Shown: one piece after another, positions 1 through 64,000 of the stretch
Layout of the letters: each line of letters starts with the position of its first letter
Numbering within the stretch: the stretch's first letter is position 1
NCBI GenBank assembly: GCA_000196815.1
Contig: FP929003.1
Location: 620,001 to 684,000 of the forward strand
Length of the DNA: 64,000 nucleotides
From: Nitrospira defluvii
GTDB taxonomy: Bacteria; Nitrospirota; Nitrospiria; Nitrospirales; Nitrospiraceae
Direction: 5' to 3'
Translations under genes and position numbers: made by a program
Notes under the pieces: model-generated
The model's database searches: none
What the model saw: the letters and a program-made list of their open reading frames with translations, nothing else
What the model was told of the DNA's origin: nothing

Positions 1-2
1 CT

Positions 3-851
3 CGTACGTTCGTCGGCTTCGTGTTTGCGCTGCACTATGCGTTGCTGTTGCCGCGCTTCGGAGACCCGCCGTTCGGGGATACGGTTGTCGCCGTCATCGG
101 GATGGTGCTGATCGTGTCTTTGTTCACAGGTCTATACCTCTGGTGGCCGCGGAACGGCGGGTGGCGTGCGGCGTTGACGATCAAACGCCGGGCCCATGTG
201 CGCCGGGTCCATTTCGACGTGCACAAGACAGCGGGAGTGTATTGCTCGCTCATCTTCCTGGCCATCTTTGTATCCGGGGTCTTTCTCAACCTGCGGGCGC
301 CGTTCCACGCGGTCGTGCGGCTGTTTTCCCCCACCATCGACCGATACGACATTCACTCGAAACCGGCCGAGGGCCGCGGATCCGTCTCTCTGGGACAGGT
401 CATGCAGACCGTGGAAACGCAGTACCCGGGAGGGCGGCCGGAATGGCTCTACCTGCCGAAGAAACCGACCGGCACCTATACGATCTGCCGGCGCGATGTT
501 CCTGGGCTGAGCCTGGTATTGAGCCGGCGATGCGTAGTGGTGGATCGGTACAGCGGCGACATTGTGCACGTGCAAAGCCCGGAGCGCGGGACGGCCGGGG
601 ACCACTTCATTCAATGGCAATGGCCGATGCATTCGGGACAGATCTTCGGCCTGACCGGGCGCTGGATCGTGTTGGTCTCGGGCCTGATCTGTCCACTCCT
701 GTTTGTGACGGGCTGGTATCTCTGGCGGCGAAAACGCCGAGGGATGCACGGGCGGCCGCCCATAGGGAATGGCGTTCCGAGCGGAGCGTGTCAAGTCGGG
801 GCTCGCGCAGGCGAGGGGGCCGCAGTATCAGTGAAAGGAAACGGCACATGA
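3..851 (+). CDS. PepSY-associated TM helix protein (5' end outside window)
   Basis: The frame is open from the first bases, so the gene starts upstream of the window; GTG at 21 is probably internal. The visible part has membrane segments around the phrase LFTGLYLWWPRNGGW, a conserved HFDVHKTAGVY helix and a C-terminal segment with the family signature WPMHSGQIFGLTGRW, followed by a last membrane helix and a basic tail. These are hallmarks of PepSY_TM proteins, several of which reduce or handle ferric siderophores at the inner membrane. The stop overlaps the ExbB start by ATGA, so it is translationally coupled to exbB, exbD and a TonB receptor. A role in releasing metal from an imported chelate is inferred from context. 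It is homologous to the intact gene at 14720 and the pseudogene at 8130. Confidence 0.85.
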   Translation, partial: RTFVGFVFALHYALLLPRFGDPPFGDTVVAVIGMVLIVSLFTGLYLWWPRNGGWRAALTIKRRAHVRRVHFDVHKTAGVYCSLIFLAIFVSGVFLNLRAPFHAVVRLFSPTIDRYDIHSKPAEGRGSVSLGQVMQTVETQYPGGRPEWLYLPKKPTGTYTICRRDVPGLSLVLSRRCVVVDRYSGDIVHVQSPERGTAGDHFIQWQWPMHSGQIFGLTGRWIVLVSGLICPLLFVTGWYLWRRKRRGMHGRPPIGNGVPSGACQVGARAGEGAAVSVKGNGT

Positions 852-1273
852 ACGGATTGAAAGAAGCGGTGGAGTACGGCGTGATCGGGTTATTGGTTGG
901 ACTAAGTCTCTGGGCAGTGGCCGTGGCGATTGAGCGGTGGCTGTGTTACCGGCGGATCGATGTGCGGGGATTCACCTCCCTGGAGGAATGCGAAATCGTG
1001 CTGACCAGGCGGCTGGTCGTGATCGGTACCGTGGCGGCCAACGCGCCCTATATCGGGCTGCTGGGGACGGTGTTGGGCATCATGCTCACCTTCCACACCA
1101 TGGGCACGTCCGGCGCGCTAGCCGTCACCACGATCATGATCGGCCTGAGTCTCGCGTTGAAGGCCACCGCCGCGGGATTGGTCGTCGCGATTCCCTGCGT
1201 CGTCATGAACAACGTGCTCCGGCGGCGCGTCAGCGAGTTGCTCGCGCAGTACAAGGCGCACCATGGAGCGTGA
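848..1273 (+). CDS. exbB: ExbB/TolQ/MotA-family proton channel protein
   Basis: A 141-residue protein with one N-terminal membrane helix, a cytoplasmic stretch, and two C-terminal helices containing the family core NAPYIGLLGTVLGIM and later LALKATAAGLVVAIP. This is the MotA/TolQ/ExbB proton-channel domain, which with ExbD energises TonB for outer-membrane receptors. It is shorter than E. coli ExbB (about 240 residues), as in many compact ExbB proteins. The ATG lies in an ATGA overlap with the upstream PepSY gene, and the 3' end overlaps exbD by 11 nt, so the four genes up to the receptor at 1681 look like one operon. Confidence 0.9.
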   Translation: MNGLKEAVEYGVIGLLVGLSLWAVAVAIERWLCYRRIDVRGFTSLEECEIVLTRRLVVIGTVAANAPYIGLLGTVLGIMLTFHTMGTSGALAVTTIMIGLSLALKATAAGLVVAIPCVVMNNVLRRRVSELLAQYKAHHGA

Positions 1274-1637
1274 GGTCGATCAAATCAATGTGATTCCGTT
1301 GGTAGACATCATGCTGGTCTTGCTCGTGATTGTGCTGACCACGGCGACCTTCATCACAACGGGACAGATTCCCGTCAATCTCGCGAAGGCCGGTTCGGCG
1401 AGCGAGCGGCACGATCGGCCGATCATTGTCACCGTCACCGCGGAGGGCGGCCTGTTTGTCGATGACCATCCGTTGGTCGATGCGGCATTGGAAACGGCGC
1501 TCCAGGATCGCGGACGGGAGTCGCCCGTGCTGGTGCGCGCAGACAAAGTCACGAAATTGGAACGGTTCGTCGGGATCGTGGATCGCGTGCGCACGATGGG
1601 TTTTCAGCAGGTGAGCTTGGAAGTAGTGCGGACGTAA
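1263..1637 (+). CDS. exbD: ExbD/TolR-family biopolymer transport protein
   Basis: A 124-residue protein with a short cytoplasmic N-terminus, one membrane helix (IPLVDIMLVLLVIVLTTATF) and a periplasmic domain ending in the typical pattern VLVRADK...RFVGIVDRVRTMGFQQVSLEV. The Asp in the PLVDIML segment is the conserved membrane aspartate needed for proton-motive coupling in ExbD/TolR proteins. It starts within the last codons of exbB. Together with ExbB it should power the receptors in this region. No tonB gene is visible in the window, so TonB is either upstream or elsewhere. Confidence 0.9.
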   Translation: MEREVDQINVIPLVDIMLVLLVIVLTTATFITTGQIPVNLAKAGSASERHDRPIIVTVTAEGGLFVDDHPLVDAALETALQDRGRESPVLVRADKVTKLERFVGIVDRVRTMGFQQVSLEVVRT

Positions 1638-1680
1638 GCATGCGTGCCGGACTCCGCGCCGGTGATGAAAGGAAAATCAT

Positions 1681-4023
1681 ATGATGTCACGGAAAATCGT
1701 GCAGCACGGGGTCGCGGGAATGATGCTGGTATGCGGTTGGCTTGTGGGTTCCACCTGGGCCCAGAGCGAACCATCGTCATCGACGCCGGGCACAATGGAA
1801 TCGGAGGCGGTCTTGCGCGAACGGCTTCAGCAGAATGGAAATGAGCGAGAGCAACTCCTCCGGCAATTGGAAGATCTCAGCCGCATCCGAGATGAGGCCT
1901 TGCCGGCGAATGAGAAACCCCAGCGTTACCAGGAAGCAGCCGTGCCTCAGTCCGATGGAGTCGATGCGCCCGAAGCGGTTCCGGTGTACGACTTGGCCGA
2001 TATCAGCATCGTGAGCAAGCGGGTGCAGAAACATCCGGAGGGGCTGGCCTTCTCGGCAACCCCGCGCACGGAAACCGATTCGCAGCCGACGCGCACGATG
2101 AAGGAAGCAATGGAGTCGCTGCCAGGTGTGATCCTGCGTTCCGCCAACGGACCACGGGATTTCGGCGTGTCGATCCGCGGCTCCGGTGTCAAGACGACCG
2201 GTGTCGTGCGTGATCTGAAGTTTTACGAGGACGGCATCGGCCAGACGCAATCCGACGGATTCTCCCGCCTGGATATGCATGACCCGTGGTTCATGCAAAG
2301 CGTGGAGGTCACGCGCGGCGCGGCCTCGTCGCTGTATGACAACGCGGCGCTGGGCGGCATGATTCACTTTAAGACGCGGCGGGGCGGTGACATCAACGGG
2401 CTGGAAACATTTCTAAGCGGAGGCTCGTACGGGTACCAGAAGTATGGCGTTGCCGTCGGCCGTGAATACGGCGACGTGGACATCGCCGTGTTCGCCAGCC
2501 AGGTTGCGGAGGACGGCTATCTCCGGCACAGCGATTACAACACACAAACGGTCAATTTGAATTTCCGATTCAAACTGGGGGACAAGGATAATTTCTACGT
2601 CAAGGCTGTCACGAATGCCTTGAATGCGAACGTGCCGACGCGGCTGACTCTTGCGCAGTTTAATGCCGACTCCCGGCAGGCCGGCGGCACCGGGTTCGGT
2701 AACGATCCGTTACGTCTGGCTCAACGGCGCCTTGATCGGCGGACAGTCATCGGCGGGTTGTACGAGCGGCAACTCGATGCGAACACCGTATTCACGTTGG
2801 AAGCCGACTACGACGTGCGCGATATCAATCAAACCTTTACGCAAATCAATGACGCCTTCTACCCGAACTTTAAGGGATATGCGGATCTTCGGCACGACGG
2901 CCGTCTCGGCGACATGCCGCTCAAAAGTTATGTAGGGTTCTTCGCCAACAATATGGAGCAGGAATCGCAAACGTTCGAGAATCTCGGTGACTTTCGCGGC
3001 ACGCGCGGGACGCTGGTGCAAAACAGTCGGGGTACCATCCGCAACATCGGCGGACGAGTGCGAGAGGAATTGGAGTTCATCCCGAAGTGGACCCTGGCGG
3101 CCGGTGTCGGCTTCCAACAGTCGCAGATCAGCGTGCAGACGATTAATTATACGGCCGGAGCGCTCGCCTCGACTCCCGGAGCAGATCGCACCTTTTATAA
3201 CTGGGCGCCGGAGGTGTCGCTGTCCTGGAGACCGACCGAGTCTCAGCGGCATTGGGTCCGGGCCTCGACCGGCTATTCCGTGCCGGGCTTCGCCAATTTG
3301 ACCACTGGTTTAGATGGGCTCGCAGGGACGAATTTTTCGATCAAGCCACAGAAGAACTACAATTTCGAAATCGGGACCGACACGAAACTGCACAGCACGT
3401 TCGGCGTCCAATTGGTCGGGTTCTGGGTGCTGGTGAAAGATGAAATCATCACCCAGGTCAACTCGACGACGGCAGGTGCCTTTGCGATCAATGCGGATTC
3501 CTCCCAATACCGGGGCATCGAGGCCAGTTACGATTGGCGTCCCTCGCCCGGCTGGCGTTTCTCCGGAGCCTATACACACATCGACGCGCAGTACATCAAC
3601 TTCGCCGATCAGTTCAGGGTGAACGGGGCGGGTCCGATCACGCAGATTTTGCGGGACGGCAAGCAGGTGCCCAACGTGGCGCGCGACGTGCTGAATTTCA
3701 AGGAAGAGTACGAGCATCCATCCGGGTGGGGCGGTTGGTTTGAGACGACCTATTGGAACAGCTATTTCTTGAACAACAACAATACCGTGGGCGCGCCGGC
3801 CTATTGGTTGTTGAACGCAAATCTACATAAGACGATTGAGCTCAAACCGACCTCCTGGTTCCGTTTTGCGAAGTTCTATCTACAGTTGGATAACATTGCC
3901 GATAAGCGGTACGTGGGCTCGGGCGGCGTCATTGCCGACAGCACGCCGGATGCGAACAAGACGTTGTTCTTCGCCGGCTACGGCCGGGCCATCTATGGCG
4001 GCGTGACGCTGGGATTGTTCTAG
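1681..4023 (+). CDS. TonB-dependent outer-membrane receptor 1
   Basis: A 780-residue receptor with a signal peptide ending near TWAQ, then an N-terminal coiled-coil-like stretch (ERLQQNGNEREQLLRQLEDL) of a kind not usual in TonB receptors. The plug domain follows (SLPGVILRSANGPRDFGVSIRG, VEVTRGAASSLYDNAALGGMIHF), and a long beta-barrel ends in a terminal Phe (LGLF), as expected for BAM substrates. A GAAAGGA ribosome site precedes the ATG pair at 1681. It resembles iron or siderophore receptors of the FecA/FhuE broad class; the substrate cannot be read from sequence. It is the last gene of the PepSY-exbBD group. Its TAG stop is followed directly by a repeat end (see 4021). Confidence 0.9.
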   Translation: MMSRKIVQHGVAGMMLVCGWLVGSTWAQSEPSSSTPGTMESEAVLRERLQQNGNEREQLLRQLEDLSRIRDEALPANEKPQRYQEAAVPQSDGVDAPEAVPVYDLADISIVSKRVQKHPEGLAFSATPRTETDSQPTRTMKEAMESLPGVILRSANGPRDFGVSIRGSGVKTTGVVRDLKFYEDGIGQTQSDGFSRLDMHDPWFMQSVEVTRGAASSLYDNAALGGMIHFKTRRGGDINGLETFLSGGSYGYQKYGVAVGREYGDVDIAVFASQVAEDGYLRHSDYNTQTVNLNFRFKLGDKDNFYVKAVTNALNANVPTRLTLAQFNADSRQAGGTGFGNDPLRLAQRRLDRRTVIGGLYERQLDANTVFTLEADYDVRDINQTFTQINDAFYPNFKGYADLRHDGRLGDMPLKSYVGFFANNMEQESQTFENLGDFRGTRGTLVQNSRGTIRNIGGRVREELEFIPKWTLAAGVGFQQSQISVQTINYTAGALASTPGADRTFYNWAPEVSLSWRPTESQRHWVRASTGYSVPGFANLTTGLDGLAGTNFSIKPQKNYNFEIGTDTKLHSTFGVQLVGFWVLVKDEIITQVNSTTAGAFAINADSSQYRGIEASYDWRPSPGWRFSGAYTHIDAQYINFADQFRVNGAGPITQILRDGKQVPNVARDVLNFKEEYEHPSGWGGWFETTYWNSYFLNNNNTVGAPAYWLLNANLHKTIELKPTSWFRFAKFYLQLDNIADKRYVGSGGVIADSTPDANKTLFFAGYGRAIYGGVTLGLF

Positions 4024-4319
4024 CCCGGCTTATTCATGAGCGCTTCTGCTGGACTCGCCGATCCGCTGCGGCGACGAGCCTTCGGCCCCCGGCCTCGCCT
4101 CTCCGGTCAGGCCGCTTCACCAACTCAGCGGCGCGCACAAGCGTGGCGCTCTGTATTCATCCCGCCGTGCGTTCCTCAACGCACTGTACGAGTACGCATC
4201 GAGTCTTCCCGGCTCCGCGCGCCGGTCTCGCGATGCGGTCCGACGATTTCACGACGAACCGTCATCAATAGTGCGGGCTCAGTCGATCAGAGTCGCTGGG
4301 GCGTTCGGAGGTCGCGGAC
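4021..4319. other. Intergenic stretch with a solitary repeat end
   Basis: About 300 bases without a convincing gene. The first 20 bases (TAGCCCGG..TATTCATGA) closely match the right terminal inverted repeat of the element at 42259-42442, in the same relation to the preceding stop codon. The rest is GC-rich with no conserved protein pattern in any frame; the short open frame at 4036 has no family signature and no ribosome site. Confidence 0.45.
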
Positions 4320-4374
4320 TGTAGCATCTGTGAGCACCCATCTGTAGACAATCTCGCCTGCGCTTGCGTAGGGT
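4320..4374 (+). promoter_or_regulatory. Regulon promoter A (10-bp direct repeats plus -35/-10)
   Basis: TGTAGCA at 4320-4326 and GTGAGCA at 4330-4336 are direct repeats exactly 10 bp apart. A -35-like TAGACA follows at 4345-4350, 18 bp of spacer, and a -10-like TAGGGT at 4369-4374. The same layout recurs at 9267, 14058, 20413 and 24838. The repeats lie one helical turn apart just upstream of -35, the usual place for an activator such as an OmpR-family regulator. Transcription would start near 4381, shortly before the GTG at 4404. Confidence 0.7.
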
Positions 4375-4403
4375 GAAGGCCGTTTTTCCTACATAGGGGA
4401 TCT

Positions 4404-4796
4404 GTGGACGCCATCATTCGTTCCATGTCAGTTGTGCGCTCCCGTCGTGCCCTCTTGTGGCTCGCCTGCCTCCTGGCCTGTATTCGAGTGCTCGCCGTCG
4501 GGATTTGCTCCACCTGTTTCAACGAGTTCGACGCCCCCGCGTCGCGCGTCTTTTATCTCCATGACGGGAGCGACCATGACGCCTGTCACCACGGCCGCGA
4601 GCCGGTGGGCCCGCTCGTCGCCTGGGCTTGCGAGGTCACGCAGGACGATGCGGATTTCGTGTTGCCGGACAGTCCCCCATTGCCGATCATCGTGTCGTTC
4701 CTGGTGCCGCTGACTCTCCTCGGTCTATCCCGCCGGGACAGCCTGTTGCTTGCCGGTAAGGGTCGCTCCCCGCCGCTGCAGTCGCTTCTTTCGTAA
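4404..4796 (+). CDS. Small Cys/His-rich membrane protein (paralogue A)
   Basis: A 130-residue protein with an N-terminal hydrophobic helix, then GICSTCFNEFDAP, a histidine/acidic block (YLHDGSDHDACHHG), LVAWACEVT, an LPDSPPLP turn and a second hydrophobic helix, ending in a basic tail with SPP. The CxTCF, HxG..D.CHHG, WAC and LPD motifs are shared with the proteins at 9352 and 14142. The Cys and His clusters suggest metal binding on the periplasmic side. Layout and the C-terminal PP motif recall DUF2946/CopL-like small proteins found beside TonB copper receptors, but this is a resemblance only. GTG at 4404 is chosen because a GGGGA site precedes it at the same relative place as in the 9352 gene. 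TonB receptor 2 follows. Confidence 0.75.
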   Translation: MDAIIRSMSVVRSRRALLWLACLLACIRVLAVGICSTCFNEFDAPASRVFYLHDGSDHDACHHGREPVGPLVAWACEVTQDDADFVLPDSPPLPIIVSFLVPLTLLGLSRRDSLLLAGKGRSPPLQSLLS

Positions 4797-4971
4797 CGAT
4801 TCCCCCATACGCTTGTTGAACCACAGAGGCCGAACGCCTGCGCGTGCGTCTGGTGCGTGCGTCTTGTCGGGAGAACGCTCTCCTCGACGCACCTGCTCAG
4901 GCGGATGCGATTGCGAATCGCCTTTGCCCTGAAGGGCGTTCTGCGCCCGGCGGAAAGGAATTTGTAACGTC

Positions 4972-7188
4972 ATGAGTAACTGTCTCCATACTTCGTTGCT
5001 AAGAACCCGTGTCATCGGTGGCCTGCTTCTGGGCCTGCTGTGCCCGTTGCCACTTGCGTCGGCCGCAGACCCTCCGGTTCAGGAAGAGTCGGATGCCATC
5101 CCGGTCGTGAACGCGCCGGATGTGATGATCTCTGCGACCCGGACGCCGACTTCTATCGGCAATGTGAATCAATCGGTCACCATCGTCACGGAAGAACAGT
5201 TGCAACTCCAGATGGCCGCCTCATCCAGCCGGAGTCTGGGACAGATCCTCCCCAAGCTCGTGCCCGGCATGTCCCAGAACGACCAGTCGATGGACTCCGG
5301 CACGACGTTGAAGATGAGAGGACGGTCGATCGCGATTTTGATCGACGGAGTGCCCCAACAGAGCAGTCCGACCACGGAACTGGACCTGGCCCACATCGAT
5401 CCCAGTGCCATCGAGCGGATTGAGATTGTGCGCGGCGCGACCGCGATCTACGGCAACGGCGCAACCGGAGGGTTGATCAACATCATCACGAAAAAAGCCG
5501 GAGAAGGGAAACCCGCGTTCTATACCGAAGTGCAAGGCAGCGGCTCCTTGACCAGGGTCTTACGAGGACTCAGCGGCACGGTCGTGCAGGGGTTTCAAGG
5601 AAAGAAGGACTGGTTCGACTACAACATCGTCGGGACCTTCAGCCAACAGGGGGGGATCTTTGATTCCGAAGGGTCCCGGACCATGCCGGGGACCAACGCG
5701 ACGGGTGGGTTTGCCGATACGAAGACCTACAACATTCTCAGCAAGTTCGGCGCCACCTTCGGTGAGCACCGGTTCCAGCTTACCTTCAATCGCAAACATA
5801 CCCGGCAGGACACCAACTATCTGGTCGATCCGAGCGTCGATGCGTTACCGCGTACGACTGCGCGCTTCATTCCCGGTCTGGCGCTCGACGATCAACCGAA
5901 GCTGACGAATACCCAGGTCAGCGCGGATTACACCCATCCGCATCTCTTCCTCGACAGCCGGGTCCACCTTCAAGCCTATTATCGCAGCCAGCAGACGCGG
6001 TTCCCGACATTCGATGTGAGGCCGTTCGGGGGCACGGATATTCTGCAAGGCCACAATCAAACCGATGTGCTGGGAACCAGGCTCGATATCACGACGCCGA
6101 TTCCGATCTATGGCAAGCCGCAAATCACCTGGGGCATGGACTTCTCCAGTCAGCACGGGGCTCAACACTCGACGCTGTACGATCAGTCCGTCTACGACGC
6201 CACCGGCGGACGCGTCTACAGCAAGGCCGGTGAGGTGCCGTCGTCGCCCTCGCGAGTCTTTACGACCACGGCCGTCTTCGCGCAGGGAGAATGGACCCCG
6301 TTGGCCGCGCTCGTCCTGCGCGCCGGCGTGCGGCATGAGCGCGTGAAGGTGTCCAGCAGCGATTTCACCGACAGCACCACGTTCTTGCCGGCCAGTTCGA
6401 TCAGCTTCGACACAACGGTGTTCAACGCGGGGTTTGTGTACCACCTGACGGACCCGCTGGATCTGTTCTTCAATTTCAGCCAAGGGTTTAGCGTACCGGT
6501 CGGAACGATCGACAATGCCTTGGGCAACGTGCCGCCAGGCACCGCGATCTCTCTCTCTCGCTTGCAGCCGCAGCGCGTCAACAACTATGAGCTTGGTCTG
6601 CGAGGCAACTGGAGCAAGGTGCAGGGATCGGTGTCGGGCTACATTTCCAAATCCGACCTCGGCTTGAATTTCGATCAGTTCACCAATTCCCTGCAGCGGG
6701 CGCCGCAAACGACCTACGGCGTCGAGGCCACCCTCGATGTGCAGCCCTATGAGGGCTGGAGGATCGGTGGGACCTACACGTTCGTCGAGGGGGATCAGAC
6801 CATTGCCCTCAGTCCGGACGTGCGCACGCCGCTCAACGGATTCAGCATTCAGCCGCAGAAGATTACCGCCTACCTGGAGCACCTGACGGTGCCGGAATGG
6901 CAGTGGCGGAATCGCGTCCAGGTCCTGTATTCCGGCAGTCGCACCAGGTCGTTGACGGCGTTCAACTCAGGCCTCGACCCGACGGGCGACCCTTTTTCCA
7001 TGACGGAATACTTTGTGGTGGACCTCGTGAGCACGGTGAAAGCCGGGCCGGGTACCTTACGATTCGGAATCGAGAATCTCCTGAATCAGAAATACGTGGC
7101 GGCGTTCAACCAGATTTCCTTCTTGAACAGTTTCCACTATGCCGGACGGGGCACCACCGCGATGATCGGCTATTCGATGACGTATTGA
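4972..7188 (+). CDS. TonB-dependent outer-membrane receptor 2
   Basis: A 738-residue receptor with a signal peptide (cleavage near LASAADP), a short linker and a TonB-box-like start (APDVMISATRTPTSIG). The plug contains LKMRGRSIAILIDGVP and IERIEIVRGATAIYGNGATGGLINII, and the barrel ends in an aromatic residue (SMTY). The plug is typical of siderophore or metal-complex receptors. AAAGGA lies upstream of the ATG at 4972. It probably shares a transcript with the small Cys/His protein 175 bp upstream, driven by promoter A. Substrate unknown. Confidence 0.9.
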   Translation: MSNCLHTSLLRTRVIGGLLLGLLCPLPLASAADPPVQEESDAIPVVNAPDVMISATRTPTSIGNVNQSVTIVTEEQLQLQMAASSSRSLGQILPKLVPGMSQNDQSMDSGTTLKMRGRSIAILIDGVPQQSSPTTELDLAHIDPSAIERIEIVRGATAIYGNGATGGLINIITKKAGEGKPAFYTEVQGSGSLTRVLRGLSGTVVQGFQGKKDWFDYNIVGTFSQQGGIFDSEGSRTMPGTNATGGFADTKTYNILSKFGATFGEHRFQLTFNRKHTRQDTNYLVDPSVDALPRTTARFIPGLALDDQPKLTNTQVSADYTHPHLFLDSRVHLQAYYRSQQTRFPTFDVRPFGGTDILQGHNQTDVLGTRLDITTPIPIYGKPQITWGMDFSSQHGAQHSTLYDQSVYDATGGRVYSKAGEVPSSPSRVFTTTAVFAQGEWTPLAALVLRAGVRHERVKVSSSDFTDSTTFLPASSISFDTTVFNAGFVYHLTDPLDLFFNFSQGFSVPVGTIDNALGNVPPGTAISLSRLQPQRVNNYELGLRGNWSKVQGSVSGYISKSDLGLNFDQFTNSLQRAPQTTYGVEATLDVQPYEGWRIGGTYTFVEGDQTIALSPDVRTPLNGFSIQPQKITAYLEHLTVPEWQWRNRVQVLYSGSRTRSLTAFNSGLDPTGDPFSMTEYFVVDLVSTVKAGPGTLRFGIENLLNQKYVAAFNQISFLNSFHYAGRGTTAMIGYSMTY

Positions 7189-7268
7189 TACAACCAGCCT
7201 CGAATTTCAAGACCCTCACACGGTGTGCGGCTGAATTTCCCTGTGCGGGAATGCGAGAGGCGGGCTGT

Positions 7269-7682
7269 CTATGTGGTGAGGACCGAAAAGTGGTGGATCA
7301 GAATCTGAGGGATCTTTTGAAAATCACGATCGGAGGTGAGCACCGGAAGGCCATGCTGCATGGCGCTTGCGGCAATCCAGAGGTCATTGACGGCAACGGG
7401 AGTACCGGCCTTTTTGAGCGTGACGCGAATGAGTGCGTACCGGTCTGATGTTTCTGCGTCTAACGCGAGCACACGAATGCGCGGAGAATGTAGGAACAGT
7501 TGTAACTCGCGCTCGTTGCGGTCTCGTTTGGCACCTTGGAGAAAGCCGGCGCGCAGTTCACCGAGGACAATGGGACTCATGAAGATCAGCTCGGCTTGAG
7601 AGATGATCTCCGTGACTGCCGGATGTCGTTTCTTAAACGCGATATAGGCGGAGCTATCCAGTAACAGCCGCGTCACTTCCAA
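7269..7682 (-). CDS. vapC: VapC-type PIN-domain toxin
   Basis: A 137-residue PIN-domain protein. The acidic residues of the RNase site are visible: Asp9 in LLLDSSAYIAF, Glu42 in VLGELRAGF, the Asp of NDLWIAA and the Asp of TSDRDF. VapC toxins are Mg-dependent endoribonucleases, often cleaving initiator tRNA or rRNA. It overlaps the antitoxin gene upstream by 10 nt, the classical vapBC order. It lies against the surrounding direction of transcription between a receptor and a decayed PepSY gene, suggesting later acquisition. Confidence 0.9.
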   Translation of the reverse strand: MEVTRLLLDSSAYIAFKKRHPAVTEIISQAELIFMSPIVLGELRAGFLQGAKRDRNERELQLFLHSPRIRVLALDAETSDRYALIRVTLKKAGTPVAVNDLWIAASAMQHGLPVLTSDRDFQKIPQILIHHFSVLTT

Positions 7683-7933
7683 AGCTCCGGATCGATCGGA
7701 CGTTGTTCGGCGATGAGCTGCTCAAATGTGGCGGCTTCTTCCGTCGTCCAGGTTCCTGCGAGGTGGTCGAGGTCGTGGTAGCGGACCGGCGCCGTCTTTT
7801 TTGCGGCACCTCCGGCTGACTCTTCCAATAGTTCGATGACCGCCTTGTTCACGCTGGTTTTCTTCTGTTTGGCTCGTCGTTGGACCGTACGGGCCACCTC
7901 GGGTGGGAGGTTACGTAAGGTGATCGCTTTCAT
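7673..7933 (-). CDS. vapB: VapB/FitA-type antitoxin
   Basis: An 86-residue protein whose N-terminus (MKAITLRNLPPEVARTVQRRAKQ) is a ribbon-helix-helix/FitA-like DNA-binding segment. The C-terminal part, rich in Asp/Glu/Trp (TTEEAATFEQL, PIDPELWK), is the kind of tail that wraps the PIN toxin. AAAGGA lies 8 nt upstream of the ATG. Autoregulation is likely through the repeats at 7949-7976. Confidence 0.85.
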   Translation of the reverse strand: MKAITLRNLPPEVARTVQRRAKQKKTSVNKAVIELLEESAGGAAKKTAPVRYHDLDHLAGTWTTEEAATFEQLIAEQRPIDPELWK

Positions 7934-7948
7934 AGAAATAATCCTTTG

Positions 7949-7976
7949 TGCATCAGTGGTGCATCAGTACGATGCA
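7949..7976 (-). promoter_or_regulatory. Probable VapBC autoregulatory operator
   Basis: TGCATC occurs at 7949-7954 and 7960-7965 as direct repeats, and the second forms a perfect palindrome with GATGCA at 7971-7976 (5-bp spacer). The site lies just upstream of vapB, where VapB-family operators normally sit. The function is inferred from position. Confidence 0.55.
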
Positions 7977-8129
7977 GAGCATAGCCTATGAGAGACGGTT
8001 GGTCAAACGGATGTCCACCTCTGGAGGTTGCGTGAGAGACGGAAGCTGATCATAGACCAGCCGCGAGTACGACTGTCTCACGGAGCATCGTGAGGTCGGT
8101 CGACTGAACGTGCATTCGAAAAAGAGAAA

Positions 8130-9103
8130 ATGGGACCAATCAACGCGCGATCTCGGAAAATCTTGGTCAAGATCCATCTGTACGTCGGATTGGTCCTTGG
8201 GGTCGTGCTCGCGATCGCCGGGCTGACCGGCAGCCTGATTGTCTTCTGGCAGCCGATCGATGTTGCGCTGAATCAGGAATTGCTCGCGCCGGACCACAGC
8301 TGCACTGAATCGGCATTTCGACCCATCGGTGACCTGGTGACTGCTGTGCGGGCGAAAATGCCGCTCAGCGGCCAACTCTCCTCGCTCCGCGTTCCGGATC
8401 ACGAGCGCCCGCTGCTGTGGGCCTGATATCACACGCCGCCTCCTGAAGCGAGTTGGGACGATATCTATACCCTGTTTGTCAAGCCTTGTCGCGGGGAAGT
8501 GACGGGGCCTCATTTGTGGAATAGCCAGCGTCGACCGTGGGGAGGGCCATTGATGAGTGCGCTCATCCAGCTCTATCAGGTTGCGGAAAAACTCATTTTG
8601 AGTCCCAAAGCCACCACAGATACGCGCTGTGGGACGACGTTGAACAGCCCCGCAGGATGCGCAAAAAGGCCGTCCAGCAAGGCCGCAGCGAGCACAGGGG
8701 CGAATCGTACTCTTGCGGTACGGTGAGCCGCTGAGCGATGCGAGAACGCCGCTGGCGGGCGTTTTCCGCATCCTGCTATACGTCGCTGTGGCTCAATGAA
8801 GGGAGCATCCTGCTCGGCAATCATCACTCTTGACATCGGCGAGGCCTGGAAGACTCAGGTCGGCATTGACCAATACAGCGGAGTGGTAGTGCGCGTCCAG
8901 GGACTGCAGACAGCGAGTATGGGGGGGATCTGCTGGGTGGGCTGTTCCCGCTGCATACCGGGCAAGCCTTTGGCATCCCAGGTCGTATCCTCCTGGTCGT
9001 CGTCGGAGTCGTCCCGATGTGTCTCTACATTACCGGATGTATCCTGTGGTGGAATCGTCGATGGATACGAGATCCCAGAGGCCGACTCAGCCACAGTGCG
9101 TGA
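8130..9103 (+). pseudogene. Decayed PepSY TM protein gene, interrupted by a 201-bp element
   Basis: The N-terminal part (KIHLYVGLVLGVVLAIAGLTGSLIVF) matches the gene at 14720. There is an in-frame TGA at 8424-8426, after which the same frame continues with recognisable family sequence up to ALIQLY. A 201-bp repeat is inserted at 8576-8776. Joining the flanks with one TA restores the codons for QLYTSLWLNEG. About 15 codons later the frame is lost and roughly the middle third of the family is missing. The C-terminal end is readable again, with one or more frame changes (VGIDQYSGVVVRV, LHTGQAFGIPGR, LYITGCILWW). This was once a full PepSY protein, perhaps paired with a neighbouring receptor. Just upstream (8081-8110) is a weak, degenerate resemblance to the regulon promoters. 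Confidence 0.85.
8576..8776 (-). mobile_element. 201-bp non-autonomous TIR element, copy 1
   Basis: Flanked by TA on both sides (8574-8575 and 8777-8778). Ends are TCAGGTTGCGGAAAAA and the reverse complement of TAGCAGGATGCGGAAAA, forming terminal inverted repeats. The interior is nearly identical to the copies at 12404 and 57156 and contains a central GTACCGC..GAGTAC hairpin. It interrupts the PepSY pseudogene and carries no coding sequence, so it must be moved in trans. The TA duplication resembles IS630/Tc1-mariner-type targets, which is inference. Confidence 0.8.
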
Positions 9104-9266
9104 ACGTGGACCTGTCAATCTCTACCCTGCTCGGCTTCGAGTTCACGACCCATTGAACCGCACCCATCAGCAGCAAGGAGTGATGTATGAATTCCAGAGA
9201 CGCGACCCAGTGCCCGTTTCGGGCCGCCCTCAAACGGCTCGGCAACCTCCTCGTATCCTCCACGCC

Positions 9267-9321
9267 TGTAGCAAGGGTGAGCAGGCGTCGGTAGACAATT
9301 CCCCGTGCGGTTCCGTAGGGT
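9267..9321 (+). promoter_or_regulatory. Regulon promoter B
   Basis: TGTAGCA 9267-9273, GTGAGCA 9277-9283 (10-bp period), TAGACA 9292-9297, 18-bp spacer, TAGGGT 9316-9321. All spacings equal those of promoter A. The small Cys/His protein at 9352 starts 30 bp downstream. Confidence 0.7.
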
Positions 9322-9351
9322 GAGCGCGCCGCTAGACCCTGGAGAGGATCC

Positions 9352-9750
9352 GTGAAAGTTCCGTTTCGCTGCATCCATCAGTCCGCTCCGTTGAGCCGCA
9401 GTGCACAAGCCGTGGCGTTGCTGGCCCTGCTGTTGATTTCGATCCGGCTGGTCGCCGGATTTGTCTGTTCGACCTGTTTCAACGAGATCGAACGCCCGGA
9501 CACCCGATCCTTTCATCTCCACGGCGGGGGCGATCTCGATCCCTGCCACCACGGAAGGGCCACGGCGCATCCACTGGTCAAATGGGCTTGCGCGGTCACG
9601 GTTGACGATCCCGCCGTTGTCTTGCCGGACGTGCCACAGCTCTTTCTGGTGGTGTCGTTCCTGGCCGTAGCGGTTCTGTTGATTGTTCCCTTTCGCGGTC
9701 GCTTCCTCTTTGCGGCCACCGGCCGTGGACCTCCTCTCACGCGCGCCTAA
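9352..9750 (+). CDS. Small Cys/His-rich membrane protein (paralogue B)
   Basis: A 132-residue paralogue of the 4404 and 14142 proteins. It has an N-terminal membrane helix, GFVCSTCFNEIERPDTRSFHLH, GGGDLDPCHHG, LVKWACAVT, LPDVPQL, a second hydrophobic helix and a GRGPP tail. The GTG start is preceded by GGAGAGGA. Conserved Cys, His and Asp positions across the three copies suggest a metal site facing the periplasm. It sits between promoter B and TonB receptor 3, the same arrangement as at 4404-7188. Confidence 0.75.
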   Translation: MKVPFRCIHQSAPLSRSAQAVALLALLLISIRLVAGFVCSTCFNEIERPDTRSFHLHGGGDLDPCHHGRATAHPLVKWACAVTVDDPAVVLPDVPQLFLVVSFLAVAVLLIVPFRGRFLFAATGRGPPLTRA

Positions 9751-9925
9751 CTGCACCGTCATCACATCGAACACCATTGACGCGCCGGGGACCCGCGCAG
9801 GCCGAGTCGGGCTGTGCGCGACGACGGTTTCGCACGTCCTGTGAAAGGCGAGTGGACCGTGCGTGGAATCCGGCGAACACACGCTGTGGGCTCTGTTTCG
9901 ACAGGGTGCCGCAGGAGAGGAAGTT

Positions 9926-12283
9926 ATGTCTCACGCTACAATGTCGCATTCTCGCATCCGCAGGACTTATCTCACGATGCCTACGTGGGGGAAAATCCTA
10001 TCCCGCTCCCTGGCGGTCGTTCCAATACTCGTCGCTCTCACAGCCTGTATCGGCCCACATAAACCGGTACCAACGCACCAGACGGAGGCTGCGCCTGCTC
10101 CGGCACCCGAGAGGACCGACGGGCCTGCCCCCGTTGAGGTGATGCCGGCGCCGACCGGGACGGCAGACGGTTCGCTCCCTCCCTCATCGCCCCTGCCGCC
10201 GCCGACGGTGGAGCGGTCCCAGCCGACCCCTCCGGACGTGCCGGTGGTGGATGTCAAACCCGTGTATGTCATGGCCCGGCAGGAGTCTTACCATGCCAGC
10301 CATGCCACGACGGCCACCAAGACCGATACGCCGATCATGGAGACGCCGTTCTCCATCCAGGTCGTCCCCCAGCAGGTGTTGAAGGATCAACAGACGACGC
10401 GTCTGGATCATGCGCTGAACAACGTCAGCGGCGTCTTTGCCAATCAGTCGCTGAGCCTCTTCGAATCGTTTACGATTCGAGGATTTGAAACGTTCGACTA
10501 CTATCGGGAAGGGACCCGATTCCAGTCGGCCCTGACGCAAACCGGCCGGAGGGAAATGGCGAATCTGGAACGAATCGAGGTCCTGAAGGGCCCGGCCTCG
10601 ATTCTCTATGGCCGGATTCAACCGGGTGGCATGATCAATCTCGTCACGAAGAAGCCGCTGGAGGAATCCTATTATTCGATCCAGCAGCAAGTCGGGTCCT
10701 ACGATTTCTACCGCACGGCCTTGGATGCGACGAGCAAACTCAACGAGTCGGGGTCGCTGCTGTATCGCTTCAATATGTCCTATGAAAACAAGGGCTCATT
10801 TCGGGAGTTTATCGATGACAAAAAGTTGTTCATTGCGCCGGTGGTGCAATGGAAATTGAGCGAGCGGACACAGATCACTTTTGACGGGGAATATAGCAAA
10901 GGTAAAGTCCGTCCGGACTATGGCACCGTGGCTCTCGGCACCAGGCCGGCCACTCTGCCGATCGAGCGTAACCTGGGCGAGTCCTTTGCCAAGGCGGACT
11001 ATACGGCCCTGCTCGGCGGATTCAATTGGTCGCATGAATTCAATAGCCAGTGGAAGATTCAACACCGGGCCTATCTGCAATCGACGAAGGAAGACGATCA
11101 GGTGGTGCTGCCGCTGGCTCTGCAAGCGGACAACGAAACCTTGGATCGCTTTTTTGCCGGCTTCCAGGGCAACAAACACAAGACTTATACGACCAGCCTC
11201 GACCTGACCGGGCACTTCGACACGTTCGGGCTCAAACACCGGCTCTTGGTGGGAGGGGACTATTACCAGTTCAAGAATACCGCCACCATGGTCGACAACT
11301 TTGCCTTTCCCTCCATCAACATCTTCAATCCGGTTCATGGGGGGAATCCGATCCACGATCCGGCGGATAACTTTGCATTCGATCTTCGCGAGAAATGGTT
11401 TGGCCTCTATCTGCAAGACCAGGTGGAACTGCCGTTTCACCTGCATCTGTTGGCGGGCCTGCGGTACGACAGCGCGGAGATTACGACCGACAATACGTTC
11501 GGCGGGACGCGCACCGTATCGAGCAGCCGGCAGTCCGCCGTCACGCCGCGTGTGGGCCTACTCTGGCAGCCGATCAAGGAATTCGCCTTGTACGGCAACT
11601 ATGTCGAAGGCTTCGGGGTGCCGAATATCGGCTCGCTGGGGGTGACGGGGGAGCGGCTGAAAGCGGAAACGTCTCAGCAGTGGGAAGCCGGGGTCAAGAC
11701 GGAGTTTATGGATGGACGCTGGACGGCTACCCTGTCGTATTTCGACCTGACGAAGCAAAATGTGGCCACGGGCCATCCCGATCCCGTCCTGGCCGCCTTG
11801 GGGTTCTCCGTGCAAACGGGTGAAGCGCGCAACAAGGGCGTCGAACTGGACGTCGCCGGAGAAGTGCTCCCGGGATTGGATGTGATCGCCACCTATACGT
11901 ACACCAATTCCGAAATCACCCAGATGAACGACGGCACGGTCGGCAATCGCTTCCCCAATGTCCCGAAACATGCGGGCAGCCTATGGACGACCTACCGGTT
12001 CCAGGAACCGCGTCTGGCCGGGTGGAAGGTCGGGGCCGGGCTGGTGGCGAGAGGCGAGCGGGAAGGGAATCGGGAAAACGACTACCAGATGCCGGGGTAT
12101 GTTCTCGTCAACTTGATGGCGAGTTATACGATGCACGTCGGGGCCACGCGACTCACCGCGCAATTGAATGTGGACAATCTGCTTGGCCAGGAGTACTTCC
12201 CGAGCAGCGCAGGCTTCGGCCGGGGTCGGATCGACATCGGAGCGCCGCGTTTCTTCCTGGGATCCCTGAAGATGGAGTTTTAG
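9926..12283 (+). CDS. TonB-dependent siderophore-type receptor 3 with lipoprotein-like N-terminus
   Basis: A 785-residue receptor of the TonB-siderophore class: plug with METPFSIQVVPQQVLKDQ, SFTIRGFETFDYYREG, ERIEVLKGPASILYGR and PGGMINLVTKKP, and a barrel ending in Phe (LKMEF). The N-terminus is unusual. A hydrophobic segment ends in a lipobox, LTAC, with Cys at residue 41, followed by a Pro/Ala-rich linker of about 65 residues before the plug. ATG at 9926 is chosen for its AGGAGAGG site; ATG at 9976 would give a shorter, more typical lipoprotein signal. The linker might span part of the periplasm if the protein is lipid-anchored, which is speculative. It is probably co-transcribed with the 9352 gene. 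Confidence 0.88.
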   Translation: MSHATMSHSRIRRTYLTMPTWGKILSRSLAVVPILVALTACIGPHKPVPTHQTEAAPAPAPERTDGPAPVEVMPAPTGTADGSLPPSSPLPPPTVERSQPTPPDVPVVDVKPVYVMARQESYHASHATTATKTDTPIMETPFSIQVVPQQVLKDQQTTRLDHALNNVSGVFANQSLSLFESFTIRGFETFDYYREGTRFQSALTQTGRREMANLERIEVLKGPASILYGRIQPGGMINLVTKKPLEESYYSIQQQVGSYDFYRTALDATSKLNESGSLLYRFNMSYENKGSFREFIDDKKLFIAPVVQWKLSERTQITFDGEYSKGKVRPDYGTVALGTRPATLPIERNLGESFAKADYTALLGGFNWSHEFNSQWKIQHRAYLQSTKEDDQVVLPLALQADNETLDRFFAGFQGNKHKTYTTSLDLTGHFDTFGLKHRLLVGGDYYQFKNTATMVDNFAFPSINIFNPVHGGNPIHDPADNFAFDLREKWFGLYLQDQVELPFHLHLLAGLRYDSAEITTDNTFGGTRTVSSSRQSAVTPRVGLLWQPIKEFALYGNYVEGFGVPNIGSLGVTGERLKAETSQQWEAGVKTEFMDGRWTATLSYFDLTKQNVATGHPDPVLAALGFSVQTGEARNKGVELDVAGEVLPGLDVIATYTYTNSEITQMNDGTVGNRFPNVPKHAGSLWTTYRFQEPRLAGWKVGAGLVARGEREGNRENDYQMPGYVLVNLMASYTMHVGATRLTAQLNVDNLLGQEYFPSSAGFGRGRIDIGAPRFFLGSLKMEF

Positions 12284-12313
12284 CCGCTACACCATCCGTG
12301 CCGGCCCGAACGT

Positions 12314-12346
12314 CTCCCGTGCCCGCCGAGTCGGCGGGCACGGGAG
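12314..12346 (+). terminator. GC-rich hairpin after receptor 3
   Basis: A 14-bp perfect stem (CTCCCGTGCCCGCC pairing with GGCGGGCACGGGAG, 5-nt loop) 30 bp after the receptor stop. There is no T-run, so it may be a terminator-like or mRNA-stabilising hairpin rather than a classical intrinsic terminator. Confidence 0.5.
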
Positions 12347-12403
12347 GCCCCGGGCGTTGCGCGCATGCATTCGACTCGCCGACCCGACCTTTCCGTCCTC
12401 TTA

Positions 12404-12604
12404 GCAGGATGCGGAAAAAGTCCGCCAGCGGCGTTCTCGCATCGCTCAGTGGCTCACCGTACCGCAAGAGTACGATTCGCCCCTGTGCTCGCTGCGGCCT
12501 TGCTGGACGGCCATTTTGCGCATCCTGCGAGGCTGTTCAACGTTGTCCCACACCGCGTATCTGTGGTGGCTTTGGGACTCAAAACGAGTTTTTCCGCAAC
12601 CTGT
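12404..12604 (+). mobile_element. 201-bp non-autonomous TIR element, copy 2
   Basis: Flanked by TA (12402-12403 and 12605-12606). It starts GCAGGATGCGGAAAAAG and ends TTTTTCCGCAACCTGT. It has the same length as copies 1 and 4 and is almost identical inside, including the GTACCGCAAGAGTAC hairpin and an internal GCGCATCCTGC that marks the end of the shorter palindromic relatives. Non-coding. Confidence 0.8.
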
Positions 12605-12718
12605 TAGAGGCCGCAGGCTCCGCGTGACCTGTGGCCATTCAAGAGCCACAGGCGTCGGCTGAGCAGAGCGGCAACGTTGATGTCTGGATGTATCCAGAGT
12701 GGATCAGTCGTTCAATCG

Positions 12719-12755
12719 CCATGAAAATCATGCTGTCAATGCTCGATTTTCATGG
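12719..12755. promoter_or_regulatory. Inverted repeat upstream of DUF4143 ATPase
   Basis: CCATGAAAATC (12719-12729) and GATTTTCATGG (12745-12755) form a perfect 11-bp inverted repeat with a 15-bp spacer, 15 bp before the ATPase start. It could be an operator for autoregulation or an mRNA hairpin. Confidence 0.5.
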
Positions 12756-12770
12756 TACGATCAGTTCGCA

Positions 12771-13931
12771 ATGATCAGCAGGCCTGCCATTCTCGACCGT
12801 ATTCGTGCCGCGCTCGCCAGGACTGCGGTGGTCGTGCTCGCCGGCCCACGACAGTGTGGTAAAACCACGCTGGCACGTGAGCTTCTCTCCGAGGACTCTC
12901 CCAACTACTTCGACCTTGAGGACCCGCTGAGCCTTGCGCGACTGGACGAACCCAAGACCACTCTCGAACCACTGCAGGGGCTTGTGGTCATTGATGAGAT
13001 TCAACGGCGGCCCGATCTCTTTCCAGTGCTGCGGGTGCTCGCGGACCGCAAGAAACAGCCGGCGCGTTTCCTGATTCTCGGCAGCGCCTCGGGTGAGTTG
13101 CTGCGCCAGAGTTCGGAGAGTCTGGCCGGGCGCATGGAGCGGATCGAGATCGGGGGCTTCACCGTGGACGAAGTCGGACTGCAATCGGTGTCGCAACTTT
13201 GGCGACGCGGCAGCTTTCCGCTCGCGTTCCTCGCCCGCACGGAGATGGACAGCCTCGCCTGGCGCAAACAGTTCATTCAGACACTCTTGGAGCGCGACCT
13301 CCCGCAATGGGGCGTCCGTGTTCCGGCCGCGGCGTTGCTGCGCTTTTGGACCATGGTCGCACATTGCCATGGACAGACCTGGAACGCTGCCGAACCGGCC
13401 CGGGCGCTGGGTGTGAACCCGTCCACCAGCCGCCGCTACCTCGATCTCCTCACCGACGCCTTGATGGTGCGTCAACTTCAACCCTGGCACGCCAACCTCG
13501 GCAAACGGCAGGTGAAGATGCCGAAAGTCTATGTTCGCGACAGTGGCCTGTTGCACCAGTTGTTCGGGCTTGGCACGGAGAAGGCGATCCTTTCTCATCC
13601 CAGGGTCGGGGCCTCGTGGGAGGGGTTTGTCATCGAGCAGGTACTGGCCGCCGAGTTGTATGACGAGGCGTATTTCTGGGCCACGCACCAAGGAGCGGAA
13701 ATCGACCTGATCCTGCGTCGGGGTGACCGGTTGCTCGGTGTGGAGTGTAAGCGCGTCGATGCGCCGCGCCTGACGCCCTCGATCCGCATCGCACTCGACG
13801 ATCTCCGCCTGGAACGCGTCGCGATCGTCTATCCAGGAACCAAGCGCGTCGCGCTCACCGACCGGGTGGAAGCTGTGCCGCTCGGCGCATTGGCCGTGCC
13901 AGGCCATCTCTTCGAGGAAGAAAAAGGATAA
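12771..13931 (+). CDS. AAA ATPase with C-terminal DUF4143 nuclease-like domain
   Basis: A 386-residue protein. Walker A is VLAGPRQCGKTTLAREL near residues 22-37, Walker B is GLVVIDEIQRRPDLFPVLR, and a sensor-like LILGSASGELL follows. The middle holds a winged-helix-like part (NPSTSRRYLDLLTDALMVRQLQPW). The C-terminal DUF4143 part ends with FWATHQGAEIDLIL and LLGVECKR, a PD-(D/E)xK-like E-x-D...E-x-K arrangement. These orphan ATPases are common and scattered among bacteria; their function is unsettled. ATG at 12771 follows the inverted repeat. It stands alone between two metal-uptake modules and is probably a mobile cargo gene. Confidence 0.85.
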   Translation: MISRPAILDRIRAALARTAVVVLAGPRQCGKTTLARELLSEDSPNYFDLEDPLSLARLDEPKTTLEPLQGLVVIDEIQRRPDLFPVLRVLADRKKQPARFLILGSASGELLRQSSESLAGRMERIEIGGFTVDEVGLQSVSQLWRRGSFPLAFLARTEMDSLAWRKQFIQTLLERDLPQWGVRVPAAALLRFWTMVAHCHGQTWNAAEPARALGVNPSTSRRYLDLLTDALMVRQLQPWHANLGKRQVKMPKVYVRDSGLLHQLFGLGTEKAILSHPRVGASWEGFVIEQVLAAELYDEAYFWATHQGAEIDLILRRGDRLLGVECKRVDAPRLTPSIRIALDDLRLERVAIVYPGTKRVALTDRVEAVPLGALAVPGHLFEEEKG

Positions 13932-14057
13932 ACGTCACCGACGGTATCGCCGCACTCGGTCATGCGCGGCTAGGCGGGAGCATTGGATCAGCGACGTTCA
14001 TGCCATTTCTTGAAGAATTCCTGTCATGGCTCGCCCGTTCTTCATCGCATAACAGGC

Positions 14058-14112
14058 TGTAGCATTCGTGAGCACCTGTTGCTGGACAAGGGAATGGGTG
14101 TTTGCGTATGGT
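14058..14112 (+). promoter_or_regulatory. Regulon promoter C
   Basis: TGTAGCA 14058-14064, GTGAGCA 14068-14074, TGGACA 14083-14088, 18-bp spacer, TATGGT 14107-14112. Spacings are identical to promoters A and B. It drives the small Cys/His protein at 14142 and presumably the PepSY/MFP/ABC genes beyond. Confidence 0.7.
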
Positions 14113-14141
14113 AAGGGCCTTTCGACCGCGTGGAAGCTGCG

Positions 14142-14540
14142 ATGACGACACAGCGGGGGTTTCTCTCACAACATCGGCGATCCAGTCTGGCGCCACGGAC
14201 GGCGGTAGCCGTGGCTTGCCTATTAGCCGTGATCCGGGTAGTTGCCGGGTTCGTCTGCCACACCTGCTTCGTTGATTTCGAGAAGCCGGCCTCCCGAAGT
14301 TTTCATCTCCATGCCGGGGGCGATCATGACCCCTGTCATCATGGGCAGGCAGAAGCAAGTCCGCTGGTAACCTGGGCTTGCACGGTCACGCAGGACGAAA
14401 CCGCCTTCATTCTTCCTGATATCCCACGACTTCCGGTCGTGGTTTCTGAATTTGTGCCGCTGGTCCTGCTCCTGTTGTCCTATCGGACCCTCTTTCAGAT
14501 TGTTGCCCACGGTCGCGGTCCTCCCGTTCATTTCTCCTGA
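14142..14540 (+). CDS. Small Cys/His-rich membrane protein (paralogue C)
   Basis: A 132-residue paralogue of the 4404 and 9352 proteins: membrane helix, GFVCHTCFVDFEKPASRSFHLH, GGDHDPCHHG, LVTWACTVT, LPDIPRLP, a second helix and a HGRGPP tail. ATG at 14142 is chosen for the GGAAG site 5 nt upstream; an in-frame GTG at 14130 is possible. It heads the group that continues with PepSY, fusion protein and ABC transporter, showing that this small protein is linked to metal handling in general rather than to one receptor. Confidence 0.75.
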   Translation: MTTQRGFLSQHRRSSLAPRTAVAVACLLAVIRVVAGFVCHTCFVDFEKPASRSFHLHAGGDHDPCHHGQAEASPLVTWACTVTQDETAFILPDIPRLPVVVSEFVPLVLLLLSYRTLFQIVAHGRGPPVHFS

Positions 14541-14719
14541 TCACCGGTTTCATTCGTACTGAATAGCCACACTCCCGATGCGGGTTCGAGGTGAATGGAA
14601 CCGCGTCATGGAGCACGTCTTCACCCGGCGTCGGTTTGCCGCTCGAAGGGGGACTTCCGTGCGGACCTTGTTAGCACTGACGCGATGATACGTCCGCAGG
14701 TCGCAGGAGTGTCTGTCGC

Positions 14720-15955
14720 ATGTCTCGTAGAGCCGTGACATCCTCGTCGGTTCCAGTGGCGTCTCGCGAGGTCGCGCAAGCCGGAGCGCGGGACCGTCGG
14801 GTGCGCGTGTGGCGCACGTGGTGGGTGCAGGCACATCTCTATTTGGGCCTGACCGCGGGGGCGTTGCTGGTGGTCTTCGGAGTGACCGGCAGTATCCTGG
14901 TGTTCTTTCAGGAAATCGACGAGTGGCTGAATCCTGCATTGCTGACGGTGGACGCGCCGGCAGACGGGCAGAATGGTTATCGGCCGATAGGTGAGATTCT
15001 GAGGGCGGCGGAACAGGCGGCGCCACCGGGAAGTCGCATCACGCAAATCTATGGCGCGACGAAACGCGAGCGGGTCATGGCCGTCTATATGGAGCAGCCG
15101 TCGAAAGCCTGGCAACGGATTTTTGTCGATCCTTACCGGGCCCGGGTGACGGGGGTGCGCAGTTATGGGCCCGACGAGTGGATCCCGCACTACTTCATGG
15201 ATGCGATCTTCGCACTGCATTACCAATTGTTCGCCGGGATGACGGGTGTCACGTTGGCGGCGATCGCGGCCTGGTTGCTGATGCTGTCCTTAGTCACGGG
15301 CGTAATCGTCTGGTGGCCGGTGAACGGGCACTGGCGGCAGGCGTTTGTGATCAGACGACCGTTCGCCTCGTTCCGGCTGTTGTTCGATCTGCACAAGACC
15401 CTGTCGTTGTATCTCTGTCTGGCGATCGGAGCCGTGCTCCTGTCCGGTGCCTACATGAATTGGGCCGAGCCGATCCTATGGGTCACGCAGATTCTGTCGC
15501 CAGCCACTCGCGGCCCTGCGCAATCGTCTCCGTCGACTGATGGAGATGGTGCGCATCCGATCAGTCCGCAACGGGCGGCGGAACTGGCGGCAGCCCGGTA
15601 CCCCGAGGGCCGGCTGAGCTCCATCGCCATGCCGGAGGATGCGAGCGGCGTCTACCAAGTGGGCCGGCAGGGCGTGCCTGGGCTGAGCGCGTTTTGGTCG
15701 GAGCGGATCGTGAGCGTCGATCAGTACAGCGGCGTGATCGTTGATGTGCGTGCGCCCGATACGAGGCGGAGCGCCGGGGAAACCTTTCTCGATTGGCAAT
15801 GGCCGCTGCATTCAGGCCAGGCATTCGGGATGCCCGGCCGCCTGCTGGTGTGCGCGAGCGGTCTGGCCTGCCCGGTCATCTACGCCACCGGGTTCCTCAT
15901 GTGGTGGCGAAAACGCCGATCCCGGGAGCGGCGGTCGATCGCATCGGCGACGTAG
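14720..15955 (+). CDS. PepSY-associated TM helix protein (intact)
   Basis: A 411-residue protein with four predicted membrane segments. The first is around HLYLGLTAGALLVVFGVTG, the second around LLMLSLVTGVIVWWP, the third follows FDLHKTLSLYLCL, and the last comes after WPLHSGQAFGMPGRLL. Periplasmic PepSY-type parts lie between. This is the PepSY_TM family, often found beside TonB receptors and linked to ferric-siderophore reduction. AGGAG precedes the ATG. It is followed 81 bp later by the membrane fusion protein, so it may deliver or accept electrons or substrate for that transporter, which is inferred. Confidence 0.88.
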   Translation: MSRRAVTSSSVPVASREVAQAGARDRRVRVWRTWWVQAHLYLGLTAGALLVVFGVTGSILVFFQEIDEWLNPALLTVDAPADGQNGYRPIGEILRAAEQAAPPGSRITQIYGATKRERVMAVYMEQPSKAWQRIFVDPYRARVTGVRSYGPDEWIPHYFMDAIFALHYQLFAGMTGVTLAAIAAWLLMLSLVTGVIVWWPVNGHWRQAFVIRRPFASFRLLFDLHKTLSLYLCLAIGAVLLSGAYMNWAEPILWVTQILSPATRGPAQSSPSTDGDGAHPISPQRAAELAAARYPEGRLSSIAMPEDASGVYQVGRQGVPGLSAFWSERIVSVDQYSGVIVDVRAPDTRRSAGETFLDWQWPLHSGQAFGMPGRLLVCASGLACPVIYATGFLMWWRKRRSRERRSIASAT

Positions 15956-16036
15956 ATCGCGTTGCGGCGGCGCCTCGCGTGCGTGGCATTTGTGAGAGAA
16001 CGGCAGGTTCGTTGCCGTTCCATGAAGGAGGTTCCC

Positions 16037-17305
16037 GTGTCTGCTCATCAATCATCTGATCGCCCTGAGCCTCGCAAATCCGGCATTCATGATGCCGATT
16101 TAGACGGGTTGGCGATTCATCGTCCGGCCCCCGGTGGGACTCCGTCTTCCGGTCGGCGTCGGTGGCTGTGGCTGACGCTGGCTGTCCTGCTGGCTGCCGC
16201 CGGCTTGGCGTGGAGTACGGCCTGGCTTCGACCGGACCAACGAGTCGAGGTGGTCCCGGTGGTGCGCATGCCGTCCGGAAGCGGGGCAGGCCTGGCGGCC
16301 ACAGGGTATGTGGTCGCGCAACGGCAGGCGTCGATTGCTTCCAAGGGGACGGGGCGGCTGATTTACTTCGGCGTCAACGTCGGCGATCGGGTGAAGGAGG
16401 GGCAACTGATCGCGCGCATCGAGCATGATGATATGGATGCGCTGTACCGGCAGGCTTTGGCCCGGCTGGGTGTGGCGCGGGCGCAACTGGGTGCCGCGAA
16501 GCCGGAGCTCGAAGAAGCGACATTGAGCTTCGAGCGCGTGAAGACCCTCCTGGAACAATCCTTTGTCACCAAGTCGGAATTCGACATGGCCTCAGCGAGA
16601 CTTCGCCGCGCCGCTGCGGCGGTCAAGTCTACCGAGGCGGCGGTCACTGCGGCGGAAGCGGAACGGCAAAATGCCACCGTGCAGTTGGAGAATACGAGTA
16701 TTCGTGCGCCGTTCGATGGCGTCATCGTGAAGAAGTTGGCGGAGATCGGCGAGGTCGTCTCGCCGTTCACCGCCACTGTTCGGTCAGGCGGGTCGGTGGT
16801 GAACATGGTCGACCCCCTGTCGGTGACGGTGGACGCCGAGGTGTCGGAGGCGATGATTCATCGGGTGCGCCCTGGGCAATCGGTGGAGATTCAGCTCGAC
16901 TCCGTGCCGGGGCATCGGTACCAGGGCGAGGTGCAGCAGGTCATGCCGATCGCGGATCGCGCCAAGGGAACTGTGCTGACGCGCATCCGGTTTCGTGACC
17001 TGGACGATCGCGTGCGGCCTGAGTTAAGCGCGAAGGTGACCTTCGGTCCGATGCCCGGAGCGTCTACAGAGCAGGGAGACGACTGGGGGGTGCCCTCCAC
17101 CGCAGTCGTCTCCCGCGACGGGCGGACGGTGGTGCTGGTCGTGCGTGCGGGCCTCGTGGCCGAAGCGGTGGTGCAAGCCGGCACCGCCGTGGCCGGGATC
17201 GTCCCGGTGCACGGGCCCCTGTCGCAGACCGATGAAGTGATCGTGGCTCCGACTGAGAGCCTGCGCTCAGGCAGCACGGTCTCGGTGCTTCGCCGTGTGC
17301 CATGA
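16037..17305 (+). CDS. Periplasmic membrane fusion protein (HlyD/MacA family)
   Basis: A 422-residue protein with an N-terminal basic segment and one membrane anchor (WLWLTLAVLLAAAGLAWS). It has a biotinyl-lipoyl-like half motif (GRLIYFGVNVGDRVKEGQLIARIEHDDM), an alpha-helical hairpin rich in Ala/Glu, the second half motif (IRAPFDGVIVKKLAEIGEVV) and a beta-barrel/membrane-proximal region. The start is GTG 16037 because AAGGAGG lies 5 nt upstream at 16025-16031; the upstream ATG at 16022 would overlap that site. The stop overlaps the ABC ATPase start (ATGA). It would join the two permeases as a MacAB/DevBCA-like exporter. Confidence 0.9.
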   Translation: MSAHQSSDRPEPRKSGIHDADLDGLAIHRPAPGGTPSSGRRRWLWLTLAVLLAAAGLAWSTAWLRPDQRVEVVPVVRMPSGSGAGLAATGYVVAQRQASIASKGTGRLIYFGVNVGDRVKEGQLIARIEHDDMDALYRQALARLGVARAQLGAAKPELEEATLSFERVKTLLEQSFVTKSEFDMASARLRRAAAAVKSTEAAVTAAEAERQNATVQLENTSIRAPFDGVIVKKLAEIGEVVSPFTATVRSGGSVVNMVDPLSVTVDAEVSEAMIHRVRPGQSVEIQLDSVPGHRYQGEVQQVMPIADRAKGTVLTRIRFRDLDDRVRPELSAKVTFGPMPGASTEQGDDWGVPSTAVVSRDGRTVVLVVRAGLVAEAVVQAGTAVAGIVPVHGPLSQTDEVIVAPTESLRSGSTVSVLRRVP

Positions 17306-18000
17306 GCGACGCAGCCATGGTTGATCCGGTTGTCAGTCTCCACAACGTCACCAAGACCTATATCCGGGGCGGCACGGAAGTGTCGGTTATTCGAGATTTG
17401 TCTTTCGTGATCCCCGCTGGGACCTTTCTCGCGATCATGGGGCCGTCAGGGTCGGGGAAAAGCACGTTGTTGAACGTGATGGCCGGCATCGATCGGCCGA
17501 CGAGCGGATCGGTGGTGGTGGCCGGAACCAGGCTGGAGCAATTGTCGGAGGGTGAGATGGCGCGATGGCGGGCACGCCACATCGGCTATGTCTTTCAAAC
17601 CTACAATCTCATTCCGGTCCTGACGGCGGCGGAGAATGTGGAATTGCCGCTGGCGCTGACGCATCTGACGAGACGCGAACGTGCCGACCATGTGAAGACC
17701 GCGTTGCGCCTGGTCGGATTGGCCGATCGGATGGATCACTACCCGCGGCAGCTGTCCGGCGGGCAGGAACAGCGGGTCGGTGTGGCGCGCGCGATCGTCA
17801 GCGACCCGACCATGATTCTGGCGGACGAGCCGACCGGCAATCTCGATCGCGAATCGGCCGACGATATTCTGACCCTGTTGGCTCGATTGAACCGGGAATT
17901 GGGCAAGACCATCGTGATGGTCACCCACGATCCTCGCGCTGCCGAGCGCGCGCAGATGATCCGGCATCTGGAAAAGGGGCTTCTGGAGATGCCGCCGTGA
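17302..18000 (+). CDS. ABC transporter ATP-binding protein (MacB/LolD type)
   Basis: A 232-residue ATPase. Walker A is GPSGSGKST, a Q-loop lies in [22 protein letters not shown], the signature is [15 protein letters not shown], Walker B is [12 protein letters not shown], and an H-loop is in VMVTHDPR. Sequence and length fit the LolD/MacB/FtsE group that works with FtsX-like permeases and acts on periplasmic substrates. It overlaps the upstream MFP (ATGA) and the downstream permease (GTGA). Confidence 0.92.
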
Positions 18001-19163
18001 CGCTGCTGCGCTTGATGCTCAGAAATACGATCAGGCGGCCGGTCCGTCTGGCGCTCACCATCGGCGGCCTGGCGATGGTCGTGTTGGCCTTCGGCTTGCT
18101 ACGACTGACGCTCGATGAATGGCACAGCGGCGCGAAGGCGGCGGCCAATAACCGGTTGATCACCGTCCACGCGATGTCGGACTCCTTGCTCCTGCCGCTG
18201 GCATACCGGGAACGAATGGCCGTCATTCCCGGCGTGCAACTCGTGCATTACGGGAACGTGTTCGGCGTGGAGTACCGCGATGCCAAGGAGTCGTTCGGGG
18301 CATTCGCTGAACACATGGGGACCTTCTTTGAGACCTATCCGGAAGTGATCCTGAATGAAAGCGATCGTCTGGCGTTTCTGAAGGACCGGGGGGGATGCCT
18401 CATCGGCTGGAAACTCGCGGCCCGATTCGGTTGGAAGGTCGGGGATGTGATCCCGCTCAAGGGAACCACCCATGCCGGGAATTGGGAGCTGGTCGTCCGC
18501 GGCATCTTCCACAGCAGCAACCCCGCCATCATGGGGGAAGGCGAACTGTATGTGCATTGGCAGTTTGCCAACGAGCGTTTGAAGACCACGGCGCCTGACC
18601 GGGCCGATCAGGTGGGCTGGTACGTCGCCACGACAGCCCCGGGCGTGAATCCCCGAACGGTGGTCGCGGCCATCGATGCCACGTTTGCCAACTCCTTTGC
18701 CGAAACCAGAACGGAGCGGGAACAGGCGTACATCGCCGGTTGGGTCGCACGCGCCGGCGCATTGCTCGATGCATTGGATTGGCTGTCGGGCGTGATGAAC
18801 GGCATTGCGGCCCTGGTGTTGGTCAATGCGCTGGCGATGGCGGTACGCGAGCGAACCAGGGAGTATGGCGTCATGAAGACGTTGGGATTCCAGCCGCGTC
18901 ACTTGGTGACGCTGGTCCTCGGCGAATCGCTGCTGGTGGCGTTGGGCGGGGCAGTGGCTGGATTGGGGTTGTTGTACCCGGCCGCGCGGCTCTACGCCGT
19001 CATGGTTGCCGGCGGGAAAACGGTGGGGACCTACGAAATCACCGCCGAGACCATCTGGTTATGCCTGGGTGCGATGGTCCTGGTCGGCCTGCTGGCGGCT
19101 CTCTGGCCTGCGGTACGCCTCAGCCGGATGACCACCTTGGAAGGCTTGCGTCACCGGGGTTAA
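17997..19163 (+). CDS. ABC transporter permease, FtsX/MacB type (1)
   Basis: A 388-residue permease: N-terminal membrane helix ([20 protein letters not shown]), a periplasmic MacB core-like domain of about 220 residues, then three C-terminal helices of the FtsX domain, including [24 protein letters not shown]. The start is GTG 17997 in a GTGA overlap with the ATPase stop. It pairs with the next gene to form a heterodimeric permease. It lacks an ATPase domain of its own, unlike E. coli MacB. The transported compound is unknown; export of a metallophore or movement of a metal-binding lipid or protein is possible from context. Confidence 0.9.
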
Positions 19164-19180
19164 CGTCACGAGGTCACTGG

Positions 19181-20350
19181 TTGTTGTGGAGCGTATACAG
19201 TCTGCGGAACCTGTGGGCGCGGCGCGTCACGACGCTGCTGACGCTGTCGGGGTTGGGGCTCGTGGTCTTCGTGTTTGTGGCGATTCTCATGTTGGCCCAT
19301 GGTCTTGAACGGACGATGGGGAGGACCGGCGATCCCTCCAATGCCATCCTGTTGAGTAAAGGCGCGCTGTCGGAGATCGAAAGCAGTCTGTCGCGGGATC
19401 AGACCGGGGTGCTGGCCGCGCAGCTGGACGTGGTCACCTTGGAGGACCATCAGGTCGCGGCGGTGCGTGAAATTGCCTTGCAGCTCACCTTGCGCAAGCA
19501 AGACCGAGGGAGCCTGGCCAGCCTTTCCGTACGCGGCTCTTCGCCCGTTGCGTTTGCCGTGCGTCCCCGCCTGCGCATCGTACAAGGGCGGGTATGGCAG
19601 CCCGGCACCACGGAGGTGATTGTCGGCAGCCAGGTGGCCAGGCAGTTTCCAGAAGCACGGCTGGCTGAAACGCTGCGGTTCGGGCGGCGGGAGTGGACCG
19701 TGGTGGGGATCTTCGAGGCGGAGGGCAGCGGATTCGACTCGGAGGTGTGGGGAGACGTCGATCAGATGATGACCACGTTCCATCGCACGGCGTTCTCGTC
19801 CATGACCCTGCGCCTCGCCGACCCGGATGGACTGCCGGCGTTCAAGGCGAGGCTGGAGCACGATCCCAGATTTAAGGTCTCGGTGAAGCGCGAGCCGGAA
19901 TATTACGAAGGAAAAGCCGAAGGGCTGGCCAGGCTCATTCGCGTCACCGGGCTATTCCTGACCGTGGTGTTCAGTGTCGGGGCGATCCTTGGAGCGACGA
20001 TGACCATGTCCGCGTCCGTCGCGCATCGCACGACCGAGATCGGCACGCTTCGCACGTTAGGCTTTACGCGCAGCCATATTCTGCAGGCCTTCCTGCTCGA
20101 ATCGATCCTGCTCGGCCTTGCCGGCGGTCTCTTGGGTGTGGCGGCCGCGGCTCTGCTGAATCGCGTGACGATTTCGACCGTGAACTGGGATACCGGCGCC
20201 GAGTTGGCGTTCGGGTTTCACCTCACCCCCGGCATGGTCGGCGAGGGCGTGCTGTTCGCCGTATTCATGGGCCTCATCGGCGGGCTGGTCCCGGCGGCCC
20301 GCGCCGCACGTCTTGAGATTGTCCAGGCGCTGGGGGAGCGGACCGCCTGA
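19181..20350 (+). CDS. ABC transporter permease, FtsX/MacB type (2)
   Basis: About 389 residues, the same length and layout as the preceding permease: N-terminal helix (VTTLLTLSGLGLVVFVFVAILMLAHGLERTM), MacB-like periplasmic domain, and C-terminal FtsX helices with TTEIGTLRTLGFTRSHILQAFLLES and a last helix near GLVPAARAARL. No ATG or GTG suits the position. TTG 19181, 7 nt after an AGG site, starts the protein just before the conserved SVYSLRNLWARR segment, which the family places at the N-terminus. It lies 17 bp after permease 1. Confidence 0.85.
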   Translation: MLWSVYSLRNLWARRVTTLLTLSGLGLVVFVFVAILMLAHGLERTMGRTGDPSNAILLSKGALSEIESSLSRDQTGVLAAQLDVVTLEDHQVAAVREIALQLTLRKQDRGSLASLSVRGSSPVAFAVRPRLRIVQGRVWQPGTTEVIVGSQVARQFPEARLAETLRFGRREWTVVGIFEAEGSGFDSEVWGDVDQMMTTFHRTAFSSMTLRLADPDGLPAFKARLEHDPRFKVSVKREPEYYEGKAEGLARLIRVTGLFLTVVFSVGAILGATMTMSASVAHRTTEIGTLRTLGFTRSHILQAFLLESILLGLAGGLLGVAAAALLNRVTISTVNWDTGAELAFGFHLTPGMVGEGVLFAVFMGLIGGLVPAARAARLEIVQALGERTA

Positions 20351-20412
20351 TGCGTTCCCGTTTCGACGCCCGGAGAGTTTTCTCAGTCGAATATTTGAAA
20401 GAGCGCACATTT

Positions 20413-20466
20413 TGTAGCACGCGTGAGCATCCGTCGGTAGACAACTTGTGTGGAACGGCGTATTTG
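20413..20466 (+). promoter_or_regulatory. Regulon promoter D
   Basis: TGTAGCA 20413-20419, GTGAGCA 20423-20429, TAGACA 20438-20443, then a 17-bp spacer and a weak TATTTG at 20461-20466. The repeat-to-repeat (10) and repeat-to-minus-35 distances match A-C exactly. It precedes the diverged small protein at 20493. Confidence 0.65.
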
Positions 20467-20492
20467 ATACGGCAGGTGAGAACTATCAGACC

Positions 20493-20825
20493 ATGAACCG
20501 ACGGATCTCCCAAACCTCAGTTGCCGGCCTCGCACTCGGACTCGTCTGGGTGTATATGGTGCTGGCGCTCGTGGCGCCGGGCTGTTCCTTCGCCCATGCC
20601 ACCCCGTCGGATAGTCATCATCAGCATTCAGGCACGGAATCCCATTCCACCCTTTGCTCCTGGGCCTGTCAGGCGACATCGGATGTCGGCCCGATTTCCC
20701 AGGGGGATGTGGGGACAGCCTGGGTCGCTCAATCCCACACGTTGATTGCCCCTCCGCTCCTCCTGACGTCCGGGGACCCCTCGTCCCTGCATGCCCGTGC
20801 GCCGCCCATCCCCGTGAGGGGATAG
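20493..20825 (+). CDS. Small His/Cys-rich membrane protein (diverged)
   Basis: A 110-residue protein with an N-terminal hydrophobic segment (AGLALGLVWVYMVLALVAPGC), a His-rich stretch (SDSHHQHSGTESHS), LCSWACQA, and a C-terminus ending ARAPPIPVRG. It keeps the general plan of paralogues A-C (helix, His cluster, WAC, PP tail) but little direct identity. The His cluster suggests Cu, Ni or Zn binding. ATG 20493 was chosen; an AGGTGAG site lies 12 nt upstream. It is under promoter D and follows the ABC genes. Confidence 0.65.
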   Translation: MNRRISQTSVAGLALGLVWVYMVLALVAPGCSFAHATPSDSHHQHSGTESHSTLCSWACQATSDVGPISQGDVGTAWVAQSHTLIAPPLLLTSGDPSSLHARAPPIPVRG

Positions 20826-21195
20826 TTCGGGCGGGGCGCGCGTCGCCACCGATTCATCGCACAGACGAATCCGATCCCGTCGTCCAGGCCAAGAGCCCGG
20901 CGGGCGTCCTGTCGGTCCTGTGCTCCGCCTTCTCCGGGCGTTCGGCCCGAGCTATTTCACTCAAGAATGCTGAGTCCGAGGATGGGATTGCCCTCCGATC
21001 CCGGACCACCCGGCAGCGCAGGCGCGTATCCTGTGACCTCCGCTGCCGGTTCCCACGACGGAACTGCGGTGCGTTGCATCGGTCCTGAATGGTGGACCCG
21101 GTTGTGCGGGAGGCTCGTGCCCCTTCCTGCAGTCGGGGGAGGAGCGGTAACGGACCGCTCCTATCCACCGCCAAGGTGTTGAAGGGGTAGGAGAG
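20826..21195. other. Intergenic region with hairpin
   Basis: About 370 bases with no supported gene. It includes the 8-bp hairpin GGAGCGGT/ACCGCTCC at 21141-21161. A hairpin with the same core, longer by one pair, recurs at 22207-22231 before the second copy of the 86-bp repeat. The open frames here have no family pattern. Confidence 0.5.
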
Positions 21196-21444
21196 ATGGT
21201 GGAACAGCCGCTGTTGCGTGTGAAAGAGGCTGCGCAATTGCTCCAAGTCAGTAAGTGGACGATCTACCGATGGATCGATGAAGGACGGCTCAATGCCACG
21301 AAGATCGGTGGAGGCAGCCTCCGGATTTTTCGTGTCTCCGTGACGGCGCTGGTGGAAGGCAATCGAACGGATCCGCGTCCCCAAGAACCGACGCCGCACC
21401 TTAAGGCCGTGCCGCTCAGTGGGCGCAGGGCGATGAAACGATAG
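21196..21444 (+). CDS. Small helix-turn-helix protein (excisionase/HTH_17-like)
   Basis: An 82-residue protein whose first 60 residues form an excisionase-type winged HTH (LLRVKEAAQLLQVSKWTIYRWIDEGRL followed by RIFRVSVTALVE). Such proteins act as small transcription regulators or recombination directionality factors. No integrase is nearby, so regulation of the following P460 gene is more likely; this is inference. GTAGGAGAG lies just before the ATG. Confidence 0.8.
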   Translation: MVEQPLLRVKEAAQLLQVSKWTIYRWIDEGRLNATKIGGGSLRIFRVSVTALVEGNRTDPRPQEPTPHLKAVPLSGRRAMKR

Positions 21445-21457
21445 ATCTGTCGGAAAC

Positions 21458-21544
21458 GGATCCTGGGGTTGTGCACCCTTCTTCAGGATCTGCCTCCCGG
21501 GGTGAGTGGGATGGCCTCCCCCTTCACCCCGGCCCCTCGGGGCC
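21458..21544 (+). repeat. Duplicated intergenic segment, copy 1
   Basis: About 86 bp beginning GGATCCTGGGGTTGTGCACC and ending in CCCCTCGGGG, nearly identical to 22263-22348. It includes an imperfect hairpin between GATCCTG and CAGGATC. It lies directly upstream of the P460 gene. Confidence 0.75.
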
Positions 21545-21574
21545 GACGGCAAGAGTGAGAGGAAGGAGATGAAC

Positions 21575-22126
21575 ATGATGGTGAGAGAGATACTAGGCCT
21601 CATTGTGGTGATGGGGGTGGCGTGGAACGGCGGGATCGTGACGACGGTTGCTGAGGCGGGGGCCGCTCCCAAGGACGGCGAAATCGCGCTGCCGGCCGAC
21701 TACAAGACCTGGCCGAAGTTCTTGAGCGAGGTACAGCGTGAGGATGCCAAGCAGGTGCGGGAATTGTTCGTAAGTCCCGCCGGCGCCAGGGCCTGTCCGA
21801 CCGCGACGTTTCCTCAGGGGACACAACTGGTCATGGAGTTATACAAGGCCAAAGCGGAAGGCGAGGCCTTGGCCAAGGGGGCGGACGGAAAGCTGGTGAA
21901 AGGCGATCTGATGAAGGTGTTCGTCATGGAGAAGAACGAGGGGTGGGGGCAGGATGTCCCGGACAATTTGAAAAACGGCGCTTGGGTGTTCGGGGCCTAT
22001 GGGCCGGACGGCAAGGCGCTGGCCGAGGACTTCACAAAATGCCGGGCCTGTCATGCGCCGCTCGCGCAAAAAGATTTTGTGCATCGATACGATGAGTTCT
22101 GCGCGCAGGGCCATAAGGCGCACTAG
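21575..22126 (+). CDS. Cytochrome P460 family protein
   Basis: A 183-residue secreted protein: signal peptide, then LPADYKTWPKFLSEVQRED, FPQGTQLVMELYKAK, VFVMEKNEGWG, NGAWVFGAYG and a C-terminal CRACH heme-binding site (residues 156-160) followed by the typical APLAQKDFVHRYDEF. P460 cytochromes oxidise hydroxylamine or nitric oxide, or detoxify NO, in the periplasm of ammonia oxidisers, methanotrophs and others. ATG 21575 is preferred because GGAAGGAG lies 6 nt upstream. Which substrate this one uses cannot be told. Confidence 0.85.
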   Translation: MMVREILGLIVVMGVAWNGGIVTTVAEAGAAPKDGEIALPADYKTWPKFLSEVQREDAKQVRELFVSPAGARACPTATFPQGTQLVMELYKAKAEGEALAKGADGKLVKGDLMKVFVMEKNEGWGQDVPDNLKNGAWVFGAYGPDGKALAEDFTKCRACHAPLAQKDFVHRYDEFCAQGHKAH

Positions 22127-22206
22127 CGCGACAACTCGAATGGCAGGAAGCGGCAACATGGGGCCTGTGTGCGGGTCTTGACCTACCTCCTCGCAGGAGT
22201 CCCATA

Positions 22207-22231
22207 GGGGAGCGGTAGTTGGCCGCTCCCC
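22207..22231. repeat. Hairpin GGGGAGCGG/CCGCTCCCC
   Basis: A 9-bp stem with a 7-nt loop, 80 bp after the P460 gene. It shares its core with the hairpin at 21141-21161 and with it frames a duplicated unit. Confidence 0.55.
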
Positions 22232-22262
22232 GCCTATCGGCCGCTTGAGTAACAGGTCCCTC

Positions 22263-22348
22263 GGATCCTGAGGTTGTGCACCCTTCTTCAGGATCTGCCT
22301 CCCGGGGTGAGTGGGATGGCCTCCCCCTCCACCCCGGCCCTTCGGGGC
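22263..22348 (+). repeat. Duplicated intergenic segment, copy 2
   Basis: Near-identical copy of 21458-21544, here with a cleaner stem GATCCTGA../..TTCAGGATC. It lies upstream of the TPR gene and ends in CCCTTCGGGG, followed by a short extra TTTCCGGGGTGAG. Confidence 0.75.
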
Positions 22349-22430
22349 TTTCCGGGGTGAGTGCGGAGAGGCCCGACACGAGGGATGCAGGACAGCGAAT
22401 CGATGGAGTCGGTGGAGGGAGCGGCGCACC

Positions 22431-23585
22431 ATGGCTGATTGCACGAAGAAAACCCCGCACTGGTTAGGCATGGCATTGGTGGCCGGTATGGCCTTGTCCG
22501 GCGTCGATGGGAGCTGGGCCGCCGGGCCTGATGCCTGGCAGCAGTTGCTCGCCGACGGTGTAAAGGCCAGGGAAGCGGCGCACTATGCCGAAGCTGAGCA
22601 ACTCTTGCAACGCGCGCTCCGCGAGGCTGAGCAGGTCGGCCCCAACGACGCCCGCGTTGCCGCGGCAGCCAACAATCTCGGACTCCTGTATCACGACCAG
22701 GGCCGCCTCCAGGAGGCGCAATCGTTGTACACCCGTGCCCTGGCCACTTGGGAACAACACCTGGGTCCGGAACACGAAGATGTCGCGGCGGCCTTAAATA
22801 ACCTGGCGGAAATCGCCCATGCCGAAGGCGATTGGGCTCGCGCGGAGCCTCTCTATGAACGGGTGCTGGCGATCGAGCGCAAGGTGCTGGGCGCGGCGCA
22901 CCCGGATGTGGCGATCAGTCTGAACAACCTGGCCGAGCTGTACCGCAAGCAGGGACGGGAGACAGCGGCTGAATCGATGTATCACCTGGCCCTGATTCTC
23001 ATGGAAGAGGCCCATGGCACGGATCACCCCGACCTGGGCCCCGTGTTGAATAACCTTGCCGTCCTGTATAAGGGGCGCGGGCTCTATGCCTGGGCGGAAC
23101 CGTTCTACCTGCGCGCGCTGAAGATGCGCCGCCTGCGATTCGGCGATGAACATCCGGCGGTGGCGATGAGTTTGAATAACGCCGCCTGCCTCTACCAGGC
23201 CGAAGGCCTCTACGCGTCGGCTCAACGATATTTCGATGAGGCATTGGCGATTGCCGAACGAACATCCGGACCCCAGGCCTCCTTGACCGGCACGATTGTC
23301 GGCAATATGGCGTTTCTCGCCGATGAGCAGGGACTGTGGACTCAGGCGCAGTTGTGGTATCAGCGCGCGCTCGTCATTCAACAGGCGCAACTGGGTGTGC
23401 ATCATCCCACCGTCGGGTTGTTGGTGGAGCGGTATGCGCACGTACTCGATACTCTCGGGCAGCCGGTTGAAGCTGGATTGTTCGCTGCGCGGGCCGCATC
23501 GATCCGGGCCCGGGTTCAGCCGGGAGTCGTGCGGCAAGGCGCGGCCATGCGTCAGGGGCCTGCGGTCGGAGAACTCACGCGATAG
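22431..23585 (+). CDS. Secreted tetratricopeptide-repeat protein
   Basis: A 384-residue protein with a signal peptide (LGMALVAGMALSGVDGSWAAG) and six 42-residue TPR_12/kinesin-light-chain-type repeats, each with a LNNLA.LY..QG-like core (AAANNLGLLYHDQG, AALNNLAEIAHAEG, ISLNNLAELYRKQG, PVLNNLAVLYKGRG, MSLNNAACLYQAEG, TIVGNMAFLADEQG). It is probably a periplasmic protein-protein scaffold. It lies between two P460-type genes, so it may assemble them or their partners; this is inference. GGAGGGA lies about 10 nt before the ATG. Confidence 0.85.
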   Translation: MADCTKKTPHWLGMALVAGMALSGVDGSWAAGPDAWQQLLADGVKAREAAHYAEAEQLLQRALREAEQVGPNDARVAAAANNLGLLYHDQGRLQEAQSLYTRALATWEQHLGPEHEDVAAALNNLAEIAHAEGDWARAEPLYERVLAIERKVLGAAHPDVAISLNNLAELYRKQGRETAAESMYHLALILMEEAHGTDHPDLGPVLNNLAVLYKGRGLYAWAEPFYLRALKMRRLRFGDEHPAVAMSLNNAACLYQAEGLYASAQRYFDEALAIAERTSGPQASLTGTIVGNMAFLADEQGLWTQAQLWYQRALVIQQAQLGVHHPTVGLLVERYAHVLDTLGQPVEAGLFAARAASIRARVQPGVVRQGAAMRQGPAVGELTR

Positions 23586-23614
23586 GTAGAAGGCGTCAGG
23601 AAGGGAGGTGCTCC

Positions 23615-24142
23615 ATGCCGGGTAGTGCTGCGATAGCGTCACCGCGTCGTGCGGAGATGGCTCAGGGCGCTCAACAGAAGGCGGGGTTAAGCGTGGCGGT
23701 CGTGCGATTGCTGGCGGTCGCCCTCGATATCAGCGAGGGCTGGTCCCCGGCGCCTCCCGCTGCGACGTTATTGATCCCGTTCGGGTATCGGGACTGGCCG
23801 AGCTTGACGTCTGCGGTGGAATCGCCCGGCGGGCGGAAACGGCTCCGGTTCTATGTGTGCCCCAAGGCCCTGCTCACGCCTGACTATGAATCGTTTCCCG
23901 TGGGGACCACATTCGTCGTGGAGTCTGAGCCCTATCCGGAAGGCCCCGGGTCCTATCGGGTCAGGCCGTCCGTGTTTGCGATGGAAAAGTGCGCCGGGCT
24001 CACGATGAACGGCACGGGGACTCGCCAGTATGAATCATGGTTGTATGCGAGCTGGGATTCGCCCGCTCAGCAGGCCATGGCGGATCGTGGCCGGTGCGGC
24101 GTCTGCCGACTGCCCTGGCTGACGCCCGCTGACGTTCGATGA
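23615..24142 (+). CDS. Cytochrome P460-like protein lacking the heme histidine
   Basis: A 175-residue protein aligned by eye with the 21575 P460: LLIPFGYRDWPSLTSAVES, FPVGTTFVVESEPYPE, VFAMEKC, and a C-terminal cysteine pair in CGVCRLPWL (residues 161-165). Where P460 has CxxCH, this has CxxCR, so normal c-heme ligation is not expected. The crossed protein may bind another cofactor, bind heme without an axial His, or be a non-catalytic partner. GGGAGG lies before the ATG. The signal peptide is weak (VAVVRLLAVALDIS). Confidence 0.7.
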   Translation: MPGSAAIASPRRAEMAQGAQQKAGLSVAVVRLLAVALDISEGWSPAPPAATLLIPFGYRDWPSLTSAVESPGGRKRLRFYVCPKALLTPDYESFPVGTTFVVESEPYPEGPGSYRVRPSVFAMEKCAGLTMNGTGTRQYESWLYASWDSPAQQAMADRGRCGVCRLPWLTPADVR

Positions 24143-24196
24143 TCGGTGGACGGGGCTCGACGGTTGGACTGCGCTGACCACGCAGTGAGCTCCGAT

Positions 24197-24240
24197 GAGG
24201 GAAGCGTACGCCCATACGCTTCCCTCTCCCACCATCTTTT
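24197..24240 (+). terminator. Intrinsic terminator
   Basis: GAGGGAAGCGTA (24197-24208) pairs perfectly with TACGCTTCCCTC (24215-24226) around a 6-nt loop; after TCCCACCATC comes CTTTTT. It ends the P460-like transcript. Confidence 0.75.
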
Positions 24241-24290
24241 TCCCGGTCCTGCGTTGCCCGCACGGTCGGTGCGGGCTCCTCTTTCCTTAC

Positions 24291-24319
24291 TGAACACGAC
24301 ACGACAAATGCGGTAGAAT
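24291..24319 (+). promoter_or_regulatory. Sigma-70-like promoter of the SmbP-like gene
   Basis: TGAACA at 24291-24296 and TAGAAT at 24314-24319 with a 17-bp spacer, 45 bp before the start codon. It lacks the direct repeats seen in promoters A-E. Confidence 0.5.
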
Positions 24320-24364
24320 GCCGCCCAATCGAGTGCCACATCCACTTATCACACAGGAGGAATC

Positions 24365-24670
24365 ATGATGACGGTATTGCGTTCAGGTATGCTCGCGTTC
24401 GCGGTGTCCGCGCTGGTGGCGACTGCGCCGGTGGGATACGCCCTGGCCGAGGGCGGCGGGCACGTGAAGGAAACGATCAAGCACGCCAAGGAAGGCGTGG
24501 AGCATGAGAAGGAAGCGATCAAGCATCTGGAAGAGTCGGTCAAGGCGAGCAACGATCCGCATGCGAAGGAAGCGCTGGAGCATGCCAAGGAAGCCGTCAA
24601 ACATGCGGAAGAATCCCTGGCGCATGCGGAACAGGCCTCGAGCCACAAGGGCAAGGCAAAGGGCAAGTAA
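24365..24670 (+). CDS. SmbP-like small periplasmic metal-binding protein
   Basis: A 101-residue protein: signal peptide ending near YALAEG, then a helical region of repeated heptads with His at a fixed place (ETIKHAK, EGVEHEK, EAIKHLE, ALEHAKE, AVKHAEE, SLAHAEQ) and a Lys-rich end. This is the pattern of SmbP, the small metal-binding protein first known from Nitrosomonas europaea, which binds several Cu or other divalent ions in the periplasm. AGGAGG precedes the ATG. It sits between the P460 group and promoter E, supporting a metal-homeostasis theme. Confidence 0.82.
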   Translation: MMTVLRSGMLAFAVSALVATAPVGYALAEGGGHVKETIKHAKEGVEHEKEAIKHLEESVKASNDPHAKEALEHAKEAVKHAEESLAHAEQASSHKGKAKGK

Positions 24671-24837
24671 GCTGATTGCTGTGCCAAGGGGGTAACGAGT
24701 CCCATCCGGCGTTCCCCCTTGGAACTGTGCGGGAGGGCCCTGCGCCTGCGTGAATTGACGTGTTCGGCTTCGTGAGACAGGGCAACCCCGGCCAGATCCC
24801 GGTCCCCTCCGTACGCCACATTTCAACGACACGATCC

Positions 24838-24901
24838 TGTAGCATCGGTAGGCATCCATGAGCGTACATCTGTAGACGGTTGAGCCTGCTGGGGCTATAA
24901 C
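24838..24901 (+). promoter_or_regulatory. Regulon promoter E (three direct repeats)
   Basis: TGTAGCA 24838-24844, GTAGGCA 24848-24854 and ATGAGCG 24858-24864 are three repeats at exactly 10-bp steps. TAGACG 24873-24878 and TATAAC 24896-24901 (17-bp spacer) are the -35 and -10. The last repeat keeps the same distance to -35 as in A-D, so one extra repeat has been added upstream. It drives the gene at 24926. Confidence 0.65.
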
Positions 24902-24925
24902 TCGACTCCCTAGGAGGGGTCCCCC

Positions 24926-25270
24926 ATGCGAAAACTCTTCGTGGCCTTGGTTCAGATCCTCATGCTGGCCGGCGGGTCAGGAGTATGGGCCGCCGACGAC
25001 TCATTGGAGCGGTTGTTACGGGCGCAGGCGTTCAATCGTGAATTCGAGGGGTTCGATTCGTATTACGTCAGGATCGAGGCGGATCAGCCTCAGCCGGACG
25101 GGTCACATGAAGTGCTGGCAGTGGCCAGCGGGAAATTTTCGGACAATACCAAGCGTATGAAAGTGCTGTTTCTCATCGTCGAAGGTCACATTGTCGGTGG
25201 CCAGGTGTTGGAAGGCACCGGTCTTCCCCCTTGCCTGGCACAGGAGCATCATCCGTCCTCATCTCTTTAA
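24926..25270 (+). CDS. Small secreted protein of unknown function
   Basis: A 114-residue protein with a signal peptide (LFVALVQILMLAGGSGVWAADD) and a mature part with two beta-rich stretches (FDSYYVRIEADQPQPDG, RMKVLFLIVEGHIVGGQVLEG), ending LPPCLAQEHHPSSSL with one Cys and two adjacent His. I do not recognise a family. The Cys-His-His tail could bind a metal. AGGAGGGG precedes the ATG. It is expressed from promoter E and followed 16 bp later by the cupredoxin-like gene. Confidence 0.6.
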   Translation: MRKLFVALVQILMLAGGSGVWAADDSLERLLRAQAFNREFEGFDSYYVRIEADQPQPDGSHEVLAVASGKFSDNTKRMKVLFLIVEGHIVGGQVLEGTGLPPCLAQEHHPSSSL

Positions 25271-25286
25271 CCTGACAGGAGGTTCT

Positions 25287-25766
25287 ATGTTGAGCAGGAT
25301 TGCGGTCCTTTTTCTGGGCGTGTTGGGCGTGTTGGCGAGTGGAACGTCGGCGTTGGCGCTGCAGGCCGGCGGAGTCGAAGTCGGTGACCTTGAGACCGGT
25401 TCCGTCGTGGGTCAGCCCTTCAAAGAGTTGGAAGTGGATGTGCAGCTGTATGCCGTTGAACTGGGCGGGCTGAAGGCCTGGTATCCGCCGACCACGGTCA
25501 TCGATTTCAAAGTCCGGCCGGGCCGTCCGTTGTTGATCAAAGTCACGAACACCACCGCGACGGAGCGCGGATTCCAGATGACCGATCCGGTGAACGCGGC
25601 CTCTCCGTTTGTGTTGAAGGCGGAAGTGGTGTTGAAGCCGGGCGAAACGAAGTACATCGGCGTTCCGACCAGCGATTTGTTTAACGCCACCCAGGGAAAC
25701 ACCCTGAGCTACCGCGACCATCTGAATCCGAAGCAGCCGGGCGGTAAGCTGATCATGATCAAGTAA
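25287..25766 (+). CDS. Cupredoxin-like periplasmic protein
   Basis: A 159-residue protein with a signal peptide (LFLGVLGVLASGTSALA) and a beta-sandwich pattern: VIDFKVRPGRPLLIKVTNTT, RGFQMTDPV, VVLKPGETKYIGVPTS, ending KLIMIK. The spacing of strands is like Cupredoxin_1/PetE-like domains, but the usual Cys-His-Met copper set is not present; only the His in YRDHLNP stands out. It may be a structural or chaperone variant. CAGGAGG lies 4 nt before the ATG. It is probably co-transcribed with 24926. Confidence 0.6.
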   Translation: MLSRIAVLFLGVLGVLASGTSALALQAGGVEVGDLETGSVVGQPFKELEVDVQLYAVELGGLKAWYPPTTVIDFKVRPGRPLLIKVTNTTATERGFQMTDPVNAASPFVLKAEVVLKPGETKYIGVPTSDLFNATQGNTLSYRDHLNPKQPGGKLIMIK

Positions 25767-25793
25767 CAGACACCGTCTGTTGGGTGAGTAGAC

Positions 25794-25835
25794 ACGCCCC
25801 GTTCATCCTTGTGGATGGACGGGGCGTTGTCGTTT
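25794..25835 (+). terminator. Intrinsic terminator
   Basis: ACGCCCCGTTCATCC (25794-25808) pairs with GGATGGACGGGGCGT (25813-25827) with a 4-nt loop, followed by a T-rich TGTCGTTTCTT. It may serve both convergent genes. Confidence 0.75.
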
Positions 25836-25875
25836 CTTCACCGCGGTCGAAGCGACGATCGCGAGACGGCCGGGG

Positions 25876-26427
25876 TTACCAATAGTAGGGAAAGCGCCCG
25901 TAGGGTCCCCAGTAGGGATGCCAGAACGGACTGTAGTACGGATAGGGGCGGACACGGGACAGATTCGAGTCTTGCGATGGAATCCAGGTGCGGAACGATT
26001 TGATGTCGATCACGGGATACGTATAGTCGGTCTCGTCGAGCGGCAAGGTGATGGAGCCGGTGAGCTCACCGGTAATGGTCAGGAACGTTCCCTGGGGAAT
26101 GGTTGCCGGATCCAGAAAGTCACGTTGGACCGCGACAAAGCGTCCCTGCGATTTCATCAGATCCAGGGTCGGTTGTTGCGAGTCATTGAGCGGCAACTGC
26201 AGCACTTCGATCCGCGTGCCGTCTTTCATGCGTCGCGCGGCGAGCACCTGCCCGCCGAGCACCAGGGTCTGTCCCTTGAACGAGTCCGGTGCGGCCTTGA
26301 TCTGGGAAAACGGCGGAACGTGCGGGCCGCCGTCGGCCGATTCGTGCATGTCGCCGGATGACGCGCAGGCCGTCAGGATCGCGGCGAACCATAAAATGCC
26401 GATCCCCTGTAGAAGTTTCACTCGCAT
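25876..26427 (-). CDS. Slp-family outer-membrane lipoprotein
   Basis: A 183-residue lipoprotein: signal MRVKLLQGIGILWFAAI with lipobox LTAC. The Slp domain follows (PPFSQIKAAPDSFKGQTLVLGGQVLAARR, EVLQLPLNDSQQPT, GRFVAVQRDFLDP, TFLTITGELTG, YTYPVIDIKSFRTW), then a C-terminal tail rich in Tyr/Pro/Trp (YPYYSPFWHPYWGPY). Slp proteins are starvation or stress-induced outer-membrane lipoproteins. ATG at 26427 puts the signal first; ATG at 26436 is also possible. A TATAAT lies very close to the start on this strand, so the leader may be very short. Confidence 0.8.
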   Translation of the reverse strand: MRVKLLQGIGILWFAAILTACASSGDMHESADGGPHVPPFSQIKAAPDSFKGQTLVLGGQVLAARRMKDGTRIEVLQLPLNDSQQPTLDLMKSQGRFVAVQRDFLDPATIPQGTFLTITGELTGSITLPLDETDYTYPVIDIKSFRTWIPSQDSNLSRVRPYPYYSPFWHPYWGPYGRFPYYW

Positions 26428-26523
26428 CGTTGGCATTATATCAGACGCATAAGTGAGCGAGCATTGTTTATAATGCCGATGAACCTGTTGAACCGAACCC
26501 AGTTTGAAAAAGGAGTGCAACGT

Positions 26524-27168
26524 ATGGCGAAGCGTCGTGGATGGCGGGGCAGTCTGTTGATGGGCCTGATGGCGGTGGCGGCTCTCGGGTTCGTGGGCAC
26601 CGCGCAGGCGGGGAAGGCGGAACTCAAAGGCAACTTCCAGGTGCTGAGCGATGAGAAATCAACGCACAAGCCGGGGAAAGTGCAACTGACTGAATTCGCA
26701 GATTTCTACTGCCCGCATTGCCACCGGTTCGACGGCGAGGGGCTGGCCATTCTGGAGAAGGAATTCGGCAATAAGCTGGAAGCGGTCATGGTGGGGTATC
26801 CCGTGATTCCCGGCAAGTTGCCGACCGCCTTCGATATGTATGAACAGGCCAAGACGATGGGGAAGGGCGCTGAGATGAAGCGGGCGTTGTTTCGGACGAT
26901 CCATAAGGACAAGATCGGCATCATCGATAAGGCGATCCGTGAAGTGCTGATCCGTGAAGTCGGGCTCGACCCGGCGGCGTTCGAAGAAGGGTTGGCCAGC
27001 GCCAAGCCGGCGAAGGCCTTCGAAGACGGGCGGAAATGGGGCGACCGCATCAAGATTCAACAGACGCCCACCGTGCTGCTCGACGGCAACATCAAGGTTG
27101 AGCAAATCGATCCGGAGAATTTGAAGCTGATCATTCACAGCATTCTGGACGGAGACGGCAAGAAGTAA
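26524..27168 (+). CDS. DsbA-like thiol:disulfide oxidoreductase
   Basis: A 214-residue protein with a signal peptide (LLMGLMAVAALGFVGTAQAG), a thioredoxin fold with the active site FADFYCPHCHRF, a helical insert and the cis-Pro region IQQTPTVLLDG. CPHC is the DsbA motif. It should introduce or shuffle disulfides in the periplasm, useful for the Cys-bearing proteins here, though that link is inference. AAAGGAG lies upstream of the ATG. It is divergent from the Slp-like gene and upstream of the copper ATPase. Confidence 0.85.
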   Translation: MAKRRGWRGSLLMGLMAVAALGFVGTAQAGKAELKGNFQVLSDEKSTHKPGKVQLTEFADFYCPHCHRFDGEGLAILEKEFGNKLEAVMVGYPVIPGKLPTAFDMYEQAKTMGKGAEMKRALFRTIHKDKIGIIDKAIREVLIREVGLDPAAFEEGLASAKPAKAFEDGRKWGDRIKIQQTPTVLLDGNIKVEQIDPENLKLIIHSILDGDGKK

Positions 27169-27197
27169 GAGTCGTATCTCCTGAAGGGTGAAGCGTT

Positions 27198-27238
27198 CCT
27201 CGGCCGGAACGAGATACGAACGACGAGATACGAGGTGC
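27198..27238. repeat. CGAGATACGA-type short repeat
   Basis: GAACGAGATACGAACGACGAG and a second CGAGATACGAG follow each other. The reverse complement (CGTATCTCGT) recurs at 58853-58884 and 59401-59416. Function unknown. Confidence 0.5.
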
Positions 27239-27244
27239 GGGTTC

Positions 27245-30127
<2,883 letters not shown>

Positions 30128-30180
30128 GTTCTGAGTGTGCAAGCCCTTGCCGCATGATAGGCTGGGGCCTGCCGTTTCTA

Positions 30181-30447
30181 GCAGGATGCGGAAAAAGTCC
30201 GCCAGCGTCGTTCTCGCAGGACACTGCCGCCTCACCGGCTCGGCGGAGTTCACAAACGTGACGCGCGTTATTCCGCGCGTCGTGAACCTCAGAGGCTCAC
30301 CGTACCGCGAGAGTACGATTCGCCTCCTCGCTCGCTGCGGCCTTGCCGGACGGCCTTTTTGCGCATCCTGCGGTTTATTTTGACGCGAGATGGCACTGGA
30401 GCTCAGTCCGAGCTATTGCGCGACAAGCTAGTTTTTGTGCATCCTGC
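30181..30447 (+). mobile_element. TIR element, copy 3 (267 bp)
   Basis: Flanked by TA (30179-30180 and 30448-30449). It starts GCAGGATGCGGAAAAAGTCC and ends GTTTTTGTGCATCCTGC. It has the same core hairpin as the 201-bp copies but carries an extra stretch of about 65 bp near 30220-30290 with its own inverted repeats. Its right edge lies only 17 bp before the htrA start codon. Confidence 0.78.
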
Positions 30448-30464
30448 TAGGGATGTTTCACACC

Positions 30465-31898
30465 ATGTCGTTACGTGGATCACAAATGGGCCTGTTGGCT
30501 CTGGGAATCGCGGGCGTCCTGCTGGGCTGTTGGCCTGAGGGTTCAGCCTCGGCTGCTGATTTGCTTGCACCGCGTCTGTCAAAGGTCAGCACGGCCGGCG
30601 ATTTGCAGGCCCAGGTGCGGGCCACCGCGGCCAAGGTGCTTCCCGCTGTCGTCAGCATCGCCTCGACGGTGATGGTGCACGATCAGGCCTTCAGCGATGA
30701 GGGGCTGCCGTTCGGCATGTTCAAAGACGTGCCGCCGCGCCGCCAATACGGGCAAGGCTCCGGGGTGATCGTTTCGTCGGATGGATACATCATCACCAAC
30801 AATCACGTCGTGGCCGATGCCGTGGATGTGGAAGTCATTCTCGCCGATCGACGGCAGTTCAAGGGCCGAGTGGTCGCGACCGATCCGAAAACCGATGTGG
30901 CGGTAGTGAAAATCAGCGCCACTGGCCTTCCTGCCGCGGCCTGGGGCGACTCCAGCGCGCTGGCCGTCGGCGATTTCGTCCTCGCGATCGGCAATCCCCT
31001 CGGTCTGAGTCGCACCGTCACCTTCGGCATCGTCAGCGCGGTCGGTCGAGCCGATGTGGGCGTGGCCGATGTGGAAGATTTCATTCAGACCGATGCGCCG
31101 ATCAATCCCGGGAACTCGGGCGGAGCCCTGGTGAACACCAACGGAGAGTTGGTCGGGATCAACACGGCCATTGCCAGTCCGACGGGCGGCAGCGTCGGCG
31201 TCGGTTTTGCGATTCCCAGCAACATGGCGAGAACCGCCATGCAGAGTCTCATCAAGACGGGCCGGGTTGTCCGGGGATTTCTGGGGGCCTCCACGCAGGA
31301 TGTCACGCCGTTGCTCGCCAAGACGTTCCACCTGCCGGATGTGAAGGGCTCGATCATTACCGACCTGCAGGCCAAGGGGTCCGCCGAACGGGCCGGTTTG
31401 AAGCGCGGCGACGTGGTTGTGCGGTTCGACGGGCGCGATGTCATGGATAGCGGGCATCTGCGGAATCTCATGGCGGCGGCCGCCATCGGCAGCAAACACC
31501 GGATCGAACTGCTGCGGGACGCCCGCTTGATGCAGGCGGAGTTGACGGTGCAGGAAGCGCCTCGCGAGCGGCAGCGGAAAGCGCAAACGGCCGAGACGGC
31601 TGGTCCCACGGCGCATCCTCTCTCAGGTGTGATCGTCGATGAGATCACGCCCGCGTTGGCCCGCCAGATGGATCTCCCTGCGAACACCGGCCTGGTGGTG
31701 ACGGATATCGAAGACGGCAGCCTGGCGGAAGTGTCGGGACTGCAGCCCGGTGATCTGCTGCTCGAACTCAATCGACAGCCCATTCCCAACTTCAGCACCT
31801 TTCAACGGCTCGCTGAGCCGCTTCGTTCTACGGATCTTGCCCTCCTGCTCATCAACAGGCAGGGGAGCCTGCTCTACATTCCCATCCAGAGCGAATAA
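30465..31898 (+). CDS. HtrA/DegP-family periplasmic serine protease
   Basis: A 477-residue protease: signal segment (GLLALGIAGVLLGC), trypsin-like domain with catalytic His114 (ITNNHVVADA), Asp144 (PKTDVAVVK) and Ser218 (NPGNSGGALVN), then two PDZ domains (VVRGFLGASTQDVTP.. and LSGVIVDEITPALA..). It degrades or refolds misfolded envelope proteins. ATG 30465 or 30453 may be used. The upstream region is occupied by the TIR element, so its promoter must be inside or beyond that element. The Cys in LLGCWPEG could make it a lipoprotein. Confidence 0.9.
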   Translation: MSLRGSQMGLLALGIAGVLLGCWPEGSASAADLLAPRLSKVSTAGDLQAQVRATAAKVLPAVVSIASTVMVHDQAFSDEGLPFGMFKDVPPRRQYGQGSGVIVSSDGYIITNNHVVADAVDVEVILADRRQFKGRVVATDPKTDVAVVKISATGLPAAAWGDSSALAVGDFVLAIGNPLGLSRTVTFGIVSAVGRADVGVADVEDFIQTDAPINPGNSGGALVNTNGELVGINTAIASPTGGSVGVGFAIPSNMARTAMQSLIKTGRVVRGFLGASTQDVTPLLAKTFHLPDVKGSIITDLQAKGSAERAGLKRGDVVVRFDGRDVMDSGHLRNLMAAAAIGSKHRIELLRDARLMQAELTVQEAPRERQRKAQTAETAGPTAHPLSGVIVDEITPALARQMDLPANTGLVVTDIEDGSLAEVSGLQPGDLLLELNRQPIPNFSTFQRLAEPLRSTDLALLLINRQGSLLYIPIQSE

Positions 31899-32069
31899 CC
31901 GGTTCCCCCCCTCCCTCAACAATCAACCTGTACCCACGCTGAACGTGCCTCTGAAGTCGGCGCCGACGCCCTGTGGAAACTCCCGAAAAAATTGAATTTG
32001 TAAATAGCTGCGGCATACTGAGTCGGTGCATAGAGAGCTTCAGAGGATTCCATCTTAAAGAGGTGCATC

Positions 32070-32444
32070 GTGTGGTCGATCTCGCGGGTGAGTTGTCTGC
32101 TCGCCCTCTGGCTATGCACGGCCTGTGCGTCTGAGCCGGAGGCGACGCCGTCGTATCTGCTCGGGGTGTGGGAAACGGCGGCCGAAGGTTACACGGACCA
32201 ACATATGGTTATCGATGAGCGCTGGATCGGATTCGGCACGAGCGCCGTCACGGCGGACGGGTATGTGATCACGCAGATCGATGAACGCCGCGAGGGGACC
32301 AAGACCCTGTTCGTCTTGTCCTATCAGGGCGCCGATCAGACCACGTTTCAACTGGCATTTTTTTATGAGCCGGCCGCCGGCGGCAGGATTGTCTATAAGA
32401 ATCAGGACCATTTGGTGTGGACGAGAAAGGTTGCGACATCATGA
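32070..32444 (+). CDS. Small lipoprotein of unknown function
   Basis: A 124-residue protein with signal MWSISRVSCLLALWLCTAC (lipobox CTAC) and a compact beta-rich domain (LLGVWETAAEG, MVIDERWIGFGT, LFVLSYQGADQTTFQLAFFYE). No family recognised. It overlaps the next gene by ATGA and probably belongs with the HAMP/pseudopilin genes downstream. Confidence 0.65.
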   Translation: MWSISRVSCLLALWLCTACASEPEATPSYLLGVWETAAEGYTDQHMVIDERWIGFGTSAVTADGYVITQIDERREGTKTLFVLSYQGADQTTFQLAFFYEPAAGGRIVYKNQDHLVWTRKVATS

Positions 32445-33076
32445 GTCGGCCACGGTTTCGACGCCATTTTCTGTGGGACACGGTACAACCACGTTTCCTG
32501 GGTCTGAGCTTCTGCTATGTGGTGGTGGTGATCGTCGCCGTGTCGGCCGCGCTGTTTCTTCCACTGATGCTCCAACTGGATCATCTGCCTGTTTCCAGCC
32601 CTGAGGCGCAGCGGGTGGCCGACCAGTTTGAGCTCTTGCACAGCCGCTTCTGGCCGGTGGTGGCGGTGGTGTCCCTGCTCCTGCTCGTGCACGGTGTGTT
32701 TTTCTCGCATCGGATCGCGGGTCCCCTCTATCGCTTCCGCTTGATTTTCCAGTCCGTCGCGAGCGGCGATCTGACCGTGCGCACCTCGATTCGCAAGAGC
32801 GATTATCTCCATGCGGAAGCGCAATGTTTGGGTGAAATGGTCGGCGCGTTGCGGGAGAAGATCGCCCGTATCGAAGCCCACCATGCCGACATCGCTCCGC
32901 AGTTAGAGCGATTGAAGCAGGCGGCGGCGCGAGGCTCCTTTCGCGAGGTGGAGCAGGAGGCGGATCGGCTTCGATCCACCGTCGATCAGCTCGCGCAGGC
33001 GATGGAGCCGTTTCAGACCAAGGCGGATGTGATCGAGGCCCGGCCGGTCTCGTTGCCCACTGCCTCGGGATTTTAG
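32441..33076 (+). CDS. Two-helix membrane protein with HAMP domain
   Basis: A 211-residue protein with two membrane helices (LSFCYVVVVIVAVSAALFLP and FWPVVAVVSLLLLVHGVFFS), a HAMP domain (RIAGPLYRFRLIFQSVASGDL) and a C-terminal coiled coil. It has no kinase or methyl-accepting domain, so it looks like a sensor input module without output. It is coupled to the lipoprotein before it and 8 bp from the pseudopilin gene. Confidence 0.75.
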   Translation: MSRPRFRRHFLWDTVQPRFLGLSFCYVVVVIVAVSAALFLPLMLQLDHLPVSSPEAQRVADQFELLHSRFWPVVAVVSLLLLVHGVFFSHRIAGPLYRFRLIFQSVASGDLTVRTSIRKSDYLHAEAQCLGEMVGALREKIARIEAHHADIAPQLERLKQAAARGSFREVEQEADRLRSTVDQLAQAMEPFQTKADVIEARPVSLPTASGF

Positions 33077-33083
33077 GTCACGT

Positions 33084-33713
33084 ATGGTGGAAAATACAGA
33101 TTGCCGCGGGCAGCTAGGCTTTACAATCATTGAGTTGATGATTGCCGTAACGATTGTCGGGGCACTGGCGGGTTTGGCGATTCCGAACTATCTGAGCTAC
33201 CTCGACAAGGCGAGACTAGCGCGGGCGATCGCCGAAATTCGCTATATCGAACGGGTAATCGATTCGTACCAAGCGGCAAACGAGTCACTGCCCAACACAC
33301 TTGCCGAGGCGGGAGCCGGTGGCATGGTCGATCCCTGGGGCAATTCCTATGCATACCTCAACATTGCGGCGTTGACCCCGCCTGGCGGCGGGGGTGGGGG
33401 TGCGAGCGGAACTGGGGGAGGGGGCGGTGGAGGAAGCGGGGGTGGATCGGCCCCGGCTTCATCACATGCGGGAGGGAATCAGACATCGTACTGGTTTGAG
33501 CCGGCTAGTGCCTACGCGGCCAACCCGTCCGGGGGTGGGCCACCCTCGCAACCTCGCAAGGATCGTTTTCTCCATCCGATCAATTCCGACTACGATCTCT
33601 ATAGCATGGGCAAAGACGGCGAAAGCGTGGAGCCGTTGACCGCTCAGAAAAGCCATGACGATGTGATCCGCGCCAATGACGGCAGCTTTGTCGGCTTGGC
33701 CGTAGAGTTCTAG
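33084..33713 (+). CDS. Type II/IV pseudopilin with glycine-rich insertion
   Basis: A 209-residue pseudopilin: a prepilin signal (QLGFTIIELMIAVTIVGALA) with Phe at +1 and Glu at +5, then a GspG-like domain (IAEIRYIERVIDSYQ, LPNTLAEAG, DPWGNSYAY, DYDLYSMGKDGES). Between the DPWG and DYDLYS parts, where GspG normally has a short loop, there is a long Gly/Ser/Pro-rich insertion with runs of up to seven Gly. No secretion ATPase is next to it. Confidence 0.85.
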   Translation: MVENTDCRGQLGFTIIELMIAVTIVGALAGLAIPNYLSYLDKARLARAIAEIRYIERVIDSYQAANESLPNTLAEAGAGGMVDPWGNSYAYLNIAALTPPGGGGGGASGTGGGGGGGSGGGSAPASSHAGGNQTSYWFEPASAYAANPSGGGPPSQPRKDRFLHPINSDYDLYSMGKDGESVEPLTAQKSHDDVIRANDGSFVGLAVEF

Positions 33714-33727
33714 CAGGACGAGACCTC

Positions 33728-36496
33728 GTGCAGATTGAACGATCGTTTCTCAGTAGTCGTGTTGCCCGCCGGGTCTTCTTTCTCTTCATCCTCTGCGCCC
33801 TCTTGCCGGTCGGCGCGCTGAGCCTGGTGTCGTTCAGCGACGTGACCGGCCAGCTCACTCAGCAGGCCGAACGACGTGTGCGGCAGGAAAGTAAAGTCGT
33901 CGGCATGGCAATCTACCAGCGGCTGCTCTTTCTCGAATCAAAGCTGCTGTCTCTGATCGTTCAGGGGCATCCTTCTTCGAGCCCTGGGCCGCTCGGTTCC
34001 CAGCAAGAAGCCATGCCGAACACGCCGCTGTTTCTTGGATTGGCTCAGGTGATCAAGGGAGGAGCGGTGCAGGTGCTGTTCGGTGAGAATCATGTTCTGC
34101 CTGCCCTCTCGCCGACCCAGTGGTCGCTGCTCCGCGACAATAAAACCCACTTGATCACGGCGAACAACCGAGCGGGTTCGCGCCGCGTATTTCTCGTACG
34201 AGCGGTGAGTTCAGGGATGCCGGAGGAACAGGCTGTCATCGCGGAGATCAACGGCGAATATATTTGGGGCTTGGTCAGACAGGTCGCTCTTCCGACGGAT
34301 TTGGCGATGTGTGTGTTCGCAAGCGCAACGGAAATATTGTTCTGTAGCGAATCTGCACCGGCCCAATTGCCGGGACAATGGTCCCGGCATGAAGGGAACG
34401 ACAATCCATCAGTGTACGAATGGAGCGACGGTCAGGATTCCTACATCGCGGGATATTGGGCGATCCCGCTCCGGTATCAATTTTCGACGGCGCCCTGGAC
34501 CGTGCTGTTGAGTGAATCGCGACGCTCGGTGCTCGCGCCGCTGGCGAGCTTTCACTATCGCTTCAGCCTGGTGGTCGTGATCGCTCTGTTGTGCGTGGCG
34601 TTGCTCAGCGTGAATCAAATCCGGAAGACCATGGTGCCGCTGGAGGAACTGGGCGAAGGCACGAGGCGTATTGCCAAACGGAATTTTGCGACGCCGGTGC
34701 AGGTTAAGAGCGGGGACGAGTTCGAGGAACTTGCGGCCTCCTTCAATGCCATGGCGTGCCGGTTGAATCAGCAATTTACGCAGTTGGCCACGATCCATGA
34801 GATCGACCGATCGGTGCTCTCGGTGCTCGACCCTAGTCGGATTGTCAATACGGTTTTGGCCCGGTTGCGCGAGGTCTCTCCCTGCCAGGGCCTCGCCGTG
34901 TTGTTGATCGATCCATCCGAGCGCACCCGTGGGTGGCTGTATGCCAGGCTGGGACCGGAGAGCCAGCAGACGACCATGCAGGGCGTGACGGTGACGGAGG
35001 CTGAGAGCCGGATGCTCACGGCGCACCGGGACGGCTCGACCTTGGTGCAGCCGTCCGGAGCAGGGGCGTTTGCCGCCCTGAGGGGGCGGGGGAATGAGTC
35101 CCTGCTGGTGCTGCCCCTTTTCCGCTCGCACGACCTGTTAGGCGGAATTGTGTTGAGTTACCGGCAAGCGCCCGACATGCACGAGGATCACATCATGCAA
35201 TTGCGTCAGTTGGCCGATCAGGTGGCGGTGGCGCTGAGCAACGCATCGGATCTTGCGGAGCGGAAGCGGGCGGAATCGTCTTTGCGGGAGAGCCATACGC
35301 AGTTGGAGGCCGCCATGGCCGAACTCAAGACGACGCAGCAGCAGATGGTACAGCAGGAACGGTTGCGGGCGCTGGGCCAAATGGCGAGCGGTATCGCCCA
35401 TGACTTCAACAACACCCTCTCGCCGATTATGGGCTTCAGCGAACTCCTGCTCATCGCGCCCCAGATGGCGTCGGATCCCGCGCAACTGAAGGAGTATCTG
35501 CAGACGATCAATATGGCGGCCAAGGACGCGGCGAAGGTCGTCAGCCGGCTGCGGGATTTCTATCGCCCCCGCCTCGACGCGGATTTGGCCGGCATCGTCG
35601 ATCTCAACAGCCTGGTCCAGCAAAGTGTGAAGCTCAGTCAGCCGAAGTGGAAAGATCAGGCTCTGGCGAACGGCGTGGCGATCGAGATCAAAACAGAATT
35701 GGAGCCGGTACCCTCGGTCGCCGGACATGAATCGGAATTGCGCGAGGTCCTGACGAATCTGGTGTTTAATGCCGTCGATGCGATGCCCAAAAGCGGGTCG
35801 ATTACGCTCCGCACCAAAGTCGACGGCGATGCGGTACGCCTGGAAGTCAGCGACACCGGCACGGGGATGACGGAAGAAGTGCGTCAACGTTGTCTTGAAC
35901 CGTTCTTCTCCACGAAAGGAGAAAAGGGCTCCGGTCTGGGATTGGCCATGGTGTACGGCATCATCCGGCGGTTGCGTGGCACCATCGATATCACGAGCGC
36001 CGTCGGCGTGGGGACGACGTTCAGCATCCGCCTTCCGATTCAAACGGAAGCGGAGACAGGCACAGAACATGACGGCCACAACATGGACGGGGTCCGGTTG
36101 CAGGTCCTGGTCGTAGACGACGATCCGCTGGTGGGCCGTGTGACGGGCGAATATCTCCGGGTGGCCGGACACAGCGTAGAAGTGGTCGGGAGCGCGGCCG
36201 AGGCGATTAAGCGGTTCAATCCCGAGCGGGTTCATCTGGTGGTGACCGATCACGGCATGCCGCACATGACCGGCCGCCAGCTGGCCGGCGTGATCAAAAA
36301 AGTCTCGCCCGACACGCCGGTCCTGCTGCTGACAGGCGGCGATCAGATCGAGCCGGAGGACACGGTGTCGCAGGCAGTGGATGCCGAGTTGAGTAAGCCG
36401 CTGACGATGGGAGCGCTCCGGCAGGCGTTGTCCACGCTCCGGTATCCGAAATCCATCCCTGCGGAGAGCCAGAAAGAAATTGGTGATGCGGCATGA
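33728..36496 (+). CDS. Hybrid sensor histidine kinase (dCache-like, HAMP, GAF, HisKA, HATPase, REC)
   Basis: A 922-residue membrane kinase. A first helix (VFFLFILCALLPVGALSLV) is followed by a periplasmic sensor of about 240 residues, a second helix (LVVVIALLCVALLSVNQI), HAMP, a GAF domain (ILDPSR..RLREVSPCQGLAVLLID), a coiled coil, a HisKA H-box (QMASGIAHDFNNTLSPIMGF), a HATPase (NLVFNAVDAMP, DTGTGM, GSGLGLAMVYGI) and a C-terminal receiver (VLVVDDDPLVG, TDHGMPHMTG, LSKPL). It should phosphorylate its own receiver and then the next gene's receiver or a partner. GTG 33728 is the likely start, 14 bp after the pseudopilin. Confidence 0.88.
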   Translation: MQIERSFLSSRVARRVFFLFILCALLPVGALSLVSFSDVTGQLTQQAERRVRQESKVVGMAIYQRLLFLESKLLSLIVQGHPSSSPGPLGSQQEAMPNTPLFLGLAQVIKGGAVQVLFGENHVLPALSPTQWSLLRDNKTHLITANNRAGSRRVFLVRAVSSGMPEEQAVIAEINGEYIWGLVRQVALPTDLAMCVFASATEILFCSESAPAQLPGQWSRHEGNDNPSVYEWSDGQDSYIAGYWAIPLRYQFSTAPWTVLLSESRRSVLAPLASFHYRFSLVVVIALLCVALLSVNQIRKTMVPLEELGEGTRRIAKRNFATPVQVKSGDEFEELAASFNAMACRLNQQFTQLATIHEIDRSVLSVLDPSRIVNTVLARLREVSPCQGLAVLLIDPSERTRGWLYARLGPESQQTTMQGVTVTEAESRMLTAHRDGSTLVQPSGAGAFAALRGRGNESLLVLPLFRSHDLLGGIVLSYRQAPDMHEDHIMQLRQLADQVAVALSNASDLAERKRAESSLRESHTQLEAAMAELKTTQQQMVQQERLRALGQMASGIAHDFNNTLSPIMGFSELLLIAPQMASDPAQLKEYLQTINMAAKDAAKVVSRLRDFYRPRLDADLAGIVDLNSLVQQSVKLSQPKWKDQALANGVAIEIKTELEPVPSVAGHESELREVLTNLVFNAVDAMPKSGSITLRTKVDGDAVRLEVSDTGTGMTEEVRQRCLEPFFSTKGEKGSGLGLAMVYGIIRRLRGTIDITSAVGVGTTFSIRLPIQTEAETGTEHDGHNMDGVRLQVLVVDDDPLVGRVTGEYLRVAGHSVEVVGSAAEAIKRFNPERVHLVVTDHGMPHMTGRQLAGVIKKVSPDTPVLLLTGGDQIEPEDTVSQAVDAELSKPLTMGALRQALSTLRYPKSIPAESQKEIGDAA

Positions 36497-36550
36497 GGAT
36501 GGTAGGGTGGAAGCGGTAGGATTTCGAGAACCAGGAGCCCGGGTGTTGCC

Positions 36551-37624
36551 ATGTCGGATCTTGATGTGAGCGCCGTCAAACTGCTGTTGATCGATGATGA
36601 GCTGCCTAGCCTCAAACTGATGGAGGCGATCCTCAAGCAGGCCGGCTACGAAAAAATTACAACGACGACCGACCCGCGTCAGGCGGTGCCGTTCTATCAA
36701 GAGGTGAAGCCGGATCTGATCGCGACGGACATGCGCATGCCGCATATGGATGGATTCGAAGTCCTGCGGCAGTTGACCGCCGTCATTCCCGCCGAAGACT
36801 ATGTGCCGATTCTCGTCATTACCGGTGAACTTGACGCGCCGACAAAACACCGGGCGCTTGCCGAAGGCGCCAAGGATTTCCTGAACAAGCCGGTGGATGC
36901 CACGGAAGTCGTGCTCCGCATCAAAAACCAACTGGTCACGAGGCAGCTTCATCGACAGCTGCACATGCACAATGAACATTTGGAAGCCCAGGTACGCCTG
37001 CGGACCAAGATCGTGGAGCAAACCCAGCTGGATCTGCTCAATCGTCTCGCGTTGGCGGCAGAATATCGGCATGACGCGACCGGCGGCCATGCCTGGCGGG
37101 TCGGGCGGATGGCCATGTTACTGGCGGAGATCAAGGGGCTGCCTGCGGATCAGGTGGATATGATCAAGAAGACGGCTCCGTTGCACGATATCGGGAAAGT
37201 CGGCCTGCGTGATTCCGTGATCCTGAAGGACGGGCCCTATGTGACGGCCGATTGGGAGGCGATGAAGCAGCATACCAAAATCGGATCGAGGCTCCTGTCG
37301 GATAGCCGGGCTCCTCTCTTGATGATGGCGCGCGAGATTGCCCTGACACATCATGAGCGGTGGGATGGAACCGGCTATCACGGGATTAAGGACGTGCAGA
37401 TTCCGCTGGCGGCGCGGATCGTGGCGCTCGCCGATGCCTTCGATATCATGACGCATCCCTGTTCATACAAACCGACGATGACGCTCAGCGAAGCCAAGAT
37501 TGAAATTCACATGCAGGCCGGTAAACAATTCGACCCCGACTTGAGCGCCTTATTTATACAGCTCATCGATCGTGAAGGAGAGAAGTTGTTGGCTGCGACG
37601 GGCCCGCTTCAGTTGGTCGCGTAG
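36551..37624 (+). CDS. Response regulator with HD-GYP-like output domain
   Basis: A 357-residue protein: receiver (KLLLIDDELPSL, LIATDMRMPHMDGFEVL, DFLNKPV), a connecting coiled coil and an HD domain with HDIGKVGLRD, HHERWDGTGYHGI and RIVALADAFDIM. This is the cyclic-di-GMP phosphodiesterase class, but the signature triplet GYP is GYH here (residues 275-277). Metal ligands His and Asp are kept, so activity is still possible. It follows the hybrid kinase by 54 bp and is probably its partner. Confidence 0.87.
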   Translation: MSDLDVSAVKLLLIDDELPSLKLMEAILKQAGYEKITTTTDPRQAVPFYQEVKPDLIATDMRMPHMDGFEVLRQLTAVIPAEDYVPILVITGELDAPTKHRALAEGAKDFLNKPVDATEVVLRIKNQLVTRQLHRQLHMHNEHLEAQVRLRTKIVEQTQLDLLNRLALAAEYRHDATGGHAWRVGRMAMLLAEIKGLPADQVDMIKKTAPLHDIGKVGLRDSVILKDGPYVTADWEAMKQHTKIGSRLLSDSRAPLLMMAREIALTHHERWDGTGYHGIKDVQIPLAARIVALADAFDIMTHPCSYKPTMTLSEAKIEIHMQAGKQFDPDLSALFIQLIDREGEKLLAATGPLQLVA

Positions 37625-37689
37625 CCCTCTGCTCCGGTTCGATTCCTCCCGCAGGGTAGCATCTCACGAAACATTCCCCTCAGGGCTGC

Positions 37690-37734
37690 TTGACGCATCT
37701 GCGCCGGGCTCTGTATTATTCGTGCCACGATAAT
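37690..37734 (+). promoter_or_regulatory. nikR promoter with overlapping palindromic operator
   Basis: TTGACG (37690-37695) and TATTAT (37714-37719) form -35 and -10 with an 18-bp spacer. ATTATTCGTG (37715-37724) and CACGATAAT (37726-37734) are an inverted repeat covering the -10. Such placement fits repression, most likely autoregulation by NikR. The sequence is not the E. coli GTATGA half site. Confidence 0.6.
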
Positions 37735-37760
37735 TTATTTCGTAACACGGAAGCACGGCT

Positions 37761-38180
37761 ATGAAGCAGCTTGCGCGATTCGGTGTCTCGCTCGATGAGG
37801 ATCTTCTTGCCGATTTCGACCGGTTGATCGAGCGGCGTAAATACACCAATCGGTCCGAAGCGATTCGCGATTTGATCCGGGGCAATCTGGTCGGACAGCA
37901 ATGGGACGAGAATAAGGAGACCGTTGCCACGATCACGTTCGTGTACGACCATCACGTGCCGGGTTTGACGGGGAAACTCACCCATATCCAGCACGATTTT
38001 CAAGGACACATCATGGCCGGAATGCATGTGCATCTCGACCACGATCACTGCCTGGAGGTGCTGGTGGCCAAGGGCAAAGGGGCTGCCATTCGCAAGGTGG
38101 CCGACGCGTTGCTGAGCGTCAAGGGCGTGAAGCACGGCAAGCTCACCATGACGACGACGGGTAAAGGGCTCAGCATTTGA
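37761..38180 (+). CDS. nikR: NikR nickel-responsive transcriptional regulator
   Basis: A 139-residue protein with an N-terminal ribbon-helix-helix domain (LARFGVSLDEDLLADFDRLI, NRSEAIRDLIR) and a C-terminal ACT-like nickel domain. The ligands align with E. coli NikR His76, His87, His89 and Cys95 as His78, His89, His91 and Cys97 (GMHVHLDHDHCLEV). It binds DNA as a Ni-loaded tetramer and represses uptake genes. The downstream TonB receptor at 38726 is a natural candidate target, by analogy with nickel receptors in Helicobacter. Confidence 0.93.
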   Translation: MKQLARFGVSLDEDLLADFDRLIERRKYTNRSEAIRDLIRGNLVGQQWDENKETVATITFVYDHHVPGLTGKLTHIQHDFQGHIMAGMHVHLDHDHCLEVLVAKGKGAAIRKVADALLSVKGVKHGKLTMTTTGKGLSI

Positions 38181-38599
38181 TGACGATTTGTGTGGTGGAT
38201 GGACGCGGCGGCGGGCTGGGAAGCCGGATGGTCGCCGGGTTGCGCGGGCTGGCGGATGACGGTCATGCAATTATCGGCCTGGGTCTCAATAGTGCCTCCG
38301 CGGAGGCGATGGCTCGGGCCGGCGCGACCTTCACCGAAACGGCCCCGCAGATGATTCACCGCCGGCTCTATGCCGCGGATGTGATTGTGGGCTCGTTGAG
38401 TCTCCTCATGCCGGGGTCGATGTTCGGTGAGGTCACTCCGGTGCTGGCGCAAGCCGTGCTGGAATCGTCGGCCAGAAAAGTACTGCTCCCCCTCAATAAG
38501 CGGAAGGTCGAAGTCGTCGGCGCCGAGGGACGAACCCTCGATGCGTTGATCGACCATGCCTTGCAGCGTTGTGCGTCGCTGCTCAGGGCGACCGCCTGA
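38180..38599 (+). CDS. DUF3842-like small protein
   Basis: A 139-residue protein starting in a TGATG overlap with nikR. The N-terminus (MTICVVDGRGGGLGSRMVAGL) looks nucleotide-binding. The rest (IIGLGLNSASAEAMARAGATFTETA, DVIVGSLSLLMPGSMFGEVT, KVLLPLNKRKVEVVG) fits DUF3842 as I remember it; the function of that family is unknown. Tight coupling to nikR suggests a nickel-related role. Confidence 0.7.
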   Translation: MTICVVDGRGGGLGSRMVAGLRGLADDGHAIIGLGLNSASAEAMARAGATFTETAPQMIHRRLYAADVIVGSLSLLMPGSMFGEVTPVLAQAVLESSARKVLLPLNKRKVEVVGAEGRTLDALIDHALQRCASLLRATA

Positions 38600-38725
38600 T
38601 CGAAACCGCCGTCCTGCCTCTCGAACTTCACTGTCAGATCACGAAGGTCTGAAGCGGCCGCTAGGGGCTATGCGTGGACCATTCTGAGTGCCTTGTCCGC
38701 TCACGTGATGTGATTGGGAGTCATG

Positions 38726-40771
38726 ATGCGGTGGATCGGATGGGTGATCGGTGCGGGAGCAATCGTGTTGAGTTTCGGTTTGACGGCGTTCGCCCACGAT
38801 CCAGACGCGCCTGATCTCGACGTGCCTGAGGTGACGGTCGAAGCCGCCCGCCCGGTGGCGGCTTCGTCGCAACAATTCATCCCCGACAAGGAATATCTCC
38901 TCCAGCCGCAAGGGCGCCCGGCCCAGGTGCTCCGCCTCATCCCGGGATTTATTGCCGTCGAACATTCCGGCGGCGCCGGCAAGGCCGACCAATATTTCCT
39001 GCGCGGGTTCGATGCGGATCACGGCACCGATGTCGCGTTTTTTGCCGACGGCATGCCGATCAATCTGCGCTCCCATGCCCACGGGCAGGGGTATACCGAC
39101 CTCAATTTCATCATCCCGGAGACCATCGAAGGCCTCGATGTCTACAAGGGGGCCTATCTGCCGGAGTATGGCGATTTCTCCACGGCGGGGGCGGTCAATT
39201 TCAGGACGCGAGCGGTGGTGAAGGAGGGCGTGGTGCAGTCGGCCGGCGGGCAGTTCAACACTCAACGGCATCTCTTCATGTTCTCTCCGACGAAGGACCA
39301 GATGCGGACCCTGTTCGCGGCTGAAGGCTACTACACCGATGGCCCGTTTCAGAACGGCAATCGATATTTTCGCGGCAACTTACTCGGGAAGGCCACGATG
39401 AACCCGACCTCCCGGTCGGAATTGTCGATCACCGGAACGTTTCATAAGGCGCAGTGGAACGGCTCGGGAGAGATTCCTCTGCGGGCCGTGCAGGATGGAT
39501 CACTCGACCGCTTCGGATCCATTGATCCGTCGGAAGGGGGCAACACTCTCCGCTCAACTGCGCGCTTGAATTATCACTACGACACGACGTCGTCCGGCCG
39601 GTTTTTTGCCAATGCCTACGCGCAATACTACCGCTTCGATCTCTTTACAAATTTTACATTCTTCCAGAACGATCCCGTCAACGGCGACGGGTTTCAGCAA
39701 TCCGACCGGCGGGTCATGTACGGTGGCGATTTGGGCTATAAGCAGACAGGCAGGGTATTCGGTATCGATGGCGCAGCCACTATCGGCGTGCAAGCCCGCA
39801 TGGATGATATTCATGCGCGGCTGGGGCCGCAGGTGCGTAGGAATCCACTCGGAACGACGACGGATACTGATATTTCCGAGGCCTCTTACGCACCGTTCGT
39901 GAAATTGGAGGTACAACCGACGGCGTGGATGCGCCTGGCCGGCGGTGTGCGCAGTGAAGTCTTTACCTTCGATGTCCGCAACCGCTGTGCAATCTGTGCC
40001 GAACAACCGGCGGGCACGGCGAGTTCGGGACTGGTCTTGCCGAAAGCCAATCTGATCTTAGGCCCATGGTTTCACACGGAATTCTTTGTGAACTATGGCG
40101 AGGGATACCACAGCAACGATGCGCGATCGGCGGTAACTCCGGCCGCCTCGCCGTTGGCGAGAGCCAAGAGTTATGAGGTCGGTATTCGATCAAGACCTTG
40201 GGGTTCGGACGGTATTGAGCTGACGGCCACGGTGTGGGCCCTGGACATGAAGCAGGAACTGGTGTTTGTCGGTGACGAAGGGACGACAGAAATTCGTGGC
40301 GCGTCCCGTCGGCGCGGTCTGGAGGTCGGCGCGCGCGGGCAGGTCTGGGGGCCGGTGTATTTTAGCGGCAGCATGACCTGGACTCAGGCGGAATTCAGAA
40401 ACGGCGATGCCATTCCACTGGCGCCGGAAGTGACGGCGTATGGCGCGCTGCTGCTGCGGTGGCCGGAAGGATTGACCTCACAGCTGCAAGCGACGTATCT
40501 CGGTGTTCGCCCGCTGACGGAGGATCGCAGCATTCGCGCGCCCTCATGGATCGACGTCGATTTGTCCGAACGGTACCAGATCCCGATCAAGCTGGCGCAT
40601 GGGCGACTCGAAGCGTTTTTGTTCGTGCAGAATTTACTCAATACGAAGTGGGAGCAGGCGGTCTTTGCCTTTGAGTCACGACTCAGAAATGAAGCGGCCG
40701 GGGTAACGGACATCCACTTCGTGCCGGGTAATCCAAGGATGGTGATGGGGGGCGTTGCATGGTATTTTTAG
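38726..40771 (+). CDS. TonB-dependent outer-membrane receptor 4 (probable nickel uptake)
   Basis: About 681 residues: signal peptide (VIGAGAIVLSFGLTAFAH), TonB-box-like DLDVPEVTVEAAR, and plug with QVLRLIPGFIAVEHSGG, YFLRGFDADHGTDVAFFADG, INLRSHAHGQGYTDLNF and LDVYKGAYLPEYGDFSTAGAVNF. The barrel ends GGVAWYF with a terminal Phe. The plug type with several His in the HAHGQGYTDLNFIIPE region is found in receptors of unknown or metal substrates. Position right after nikR suggests nickel. ATG 38726 (GGGAG 5 nt before) or ATG 38723 may start it. The TAG stop merges into a palindromic repeat. Confidence 0.88.
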   Translation: MRWIGWVIGAGAIVLSFGLTAFAHDPDAPDLDVPEVTVEAARPVAASSQQFIPDKEYLLQPQGRPAQVLRLIPGFIAVEHSGGAGKADQYFLRGFDADHGTDVAFFADGMPINLRSHAHGQGYTDLNFIIPETIEGLDVYKGAYLPEYGDFSTAGAVNFRTRAVVKEGVVQSAGGQFNTQRHLFMFSPTKDQMRTLFAAEGYYTDGPFQNGNRYFRGNLLGKATMNPTSRSELSITGTFHKAQWNGSGEIPLRAVQDGSLDRFGSIDPSEGGNTLRSTARLNYHYDTTSSGRFFANAYAQYYRFDLFTNFTFFQNDPVNGDGFQQSDRRVMYGGDLGYKQTGRVFGIDGAATIGVQARMDDIHARLGPQVRRNPLGTTTDTDISEASYAPFVKLEVQPTAWMRLAGGVRSEVFTFDVRNRCAICAEQPAGTASSGLVLPKANLILGPWFHTEFFVNYGEGYHSNDARSAVTPAASPLARAKSYEVGIRSRPWGSDGIELTATVWALDMKQELVFVGDEGTTEIRGASRRRGLEVGARGQVWGPVYFSGSMTWTQAEFRNGDAIPLAPEVTAYGALLLRWPEGLTSQLQATYLGVRPLTEDRSIRAPSWIDVDLSERYQIPIKLAHGRLEAFLFVQNLLNTKWEQAVFAFESRLRNEAAGVTDIHFVPGNPRMVMGGVAWYF

Positions 40772-40896
40772 CGGCCTTCTGAAAATGGCCTCCAGCTGCG
40801 TTCTCGGCTTGACAAAATCCTCACCGTACCCCGAGGGTACGCCTCCGGTCTTGTCTTCGCCTGCGGCCTTTCTGGAGGCCGTTTTGAGAAGGCCGC
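40771..40896 (+). repeat. Short palindromic repeat (126 bp) abutting a stop codon
   Basis: GCGGCCTTCTGAAAATGG..CTCCAG at the left and its near-perfect inverse (CTGGAGG..CCGTTTTGAGAAGGCCGC) at the right form TIRs of about 25 bp. The interior has CTTGACAAAATCCTC and the GTACCCCGAGGGTAC hairpin. It begins within the TAG stop of the receptor. It is related to the copies at 44949, 47017, 58790, 62020 and 62165. Confidence 0.75.
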
Positions 40897-40925
40897 ACAT
40901 TGAAGTTAGGAGACGAGACTCGCCC

Positions 40926-41483
40926 ATGAGAGAGGTTTTGTCGAGAAGCTACTTCGCTGGCCCAACCGTCGAAGTCGCGCGGTCGTTGATCGGGAAGTAC
41001 CTTGTTCGTGAGAACGGGCACGGACAGATCGCGGGGAAGATTGTGGAGGTCGAGGCCTACGTCGGTTCGGAGGACAAGGCTTGCCATGCGTCGAAGGGTC
41101 GAACGCAACGGACCGACGTCATGTTCGGGCCACCGGGAGTAGCCTACGTGTATTTGATTTACGGCATGTACCATTGCCTCAATGTCGTCACAGAGGGTGA
41201 AGATTTTCCGGCGGCCATCCTGATCCGGGCTATTGAAATCGAAGGACGACTGATCGATGGACCAGGCAGGCTTTGTCGGGAAATGGGTATCGACCGGACC
41301 TTGAATCGAATCGACCTGACGCAAGGTGACGCGCTTTGGTTTGAAGACCGTGGGCAGTCGGTGTCAAAGAAGGCGATCGGGACATTTCCCCGGATCGGCA
41401 TCGATTACGCAGGTGAATGGGCAAATAAGCTGTGGCGGTTTCGGATGCAATCGGAGACAGGCGCTGGTCGAAAGACGCGGTAG
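40926..41483 (+). CDS. 3-methyladenine DNA glycosylase (AAG/MPG family)
   Basis: A 185-residue protein with the complete family pattern: LLxRSYFAGPTVEVARSLIGKYL-type start, KIVEVEAYVGSEDKACHA with the catalytic Glu, TDVMFGPPGVAYVYLIYGMYHCLNVV, AILIRAIEIEG, GPGRLCREMGIDRTLN and RIGIDYAGEWANKLWRF. It removes alkylated bases in base-excision repair. ATG 40926 follows the palindromic repeat by 30 bp. Confidence 0.93.
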   Translation: MREVLSRSYFAGPTVEVARSLIGKYLVRENGHGQIAGKIVEVEAYVGSEDKACHASKGRTQRTDVMFGPPGVAYVYLIYGMYHCLNVVTEGEDFPAAILIRAIEIEGRLIDGPGRLCREMGIDRTLNRIDLTQGDALWFEDRGQSVSKKAIGTFPRIGIDYAGEWANKLWRFRMQSETGAGRKTR

Positions 41484-41506
41484 GAATGTGCCGGGGACAA
41501 AAAGAA

Positions 41507-41545
41507 ACGGGGCCGTTGTCGTGAGACAACGGCCCCGTCTTCGTT
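41507..41545. terminator. Bidirectional intrinsic terminator
   Basis: ACGGGGCCGTTGTC (41507-41520) pairs with GACAACGGCCCCGT (41525-41538) around GTGA, with a T-rich CTTCGTTCT on the right and AAAAAGAA on the left. It serves the convergent glycosylase and the gene ending at 41560. Confidence 0.8.
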
Positions 41546-41559
41546 CTATCGACTAGAAA

Positions 41560-41928
41560 CTAATCGATCTTACGGTCGCCGGTGATCTTGGTGGCAGAGG
41601 TCACCGGTGGCTCAATCTTGATTTGCGGACCCTGCACGTTCGGCAACCGGCCGGCGCCCTGGCCTTCGGTAATCCGCGCGTTGTCCGACTTCACCAATTT
41701 CTGTTCCGCATGCTTGCTGGAGGAATCCGCAGACTTCAGCAGAGTGGACTCGCCACCCGCCGCCTTCTGGCCCGGGTCATTGGCGGTCGGCTGCCCGGTC
41801 ACGGGGCTGCCGTCGTTCTTCATCGGATAACCTTCGTGCTTCGGCAACAGGGCCGGATTCGCGGAGGCCATCGAACACATAAACAATACACCTGCAAGGG
41901 TCGCGACGCTGCCGATCACGAATTTCAT
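41560..41928 (-). CDS. Small secreted protein of unknown function
   Basis: A 122-residue protein with a signal peptide (VIGSVATLAGVLFMCSMASAN) and a hydrophilic mature part (ALLPKHEGYPMKNDGSPVTGQPTAND, ending TKITGDRKID). No domain recognised; low-complexity and probably disordered. AAAGGAG lies upstream of the ATG on this strand. Confidence 0.65.
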   Translation of the reverse strand: MKFVIGSVATLAGVLFMCSMASANPALLPKHEGYPMKNDGSPVTGQPTANDPGQKAAGGESTLLKSADSSSKHAEQKLVKSDNARITEGQGAGRLPNVQGPQIKIEPPVTSATKITGDRKID

Positions 41929-42437
41929 ACCCCTACTCCTTTGAAAGAATGTGAAAGTATGGTGGTCGATTATAGACGTTAAAAGCCTGATGAGTGCGGG
42001 AATCTTAGCTATCTGAAGAAGCCGTGTCAAGGATAAAGGGGGAGGGCGGGTAGGTCAGGGGCCTGCTTTGCTCGCGCAACGCGCGGCCTTGGAAGGCCCT
42101 CGTTGGACGCGCGCAGGAGCAGGCCCCCCTAACCTAGCGCTGTAGCGGGAAAAGGCTGTGCGCGGCCTATGCGGGCGGCCAGGGGACACGTGGGCGCAAA
42201 AAGAGGCTGTCCACCACGGAGACCTGACCTGATTGATCGGACCGGACAAGAAACAGGGCCTAGCCAGGATTATTCATGAAAGCCGTGGCGAGGCGTTTGA
42301 GACCGAATCGCGCCGGGGTTTCTCGCCTGTAAGGCCGACGCAGGTGTACTGGCAGTCCGTCGAGGAGGCCGAACGAGAACAGCCTCGCCGAACGAGAGGA
42401 TCGGAGGCCTGAGCAGGTATTCATGAATAGTCCGGGC
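41929..42437. other. Gene-free region holding two repeat types
   Basis: About 500 bases between divergent-oriented neighbours without a supported gene. It contains a type-2 palindromic repeat (42058-42126) and most of a 184-bp TIR element (42259-42442), described separately. The stretch between them shows nothing recognisable. Confidence 0.5.
42058..42126. repeat. Type-2 palindromic repeat, copy 1
   Basis: Outer arms GGGCCTGCT / AGCAGGCCC surround a core (GCTCGCGCAACGCGCGG, then CCTCGTTGGACGCGCGC) whose inverse is found at 58044-58090. The core is nearly identical in both copies while the outer arms differ, each being self-complementary, which suggests compensatory change in a folded nucleic acid. 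Confidence 0.65.
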
Positions 42438-42442
42438 TTAGG
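42259..42442. mobile_element. 184-bp TIR element, possible IS remnant
   Basis: CCTAGCCAGGATTATTCATG (42259 onward) and, inverted at the other end, CCTAAGCCCGGACTATTCAT (from 42442 inward) are terminal inverted repeats of about 22 bp. The interior has no gene. TATTCATGAA ends of this kind remind me of IS1380-type elements, but the match is not certain. The right end supplies the stop codon of the kinase gene ending at 42438. A solitary end lies at 4021. Confidence 0.6.
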
Positions 42443-44270
42443 ACGCGGCGGTCGGGCGGCGTGGCGGACGGCGTCCGCGACCTCGATACCGATGGGCCGG
42501 ACCCCGGCTGACACCGGGCAGGCGAATCGTCACTGTGGTCCCTTCGCCGGGTGTGCCGGAAATGCCGATACTACCCTGATGTTCCTCGACGATTTTCTTC
42601 ACGGTGGCGAGGCCCAGGCCGGTGCCGGACCGCTTGGTCGTAAAGAACGGCTCGAATACCTTATCCACATGCTCGGGGGGAATCGGCGCCCCGTTGTTCT
42701 TGATCAGGATCTGAACTTCCAGATGTCGGCCTGCCCGCTGGTTGCTCATGGAGATGGTCAGGATGCCGCCAGGAGTCATGGCTTCGATCGCATTCTTGAA
42801 AATGCTGAGGAAGACCTGCTGCATCTTGGCTTCGTCGGCGCGCACCGGGGCGAGGACTCCGGCATATTCTTTGACTACCTGGATGCGGGTGGCTTCCAGT
42901 TCGGTCGCTACCACGGTCAACGCATTTTCGACCATTTCCGGAACCCGACAAAGCCGGCGCATGAGGTCGAGCGGTTTGGCGAAGTCGAGGATTTCATTGA
43001 GAATCGCTTCGATACGGATCAGATCCCGCATGGCGTTCTCGACACGGGTTTGCGGGTCGAAGTCGAGGATGCCCTCGGCTGTGACCTCTTCCAACTGCGC
43101 CCGAATCGAACCCAGCGGTTCCCGGATTTCAGTTGCGAGGAAGGCGCTGAACTCTCCGATGGCCGCCTGCCGCTCTTGTTTTCTGATCACCGGTTCCGCC
43201 GAGATCAAGGCGGGTGAGCCTGCTGCCGTGTCCGGCGCGCCTTCGGCCTTGGCGGTGCCCGCAGCTGCGGGCGGCGCGGCCTGGAGCAGATCGACCAGCT
43301 TGAGATTGATCGGTTCGAGCAGGCGGGCATCGGTCACCGCAAACCGGTCCGCTTCTTTCGAGGCCAGCGTGATGGTCCCGCCGACTTGTCCGCGCAGGAA
43401 GAAGGGCAGCACCAGCGACGACTGGAACCGGTCTTTATACAGGTGTTTGTGATCGAGGAAGCGGCCTTGAGTCGAAGCCAAATCGTGATCGACGCGTGGC
43501 TTACGGTGGCGCACCACCCATCCGGCGGCGGAGGCGTCGAGCGTCAAGCGCTGGCCTGCTTTCAGATCTTTCTTCTGGTCTTTCGGGTCGGTCTTCTGTT
43601 CCCCGGCGATCCCGAGCACTTCGACATTACCGGCGAGCGGGTCATAGGCGCCGATCCAGGCGCGGTCGAAGGCCAGGGTCTGCCCCAGCTCGTTCAGCAG
43701 CAACACGATCTTTTCCTGGATCTCCGGGGTCGCATGGGAGGTCGGCGCGTTGTAGACATCCGGAGTCGCAATAACCGGCTGCGGTTCCTGCACGACCAGC
43801 GGACGGCTCAGTAACACGTTGAGATCGAAGAGGCTGTCCCGTTCGAGCGCTTTGGTAATGTCGTCGCCGGCCTGCTCCAGCATCGTCTTGTCTTTTTTGG
43901 CATAGACGGCATTGTCCTTCCGTCCGATCACCAAAAAGCCGAAGGTGCGCTGACGGTGCCGCAGGGGCACGCCCAGCAGCGACTTGGCTCCCGGGGTGAC
44001 CAGACGAAGGCGCATGGTGCGTGAGGCTTCAGGATCGTTGCCGGCGGGGACGGATGTCAGTACCTTCTGCGAGGACAGCGTACGGACGATCGATTGGACA
44101 TCGCGCGGGGTGAAACCGCGATGCACCTGCGTCGTGAGCGGTCCCTGCTCCTGGTGGAAAATTGCGACCAGGGCGGCATCGGCGGGGAGCCCGTTGACGA
44201 CGGAGGTCAGGGTGCGATGCAGGTGCGTTTCAGCGGCGGCTTTTTTTTCTGATTCAGCTGGAGGACTCAT
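42438..44270 (-). CDS. GAF-domain histidine-kinase-like protein with altered H-box
   Basis: A 610-residue soluble protein. Two GAF-like domains lie in the N-terminal 330 residues (LPADAALVAIFHQEQG.., LLGVPLRHRQRTFGFLVIG; LGQTLAFDRAWIGAYD.., SSLVLPFFLRGQVGGTITLAS). A HisKA-like dimerisation region and a HATPase domain follow (FLSIFKNAIEAMTPGG, GTGLGLATVKKIVEEHQGSI). The H-box reads LATEIREPLGSI, with Thr380 where the phosphorylated His of HE(I/L)RxPL should be, so normal autophosphorylation is not possible. It may be a regulatory ATP-binding partner of another kinase. The C-terminal tail after TIRLPG is basic and its stop lies inside a TIR element. Confidence 0.85.
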   Translation of the reverse strand: MSPPAESEKKAAAETHLHRTLTSVVNGLPADAALVAIFHQEQGPLTTQVHRGFTPRDVQSIVRTLSSQKVLTSVPAGNDPEASRTMRLRLVTPGAKSLLGVPLRHRQRTFGFLVIGRKDNAVYAKKDKTMLEQAGDDITKALERDSLFDLNVLLSRPLVVQEPQPVIATPDVYNAPTSHATPEIQEKIVLLLNELGQTLAFDRAWIGAYDPLAGNVEVLGIAGEQKTDPKDQKKDLKAGQRLTLDASAAGWVVRHRKPRVDHDLASTQGRFLDHKHLYKDRFQSSLVLPFFLRGQVGGTITLASKEADRFAVTDARLLEPINLKLVDLLQAAPPAAAGTAKAEGAPDTAAGSPALISAEPVIRKQERQAAIGEFSAFLATEIREPLGSIRAQLEEVTAEGILDFDPQTRVENAMRDLIRIEAILNEILDFAKPLDLMRRLCRVPEMVENALTVVATELEATRIQVVKEYAGVLAPVRADEAKMQQVFLSIFKNAIEAMTPGGILTISMSNQRAGRHLEVQILIKNNGAPIPPEHVDKVFEPFFTTKRSGTGLGLATVKKIVEEHQGSIGISGTPGEGTTVTIRLPGVSRGPAHRYRGRGRRPPRRPTAAS

Positions 44271-44479
44271 CGACCTCTATGCAGGATGTTGCCGGCTATG
44301 CAGGGGGCTACCGATGGTGTTCCGGTCTGGATGACTCCGATCGTGAGTCATAGCCCGCAGCATGTTCGGAACATGGTGCTCGTTATAGGTTGTGCGCTCT
44401 CGGCGGTGAATAGCGAGCGTCGGGCGGCATTGTAGCAGCCGGATCAAGGTAACTCAAGGAAGAGAAGCGTGTCATGCTG

Positions 44480-44938
44480 CTAGTTCGGGTTGATGATCGT
44501 GGGCGGGCGCTGGGGATGATCGTGCCGCTCCACACGGGTATGTTCTACCACCAGGATCATGTTGAGCAGGCTGCTCACAAGGCTGATGACGAGGGCGCCC
44601 CAGAAGGACGCCCCGAACCCGACCACGGTAAAGCCTTTCACAAGGGCGGCGGTCAGCTGTAGCAGAAGGGCATTGATCACCACCATGAACAGGCCGAGCG
44701 AGACGACGATCAGCGGGAGCGCCAACAGATAGAGCAGCGGCCGGATCAGCGTATTCAGCACCGTCAGCACGAGCACGGCGGCCAGACCCGCGCCCAAGCT
44801 CTCCGATTCGATGCCGGGCACAATGGTCACGGCGAGAAAGACGGCAAGCCCCATGATCAGCACCCGCATGACAATGGGACGCAGGCCGCTGTTGCTGCTT
44901 GTGCTGTGCTGACTGCCTTGTAGCTGAAACACTCGCAC
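44480..44938 (-). CDS. Four-helix membrane protein (phage holin family 4 / YvlD-like)
   Basis: A 152-residue protein with four membrane helices (LIMGLAVFLAVTIVPGIE, AAVLVLTVLNTLIRPLLYLL, LPLIVVSLGLFMVVINALLL, FWGALVISLVSSLLNMILVV) and the typical NTLIRPLL and INALLLQ signatures of the PF04020 family (E. coli-like YvlD). The family is named for phage holins but is mostly chromosomal with unknown function. GTG 44938 follows GAGAGGG; an internal ATG at 44869 is possible. Confidence 0.8.
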   Translation of the reverse strand: MRVFQLQGSQHSTSSNSGLRPIVMRVLIMGLAVFLAVTIVPGIESESLGAGLAAVLVLTVLNTLIRPLLYLLALPLIVVSLGLFMVVINALLLQLTAALVKGFTVVGFGASFWGALVISLVSSLLNMILVVEHTRVERHDHPQRPPTIINPN

Positions 44939-44948
44939 GGGGCCCTCT

Positions 44949-45069
44949 CAGGATGTTGAAGACATCCGCCAGCTTCGTTCTCGCTTCATTCAGAGGCTCA
45001 ACGTACCGAAGTGTACGCCTCGCCTCTTCGTTCGCTGCGGCCTCGCTGAGCGGCCGTTTTGAACATCCT
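44949..45069. repeat. Short palindromic repeat (121 bp)
   Basis: CAGGATGTTGAAGACATCCG at the left and TTTTGAACATCCT at the right are inverted ends. The interior shares GTTCTCGCTTCATTCAGAGG, the GTACCG..TGTAC hairpin and CGCTGCGGCCT with the 201-bp elements, making it a shortened relative. Confidence 0.7.
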
Positions 45070-45111
45070 CTAGCATTGCCGCCCTCTCCTCAACCGGCGG
45101 CGATTGGCTTT

Positions 45112-45432
45112 CTATTGTGCCTCTTTGGGTTTGGAGTCCGAGTAATGGACTTCCGTAGCGGTCAGGCCGTCGGTGCCCTTCTCGGCTTCAATGACCACTC
45201 GGTCTCCCACCTGTGGCGGACTCTTCGGGCGGCGAAGGTTCCGCACCTTATATTGCGTCTTGTCCGTGATGCGCACCGACACCACCTGGCCCTTGGGGGT
45301 TTTGATTTCCATATGGGTCGCATCGATGGCCGACACGACGCCGCGCACATGCTGACCACTGCCATGCGCGGCCACGAGAGCCGGGGCGCAGACGAGGAGG
45401 AGTGCGAATATGAAGAGGCGAAGGAATGCCAC
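45112..45432 (-). CDS. Small secreted protein with OB/DUF5666-like domain
   Basis: A 106-residue protein: signal peptide (LFIFALLLVCAPALVAAHG), then a small beta-barrel-like domain (VRGVVSAIDATHMEIKTPKG, VVSVRITDKTQYKV, VGDRVVIEAEKG, LTATEVHY). It resembles DUF5666 repeats of unknown function, which often occur in metal-resistance settings. It is followed on the same strand by the 44938 gene. Confidence 0.65.
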   Translation of the reverse strand: MAFLRLFIFALLLVCAPALVAAHGSGQHVRGVVSAIDATHMEIKTPKGQVVSVRITDKTQYKVRNLRRPKSPPQVGDRVVIEAEKGTDGLTATEVHYSDSKPKEAQ

Positions 45433-45455
45433 GGGAAGATCCTTTCGTTGGAGTA

Positions 45456-46073
45456 TTAATGGTGGTGCGCGTCGGTAGCGCTGGATGCGGCGGCGTCGTC
45501 TCCGCTTAAAAACTGATCAATCAGAGCTTCGTCTTGTAATTCTTTCTTCGTCTTGGGATTCAACGTGGCCATTTCCTGTAATTCTTCTTCGGTCAGGCTC
45601 GGAAGGTGGCGGATGAAATGCACGAGTTGCCAGCTGCCGCTGTCCTTGGCAGGATCGCCGGTGCCCCAGCCGGGCATGGCGGTGAAGCGAATGCCGTTCT
45701 GAATGATGAAGAACAATTCTCCGTCGGACATGGTCTGGGTGTCGGGCAGGCGAAGGTCCGGCGCTTTGGGGTACACGTTCCTGCCGATCACGGTCTCCCC
45801 GCTGCCGTTGTTCGCATGGCACGAGGCGCAGTGGTCGGCGAAGTGGGCGCGGGCGTCCTTCATCAACTCCTGCGTAACGGGCAGGGGATTGCGGAGCTGC
45901 CGATTCTCATAGGGAATGGCCAGGTGGCGGAGTTGTCTGGCGATCAGCACCTCTAACTCGTTCGGCTCGGCCTTGGCGCTAAAGCCGGTAGTATAGGATT
46001 GGTACCCGAACCACCCGAGGATTCCCAGGGTGGCGAGGAAGCCGATCATCAACAATCCGCACAGTTTCTTCAT
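45456..46073 (-). CDS. Membrane-anchored c-type cytochrome
   Basis: A 205-residue protein with an N-terminal anchor (LMIGFLATLGILGWFGYQS), a single CASCH heme site (FADHCASCHANNGSGETVIG), a distal Met ligand in FTAMPGWGTGD, and a C-terminal His-rich end (TDAHHH). It is a class I mono-heme cytochrome of the periplasm and probably an electron carrier or a sensor subunit. The ATG at 46073 begins with the signal anchor; a GTG at 46115 would add 14 residues. Confidence 0.87.
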   Translation of the reverse strand: MKKLCGLLMIGFLATLGILGWFGYQSYTTGFSAKAEPNELEVLIARQLRHLAIPYENRQLRNPLPVTQELMKDARAHFADHCASCHANNGSGETVIGRNVYPKAPDLRLPDTQTMSDGELFFIIQNGIRFTAMPGWGTGDPAKDSGSWQLVHFIRHLPSLTEEELQEMATLNPKTKKELQDEALIDQFLSGDDAAASSATDAHHH

Positions 46074-46180
46074 CGGAGACAAACCTTCCAGTGCAGGCGC
46101 AACGCCTTTGAACACTATACAGTCTCGATCAAATGAATGCCAATCACGGCGCGTTTGTCGCGGCCATGCTTCGGGCCTGT

Positions 46181-46993
46181 TTACGCAGATTGTGTCGCAG
46201 GCGTGAGCAGGCGTAGCAGCAGGATGGCCGTCACCGGCACATACATCAGCAGTCCGGTGGTGCCTTGAAGGGTTTCGCCGATCCAGAAGGTCATGGCCAG
46301 GTTAAAGGCCAGCACTCCGTAATAGAGTCCGGCGCCCAGCAGCAGGCGATGGGTGGTTGAAGGACGGTGTTCCGGCAAGGGTTGGTTGAGCCGTCGGTCC
46401 AATGGAAAGTAGATCAACAGGGAGATCGCGCCGACCACCGCCCAGCCGACGTAGTTCGCCATCGGGACGCCGAAATGCACGCCTGGGTCGGGGTAATAGT
46501 AAATCTTGCCCAGAAACCAACGGTCACCTCGCAACGCGACCGGGTCGATCACCATGTCGATGAACGCGAAGAACAGCACAGTCAAGGCGAACACCGGCCA
46601 ACTCGTCCGGAACGGCAGATCGAACTTCAGATCGGGAAGCCGTGGCGCCGTGCCGGTGTTGGAGGCTGCCCGTATCGGTAAAAGAAACAACAGAGCCAGG
46701 CAATAACCGGCGAACAGCAGGAACGAGAACGAAATCGAGTCCATGAAGGGGATGTTGGAGAAATAGAGCTCCTGCCCGACCGTCGAGCCGTTGTAGAAGT
46801 ACCAGCCGAAGGGAATGCCGTTGCGGGTGGACGAATATTCGCAGATGAAGGCGGTGATCCAACTGATGAGCCAGAAGCGCCAGGTCCGCGGCCAGCCGAT
46901 CAACGCAATGGCTGAAACCAGAAACGCGGCCAGAAACACAAAGACATAGGGGCGTAGCAGGATGGTCTTTGCAAGAAGAACAAGAAATTCCAT
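46181..46993 (-). CDS. CruF/DUF422-like carotenoid biosynthesis membrane protein
   Basis: A 270-residue integral membrane protein with about seven helices. The family pattern is visible in ITAFICEYSSTRNGIPFGWYFY, LYFSNIPFMDSISFSFLLFAGY, FFAFIDMVIDPVALRGDRWFLGKIYYYPDPG and HFGVPMANYVGWAVVGA. CruF is a gamma-carotene 1',2'-hydratase in carotenoid glycoside synthesis. The polyprenyl synthase at 48272 fits a nearby terpenoid role. ATG at 46993 is preferred over any upstream in-frame codon. Confidence 0.82.
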   Translation of the reverse strand: MEFLVLLAKTILLRPYVFVFLAAFLVSAIALIGWPRTWRFWLISWITAFICEYSSTRNGIPFGWYFYNGSTVGQELYFSNIPFMDSISFSFLLFAGYCLALLFLLPIRAASNTGTAPRLPDLKFDLPFRTSWPVFALTVLFFAFIDMVIDPVALRGDRWFLGKIYYYPDPGVHFGVPMANYVGWAVVGAISLLIYFPLDRRLNQPLPEHRPSTTHRLLLGAGLYYGVLAFNLAMTFWIGETLQGTTGLLMYVPVTAILLLRLLTPATQSA

Positions 46994-47016
46994 TTTGAGC
47001 TGAATCCTGCGAATGA

Positions 47017-47130
47017 TCAAAAAGGCGGGCCAACAAGGCCGCAGGCGACGACAAGACCGGAAGCGTACCCTCCGGGGTACGTTGAGGATCTTGTCGAGCC
47101 GAGAACGCAGTTGGGGGGCTTTTTCAGCAT
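47017..47130. repeat. Short palindromic repeat (about 114 bp)
   Basis: It shares CGACAAGACCGGAAGCGTAC, the GTACCCTCCGGGGTAC hairpin and CTTGTCGAGCCGAGAACGC with the 40771 repeat, in opposite orientation. The ends (AAAAAGGCGGGCC and GGGGGGCTTTTTC) are inverted. It lies between two minus-strand genes. Confidence 0.65.
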
Positions 47131-47134
47131 TCGA

Positions 47135-48118
47135 CTACGCGTAACCATGCGTCCGGAACCATCGCACCGCTTTTTCCAAGGCAACCTCCACCGGCGTTTG
47201 CGGCAGGCCTAGCTCCCGGATCGCTTTGCTGCAGTCGTAATGCATCTTGTATTTGGCCATCTTCACGCCTTCGAGCGGAATGCGCGGGGCCACACCCGTG
47301 AGGTTCGAGATCCACTGATTTGCAAAGGCGAGGGGCAGAATGGCGAGGCGCGGGAGTTTGATGGTTGGGGCCTTTACCCCGGTGATCCGGCTGAGGATCT
47401 GGAACACTTCGTTGAGGAGCAGATTCTTGTTACCCAGAATGTAGCGTTCGCCCTGCCGGCCTTTCTGCATGGCGAGCAGGTGGCCTTGGGCCACGTCGTC
47501 CACGTCGATCAGGTTCATGCCGGTTTCGATGTAGGCGGGCATGCGGCCCTTCATGAAGTCCACGATGATCTGGCCGGTGGGGGTGGGCTTCACATCCGCT
47601 TCGCCGACCGGCGCGCTGGGGTTCACGATGACGACCGGCAGGCCTTCGCGCGCGAGCTTCAGCACTTCCTGCTCGGCCAAATATTTGGAACGTTTGTAAT
47701 GGCCGGCCATCTGCTCCAGCGACACCGGCGTCTCTTCCGTTCCCAGCCCCCCGCCCGGCGGCAGGCCGATCGCGCCGATGGTGCTGCAGTAGACGGTCCG
47801 CTCGATGCCGACCTCGCGCGCTGCCTCCAGCAGGGTGCGGGTGCCGGTGACGTTGATGTCGTAGAAAATGGAAGGGTCTTTCGCCCAGAGAGCGTAATGG
47901 GCCGCCACGTGGTAGAGCTGCCGGCAGCCGCGTAGGGCTTGTCGAAGAGAGTCGCGATCCCGGAGGTCTCCGTGGACCTGCTCCACCGGCAGGCCGGCGA
48001 GGTTCTGAAGATCGGCCCCCTTGCGGGAAAGTGTCCGAACTTCTACGCCGGCCTTCACCAGCGCGCGTGCCACAGCCCCGCCGACAAATCCTGTCGCTCC
48101 GGTGACGAGGGCTTTCAT
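47135..48118 (-). CDS. NAD-dependent sugar epimerase/reductase, HpnA-like
   Basis: A 327-residue short-chain dehydrogenase/extended type: glycine-rich N-terminus MKALVTGATGFVGGAVARAL, HVAAHYALWAKDP, the YKRSK catalytic Tyr-x3-Lys and VIVNPSAPVGEADVKPTPTG. That last segment matches the hopanoid-associated sugar epimerase HpnA. It likely modifies a sugar for hopanoid or another polyprenoid. It lies on the strand of the polyprenyl synthase upstream. Confidence 0.85.
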   Translation of the reverse strand: MKALVTGATGFVGGAVARALVKAGVEVRTLSRKGADLQNLAGLPVEQVHGDLRDRDSLRQALRGCRQLYHVAAHYALWAKDPSIFYDINVTGTRTLLEAAREVGIERTVYCSTIGAIGLPPGGGLGTEETPVSLEQMAGHYKRSKYLAEQEVLKLAREGLPVVIVNPSAPVGEADVKPTPTGQIIVDFMKGRMPAYIETGMNLIDVDDVAQGHLLAMQKGRQGERYILGNKNLLLNEVFQILSRITGVKAPTIKLPRLAILPLAFANQWISNLTGVAPRIPLEGVKMAKYKMHYDCSKAIRELGLPQTPVEVALEKAVRWFRTHGYA

Positions 48119-48123
48119 GCCTG

Positions 48124-48270
48124 AGATACCGTGAAACGTGAAAGGGGAAACGTGAAAGGGTAGTGCTGAAAGACGCTTGAACGTGAAACGTAAGACGCGA
48201 AACGTGGGGAATATTGGAAGATGGTGTGATCGAAGAGATTGCGTTTCACGTCTTACGTTTCACGCCTCAC
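48124..48270. repeat. ACGTGAAAC-type repeats forming a long inverted repeat
   Basis: ACGTGAAA is repeated near 48130-48160, and GAACGTGAAACGTAAGACG (from 48179) is the inverse of CGTCTTACGTTTCACG near 48249-48264. This makes a stem of about 25 bp with a loop of about 35 nt between hpnA and the synthase gene. It could be an mRNA hairpin or a mobile palindrome. Confidence 0.6.
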
Positions 48271-48271
48271 G

Positions 48272-49162
48272 TCAGTTCTTCCGCGCAGTGATGTAGCGAG
48301 CGATCTCGCGGAGCGGATCGGCCGAGGGCCCGAATGTGTTCAGCCGGCCGATCGCGCGGGTCACGCAGTCGTCCGCCAGCTTGCGCGCGCCTTCGACGCC
48401 ATAAAACGTCGGATAGGTCTTCTTCCCGCGCTCGGCATCAGTATTGGGATTCTTGCCGAGTTCCTCGCGCGTCCCAGTGACATTCAACACATCGTCGGCG
48501 ATCTGGAAGGCCAGTCCGATGTCTTCGGCATAGCCGGTCATGTCATCGAGCTGCCGATCCGTCGCTCCGGCCGCCATCGCGCCCATGCGCACGGCGGCGC
48601 GGATCAACATGCCGGTCTTATGCTTGTGGATGTTCTGGAGCGTGGGGAGATCAATGTCCTGATTCTCGGCCTGAATGTCGAAGACCTGCCCGCCCACCAT
48701 GCCCATGTTCCCCGATCCGTAGGCCAGCTCCTGAAGAATACGCACTTGTCGGGTGGGCTCACAGCCTTTCATGAGCTCGGGCCGGCTGATGAGATCGAAC
48801 GCCATGGTCAGCAGGGCGTCGCCGGCCAGAATCGCCATCGCTTCGCCGTACACTTTGTGGTTGGTCGGTTTGCCCCGGCGAAAGTCGTCGTTGTCCATGG
48901 AGGGCAAGTCGTCGTGAATCAGGGAATAGGTATGGATGAATTCCAGCGAACAGGCCACGGCCATCAGCCCGGGCGGTGTGGCGCCAATCGCTTCGGCTGC
49001 GGCGATGGTGAGGATCGGTCGGACGCGCTTACCGCCTGCCATCAGACTATAGCGCATGCTCTCATGGAGCGTCGTGGGAGGCGTAGCAGTGGGCGGGCTG
49101 ACCTGATCGAGAAAACAGTCCACTGCCAGCCGCTTCTGTTCGAGATAGTCTTTAATGTTCAT
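48272..49162 (-). CDS. Polyprenyl (farnesyl/geranylgeranyl) diphosphate synthase
   Basis: A 296-residue trans-isoprenyl synthase: GGKRVRPILTIAAAEAIG, the first Asp-rich motif in HDDLPSMDNDDFRRGKPTNHKVYGE, GDALLTMAFDLI, QVFDIQAEN, KTGMLIRAAV, and the second Asp motif in FQIADDVLNVTGT followed by GKNPNTDAERGKKTYPTFYG. It joins IPP units to make C15/C20 chains for hopanoids, carotenoids and quinones. ATG 49162 starts the conserved part. Confidence 0.92.
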   Translation of the reverse strand: MNIKDYLEQKRLAVDCFLDQVSPPTATPPTTLHESMRYSLMAGGKRVRPILTIAAAEAIGATPPGLMAVACSLEFIHTYSLIHDDLPSMDNDDFRRGKPTNHKVYGEAMAILAGDALLTMAFDLISRPELMKGCEPTRQVRILQELAYGSGNMGMVGGQVFDIQAENQDIDLPTLQNIHKHKTGMLIRAAVRMGAMAAGATDRQLDDMTGYAEDIGLAFQIADDVLNVTGTREELGKNPNTDAERGKKTYPTFYGVEGARKLADDCVTRAIGRLNTFGPSADPLREIARYITARKN

Positions 49163-50231
49163 GGGTAGATACAGGACATTGGCGATGAGTGGATGGGAAC
49201 CGGCAGAGAGTAACAAAAGGGTGAAAGGGGTGTCAATGAAGAGGGGTGACACCCGCCAGCAGCTCCTCGCTCGCAGAGCGCGCACCAAGAACAATCATGA
49301 GCTGAAATATATGGCAGTGCTCACTCGATGCGCGCGGTAGAGCCCCTTGCAGGTGCCACCCCTACCTGGGAAGGAAACGAGCGAGCTTGGAGGGAACATT
49401 GTAGCTCGCGGCTGGCGCGTCCTCAGAAGGACCTCGCCTGGGTAAATGGCGCGTCTCGACGCGCCAGAGGTGTGGGCGGGTGAAACGTATGCGCGCAATG
49501 GAAGACCGGTGCGGCTCCCCTCGTGAGTCTGGATGCGAGTTAGCTAGAAGGGGATGTCGCGATGCGGCGAGCAGACGGCTTCGGTCTGACGCAGCCTTGC
49601 TTCGCTGCTGTAGTGGGCGGGAGTCCGGCTGCGGATCCCAACAACCTCCACATCAGATGAGGGGGATTCCGTTCTACCCTCGGTGGTCGGCTCATAAATC
49701 AGAACAGTCCCTGCAGAATTGTGGCGTGTGAGGTCACAGTTTGTGACCTCGCACGGATCGGCGCCGGAAAGGTCATAAGGAAATCGTGGCAACCGGTCGT
49801 AAACTGCGACCAGTTCAGGCTCGGTGGTCTGAAACTCTTGCTACGAATGAGGCAAGGAGCGGACCTCGAAGTACCCTCGGATCGTAAGGTGGTCACAAAC
49901 TGTGAGAACCTAGGGTGTCGATCCTCAGCGTCGTCAGGTTCATGGTTCCCCCATCCGTGAAGTGGTGGGTTCACATGATCACCGTGCAAAGTCTGAGTGA
50001 TGAGTCCATTCCATTTGGATAACCGAGCGTACCGCCCGGTCCACTTATTGGGCACAGACCAGGCAAAACCCGCCGTATTTCATCACATCGAACGCGTCTA
50101 TAATATTCGACGACGGCACTCTGCCCTAGGATTCTCAGTCCGATCGAATTCGAACGGATAGACGTTTGACGATACCATTCAATTGCAAATACTTTCTTAT
50201 GCAGCCCTACAGTCGGTGTTGACCTGATCCT
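49163..50231. other. Long gene-poor region at island edge
   Basis: About 1 kb without a supported gene. It holds a 13-bp hairpin, GTGTGAGGTCACA/TGTGACCTCGCAC at 49726-49754, and nearby fragments repeating the theme GGTCACAAACTGTGA (49890s). Some minus-strand stretches (for example RFPYDL..EVTNCDL) vaguely recall ORF6N-type DNA-binding proteins, but they are broken and not convincing. Base composition becomes less GC-rich toward 50,000, marking entry into the accessory island. Confidence 0.4.
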
Positions 50232-51395
50232 CTAGTGCGGTACGTCATCACTGTCATTAATTCTGAAAACTCCCCCCCTAGATCCCACGTAGATGGAATG
50301 AGATGATGGATCAACTCCAAAGCCGTTGAAGTCTCTTGCGAATAAGCCAGTCATGGCATGTTCCAGAGCTCTCCAATTTTCACCCCCGTCTATGCTCTTA
50401 TGGATGCTGTGACCTGTCATCGCATAGATAATGTTTTTATCTTTTGGATGAATAATGAGAGCCTTAACAGGCCCTGTGAAGGCTTTTAAGCTATCAGACC
50501 CAATGGGCTGCCAACTATCTCCTCCATCCGTTGATTTGAAGAAGCCGCTATAAGTCCCCGCGTACACTAGATTTGAATCTATGCGATCAACTGCAAGCGA
50601 TACGGGTTCGGACCCTCGATAGACTTGCTTCCAGTGACCTCCACCATCCGTCGCCTTATAAATGCCCGCCTTAGGTCCTTCGACTTTCGCATATACAATA
50701 TTGTTATTTTGTGGGTCTACAGCCAAGGCATGAGTGGGCTCAGTCAGCCCTGCGTCAATCCAACTATGCCCACCATCAGTCGACTTCGAAACCCCGCGGA
50801 TACTTCCAAGATATAGCGTTTCGGGCGACTGAGAGCCGATAGCAATACTCGTAACAGTAACACTGCTCTTGCCCTCAAACAAAGGCTTCCAACTTGCACC
50901 GCCATCCGTAGTTTTATGCAATCCGCGCGTCGAGACGGCATAGACTATGCTCGAGGTCGCTGGATCTATCGCTAACAATGTCACTCGAGGCGTTTTAGGC
51001 TCTCCCTGGTAAACAACTGAGGGGATCCAACCGTTGATTTCTGTCCACGTTTGTCCGCCATCGTTGCTTTTAAGTATGCCTTGTTCCAAGGTTCCCGCAT
51101 ATATTGTGCCGGGAACAATTGGATCGATTGCCAAAGCCATGGTATTTCGGTCGATACGTTTTGCTGCCGCCTGCTGAGCTGCCCTCTGAGTCGTTCGAGC
51201 TCGTTCAGATTCTTTCTGATCTACAAGTTGTTTGGTTTTTGCATCAATACATTCCTTCATATTCGGGACTCTTAGAGCGCCCATGCAGTGCCGAAATGCC
51301 TCGCCCTGTTCTTTTGAGGTTTGCAACGACTGCTGGCTGCACCCGAACAAGGCCAAACACAAAACCCCAACTACTGTGCGGTTAGTAGAAATCAC
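50232..51395 (-). CDS. Asp-box beta-propeller lipoprotein (sortilin/BNR-like) 1
   Basis: A 387-residue protein with signal and lipobox (VVGVLCLALFGC), a helical stalk with two Cys (FRHCMGALRVPNMKECIDAKTKQ) and an Ala/Gln/Arg coiled stretch. A propeller follows with six Asp-boxes of the S/T-x-D-G-G-x-x-W type (SNDGGQTW, TTDGGASW, STDGGHSW, ATDGGGHW, STDGGDSW, SIDGGENW). Such repeats occur in sialidases, sortilin and photosystem assembly factors; no catalytic sialidase residues are apparent. It is probably a surface or periplasmic binding protein. GTG 51395 follows GGAGG. Codon use is less GC-rich than in neighbours outside the island. Confidence 0.82.
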   Translation of the reverse strand: MISTNRTVVGVLCLALFGCSQQSLQTSKEQGEAFRHCMGALRVPNMKECIDAKTKQLVDQKESERARTTQRAAQQAAAKRIDRNTMALAIDPIVPGTIYAGTLEQGILKSNDGGQTWTEINGWIPSVVYQGEPKTPRVTLLAIDPATSSIVYAVSTRGLHKTTDGGASWKPLFEGKSSVTVTSIAIGSQSPETLYLGSIRGVSKSTDGGHSWIDAGLTEPTHALAVDPQNNNIVYAKVEGPKAGIYKATDGGGHWKQVYRGSEPVSLAVDRIDSNLVYAGTYSGFFKSTDGGDSWQPIGSDSLKAFTGPVKALIIHPKDKNIIYAMTGHSIHKSIDGGENWRALEHAMTGLFARDFNGFGVDPSSHSIYVGSRGGVFRINDSDDVPH

Positions 51396-51714
51396 ATGAC
51401 CTCCGTAACAAATTAAACATCTTTATGCCATGCCTTACGTTGCTGTAACTAATTGCCATAACTGCTGCCGACAGCTTCGGCAGCGCCAAGCTGACACAGC
51501 TTAATTCTCGGGCCTCGATATAGTGAGCCGCCCCCGTCGGTCGTGCACATGGGAAACTGACTTTCTATGGTGAATCTCCATTGCCCACGCAGGCCAATCA
51601 GCATTGATCGCGTACTTCGTCTACTTCAAGGTCATGTTCTCGCCAATGGGTTTGTTCCCGTTGTAAGAGATAAATCGCTTTCGAATCCATTTCAGAGTAC
51701 TGATGATTCACCGT
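51396..51714. other. Intergenic region, nothing recognised
   Basis: About 320 bases between the two propeller genes. It contains only a small hairpin (GCTGCCGA/TCGGCAGC near 51463-51483) without a T-run. No gene or promoter could be supported. Confidence 0.4.
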
Positions 51715-52947
51715 TCACGGAGTTCCTCCACGTGTGGTTTTGTAGAGCCCAAACGTGGTTGCGGCATAGATTGTATTAGGATCAGCAGGATGAATGGCGA
51801 GCATGCGAACCTGATTCACGTCCGCGCGCCTCTCCGCGGGAAACAGCCCTGTACTAGCCTCTGTCCAGTTCTCTCCCGCATCGTTGCTTTTGAAGACGCC
51901 TTTAAATGTTCCAGCGTAGACTGTGTCGGAAGCCACGGGATCGATCGCCAAAGAATATACAGTATTCCCCTTAATCAGCCCTCTATTACTCATGTTCCAC
52001 GTTGCTCCCCCATCTATACTCTTCGAGATGCCGAACAGTCCGGCTGCATACACCGTGCTGGAATTTGTTGGATTAACCGCTAGGGCCTTGATGCCGGGCA
52101 TCATAGGACGATGTAGATCCTCCCAGTGGTCTCCACCGTCTCTGCTTTTCCAGATCCCCAGCGCGTCTGTCCCAAGATATAACGTGGCCGGATTCGAAGG
52201 ATCGGTGGCCAACGCGGATAATCTCACGCTGCCCGGCGGAAGCCCCTTCCGCAGTGCTTTCCAAGTTGTCCCGCCATCGATGCTCTTCATGGCATACCCT
52301 GAAGTTCCCCACAAGAGCGTGTTGAGGTTTAGTGATGTGAACAATAAGCCAGTAGTTTCTTGTGGGAGAGAGTTAGGAAAATTGAGCACCCAAAATTCAG
52401 GATTGTCCCATCGGGCTCGTGCCTGTGTGTCGGCGGGCAACCATGTGATTCCCCCGTCGATACTTTTTATCATCTGCATATAGCGAGTTGTTGCGTAGAT
52501 AGTGTCGGGAGCGACTGGATCGATGGCCAGGAAAGCTAAGTCTGCTCTTGTGTTGGGCGGCAAGGCAGTACTGTGATTAAGCATGCTCCAGCTTTCCCCT
52601 GCATCGATAGACTTATAGAGCCGTGGTGGAAGGGCCGCATACACTATATTAGGGTGAAGGGGATCAATCGCTACGGCCGTGGCACCCCCGGCGGGATCGG
52701 GAGCGTGCATACCAACCGACATTTGCTTCCAGCTGTCGTGTGCTTGAGACTGTTCGCGTTGTTTGCGGGCAGCGATTTTCAGCTTTTCGTCTTCCAGGCA
52801 TTGCTTCATTGAAGCCTGCGAGCGAAATGTGCACGCGTTACGTGCCTCCTTCTCAGCTTTCGTAGCATCGACGAATTGTCCACCACACCCGCCCATTACT
52901 ATTGCGAGCGCACCTATCATGAACATTTTACCGACACATCTAAACAT
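51715..52947 (-). CDS. Asp-box beta-propeller lipoprotein 2
   Basis: A 410-residue paralogue of the 50232 protein: lipobox (LAIVMGGC), the two-Cys stalk (NACTFRSQASMKQCLEDEKLK), a short coiled stretch and a propeller with six Asp-boxes (SIDAGESW, SIDGGITW, SIDGGTTW, SRDGGDHW, SIDGGATW, SNDAGENW). Between boxes the phrase AIDP..P.T(I/V)YA recurs. AGGAGGG precedes the ATG. The two genes probably arose by duplication and then diverged strongly. Confidence 0.82.
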   Translation of the reverse strand: MFRCVGKMFMIGALAIVMGGCGGQFVDATKAEKEARNACTFRSQASMKQCLEDEKLKIAARKQREQSQAHDSWKQMSVGMHAPDPAGGATAVAIDPLHPNIVYAALPPRLYKSIDAGESWSMLNHSTALPPNTRADLAFLAIDPVAPDTIYATTRYMQMIKSIDGGITWLPADTQARARWDNPEFWVLNFPNSLPQETTGLLFTSLNLNTLLWGTSGYAMKSIDGGTTWKALRKGLPPGSVRLSALATDPSNPATLYLGTDALGIWKSRDGGDHWEDLHRPMMPGIKALAVNPTNSSTVYAAGLFGISKSIDGGATWNMSNRGLIKGNTVYSLAIDPVASDTVYAGTFKGVFKSNDAGENWTEASTGLFPAERRADVNQVRMLAIHPADPNTIYAATTFGLYKTTRGGTP

Positions 52948-53160
52948 GCACCGCCCTCCTAGATGGTATGCCCACGTTACTGGAAAGGCGACTTACGGTT
53001 TCGAAACTCAGCTCCGAAGCATCCACACACATACGTGGGTCAGATTATGAAAGCATTCGATGCTCGTTGTCGTTTTGAATGTGTATGCATTGGCAAGGCA
53101 TTATGGCCAACCGAGTAGAGGTAGCAGCAGTCACTGTAATCGCATAGCGTGCAATTAAAG

Positions 53161-53660
53161 CTATCGCACAACTGATGCACCATCCGCTGAGTTAGAAGGT
53201 GCTACCGGCGTTGCAGGTTCTGGGGCACAGTCCTTTGCGACTATAGTATCAATGGAGTCTCGCGCCACATTTCCTTTCACTGTCATTTTCTTTGCATCAT
53301 TGGCCAATTCAACATATTCCCCAGCAGGACCAAGTCCCAATACTCTTCCGACTAAATTGCCACCACCTCTTACAACCGTATGCTCAGCAAATCCCGAAAG
53401 CCATGATTCCTTCTCATTCAGCTCTTTCAGCCTTGCGTGTTTTTGTTCATCTGTCAGGCAAGCTTGATCAGCTTCACGTCTACGGGCCTATTTCCCGAGG
53501 CTTCATGAGAGGAGTGCTTTTGACCGACTTATCCATCTCCTGACGCCCCAGATCCCACGTGAATACAATCTGAGACCATCAGTACCATACATAGAGAGAC
53601 GGTCACCCCCATGGCTGTTCCGGAGAGATTATGGTGCTTGCCAGAGATAGTCGCAGTCAT
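53161..53660 (-). pseudogene. Frameshifted lipoprotein gene related to the propeller stalks
   Basis: From ATG 53660 (AGGAGA site) a signal-like start can be read (GVTVSLCMVLMVSDC), then a stop. A second frame continues (DKSVKSTPLMKPREIGP) and a third carries RRREADQACLTDEQKHARLK, SWLSGFAEHTVVRGG, VLGLGPAGEYVELANDAK and ends at 53161. The Cys-containing READQACLTDEQ part resembles the stalks of the 50232 and 51715 proteins. Two frame changes suggest a decayed gene; sequencing error is the alternative. Confidence 0.6.
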
Positions 53661-54063
53661 AGTAGTTCTCCTATGAGAAAAATTAGTCAAAAATGCACAC
53701 ATGTTTGCTGCAGAAGTTCCTTGTAGAAATGCCTGACTTATTCACTGAATGCTGGACAGCACCGGGGTACCGGCTGCACAACTTGCAACTACTCGCAATC
53801 CTATGGTGCGGCACTTCCTCCGAAATAAAATAACCGGGGGAGTTAGACGTCGAGGAAAAGACCGAATCGAGGCCATTGTGGCTGCCGAAATTTGGCAGGC
53901 GGTGACCCTTTCATTGCTGGTTGTAATGCTGCTTTGCATCCAATAAGGGGTCGATACTCTCAGCCGAACCTTCGAAGCGTAGCTGTTTTCGTTCCTGCCC
54001 TGAGGGCCTACAACTGTACTCTATGCAGGGTCAGCGCTCGCCAAAAATGGTACACGTGCGAGA
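53661..54063. other. Intergenic region, nothing recognised
   Basis: About 400 bases of average composition. A short plus-strand frame at 53749 shows no family, no ribosome site and no conserved pattern. No repeats were seen. Confidence 0.4.
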
Positions 54064-55992
54064 TTAGTTTACCTGGATCTCCTCCGACTGAATGTCTCTT
54101 GGACCTCGATACGTTATTTTGAAACGATTGTCGCCCAATGGTTTTATATTAAACGTGTGATAATTCACCACGTTTCTGGCGGCTTCGTTCATCAATGCGG
54201 GTGCTGCTTGCGACGAAAGCTGTTCCATTGAATTGTCCGTAGTAGTTTCGTAGCCGTATTGGTCTCTCCAAACGGTAACCTTTTTCTCAGGCATCTCAAT
54301 GTGAAAATTGGGATTGTCAAACCCGCCTTTGGCGCGACAGACAAACGCATAGGTCAACGAGACCACGTCTTCAGCCGTCACTTTGCTGATCGTGAACTCC
54401 CCTCGGTCCGGACGAATCCCAGTCAGATCGTTCATCGTCTCAGCCCCAGCTTTGTTCTGGAGATAGGCCTGCGTAAGAAGGCGTTGAACCACTTCTCTCA
54501 CTTGCGCGGACGCGCATACGCGCGCAGCGCGTTGGCGAGTGGTCTTTGCCGCGCTGCTCCACTGCTTGGCTTTCTCCGGGTCTCTCTTTGTTCCTTGACC
54601 CTTCTCGTACATGCGCCCTAACGCGGCTTGCGCCCTTGCATCCTCGTAGGCGGTGGTCGCTGCTAAGTAATACTGCACGGCCTGGGCATAGGCATTCGGG
54701 TCCGTGGCGCCGCGCTGTTCGTAGCGAGATCCAAGGTAATACGGTGCGTCAATACTGCCATGTGCCTCCGCGACCTTGAGCCAATAGACTGAATAAAGTT
54801 TGGATCGAGGAGCCATTTGGGGGTTGGAGAAGAAGAGCGCAACCTGGGCCGTTATCTTGGGAAACGCAGTCAATTTCGTCCCATTCTTGCTCGTGAGCCG
54901 AACATCGTCGCACCCCGCAGCCTCAATTTCCTCCATGCCTTCAATCATTCCTTCCAATCCACTGTCCGCATCGTCTCTAAACAGCGAAATGATGGTGTTT
55001 CTGTAACGGGGATTAGGCCCTTCGCTTGACGCCGCGAGATTTACGACGCCATTTACTCGTGAAATGGCTCCTACCAAGGCAATCTCGGGGGAAGTCTGTG
55101 CATTGCGAGAGACCTTCAAGACCCCCTTTATTAAGTACATCGGGTCATTCTGCTCAGCGCGACTATGGAGAAAGACATCGGTGATCCTCAGGTTAATATT
55201 CACGGTGTTGCCGCAAGCCTGTCCCTCGAGCGTGTCGCCCATGAGTGTCTTGGCAGCCACATCTTTTGTCGTCGTTTGCACAGTAGCGAATTCATCTAGC
55301 GTAGATATCGGCTTCCACCGCGATAAGGTCGGACGGCTCTGATTGGCCGCCCCAAACGACGCGAAACGAGTCGAGGCTAATGGGTGACCTGGGAAACAAA
55401 CGTCTTGTAGCGCCTCCATCTCAGGTTGGCCATCTTCGGTCAGGAGAAATTTCCCGTTGTGCGAGTAAAGGTATGTGCCATACGTCGCTTCCCGGTCTAA
55501 GACCGTATCCACAATTCGTTCCCATGACACACGATATGGATATTTCTCATCGGAATACCAATGGCCGACCACAACACCGCATTTTGTTTGTGGGTCTCCG
55601 ACGAATCCGGGGACATCAGTCACCCAATAGGGGTTTAAGGACGACTTCGGATCCAGGGACTGCATGGTGTCCCTGATTTTATAGATTGTAGTCGTCACAT
55701 CATTCCGGGCGAGAAAAACCACAAGCACAATATCGTTTCGTGAGCCGAGGTCCTTCATCGCTCGCTCCGTGAGTTCTGGAACACTGCTCGCAAGAATCTC
55801 GTTTGGTCGGGAGGGCTGATTAGGCTGAGCAGTCCATGCCCGTAGCATTTCGGCCTTTTGTTCTCCAGTTAGTTGCCGATTTGAGTCTTTATGCAGAAGG
55901 ACAGAGCATCCACCACCGGAAATTACGAGGAGAGCTATGATCCAGAAGGAGAGTAGGGACTCAAGGATACTGTATCTGCTTATATCTTGCAT
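54064..55992 (-). CDS. Large lipoprotein with Sel1-like repeats
   Basis: A 642-residue protein: signal and lipobox-like FWIIALLVISGGGC and a long N-terminal region without known domain. A Sel1/TPR-like part lies around residues 410-490 (APYYLGSRYEQRGATDPNAYAQAVQYYLAATTAYEDARAQAALGRMYEKGQGTKRDPEKAKQWSS in pattern form). A C-terminal unknown domain ends FKITYRGPRDIQSEEIQVN. Sel1 repeats mediate protein contacts. It belongs to the same less GC-rich island as the propeller lipoproteins and may act with them. AAAGGGTGAG precedes the ATG. Confidence 0.7.
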   Translation of the reverse strand: MQDISRYSILESLLSFWIIALLVISGGGCSVLLHKDSNRQLTGEQKAEMLRAWTAQPNQPSRPNEILASSVPELTERAMKDLGSRNDIVLVVFLARNDVTTTIYKIRDTMQSLDPKSSLNPYWVTDVPGFVGDPQTKCGVVVGHWYSDEKYPYRVSWERIVDTVLDREATYGTYLYSHNGKFLLTEDGQPEMEALQDVCFPGHPLASTRFASFGAANQSRPTLSRWKPISTLDEFATVQTTTKDVAAKTLMGDTLEGQACGNTVNINLRITDVFLHSRAEQNDPMYLIKGVLKVSRNAQTSPEIALVGAISRVNGVVNLAASSEGPNPRYRNTIISLFRDDADSGLEGMIEGMEEIEAAGCDDVRLTSKNGTKLTAFPKITAQVALFFSNPQMAPRSKLYSVYWLKVAEAHGSIDAPYYLGSRYEQRGATDPNAYAQAVQYYLAATTAYEDARAQAALGRMYEKGQGTKRDPEKAKQWSSAAKTTRQRAARVCASAQVREVVQRLLTQAYLQNKAGAETMNDLTGIRPDRGEFTISKVTAEDVVSLTYAFVCRAKGGFDNPNFHIEMPEKKVTVWRDQYGYETTTDNSMEQLSSQAAPALMNEAARNVVNYHTFNIKPLGDNRFKITYRGPRDIQSEEIQVN

Positions 55993-56492
55993 GCGCTCAC
56001 CCTTTCATAAGCTCCTGTGTGTGAACACGTGAGGACATCGAGTAACGCTACGACCCCTAATACGTATGCAAAGTGTCGGAGCACATGAGGGGACGCTGGC
56101 CTCCAAATTTATTCCTGTCGCATCCTGTTTAAAGGGCTTAAAGTATTAGGAAGATCCATTCCGTTTTTCCACCTTCGCATGTTTGATAGAAATGTTGCGC
56201 ATGCTTCGCGACGAGAATTTCTTTCGCATAGCCAAACCTTAGCCAAAAAATCACATCATTCGCGGCATACAGTTCATCCGAGAGCCTGATTCGTCATCTC
56301 ATTCACGAGAGCGCCTCGCAGGATTTGTATAAATTACAAACTGTGGCTTAAGTAAGTGGGCGTAGCCTCAGCGTCATGTGGTTTAGTGTCGCCTCTTATA
56401 TCAAATGACATCGATTTGGGGAAGGATTCTGCGTTCCGAATCTCGCTCGGAGCTACCTAATCCTCTTCTGCAGAGGAGGCAGACCGGCTGAA
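55993..56492. other. AT-richer intergenic region, nothing recognised
   Basis: About 500 bases, more AT-rich than the rest of the window. No open frame with a conserved pattern was found. It may hold the promoter of the Sel1-type gene and the lost 5' part of the restriction-enzyme remnant. Confidence 0.4.
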
Positions 56493-57050
56493 ATGACACG
56501 GTCGTTGTGGCGATCTCTGTGGTTCGAAGGTAAATCCTGCAACAGAGCTCTCACGGCATCGACTCCCAATGGTTGTTCAATACCTTTCAGACGAAGAGGA
56601 GCGCACGATCAACTTAAGACCATGGGCTATGAGCCGAGCCGCGTGTATGAGGGCGGCTTTCAGTTTCAGAAACATTACTTCGGAGCCAAGCCTGGTGAGT
56701 TGACGGAAAAGACGGCCGAAGGGCGGATCACAGAAGAGTTTCACTGTGCACAGTTTCTCGATGGTTTGGCTCAAGTCCAGTTCTGGGTCAGGAATCTTCC
56801 ACGCAAGTCCACATCATTCCGGCTCCAGACATCCAAGGATTGGTTCTATCCGGATTTTCTCTGCCAGTTGATGGACGGACGGTCGTTAGCGGTTGAGTAT
56901 AAAGGGAAACATCTCTTTGACGGGGTCGATGCCGAGGAGAAGCGTGCGGTCGGCGAGGTCTGGGCTACTCGAAGCAAGGGGCGCTGCCTGTTCGTGATGC
57001 CGACGGACGGCGATTTTTCAAGAGTCATGAGCGTTCTTGAGCGAGGATGA
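56493..57050 (+). pseudogene. C-terminal remnant of a type III restriction/helicase-like subunit
   Basis: The readable part (about residues 55-185) has VYEGGFQFQKHYFG, WVRNLPRKSTSFRLQTSKDWFYPDFLCQLMDG, AVEYKGKHLFDGVDAEEKRAVGEVWA and GRCLFVMPTDGDF. This is the nuclease-like end of DEAD/type III restriction (Res) proteins, with the PD...E-x-K pattern PDF..VEYKG. The helicase part, which should make up most of a protein of about 900 residues, is absent, and the first 50 codons do not match. No Mod methylase gene is present. Confidence 0.7.
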
Positions 57051-57155
57051 GTCATAACTCGCCTGACGTCGTTGCTCCTGAACCTTATCGCATAGATGAG
57101 TCTGGCACCGTAGATCGTTATTTCAACCGCTAGTACTCTGTAGGGTAGGGTTCTA

Positions 57156-57356
57156 GCAGGATGCGGAAAAAGTCCGCCAGCGGCGTTCTCGCATCGCTCA
57201 GAGGCTCACCGTACGGCACGAGTACGATTCGCCTCTTCGTTCGCTGCGGCCTTGCTGGACGGCCTTTTTGCGCATCCTGCGGGCGATTCTGACGCGAGAC
57301 AGCCCGTGTGCGAAATGCGACGTATGACGCAATCGTCGAGTTTTTCCGCAGCCTGC
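57156..57356 (+). mobile_element. 201-bp non-autonomous TIR element, copy 4
   Basis: Flanked by TA (57154-57155 and 57357-57358). TIRs GCAGGATGCGGAAAAA and GCAGGCTGCGGAAAAA (inverse at the right end). It has the same length as copies 1 and 2; the right third differs in sequence while the left two thirds match. Non-coding. Confidence 0.8.
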
Positions 57357-57453
57357 TAGGCGCCGTCCTCAGGAGGTCGGCAAGTCTGTTGCCTTGGATT
57401 GACGCGAGTCAGCAAGAGGCATAGAGTAAGTCTCACACTGAGGCGTGCGGACC

Positions 57454-57639
57454 GTGGGTATTCAGACTGCCAAACAAAAGATCCTTGAGGCTGTTGAGCG
57501 GTTGCCAGACAATGCGACGCTCGAAGATGCCATTGAACGACTCTGCTTTCTCGCGAAGGTGGAGGAAGGGCTCCGTCAATCTCATGCCGGCGGCGAGATG
57601 ATCCCCCACCAGGATGCCGTTCGCCAACTGCTCGGATGA
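57454..57639 (+). CDS. Antitoxin-like small protein of a ParE-type pair
   Basis: A 61-residue acidic/helical protein (ILEAVERLPDNATLEDAIERLCFLAKVEEGLRQ, MIPHQDAVRQLLG). This pattern is common in antitoxins preceding RelE/ParE toxins. GTG 57454 has a GAGG site 10 nt before; GTG 57445 is an alternative. The stop overlaps the toxin start (ATGA). Confidence 0.75.
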   Translation: MGIQTAKQKILEAVERLPDNATLEDAIERLCFLAKVEEGLRQSHAGGEMIPHQDAVRQLLG

Positions 57640-57923
57640 CCCTCCTTTGGACACGTCGGGCCATCGCTGACGTTCAGGCGATCAAACAATTCATTGCTAA
57701 AGATTCACCGCATGCCGCTCAATTGGTGACGCAACGACTCGTGGCTGTGGTGGACCGCTTGATCTTGTTTCCTCAGTCGGGGAGGATTGTGCCTGAACTT
57801 GCCGATCCACAGATCCGTGAAGTCGTTCAAGGCTCGTATCGCATTGTCTATCGTTTGATCGAGAAGCAAGTGCATGTTTTGACTGTGCACCATGCGGCTC
57901 GCCTGTTTCCTATTGGGCAATAG
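57636..57923 (+). CDS. ParE/RelE-family toxin
   Basis: A 95-residue protein with the ParE pattern: WTRRAIADVQAIKQFIAKDSPHAAQLVTQRL, LILFPQSGRIVPELADPQIREVVQGSYRIVYRL and VHVLTVHHAARLFP. ParE toxins poison gyrase; RelE relatives cut mRNA. The ...QGSYRIVYRL... type is closer to ParE. Translationally coupled to its antitoxin. Confidence 0.85.
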   Translation: MTLLWTRRAIADVQAIKQFIAKDSPHAAQLVTQRLVAVVDRLILFPQSGRIVPELADPQIREVVQGSYRIVYRLIEKQVHVLTVHHAARLFPIGQ

Positions 57924-58025
57924 GCCGCATTCACCATAATCTACCACCTGATCCGACCGGTTTCTCGGTCTCTCCCCAAGGAAGTCGCCTGGCATTCTTC
58001 TCGTCATTTCTTCCGCCGGGAGGGT

Positions 58026-58110
58026 GGCCTGGTGGTCCCCCCAACTGCGCGCGTCCAACGAGGGCCTTCCGAGGCCGCGCGTTGCGCGAGCATGGGACGA
58101 CCACCAGGCC
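58026..58110. repeat. Type-2 palindromic repeat, copy 2
   Basis: Outer arms GGCCTGGTGGTC / GACCACCAGGCC surround the core GCGCGTCCAACGAGGGCC..GGCCGCGCGTTGCGCGAGC. The core is the inverse of the 42058 copy, whereas the outer arms are different but equally self-complementary. Confidence 0.65.
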
Positions 58111-58169
58111 GGCCCTCCTTGCCTTCCCTCCTTGTTTTTTCTTGGACCCCTTCGCTATACTCCCGCGCT

Positions 58170-58457
58170 ATGAGTATTCGTAAAGCTGCCGGTGAGTGGG
58201 AGCCCATGCTGCTGGGGATCGAGCCTCGGAACTGCAAGGTGTGCCAGCAGGGTCTCTACCGTGATAAGACAATGTTGCGCGGCGGCTGGTCGCGTTGCGC
58301 GGTGTGCGACGAGTTTGTGCACTATAGTTGTCTGGCCAGCGGGAGGATCAGCTTCCTCAAGGCGCGTCCGCGCATCTGCAAAACCTGCCGGACCGCCGAG
58401 GAACGGGCGAAGCAAGCCGCTCCGCCCTCCAGCCAACCCGCACCAGTCGGGTCATGA
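58170..58457 (+). CDS. Small PHD-like (C4HC3) zinc-finger protein
   Basis: A 95-residue protein with Cys22, Cys25, Cys43, Cys46, His51, Cys54, Cys70 and Cys73: C-x2-C-x17-C-x2-C-x4-H-x2-C-x15-C-x2-C. This spacing meets the PHD-finger consensus of eukaryotic chromatin proteins. A plain double zinc ribbon is the alternative. The C-terminus is Pro/Ala-rich. A TATACT -10 lies at 58155-58160, about 10 bp before the ATG, so the mRNA may be almost leaderless. It overlaps the next gene by ATGA. Confidence 0.7.
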   Translation: MSIRKAAGEWEPMLLGIEPRNCKVCQQGLYRDKTMLRGGWSRCAVCDEFVHYSCLASGRISFLKARPRICKTCRTAEERAKQAAPPSSQPAPVGS

Positions 58458-58789
58458 CCCTCTTACTCGATCCGCAGCAACGATCCGCCAAGCCTGCGTG
58501 GCACGTCTACTTTTCCCACACCCTTCGGTATGTGCTTGCGCCGCTGCTGTTTCTCTCCAGCGGCTTCTTTACGGCCAATTTCATCGTGAGCGGGCACTAC
58601 ACCTGGCCTCGCACGAGTCGGGTCTTCGTGCTGACCCTCACGCTCCTGATTCTTGCCTACGAGTTCATTTATAAAGATCACACTGTCCGATCGACTTCGC
58701 CGGAGCGAGCCTTCAACGCCGTGCTCTATTCCTGTATGATCCCCTATGCCCTCGGAGTGCTCATGATGCTGGGGTTGGCGAAACTGTGA
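58454..58789 (+). CDS. Small three-helix membrane protein
   Basis: A 111-residue protein with three hydrophobic helices (YVLAPLLFLSSGFFTANFIV, VFVLTLTLLILAYEFIY, AVLYSCMIPYALGVLMMLG). No family recognised. It is coupled to the zinc-finger protein by ATGA. A palindromic repeat starts directly after its TGA stop. Confidence 0.65.
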   Translation: MTLLLDPQQRSAKPAWHVYFSHTLRYVLAPLLFLSSGFFTANFIVSGHYTWPRTSRVFVLTLTLLILAYEFIYKDHTVRSTSPERAFNAVLYSCMIPYALGVLMMLGLAKL

Positions 58790-58884
58790 CAGGATGTTGA
58801 AAAAGACCGCCGGCTTTGTTCTCGCATCGCGGAAAGGTAAAACGGTAGAAAACCGTATCTCGTCTCTCGTGAAGCGTATCTCGT
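58790..58884. repeat. Partial palindromic repeat plus CGTATCTCGT repeats
   Basis: CAGGATGTTGAAAAAGACCG..GTTCTCGCATCGCGG (58790-58831) is the left end of the palindromic family, without its right end. It is followed by CCGTATCTCGTCTCTCGTGA and AGCGTATCTCGT (58853-58884), a second short-repeat family also at 27198 and 59401. Confidence 0.6.
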
Positions 58885-59003
58885 TTGGGATCGGAGCTGA
58901 CAGCTGATGGTCTCTGAACGAACGACGATTGGTAGGTCTCGCAAATAACCTTCGTCGATTGAGCTATACGCCATACGCTCTTTTGGTCCTTCCCTAGGTG
59001 GTT

Positions 59004-59378
59004 ATGGGACAGCGATTTCAAAGCGGCGCCTTCGTACAACAGTGTTTCGCCGTCCATCCACTCTGCCTGTCGCTCAAGCGAATCGACGAGGAGGGGCGGC
59101 TGATCGTTGCCTGCACGTCCTGCCGCATGATGCATCACATGGCACCGGACCAGGTGGTGGCGAGGGTGGCGGCGGTGCCGGTCGACGGCGATATGTCGGG
59201 TGTCAAGGCGCTCCCGACGGCGAAGGAACTGTTGGAGGCCTGCCTTCGGGCGCATCCCGTGTCCGTTACCATTCGCGAACTCGATGTGATCAGGGACAGC
59301 GTCGGCCTGCGTTGCGCTGACTGTCGCCGGATATTCGATTTGCAGGTGTCGGTGTTCGAATCCCACCAGAAGTCCTAG
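59004..59378 (+). CDS. Duplicated Cys-rich small protein of unknown function
   Basis: A 124-residue protein built of two similar halves: CFAVHPLCLSLKRIDEEGRL..CTSCRMMHH and CLRAHPVSVTIRELDVIRDS..CADCRRIFD. Each half has a CxxC pair after a beta stretch, suggesting one zinc or metal site per half. The family is not recognised. ATG 59004 lies close behind an AGGTGG site, so GTG 58998 is an alternative start. Confidence 0.65.
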   Translation: MGQRFQSGAFVQQCFAVHPLCLSLKRIDEEGRLIVACTSCRMMHHMAPDQVVARVAAVPVDGDMSGVKALPTAKELLEACLRAHPVSVTIRELDVIRDSVGLRCADCRRIFDLQVSVFESHQKS

Positions 59379-59400
59379 TGGGCCTGTGAAGTGTCGTCCG

Positions 59401-59416
59401 TGAAGCGTATCTCGTC
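59401..59416. repeat. TGAAGCGTATCTCGT short repeat
   Basis: Repeats the 15-mer found at 58870-58884. It is part of the CGTATCTCGT family in this end of the window. Confidence 0.45.
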
Positions 59417-59463
59417 CGAGGCAAAGAGCCGATGTCGACGAGCGGATGGCTGATAGATTCTGC

Positions 59464-60093
59464 ATGTCCATTCCCTCACATGACGGGTTTCTGACGTTGG
59501 AAGAACTCCGGCTGGTGGGAGATCGGGATCTCTTTCGTGCCAAGGAGCGTATCATCCTCAAGGTGCGCGATCTGCTCACTGAACTCCAGGCCGGGTTGCA
59601 GGAAGACCTGAGCCGGACCGCGCTGCTGGTGCCGCCCGGATTCGATCCTTCCAAAATGCAGGTTGTGAAGGGCGAGCGGCTTGAAGACTGCCCCTACCAG
59701 TATCTGGATTACCCGAAACATTTCCTCGGGGACGACAAGTTCACCTTTCGCTCGCTCTGCTGGTGGGGACACCATCTCGTCTTCGCCATGATTGTAGAAG
59801 GGGGGCAGGTCAAACAGTGCAAGAAGAACTTCTTCGATCGATTCCACCAGCTGGCCGGTCAGGGGTTGGAGCTGTCTCTCGCGCCGACGTTTTGGGAATG
59901 GAAGCGGGGCGAAGGGTACACCCTGCCGATCACCCACGACCGCAAGGCTCAATTGGCGGCCGTCTTGTCCGGTCGAGCCTGGTTCAAGATTGCCCGGTTC
60001 GTGCCGCTGGATCAGCCGGCTATGTCCGAAGGCCGGCTCCCGGAGGTGGGCCGTGACACCTTCCGGAGCCTCCTGCCGCTCCTGACGCCTTGA
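59464..60093 (+). CDS. Conserved-looking hypothetical protein
   Basis: A 209-residue soluble protein (LTLEELRLVGDRDLFRAKERIILKVRDLL.., FRSLCWWGHHLVFAMIVEGGQVKQCKKNFFDRFHQLA.., LSLAPTFWEWKRGEGYTLPI). It has many aromatic and charged residues and no signal peptide. I do not recognise the family. ATG 59446 would add six residues. Confidence 0.65.
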   Translation: MSIPSHDGFLTLEELRLVGDRDLFRAKERIILKVRDLLTELQAGLQEDLSRTALLVPPGFDPSKMQVVKGERLEDCPYQYLDYPKHFLGDDKFTFRSLCWWGHHLVFAMIVEGGQVKQCKKNFFDRFHQLAGQGLELSLAPTFWEWKRGEGYTLPITHDRKAQLAAVLSGRAWFKIARFVPLDQPAMSEGRLPEVGRDTFRSLLPLLTP

Positions 60094-60261
60094 TCGGCCC
60101 TGCATTCGACTCTTTCCTGCGGCGGGTTTTCTCCGCCATCGGCATTCAGCGAGCAGCGCCGACGTGTTTCTTTCAGGCCTCCTTCCCGTTTGTCATCCGG
60201 CTGCGAGTTGGGTAGACTGTGCGCGTCTTTGGGAAGGTCACTTACTGACAGGGAGGCATGT

Positions 60262-60912
60262 GTGATTGCACAGGGATGTCGCATTGTAGGTCAGTGTTGT
60301 GTCGCACTGGGTTTGGCAGTGCTCTTGGGCTGTGCCGGAACCGGAGAAATGGTTGCGCTGAATCTTCAGACGCAACAGCCGTTCGCGCAGAGCAGCCAGA
60401 CTGAGCCGTTGAAGATTGTGATCGAACCGTTTGAAGATTTGCGCACCGACCGGTCGAAGATCGGGCAACGCACCCATTTGGGCGGCGGGGTGACGAATTT
60501 CAATGTCAGCGGAGGCGCGCCGGGAGTGACCATTGCCGAAGCGCTGGCCGAAACGCTGCGCGTGCGGGGATGGAACCGCCGTGGATGGGATGCACGGGTC
60601 GTGCAGGCGGGCGTCGGAGTGTCAGGCGCGGATATCGTGATCGGGGGAGAAATTCGGGACTTCTCGACGAACGCGAAAAGCCGGGTGTTCAATACCAAAT
60701 TGACCGGCGAGAGCCGGCTGGTCATCAAGGCGAGGAATCTCGCGGACGACAGCAGCACCGTGCGCAATATTCAGGGCGAACAGACCAAGCTGGTGTTCTG
60801 GTTCACCAGCGAAGATGTGGAAACGCTCATGTCCGGCCTCCTGCAAGACGGGATTGAGCGGTTTATCACCGATACCAAGATCGAGGGCCGCACGCTGAAG
60901 TCAGCCAAGTGA
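60262..60912 (+). CDS. Lipoprotein, possible LPS/flagellar-type assembly lipoprotein
   Basis: A 216-residue lipoprotein: signal (GQCCVALGLAVLLGC, lipobox LLGC), then KIVIEPFEDLRTDRSKIGQRTH, a GVTIAEALAETLRVRGW segment and GADIVIGGEIRDFSTN, ending LLQDGIERFITDTKIEGRT. The IEPFED...RTxLG and IGGxIxxF patterns resemble lipoproteins of the YajG/CsgG-like broad group. GTG 60262 is chosen because GGGAGG lies 5 nt before. Confidence 0.7.
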   Translation: MIAQGCRIVGQCCVALGLAVLLGCAGTGEMVALNLQTQQPFAQSSQTEPLKIVIEPFEDLRTDRSKIGQRTHLGGGVTNFNVSGGAPGVTIAEALAETLRVRGWNRRGWDARVVQAGVGVSGADIVIGGEIRDFSTNAKSRVFNTKLTGESRLVIKARNLADDSSTVRNIQGEQTKLVFWFTSEDVETLMSGLLQDGIERFITDTKIEGRTLKSAK

Positions 60913-60957
60913 CGCGGTGCGGGTTCGTCCGTCGCGTGCAGAGTGCGGAGGATCGTT

Positions 60958-62019
60958 GTGCGTGAACGGCGGTGGGAGACCTCGGGCCGGTTGACGTTTC
61001 GCGAGGTGCTGGCGGTCGGTGAGCGGCTGGCGGCCCTGGGCCTGAAGCCCGCGCATCCCGCCAGGGATGTGATCTGCTACGTGGAGGATTGGGCCGTCGA
61101 TTCTCCCGACGCGTTTGACCTACTCGACCACTGGGCGACGGAAGACGTCACGCTCCTGCATATCCGCGAGGCCTGGCAAGGCGATTTCTTTCTGCTCGCC
61201 GGCGGTTACCACACGGTCTATCAGCGGTTTCAGGATGTCGGGACCTATTGCTCCATCAGCCATCCCTGGCGCACGAAACCCGGGCTGCGGTTTCATCACC
61301 CCACGTGTATGTTCTGGCTTGGCTTCCGGCATAACCATGGCTTTATCCGCGTGCGCCTGCATACCCAAGAGGTGGTGACGCCCGGGGAAACGCGTGAGGA
61401 CGTGCGGCGGGTGGATTGGATCGATGAACGGCGGGCGATCTTTCTCGACGCCATCGGGACCTTGGATTTGCCGGTGGAAACCTCGGTGGAGAAGGGCGAC
61501 CTGGTGTTGAGGCCGGCCGATCCGGCGACGCCGTTTTTCTGTTCCTGGCCGGATGCCTTCGGCCCCTGTCAGTTCGAATACAACTCCCTGGATGCCTACG
61601 AGTTTCTCGTGCCGGCGAGCCGGTTGGCGGCCACCTTCGCGCCGCAGCCGGCCGGTGTGCGTGCTTACCTGACGGGCTTTTCGGAGCCGGCGTTGGAGGC
61701 GTTTGCCGCGGTGCAACCCGGCGCCCGTTCGGTGTACCGATGTTCCGTGCATTGCGCGTTGGGCGAATTGCCGGAAGTGCTCGCCACGATCGAGCCGCAG
61801 GGACGCTTGTATAGCACGCTCTGTGAATTCCAGACCCAGGAGTTGATGCCGGAGGGCAGCGACGCCTCAGCCATCATTGGAATCGTCGGCACCGCGGGAG
61901 GCTTTCAACTGGAGGCCCGCTTGAATCGGGCGCCCTTGCCCGAAGAACATATGGCTGCGTGGCTGGAACGTCTGCTGGGATATGATGTGACGTATGCGCC
62001 GCTCCCGCCTTTCGTCTGA
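60958..62019 (+). CDS. Hypothetical protein, soluble
   Basis: A 353-residue protein without signal peptide or recognised domain. It is rich in aromatic residues (YHTVYQRFQDVGTYCSISHPW, HHPTCMFWLGFRHNHGFIRV). The C-terminal half has several Cys (SVYRCSVHCALGELPEVL). GTG 60958 is preferred, with GGAGG 6 nt upstream. It follows the lipoprotein by 45 bp and may share its transcript. A palindromic repeat begins right after the TGA stop. Confidence 0.65.
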   Translation: MRERRWETSGRLTFREVLAVGERLAALGLKPAHPARDVICYVEDWAVDSPDAFDLLDHWATEDVTLLHIREAWQGDFFLLAGGYHTVYQRFQDVGTYCSISHPWRTKPGLRFHHPTCMFWLGFRHNHGFIRVRLHTQEVVTPGETREDVRRVDWIDERRAIFLDAIGTLDLPVETSVEKGDLVLRPADPATPFFCSWPDAFGPCQFEYNSLDAYEFLVPASRLAATFAPQPAGVRAYLTGFSEPALEAFAAVQPGARSVYRCSVHCALGELPEVLATIEPQGRLYSTLCEFQTQELMPEGSDASAIIGIVGTAGGFQLEARLNRAPLPEEHMAAWLERLLGYDVTYAPLPPFV

Positions 62020-62147
62020 CAGGATGCTGAAAACGGCCTCCAGCGGCGTTCTCGCTTCGTTCGAGGCCTCGACGTACTAGGGCAACGTACGCCTCGCCCT
62101 CGCACTCACTGCGGCCTTGCCGGATAGCCGTTGTGAGCATCCTGTTT
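62020..62147. repeat. Short palindromic repeat abutting a stop codon
   Basis: CAGGATGCTGAAAACGG at the left and CCGTTGTGAGCATCCTG at the right are near-perfect inverted ends. The interior shares CCAGCGGCGTTCTCGCTTCG, a GTACTAGGGCAACGTAC hairpin and CTGCGGCCTTGCCGGA with the 201-bp family. It starts at the base after TGA (62017-62019). Confidence 0.72.
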
Positions 62148-62164
62148 TGTTGCTGATCACACAA

Positions 62165-62272
62165 CATGGCCCCCGGCTTCGTTCTCAGGTCGAAAGAATC
62201 CTCGACGTACCGCAGAGGGTACGACTCCGGTTCTTTCTCCCCCGCGGTCTTGCCCGGGCAAGGCGCGTCTCG
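62165..62272. repeat. Second palindromic repeat, degenerate
   Basis: It contains CCCGGCTTCGTTCTCAGGTC, the GTACCGCAGAGGGTAC hairpin and TCTTTCTCCCCCGCGGTCTTGC, an arrangement matching the preceding repeat and the copy at 40771, but with eroded ends. Confidence 0.55.
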
Positions 62273-62459
62273 GCTCGCCGGGGTTGGGGGGGGGCAGAAG
62301 GTCGCCAGGTTGAGCTGCCGGGTGAAATCTGAATGCCAGGAAACTCTGTTGTCCTGCGACATGGAGTTTGTCTTCAATGGCACCAGCACGGCCGTCCAAT
62401 TCCGCAGCCTGATTCCTCTCTTCGTTTGACAATCTGCTGCGTCTCCTGAAATCTAGCGC

Positions 62460-63572
62460 ATGGTCTCATTGCAACGATTCCAATCGGTATTAGGCAAACC
62501 CTACCTGCCTCCGCTATTTTTCTTCAGCGGAGTAACCTACGACACGTTGGTGTTGACGCGGATCGACCGTCTGCGGGACAACCTGCTGCTGTTGGCGTAC
62601 CTGAGCCTGCTGGGTTTTCTGATCGTCCTGACCGGGCGCTTGGGAACACAAGAGGCGACGGTCGACGATCTCCCGGCAGATGCGCCGTTCTTCATGAAAT
62701 GGGTCGTGCAGGCCAAGCCCTATGCCCCGATGGCCATTCAGTTCCTGTTGGGCGGCCTCTTCAGCGCCTATGCGATCTTCTATTCCAAAAGCGCGACCTT
62801 CGCCGGCACGGCCGTGTTTTTCTGCCTGTTGGTGGCGTTTCTGGTGGCCAACGAATTTCTCCGCAGCCGGTTGTCGAACGTGCAGCTGCTGGTGAGTCTC
62901 TACGCCCTCGTCTGTTTCGCGTTTTTTACTTTCTTCTTCCCGGTGATGACCGGCTGGATGAATGCGGTGGTCTTTCTGGCCGGGGCGGCGGTCACCGTGC
63001 TGGTGGTCCTGCGCGTCGTACAGTTGATCTATTGGAACAACTCCGACCGGACGAGGAGCGAGGCGATGTGGGCCGGTGCGCCGGCTCTCGGTCTGATTGC
63101 GCTGCTGGTCGGCTTCTATTTCTTGAACTGGATTCCACCGGTGCCGCTCTCGCTCAAGTACGGCGGGATGTATCACGAGGTGAAGCGCTCGGGTGACCGG
63201 TATGAACTAAGTTTTGAGAAATCCTGGTACGAAGTGTGGAAGAGCTCAGACAGTGTCCTCCCGGCCGACGATCCGGTCTATTGCTTCACGGCAGTCTTCG
63301 CGCCCGTGGCGTTGAAGACCACGATCTATCATCACTGGTATTACCGTCCTGACGCGGGTCAACCTTTCACGGATGCCGACCGCATTCCGCTCAAGATTTC
63401 CGGTGGGCGTGAGGGGGGATATCGAGCCTACACCTTTAAGGAGGGGCTTGATCCGGGGGATTGGCGGGTCGATGTGGAAGCCGAAGACGGTCGCGTCATC
63501 GGCCGGATGGCGGTCAAGGTCTCAGACAAGACGGCGGTGGGGCCGCTGTCATTGACCACGGTGGTGTACTGA
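62460..63572 (+). CDS. Multi-helix membrane protein with C-terminal DUF2914 domain
   Basis: A 370-residue protein with about six to seven membrane helices in the first 230 residues (LLLLAYLSLLGFLIVLTG, PMAIQFLLGGLFSAYAIF and others). The C-terminal domain has VYCFTAVFAPVALKTTIYHHWYYR, KISGGREGGYRAYTFKEGLDPGDWRVDVE and GRMAVKV. That domain is DUF2914, a small extracytoplasmic domain of unknown function. The region 62432-62459 offers no clear ribosome site. Confidence 0.8.
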   Translation: MVSLQRFQSVLGKPYLPPLFFFSGVTYDTLVLTRIDRLRDNLLLLAYLSLLGFLIVLTGRLGTQEATVDDLPADAPFFMKWVVQAKPYAPMAIQFLLGGLFSAYAIFYSKSATFAGTAVFFCLLVAFLVANEFLRSRLSNVQLLVSLYALVCFAFFTFFFPVMTGWMNAVVFLAGAAVTVLVVLRVVQLIYWNNSDRTRSEAMWAGAPALGLIALLVGFYFLNWIPPVPLSLKYGGMYHEVKRSGDRYELSFEKSWYEVWKSSDSVLPADDPVYCFTAVFAPVALKTTIYHHWYYRPDAGQPFTDADRIPLKISGGREGGYRAYTFKEGLDPGDWRVDVEAEDGRVIGRMAVKVSDKTAVGPLSLTTVVY

Positions 63573-63767
63573 CCGGCCAATTGGAGTCGCACAAGTAAGG
63601 GACTGAGGCTACTTGATGAACAGGAAAGGCCGACGCCCGGGCTCGATATTCAGACGGCCCCCAACGAGTTTTGAATCTGTAAGCGCGACGAATACGATAA
63701 GATGATCATGTGTGTGTCTTGTTTCCGCACGCCAAGATACAAGCAGGCGGTATAAGGAGGTCTGATT

Positions 63768-64000
63768 ATGGTTGGGCATCAGTTGAGGCTCATGGCGGTG
63801 ATCGTTCTGTCGCTGTACGCGTGGACGTTGCCCGCCATCGCGGATGAGCCGCCTCCGCGGGCGCTGCCTTGGCAAGTCGGGCCTACCGAAGCGAAGTTGG
63901 GGGATCAAGCCCTGCTGAAACTTCCTACGGGCTACCGATTTCTTGGCGCGCAGGAGACGCAGCAATTGCTGAAACAAATGGGGAACTTCCCGTCCGGCTC
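63768..64000 (+). CDS. DUF2167-like membrane protein (3' end outside window)
   Basis: Only the first 77 codons are in the window: a signal peptide (RLMAVIVLSLYAWTLPAIAD), then LPWQVGPTEAKLGDQALLKLPTGYRFL..QQLLKQMGNFPSG. The GP....LG..A.L.LP.GY.FL pattern is the start of DUF2167 membrane proteins. AAGGAGG lies 7 nt before the ATG. The rest lies beyond base 64000. Confidence 0.7.
   Translation, partial: MVGHQLRLMAVIVLSLYAWTLPAIADEPPPRALPWQVGPTEAKLGDQALLKLPTGYRFLGAQETQQLLKQMGNFPSG

Follow-up and report, generated by a model that had tools for sequence, protein, structure and literature searches.

A strain-specific cassette within a former restriction-modification locus of Nitrospira defluvii encodes two, rather than three, predicted lipoproteins with a stalked Asp-box propeller

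Asp-box propeller lipoproteins are widespread and mostly have no known function. Passages of PMC9218822 count Asp-box propellers among the three large groups of propellers and note that each group includes highly symmetrical members that were newly amplified. The cyanobacterial protein Ycf48 is presented in sections of PMC8038367 as a lipidated assembly factor, not an adhesin, and the same sections state that seven-bladed propellers of its family often mediate protein-protein contacts. We analysed a stretch of 64,000 nucleotides (the window) of the N. defluvii genome, which is a single contig of 4,317,083 bases. The original prediction for this DNA held that two intact genes, here called A and B, and one broken gene share an acylated N terminus and a two-Cys stalk, that an Asp-box propeller follows the stalk in the intact proteins, and that all lie in a less GC-rich island with a Sel1-type lipoprotein. 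A search of the open-licence PMC literature found no description of a lipoprotein system of this kind in Nitrospira. Our analysis indicates that only two of the three genes encode stalked propeller lipoproteins, that their cassette is strain-specific and lies within a former restriction-modification locus, and that proteins of this general type are very common, A and B being a variation on it.

A and B are present at the positions and on the strand that had been predicted (Table 1). A GGAGG-like sequence precedes the start codon of each gene, and a scan for promoters and terminators found no more sites than in shuffled sequences. Read from the sequence, both proteins begin with a signal peptide that ends in a Cys in a lipobox-like context (...LALFG-C19 in A and ...AIVMGG-C21 in B). 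Bacterial lipoproteins have Gly, Ala or Ser before this Cys, as do A (LFG-C) and B (MGG-C), and both are predicted to be lipidated, with residues other than the commonest ones at -2 and -3. The only Cys residues of the mature proteins are 19, 37 and 49 in A and 21, 39 and 50 in B, the propellers being Cys-free. The first stalk Cys lies 18 residues from the lipobox Cys in both proteins, and the second follows it after 12 residues in A and 11 in B. The MK(E/Q)C motif and the second Cys were found, as claimed, within the N-terminal 70 residues of both proteins, with the Asp-box propeller after the stalk.

Table 1. Features in and around the cassette, in window coordinates
Feature	Position	Strand	Remarks
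Left remnant of older locus	49126-49667		compared with sequence beside the restriction-modification locus of genome G006: 91% (49126-49394), 79% (49536-49667)
Gene A	50232-51395	-	387 aa, GTG start; predicted lipoprotein; hairpin stalk with two Cys, then Asp-box propeller of seven blades
A propeller	50256-51146	-	modelled with seven blades; Asp-boxes in strict form: five
A lipobox Cys19 and stalk	51147-51341	-	residues 19-83; model helices 18-39 and 46-77; Cys37, Cys49
Gene B	51715-52947	-	410 aa; predicted lipoprotein; hairpin stalk with two Cys, then Asp-box propeller of seven blades
B propeller	51724-52686	-	modelled with seven blades; Asp-boxes in strict form: six
B lipobox Cys21 and stalk	52735-52887	-	residues 21-71; model helices 30-38 and 44-69; Cys39, Cys50
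Broken gene	53164-53660	-	of a separate small-lipoprotein family; stop after 43 codons, then frame change into an open piece of 108 codons
Sel1-repeat lipoprotein	54064-55992	-	642 aa; no match to N-terminal 434 aa in 294 other phylum genomes
Right remnant of older locus	56610-57041	+	C-terminal 144 residues of a type III restriction enzyme; 87% identity with the enzyme of G006 (892 aa)
Dispersed repeat	57140-57375		47 matching pieces in own genome
ParE-family toxin	57636-57923	+	PF05016, 61.7 bits

Structure prediction had been proposed as a check on this architecture, and the models of both proteins, built from alignments of 11 and 9 sequences, show a helical two-Cys hairpin followed by a seven-bladed propeller, with mean pLDDT values of 81.8 for A and 79.8 for B. 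In each predicted hairpin a helix is followed by a turn and a longer helix, and one Cys ends the first helix while the other lies near the start of the second. Confidence in the stalk was good in A (blocks of 81-92 over residues 21-70) and fair in B (79-85 for residues 31-60), and it was low at the end of the B stalk and in the linker (59-66 over residues 61-90). The propellers are predicted to be toroids of four-stranded blades, seven in both models by strand order, and the motif S-x-D-x-G-x-x-W, which in this superfamily is repeated blade by blade, is present in strict form five times in A and six times in B. Pfam BNR and Sortilin-Vps10 were above their cut-offs in both proteins (for BNR, PF02012, 29.0 bits in A and 34.9 in B, cut-off 27). 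The fold comparison covered the propeller of B, and many PDB propellers aligned to it over approximately 280-295 residues with Z values of about 29-31 and rmsd of 2.5-3.2; GH74 enzymes, 3b7f and the YCF48 structure 5oj3 were among the matches, and families beyond those listed may match as well. In PHROGs both propellers matched only phrog_8700, a family without an assigned function, and neither A nor B nor the Sel1 protein matched a defence model in PADLOC.

The similarity between the two stalks is modest, yet it is collinear from the lipobox onward. Thirteen of 62 columns are identical in a MAFFT alignment, and the local alignment score was 50 when the lipobox Cys was included (8 of 5,000 shuffles of B did as well) and 43 when it was left out (68 of 10,000 shuffles, or 162 of 20,000 in another run). 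Searching genomes for the stalk motif had also been suggested. A profile of the two stalks matched A and B alone in the whole of their own genome at E up to 0.05, and among the 29 genus genomes no relative outside this genome scored below E 0.09. The 395 phylum genomes contained no convincing relative, only three weak partial matches (E 0.0076, 0.040 and 0.043); the one inspected has a single ORF of at least 200 aa in its 3 kb locus, which we take to resemble an outer-membrane efflux protein. Among viral contigs, none of 39 pattern matches to the stalk was confirmed and full-length A was not found, and the isolated stalks came close to no Pfam cut-off. Since these searches gave no convincing stalk relative outside the genome of origin, the Cys pair is without support from cross-species conservation.

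The propeller part of these proteins is, in contrast, ordinary. When B was used as a query, all 29 genus genomes had a match at E up to 1e-20, and 26 of the 29 matched A; the listed genus matches other than A and B themselves span the propeller only. Against genome contigs, B aligned at 27 loci with 24-34% identity, always from query residue 65 or later, which is the propeller part, and 103 plasmid records had a match, all below 60% identity. Four further sites in the genome of A and B encode propellers (at 460 kb, 713 kb, 1.588 Mb and 3.476 Mb), and those at 460 kb and 713 kb are lipoprotein-like, with the propeller straight after the lipobox. Asp-box propeller lipoproteins are common in the genus, and the stalk is what distinguishes A and B. 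BLAST gave 139 bits between A and B, over a stretch that includes the stalk, compared with 134 (A) and 138 (B) bits to the propeller lipoprotein carried by a mobile-element-like locus in genome G015, described below, and no pair of A and B blades stood out in a blade-by-blade comparison. A recent tandem duplication was considered and rejected, given that the A-B propeller distance is about the same as that to other genus propellers. Because the propellers of A and B resemble each other no more than they resemble others in the genus, the pair is linked mainly through a 60-residue stalk of modest significance.

The broken gene did not prove to be a third member. Its first frame, 43 codons from 53660, has signal-peptide character, and the second (53487-53164) lacks a usual start. 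The acylated N terminus ascribed to all three genes is predicted in A and B, but the lipobox-like Cys of the broken gene follows Asp (VSDC), a residue that the lipobox disallows and that is not Gly, Ala or Ser. The MK(E/Q)C motif is absent from it. Its Cys piece scored 22 against the A stalk, a value equalled by 3611 of 5000 shuffles (3991 of 5000 with a slightly different stalk piece), and 30 against the B stalk, equalled by 483 of 5000 (596 of 5000 likewise). We therefore rejected the broken gene as a stalk protein, as it has no motif, shows chance-level similarity and was missed by the stalk profile. The shared stalk stood for A and B (the 68 of 10,000 shuffles above), and for lack of similarity in the broken gene it is common to two proteins, not three.

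Relatives of the broken gene were found elsewhere. In 295 phylum genomes three besides its own had a match at E up to 0.01, namely G186 (61% over 55 residues), G287 (64% over 28 residues) and, weakly, G183; relatives of the family occur in a sister genus. The G287 ORF has a good lipobox (IAG-C), and a CLTDEQK segment is common to it and the broken gene (score 57, reached by 0 of 10,000 shuffles). It has no similarity to the stalks, since 4494 of 10,000 shuffles did as well against A and 892 of 10,000 against B. On the grounds of these relatives and the absence of stalk likeness, the broken gene belongs to another, separate small-lipoprotein family and appears to be decaying in the source genome. 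The family pattern CLTDEQK ... KKxTVKGxxxRDxIDTIxxKDC can be followed in G287 (L153:7032-7319), G186 (L152:9716-9976) and the window. Both the window copy and the G287 copy seem to have an interrupted reading frame, as the G186 copy possibly does too, which may reflect either repeated decay or some unrecognised decoding.

A and B do lie, as proposed, in a less GC-rich island with the Sel1 protein. The GC content of the island is 0.51 versus 0.595 across the window, and it drops from about 0.60 to 0.49-0.53 between approximately 50 and 57 kb. Third-position GC is 0.75-0.80 in ispA, hpnA and the carotenoid-synthesis-like genes and 0.46-0.57 in A, B and the Sel1 gene. The Sel1 protein matches other proteins through its repeat part only, its N-terminal 434 residues having no match in 294 other phylum genomes, and the gene was not found elsewhere in the genus. 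No integrase was found among the cassette ORFs. A perfect 15-base inverted repeat (49734-49748 and 49891-49905) lies near the left edge of the cassette. On the other side, the dispersed repeat in Table 1 is intergenic and MITE-like in appearance, with best copies 95-100% identical over about 207 bases, and a 64-aa ORF of no known family (57445-57639) lies upstream of the ParE-family toxin gene in the antitoxin position.

The gene ispA is present in 28 of the 29 genus genomes (E up to 1e-80), and the site beside it was compared in five of these 28. In G015, G004 and G012 the next conserved gene lies no more than a few hundred bases away on this side of ispA, against 8.7 kb in the window. G006 and G002, unlike those three genomes, have a type III restriction-modification locus at this site (L141, 1108-6867, and L144, 4833-9780, respectively), with a restriction enzyme of 892 or 893 aa, an ORF that we read as a DNA methyltransferase, and two small preceding ORFs, presumably a nucleotidyltransferase/HEPN pair. 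The window retains sequence from both ends of such a locus (Table 1), and its enzyme fragment matches PADLOC REase_III at 1.6e-29. With both ends kept and lipoprotein genes filling the gap, the cassette (about 49.7-56.6 kb) occupies the place of the defence locus. The site beside ispA is variable in the genus, and A and B, being inside a low-GC, foreign-looking cassette at a variable chromosomal site, are regarded as accessory cargo. In G015 (L105, 282-8813) genes for a propeller lipoprotein and a MORN lipoprotein come after those for a Phage_integrase and a Rep_trans-type replication initiator, possibly a mobile element with envelope cargo; in G186 a Sel1 protein and a ParD-like antitoxin are encoded close to a copy of the small-lipoprotein family. 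Carriage of lipoproteins as accessory cargo may therefore recur in the bacterial family, these three cases being an observation and not a statistic.

What A and B do can be approached from their build. We consider it somewhat probable that they are diverged relatives in which a lipid anchor, a disulfide-stapled hairpin spacer and a non-catalytic docking propeller act at the outer membrane as accessory cargo. Each would consist of a lipid anchor, a short helical hairpin and a seven-bladed Asp-box propeller. A disulfide (37-49 in A, 39-50 in B) probably staples the hairpin, which would be a stiff spacer keeping the propeller off the outer membrane, and a protein or glycan partner would dock on a non-catalytic face of the Cys-free propeller; we infer binding over catalysis. 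Lipidation and outer-membrane sorting are also predicted, and Ser/Gly follows the lipobox Cys, which is the outer-membrane sorting rule of E. coli. The top Foldseek rows for B were GH74 enzymes, and the best NCBIfam match was NF045728 (F510_1955 glycosylhydrolase; 142.4 bits for A and 123.9 for B), which would suit glycoside hydrolases related to either family. Both scores, however, are below the cut-off of 175 and the likeness is that of the repeat, the RIP-type sialidase motif is absent from both propellers, and A and B each have a single seven-bladed propeller, whereas the matched GH74 chains are about twice as long (685-778 residues); we find catalysis of this sort distinctly improbable.

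A surface recognition or adhesion system, as originally envisaged, would have the stalk present the propeller outside the cell to neighbours, matrix or glycans. The lipid anchor, the spacer and a fold common among carbohydrate-active enzymes agree with such exposure, and strain-specific presence at a variable site fits variable surface traits. It nevertheless seems rather unlikely, as the stalkless propeller lipoproteins found genus-wide suit a housekeeping envelope role equally, lipoproteins predicted to reside in the outer membrane may point into the periplasm, and Ycf48, which among characterised proteins is the closest lipidated propeller with seven blades, acts in assembly according to the cited sections (PMC8038367). 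Whether A and B are themselves Ycf48-like, with the propeller holding a membrane or periplasmic complex during its maturation while the lipid tethers the protein to the membrane, is quite doubtful. Such a role is favoured by the PSII_BNR score of A (33.9, cut-off 27), by the YCF48 structures among the Foldseek rows, and by the lipidation and seven-bladed family described for cyanobacterial Ycf48 in parts of PMC8038367, but B falls below the PSII_BNR cut-off (25.9), the full-length Ycf48 model NF010237 gave 42.2 for A and 32.5 for B against a cut-off of 326, and accessory island genes are unlikely to be needed for core assembly. The envelope lipoprotein set of the cassette consists of the two stalked propellers, the Sel1 lipoprotein and the decaying small lipoprotein; that it replaced the restriction-modification system as an alternative occupant of a defence site and acts on the outside of the cell rather than on DNA, perhaps by binding the receptors used by phages or in conjugation or by masking them, is a very improbable reading.

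If A and B are docking lipoproteins as we favour, a two-Cys stalk shared by diverged propellers would show one anchoring module presenting different binding rings. Their position inside restriction-modification remnants points to possible competition between defence systems and sets of envelope lipoproteins for the same chromosomal slots. The closest comparisons within the genus are the stalkless lipoproteins at 460 kb (L101) and 713 kb (L102) of the same genome and in G003 (L106), which have the same lipobox-like N terminus, an Asp-box propeller and a similar length; unlike in A and B, the propeller begins no more than about 10 residues past the lipobox Cys and there is no two-Cys stalk. The G015 propeller lipoprotein (L105:5211-6443) resembles A and B in being accessory and in adjoining another large lipoprotein, in that case with MORN repeats, but it lies at a different site and its linker of about 35 residues lacks the two Cys. 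Vps10/Sortilin-type and GH74 propellers share the Asp-box repeat and the fold with A and B. Vps10 is ten-bladed and GH74 enzymes are double-propeller proteins, and we know of none of either type built from a lipid anchor and a stalk. Given that newly amplified propellers are found in all large groups, as PMC9218822 states in part, divergent rings on one stalk would be unsurprising. Ycf48/HCF136 (PF14870) differs from A and B in having photosystem II as its client, in the Ycf48 cut-off that A and B miss, and in a stalk hairpin that goes unmentioned in the sections cited; like them, it belongs to the Asp-box group and has seven blades, the Synechocystis form being lipidated, and as portrayed in those sections (PMC8038367) the Synechocystis protein has the closest build to A and B among characterised proteins.
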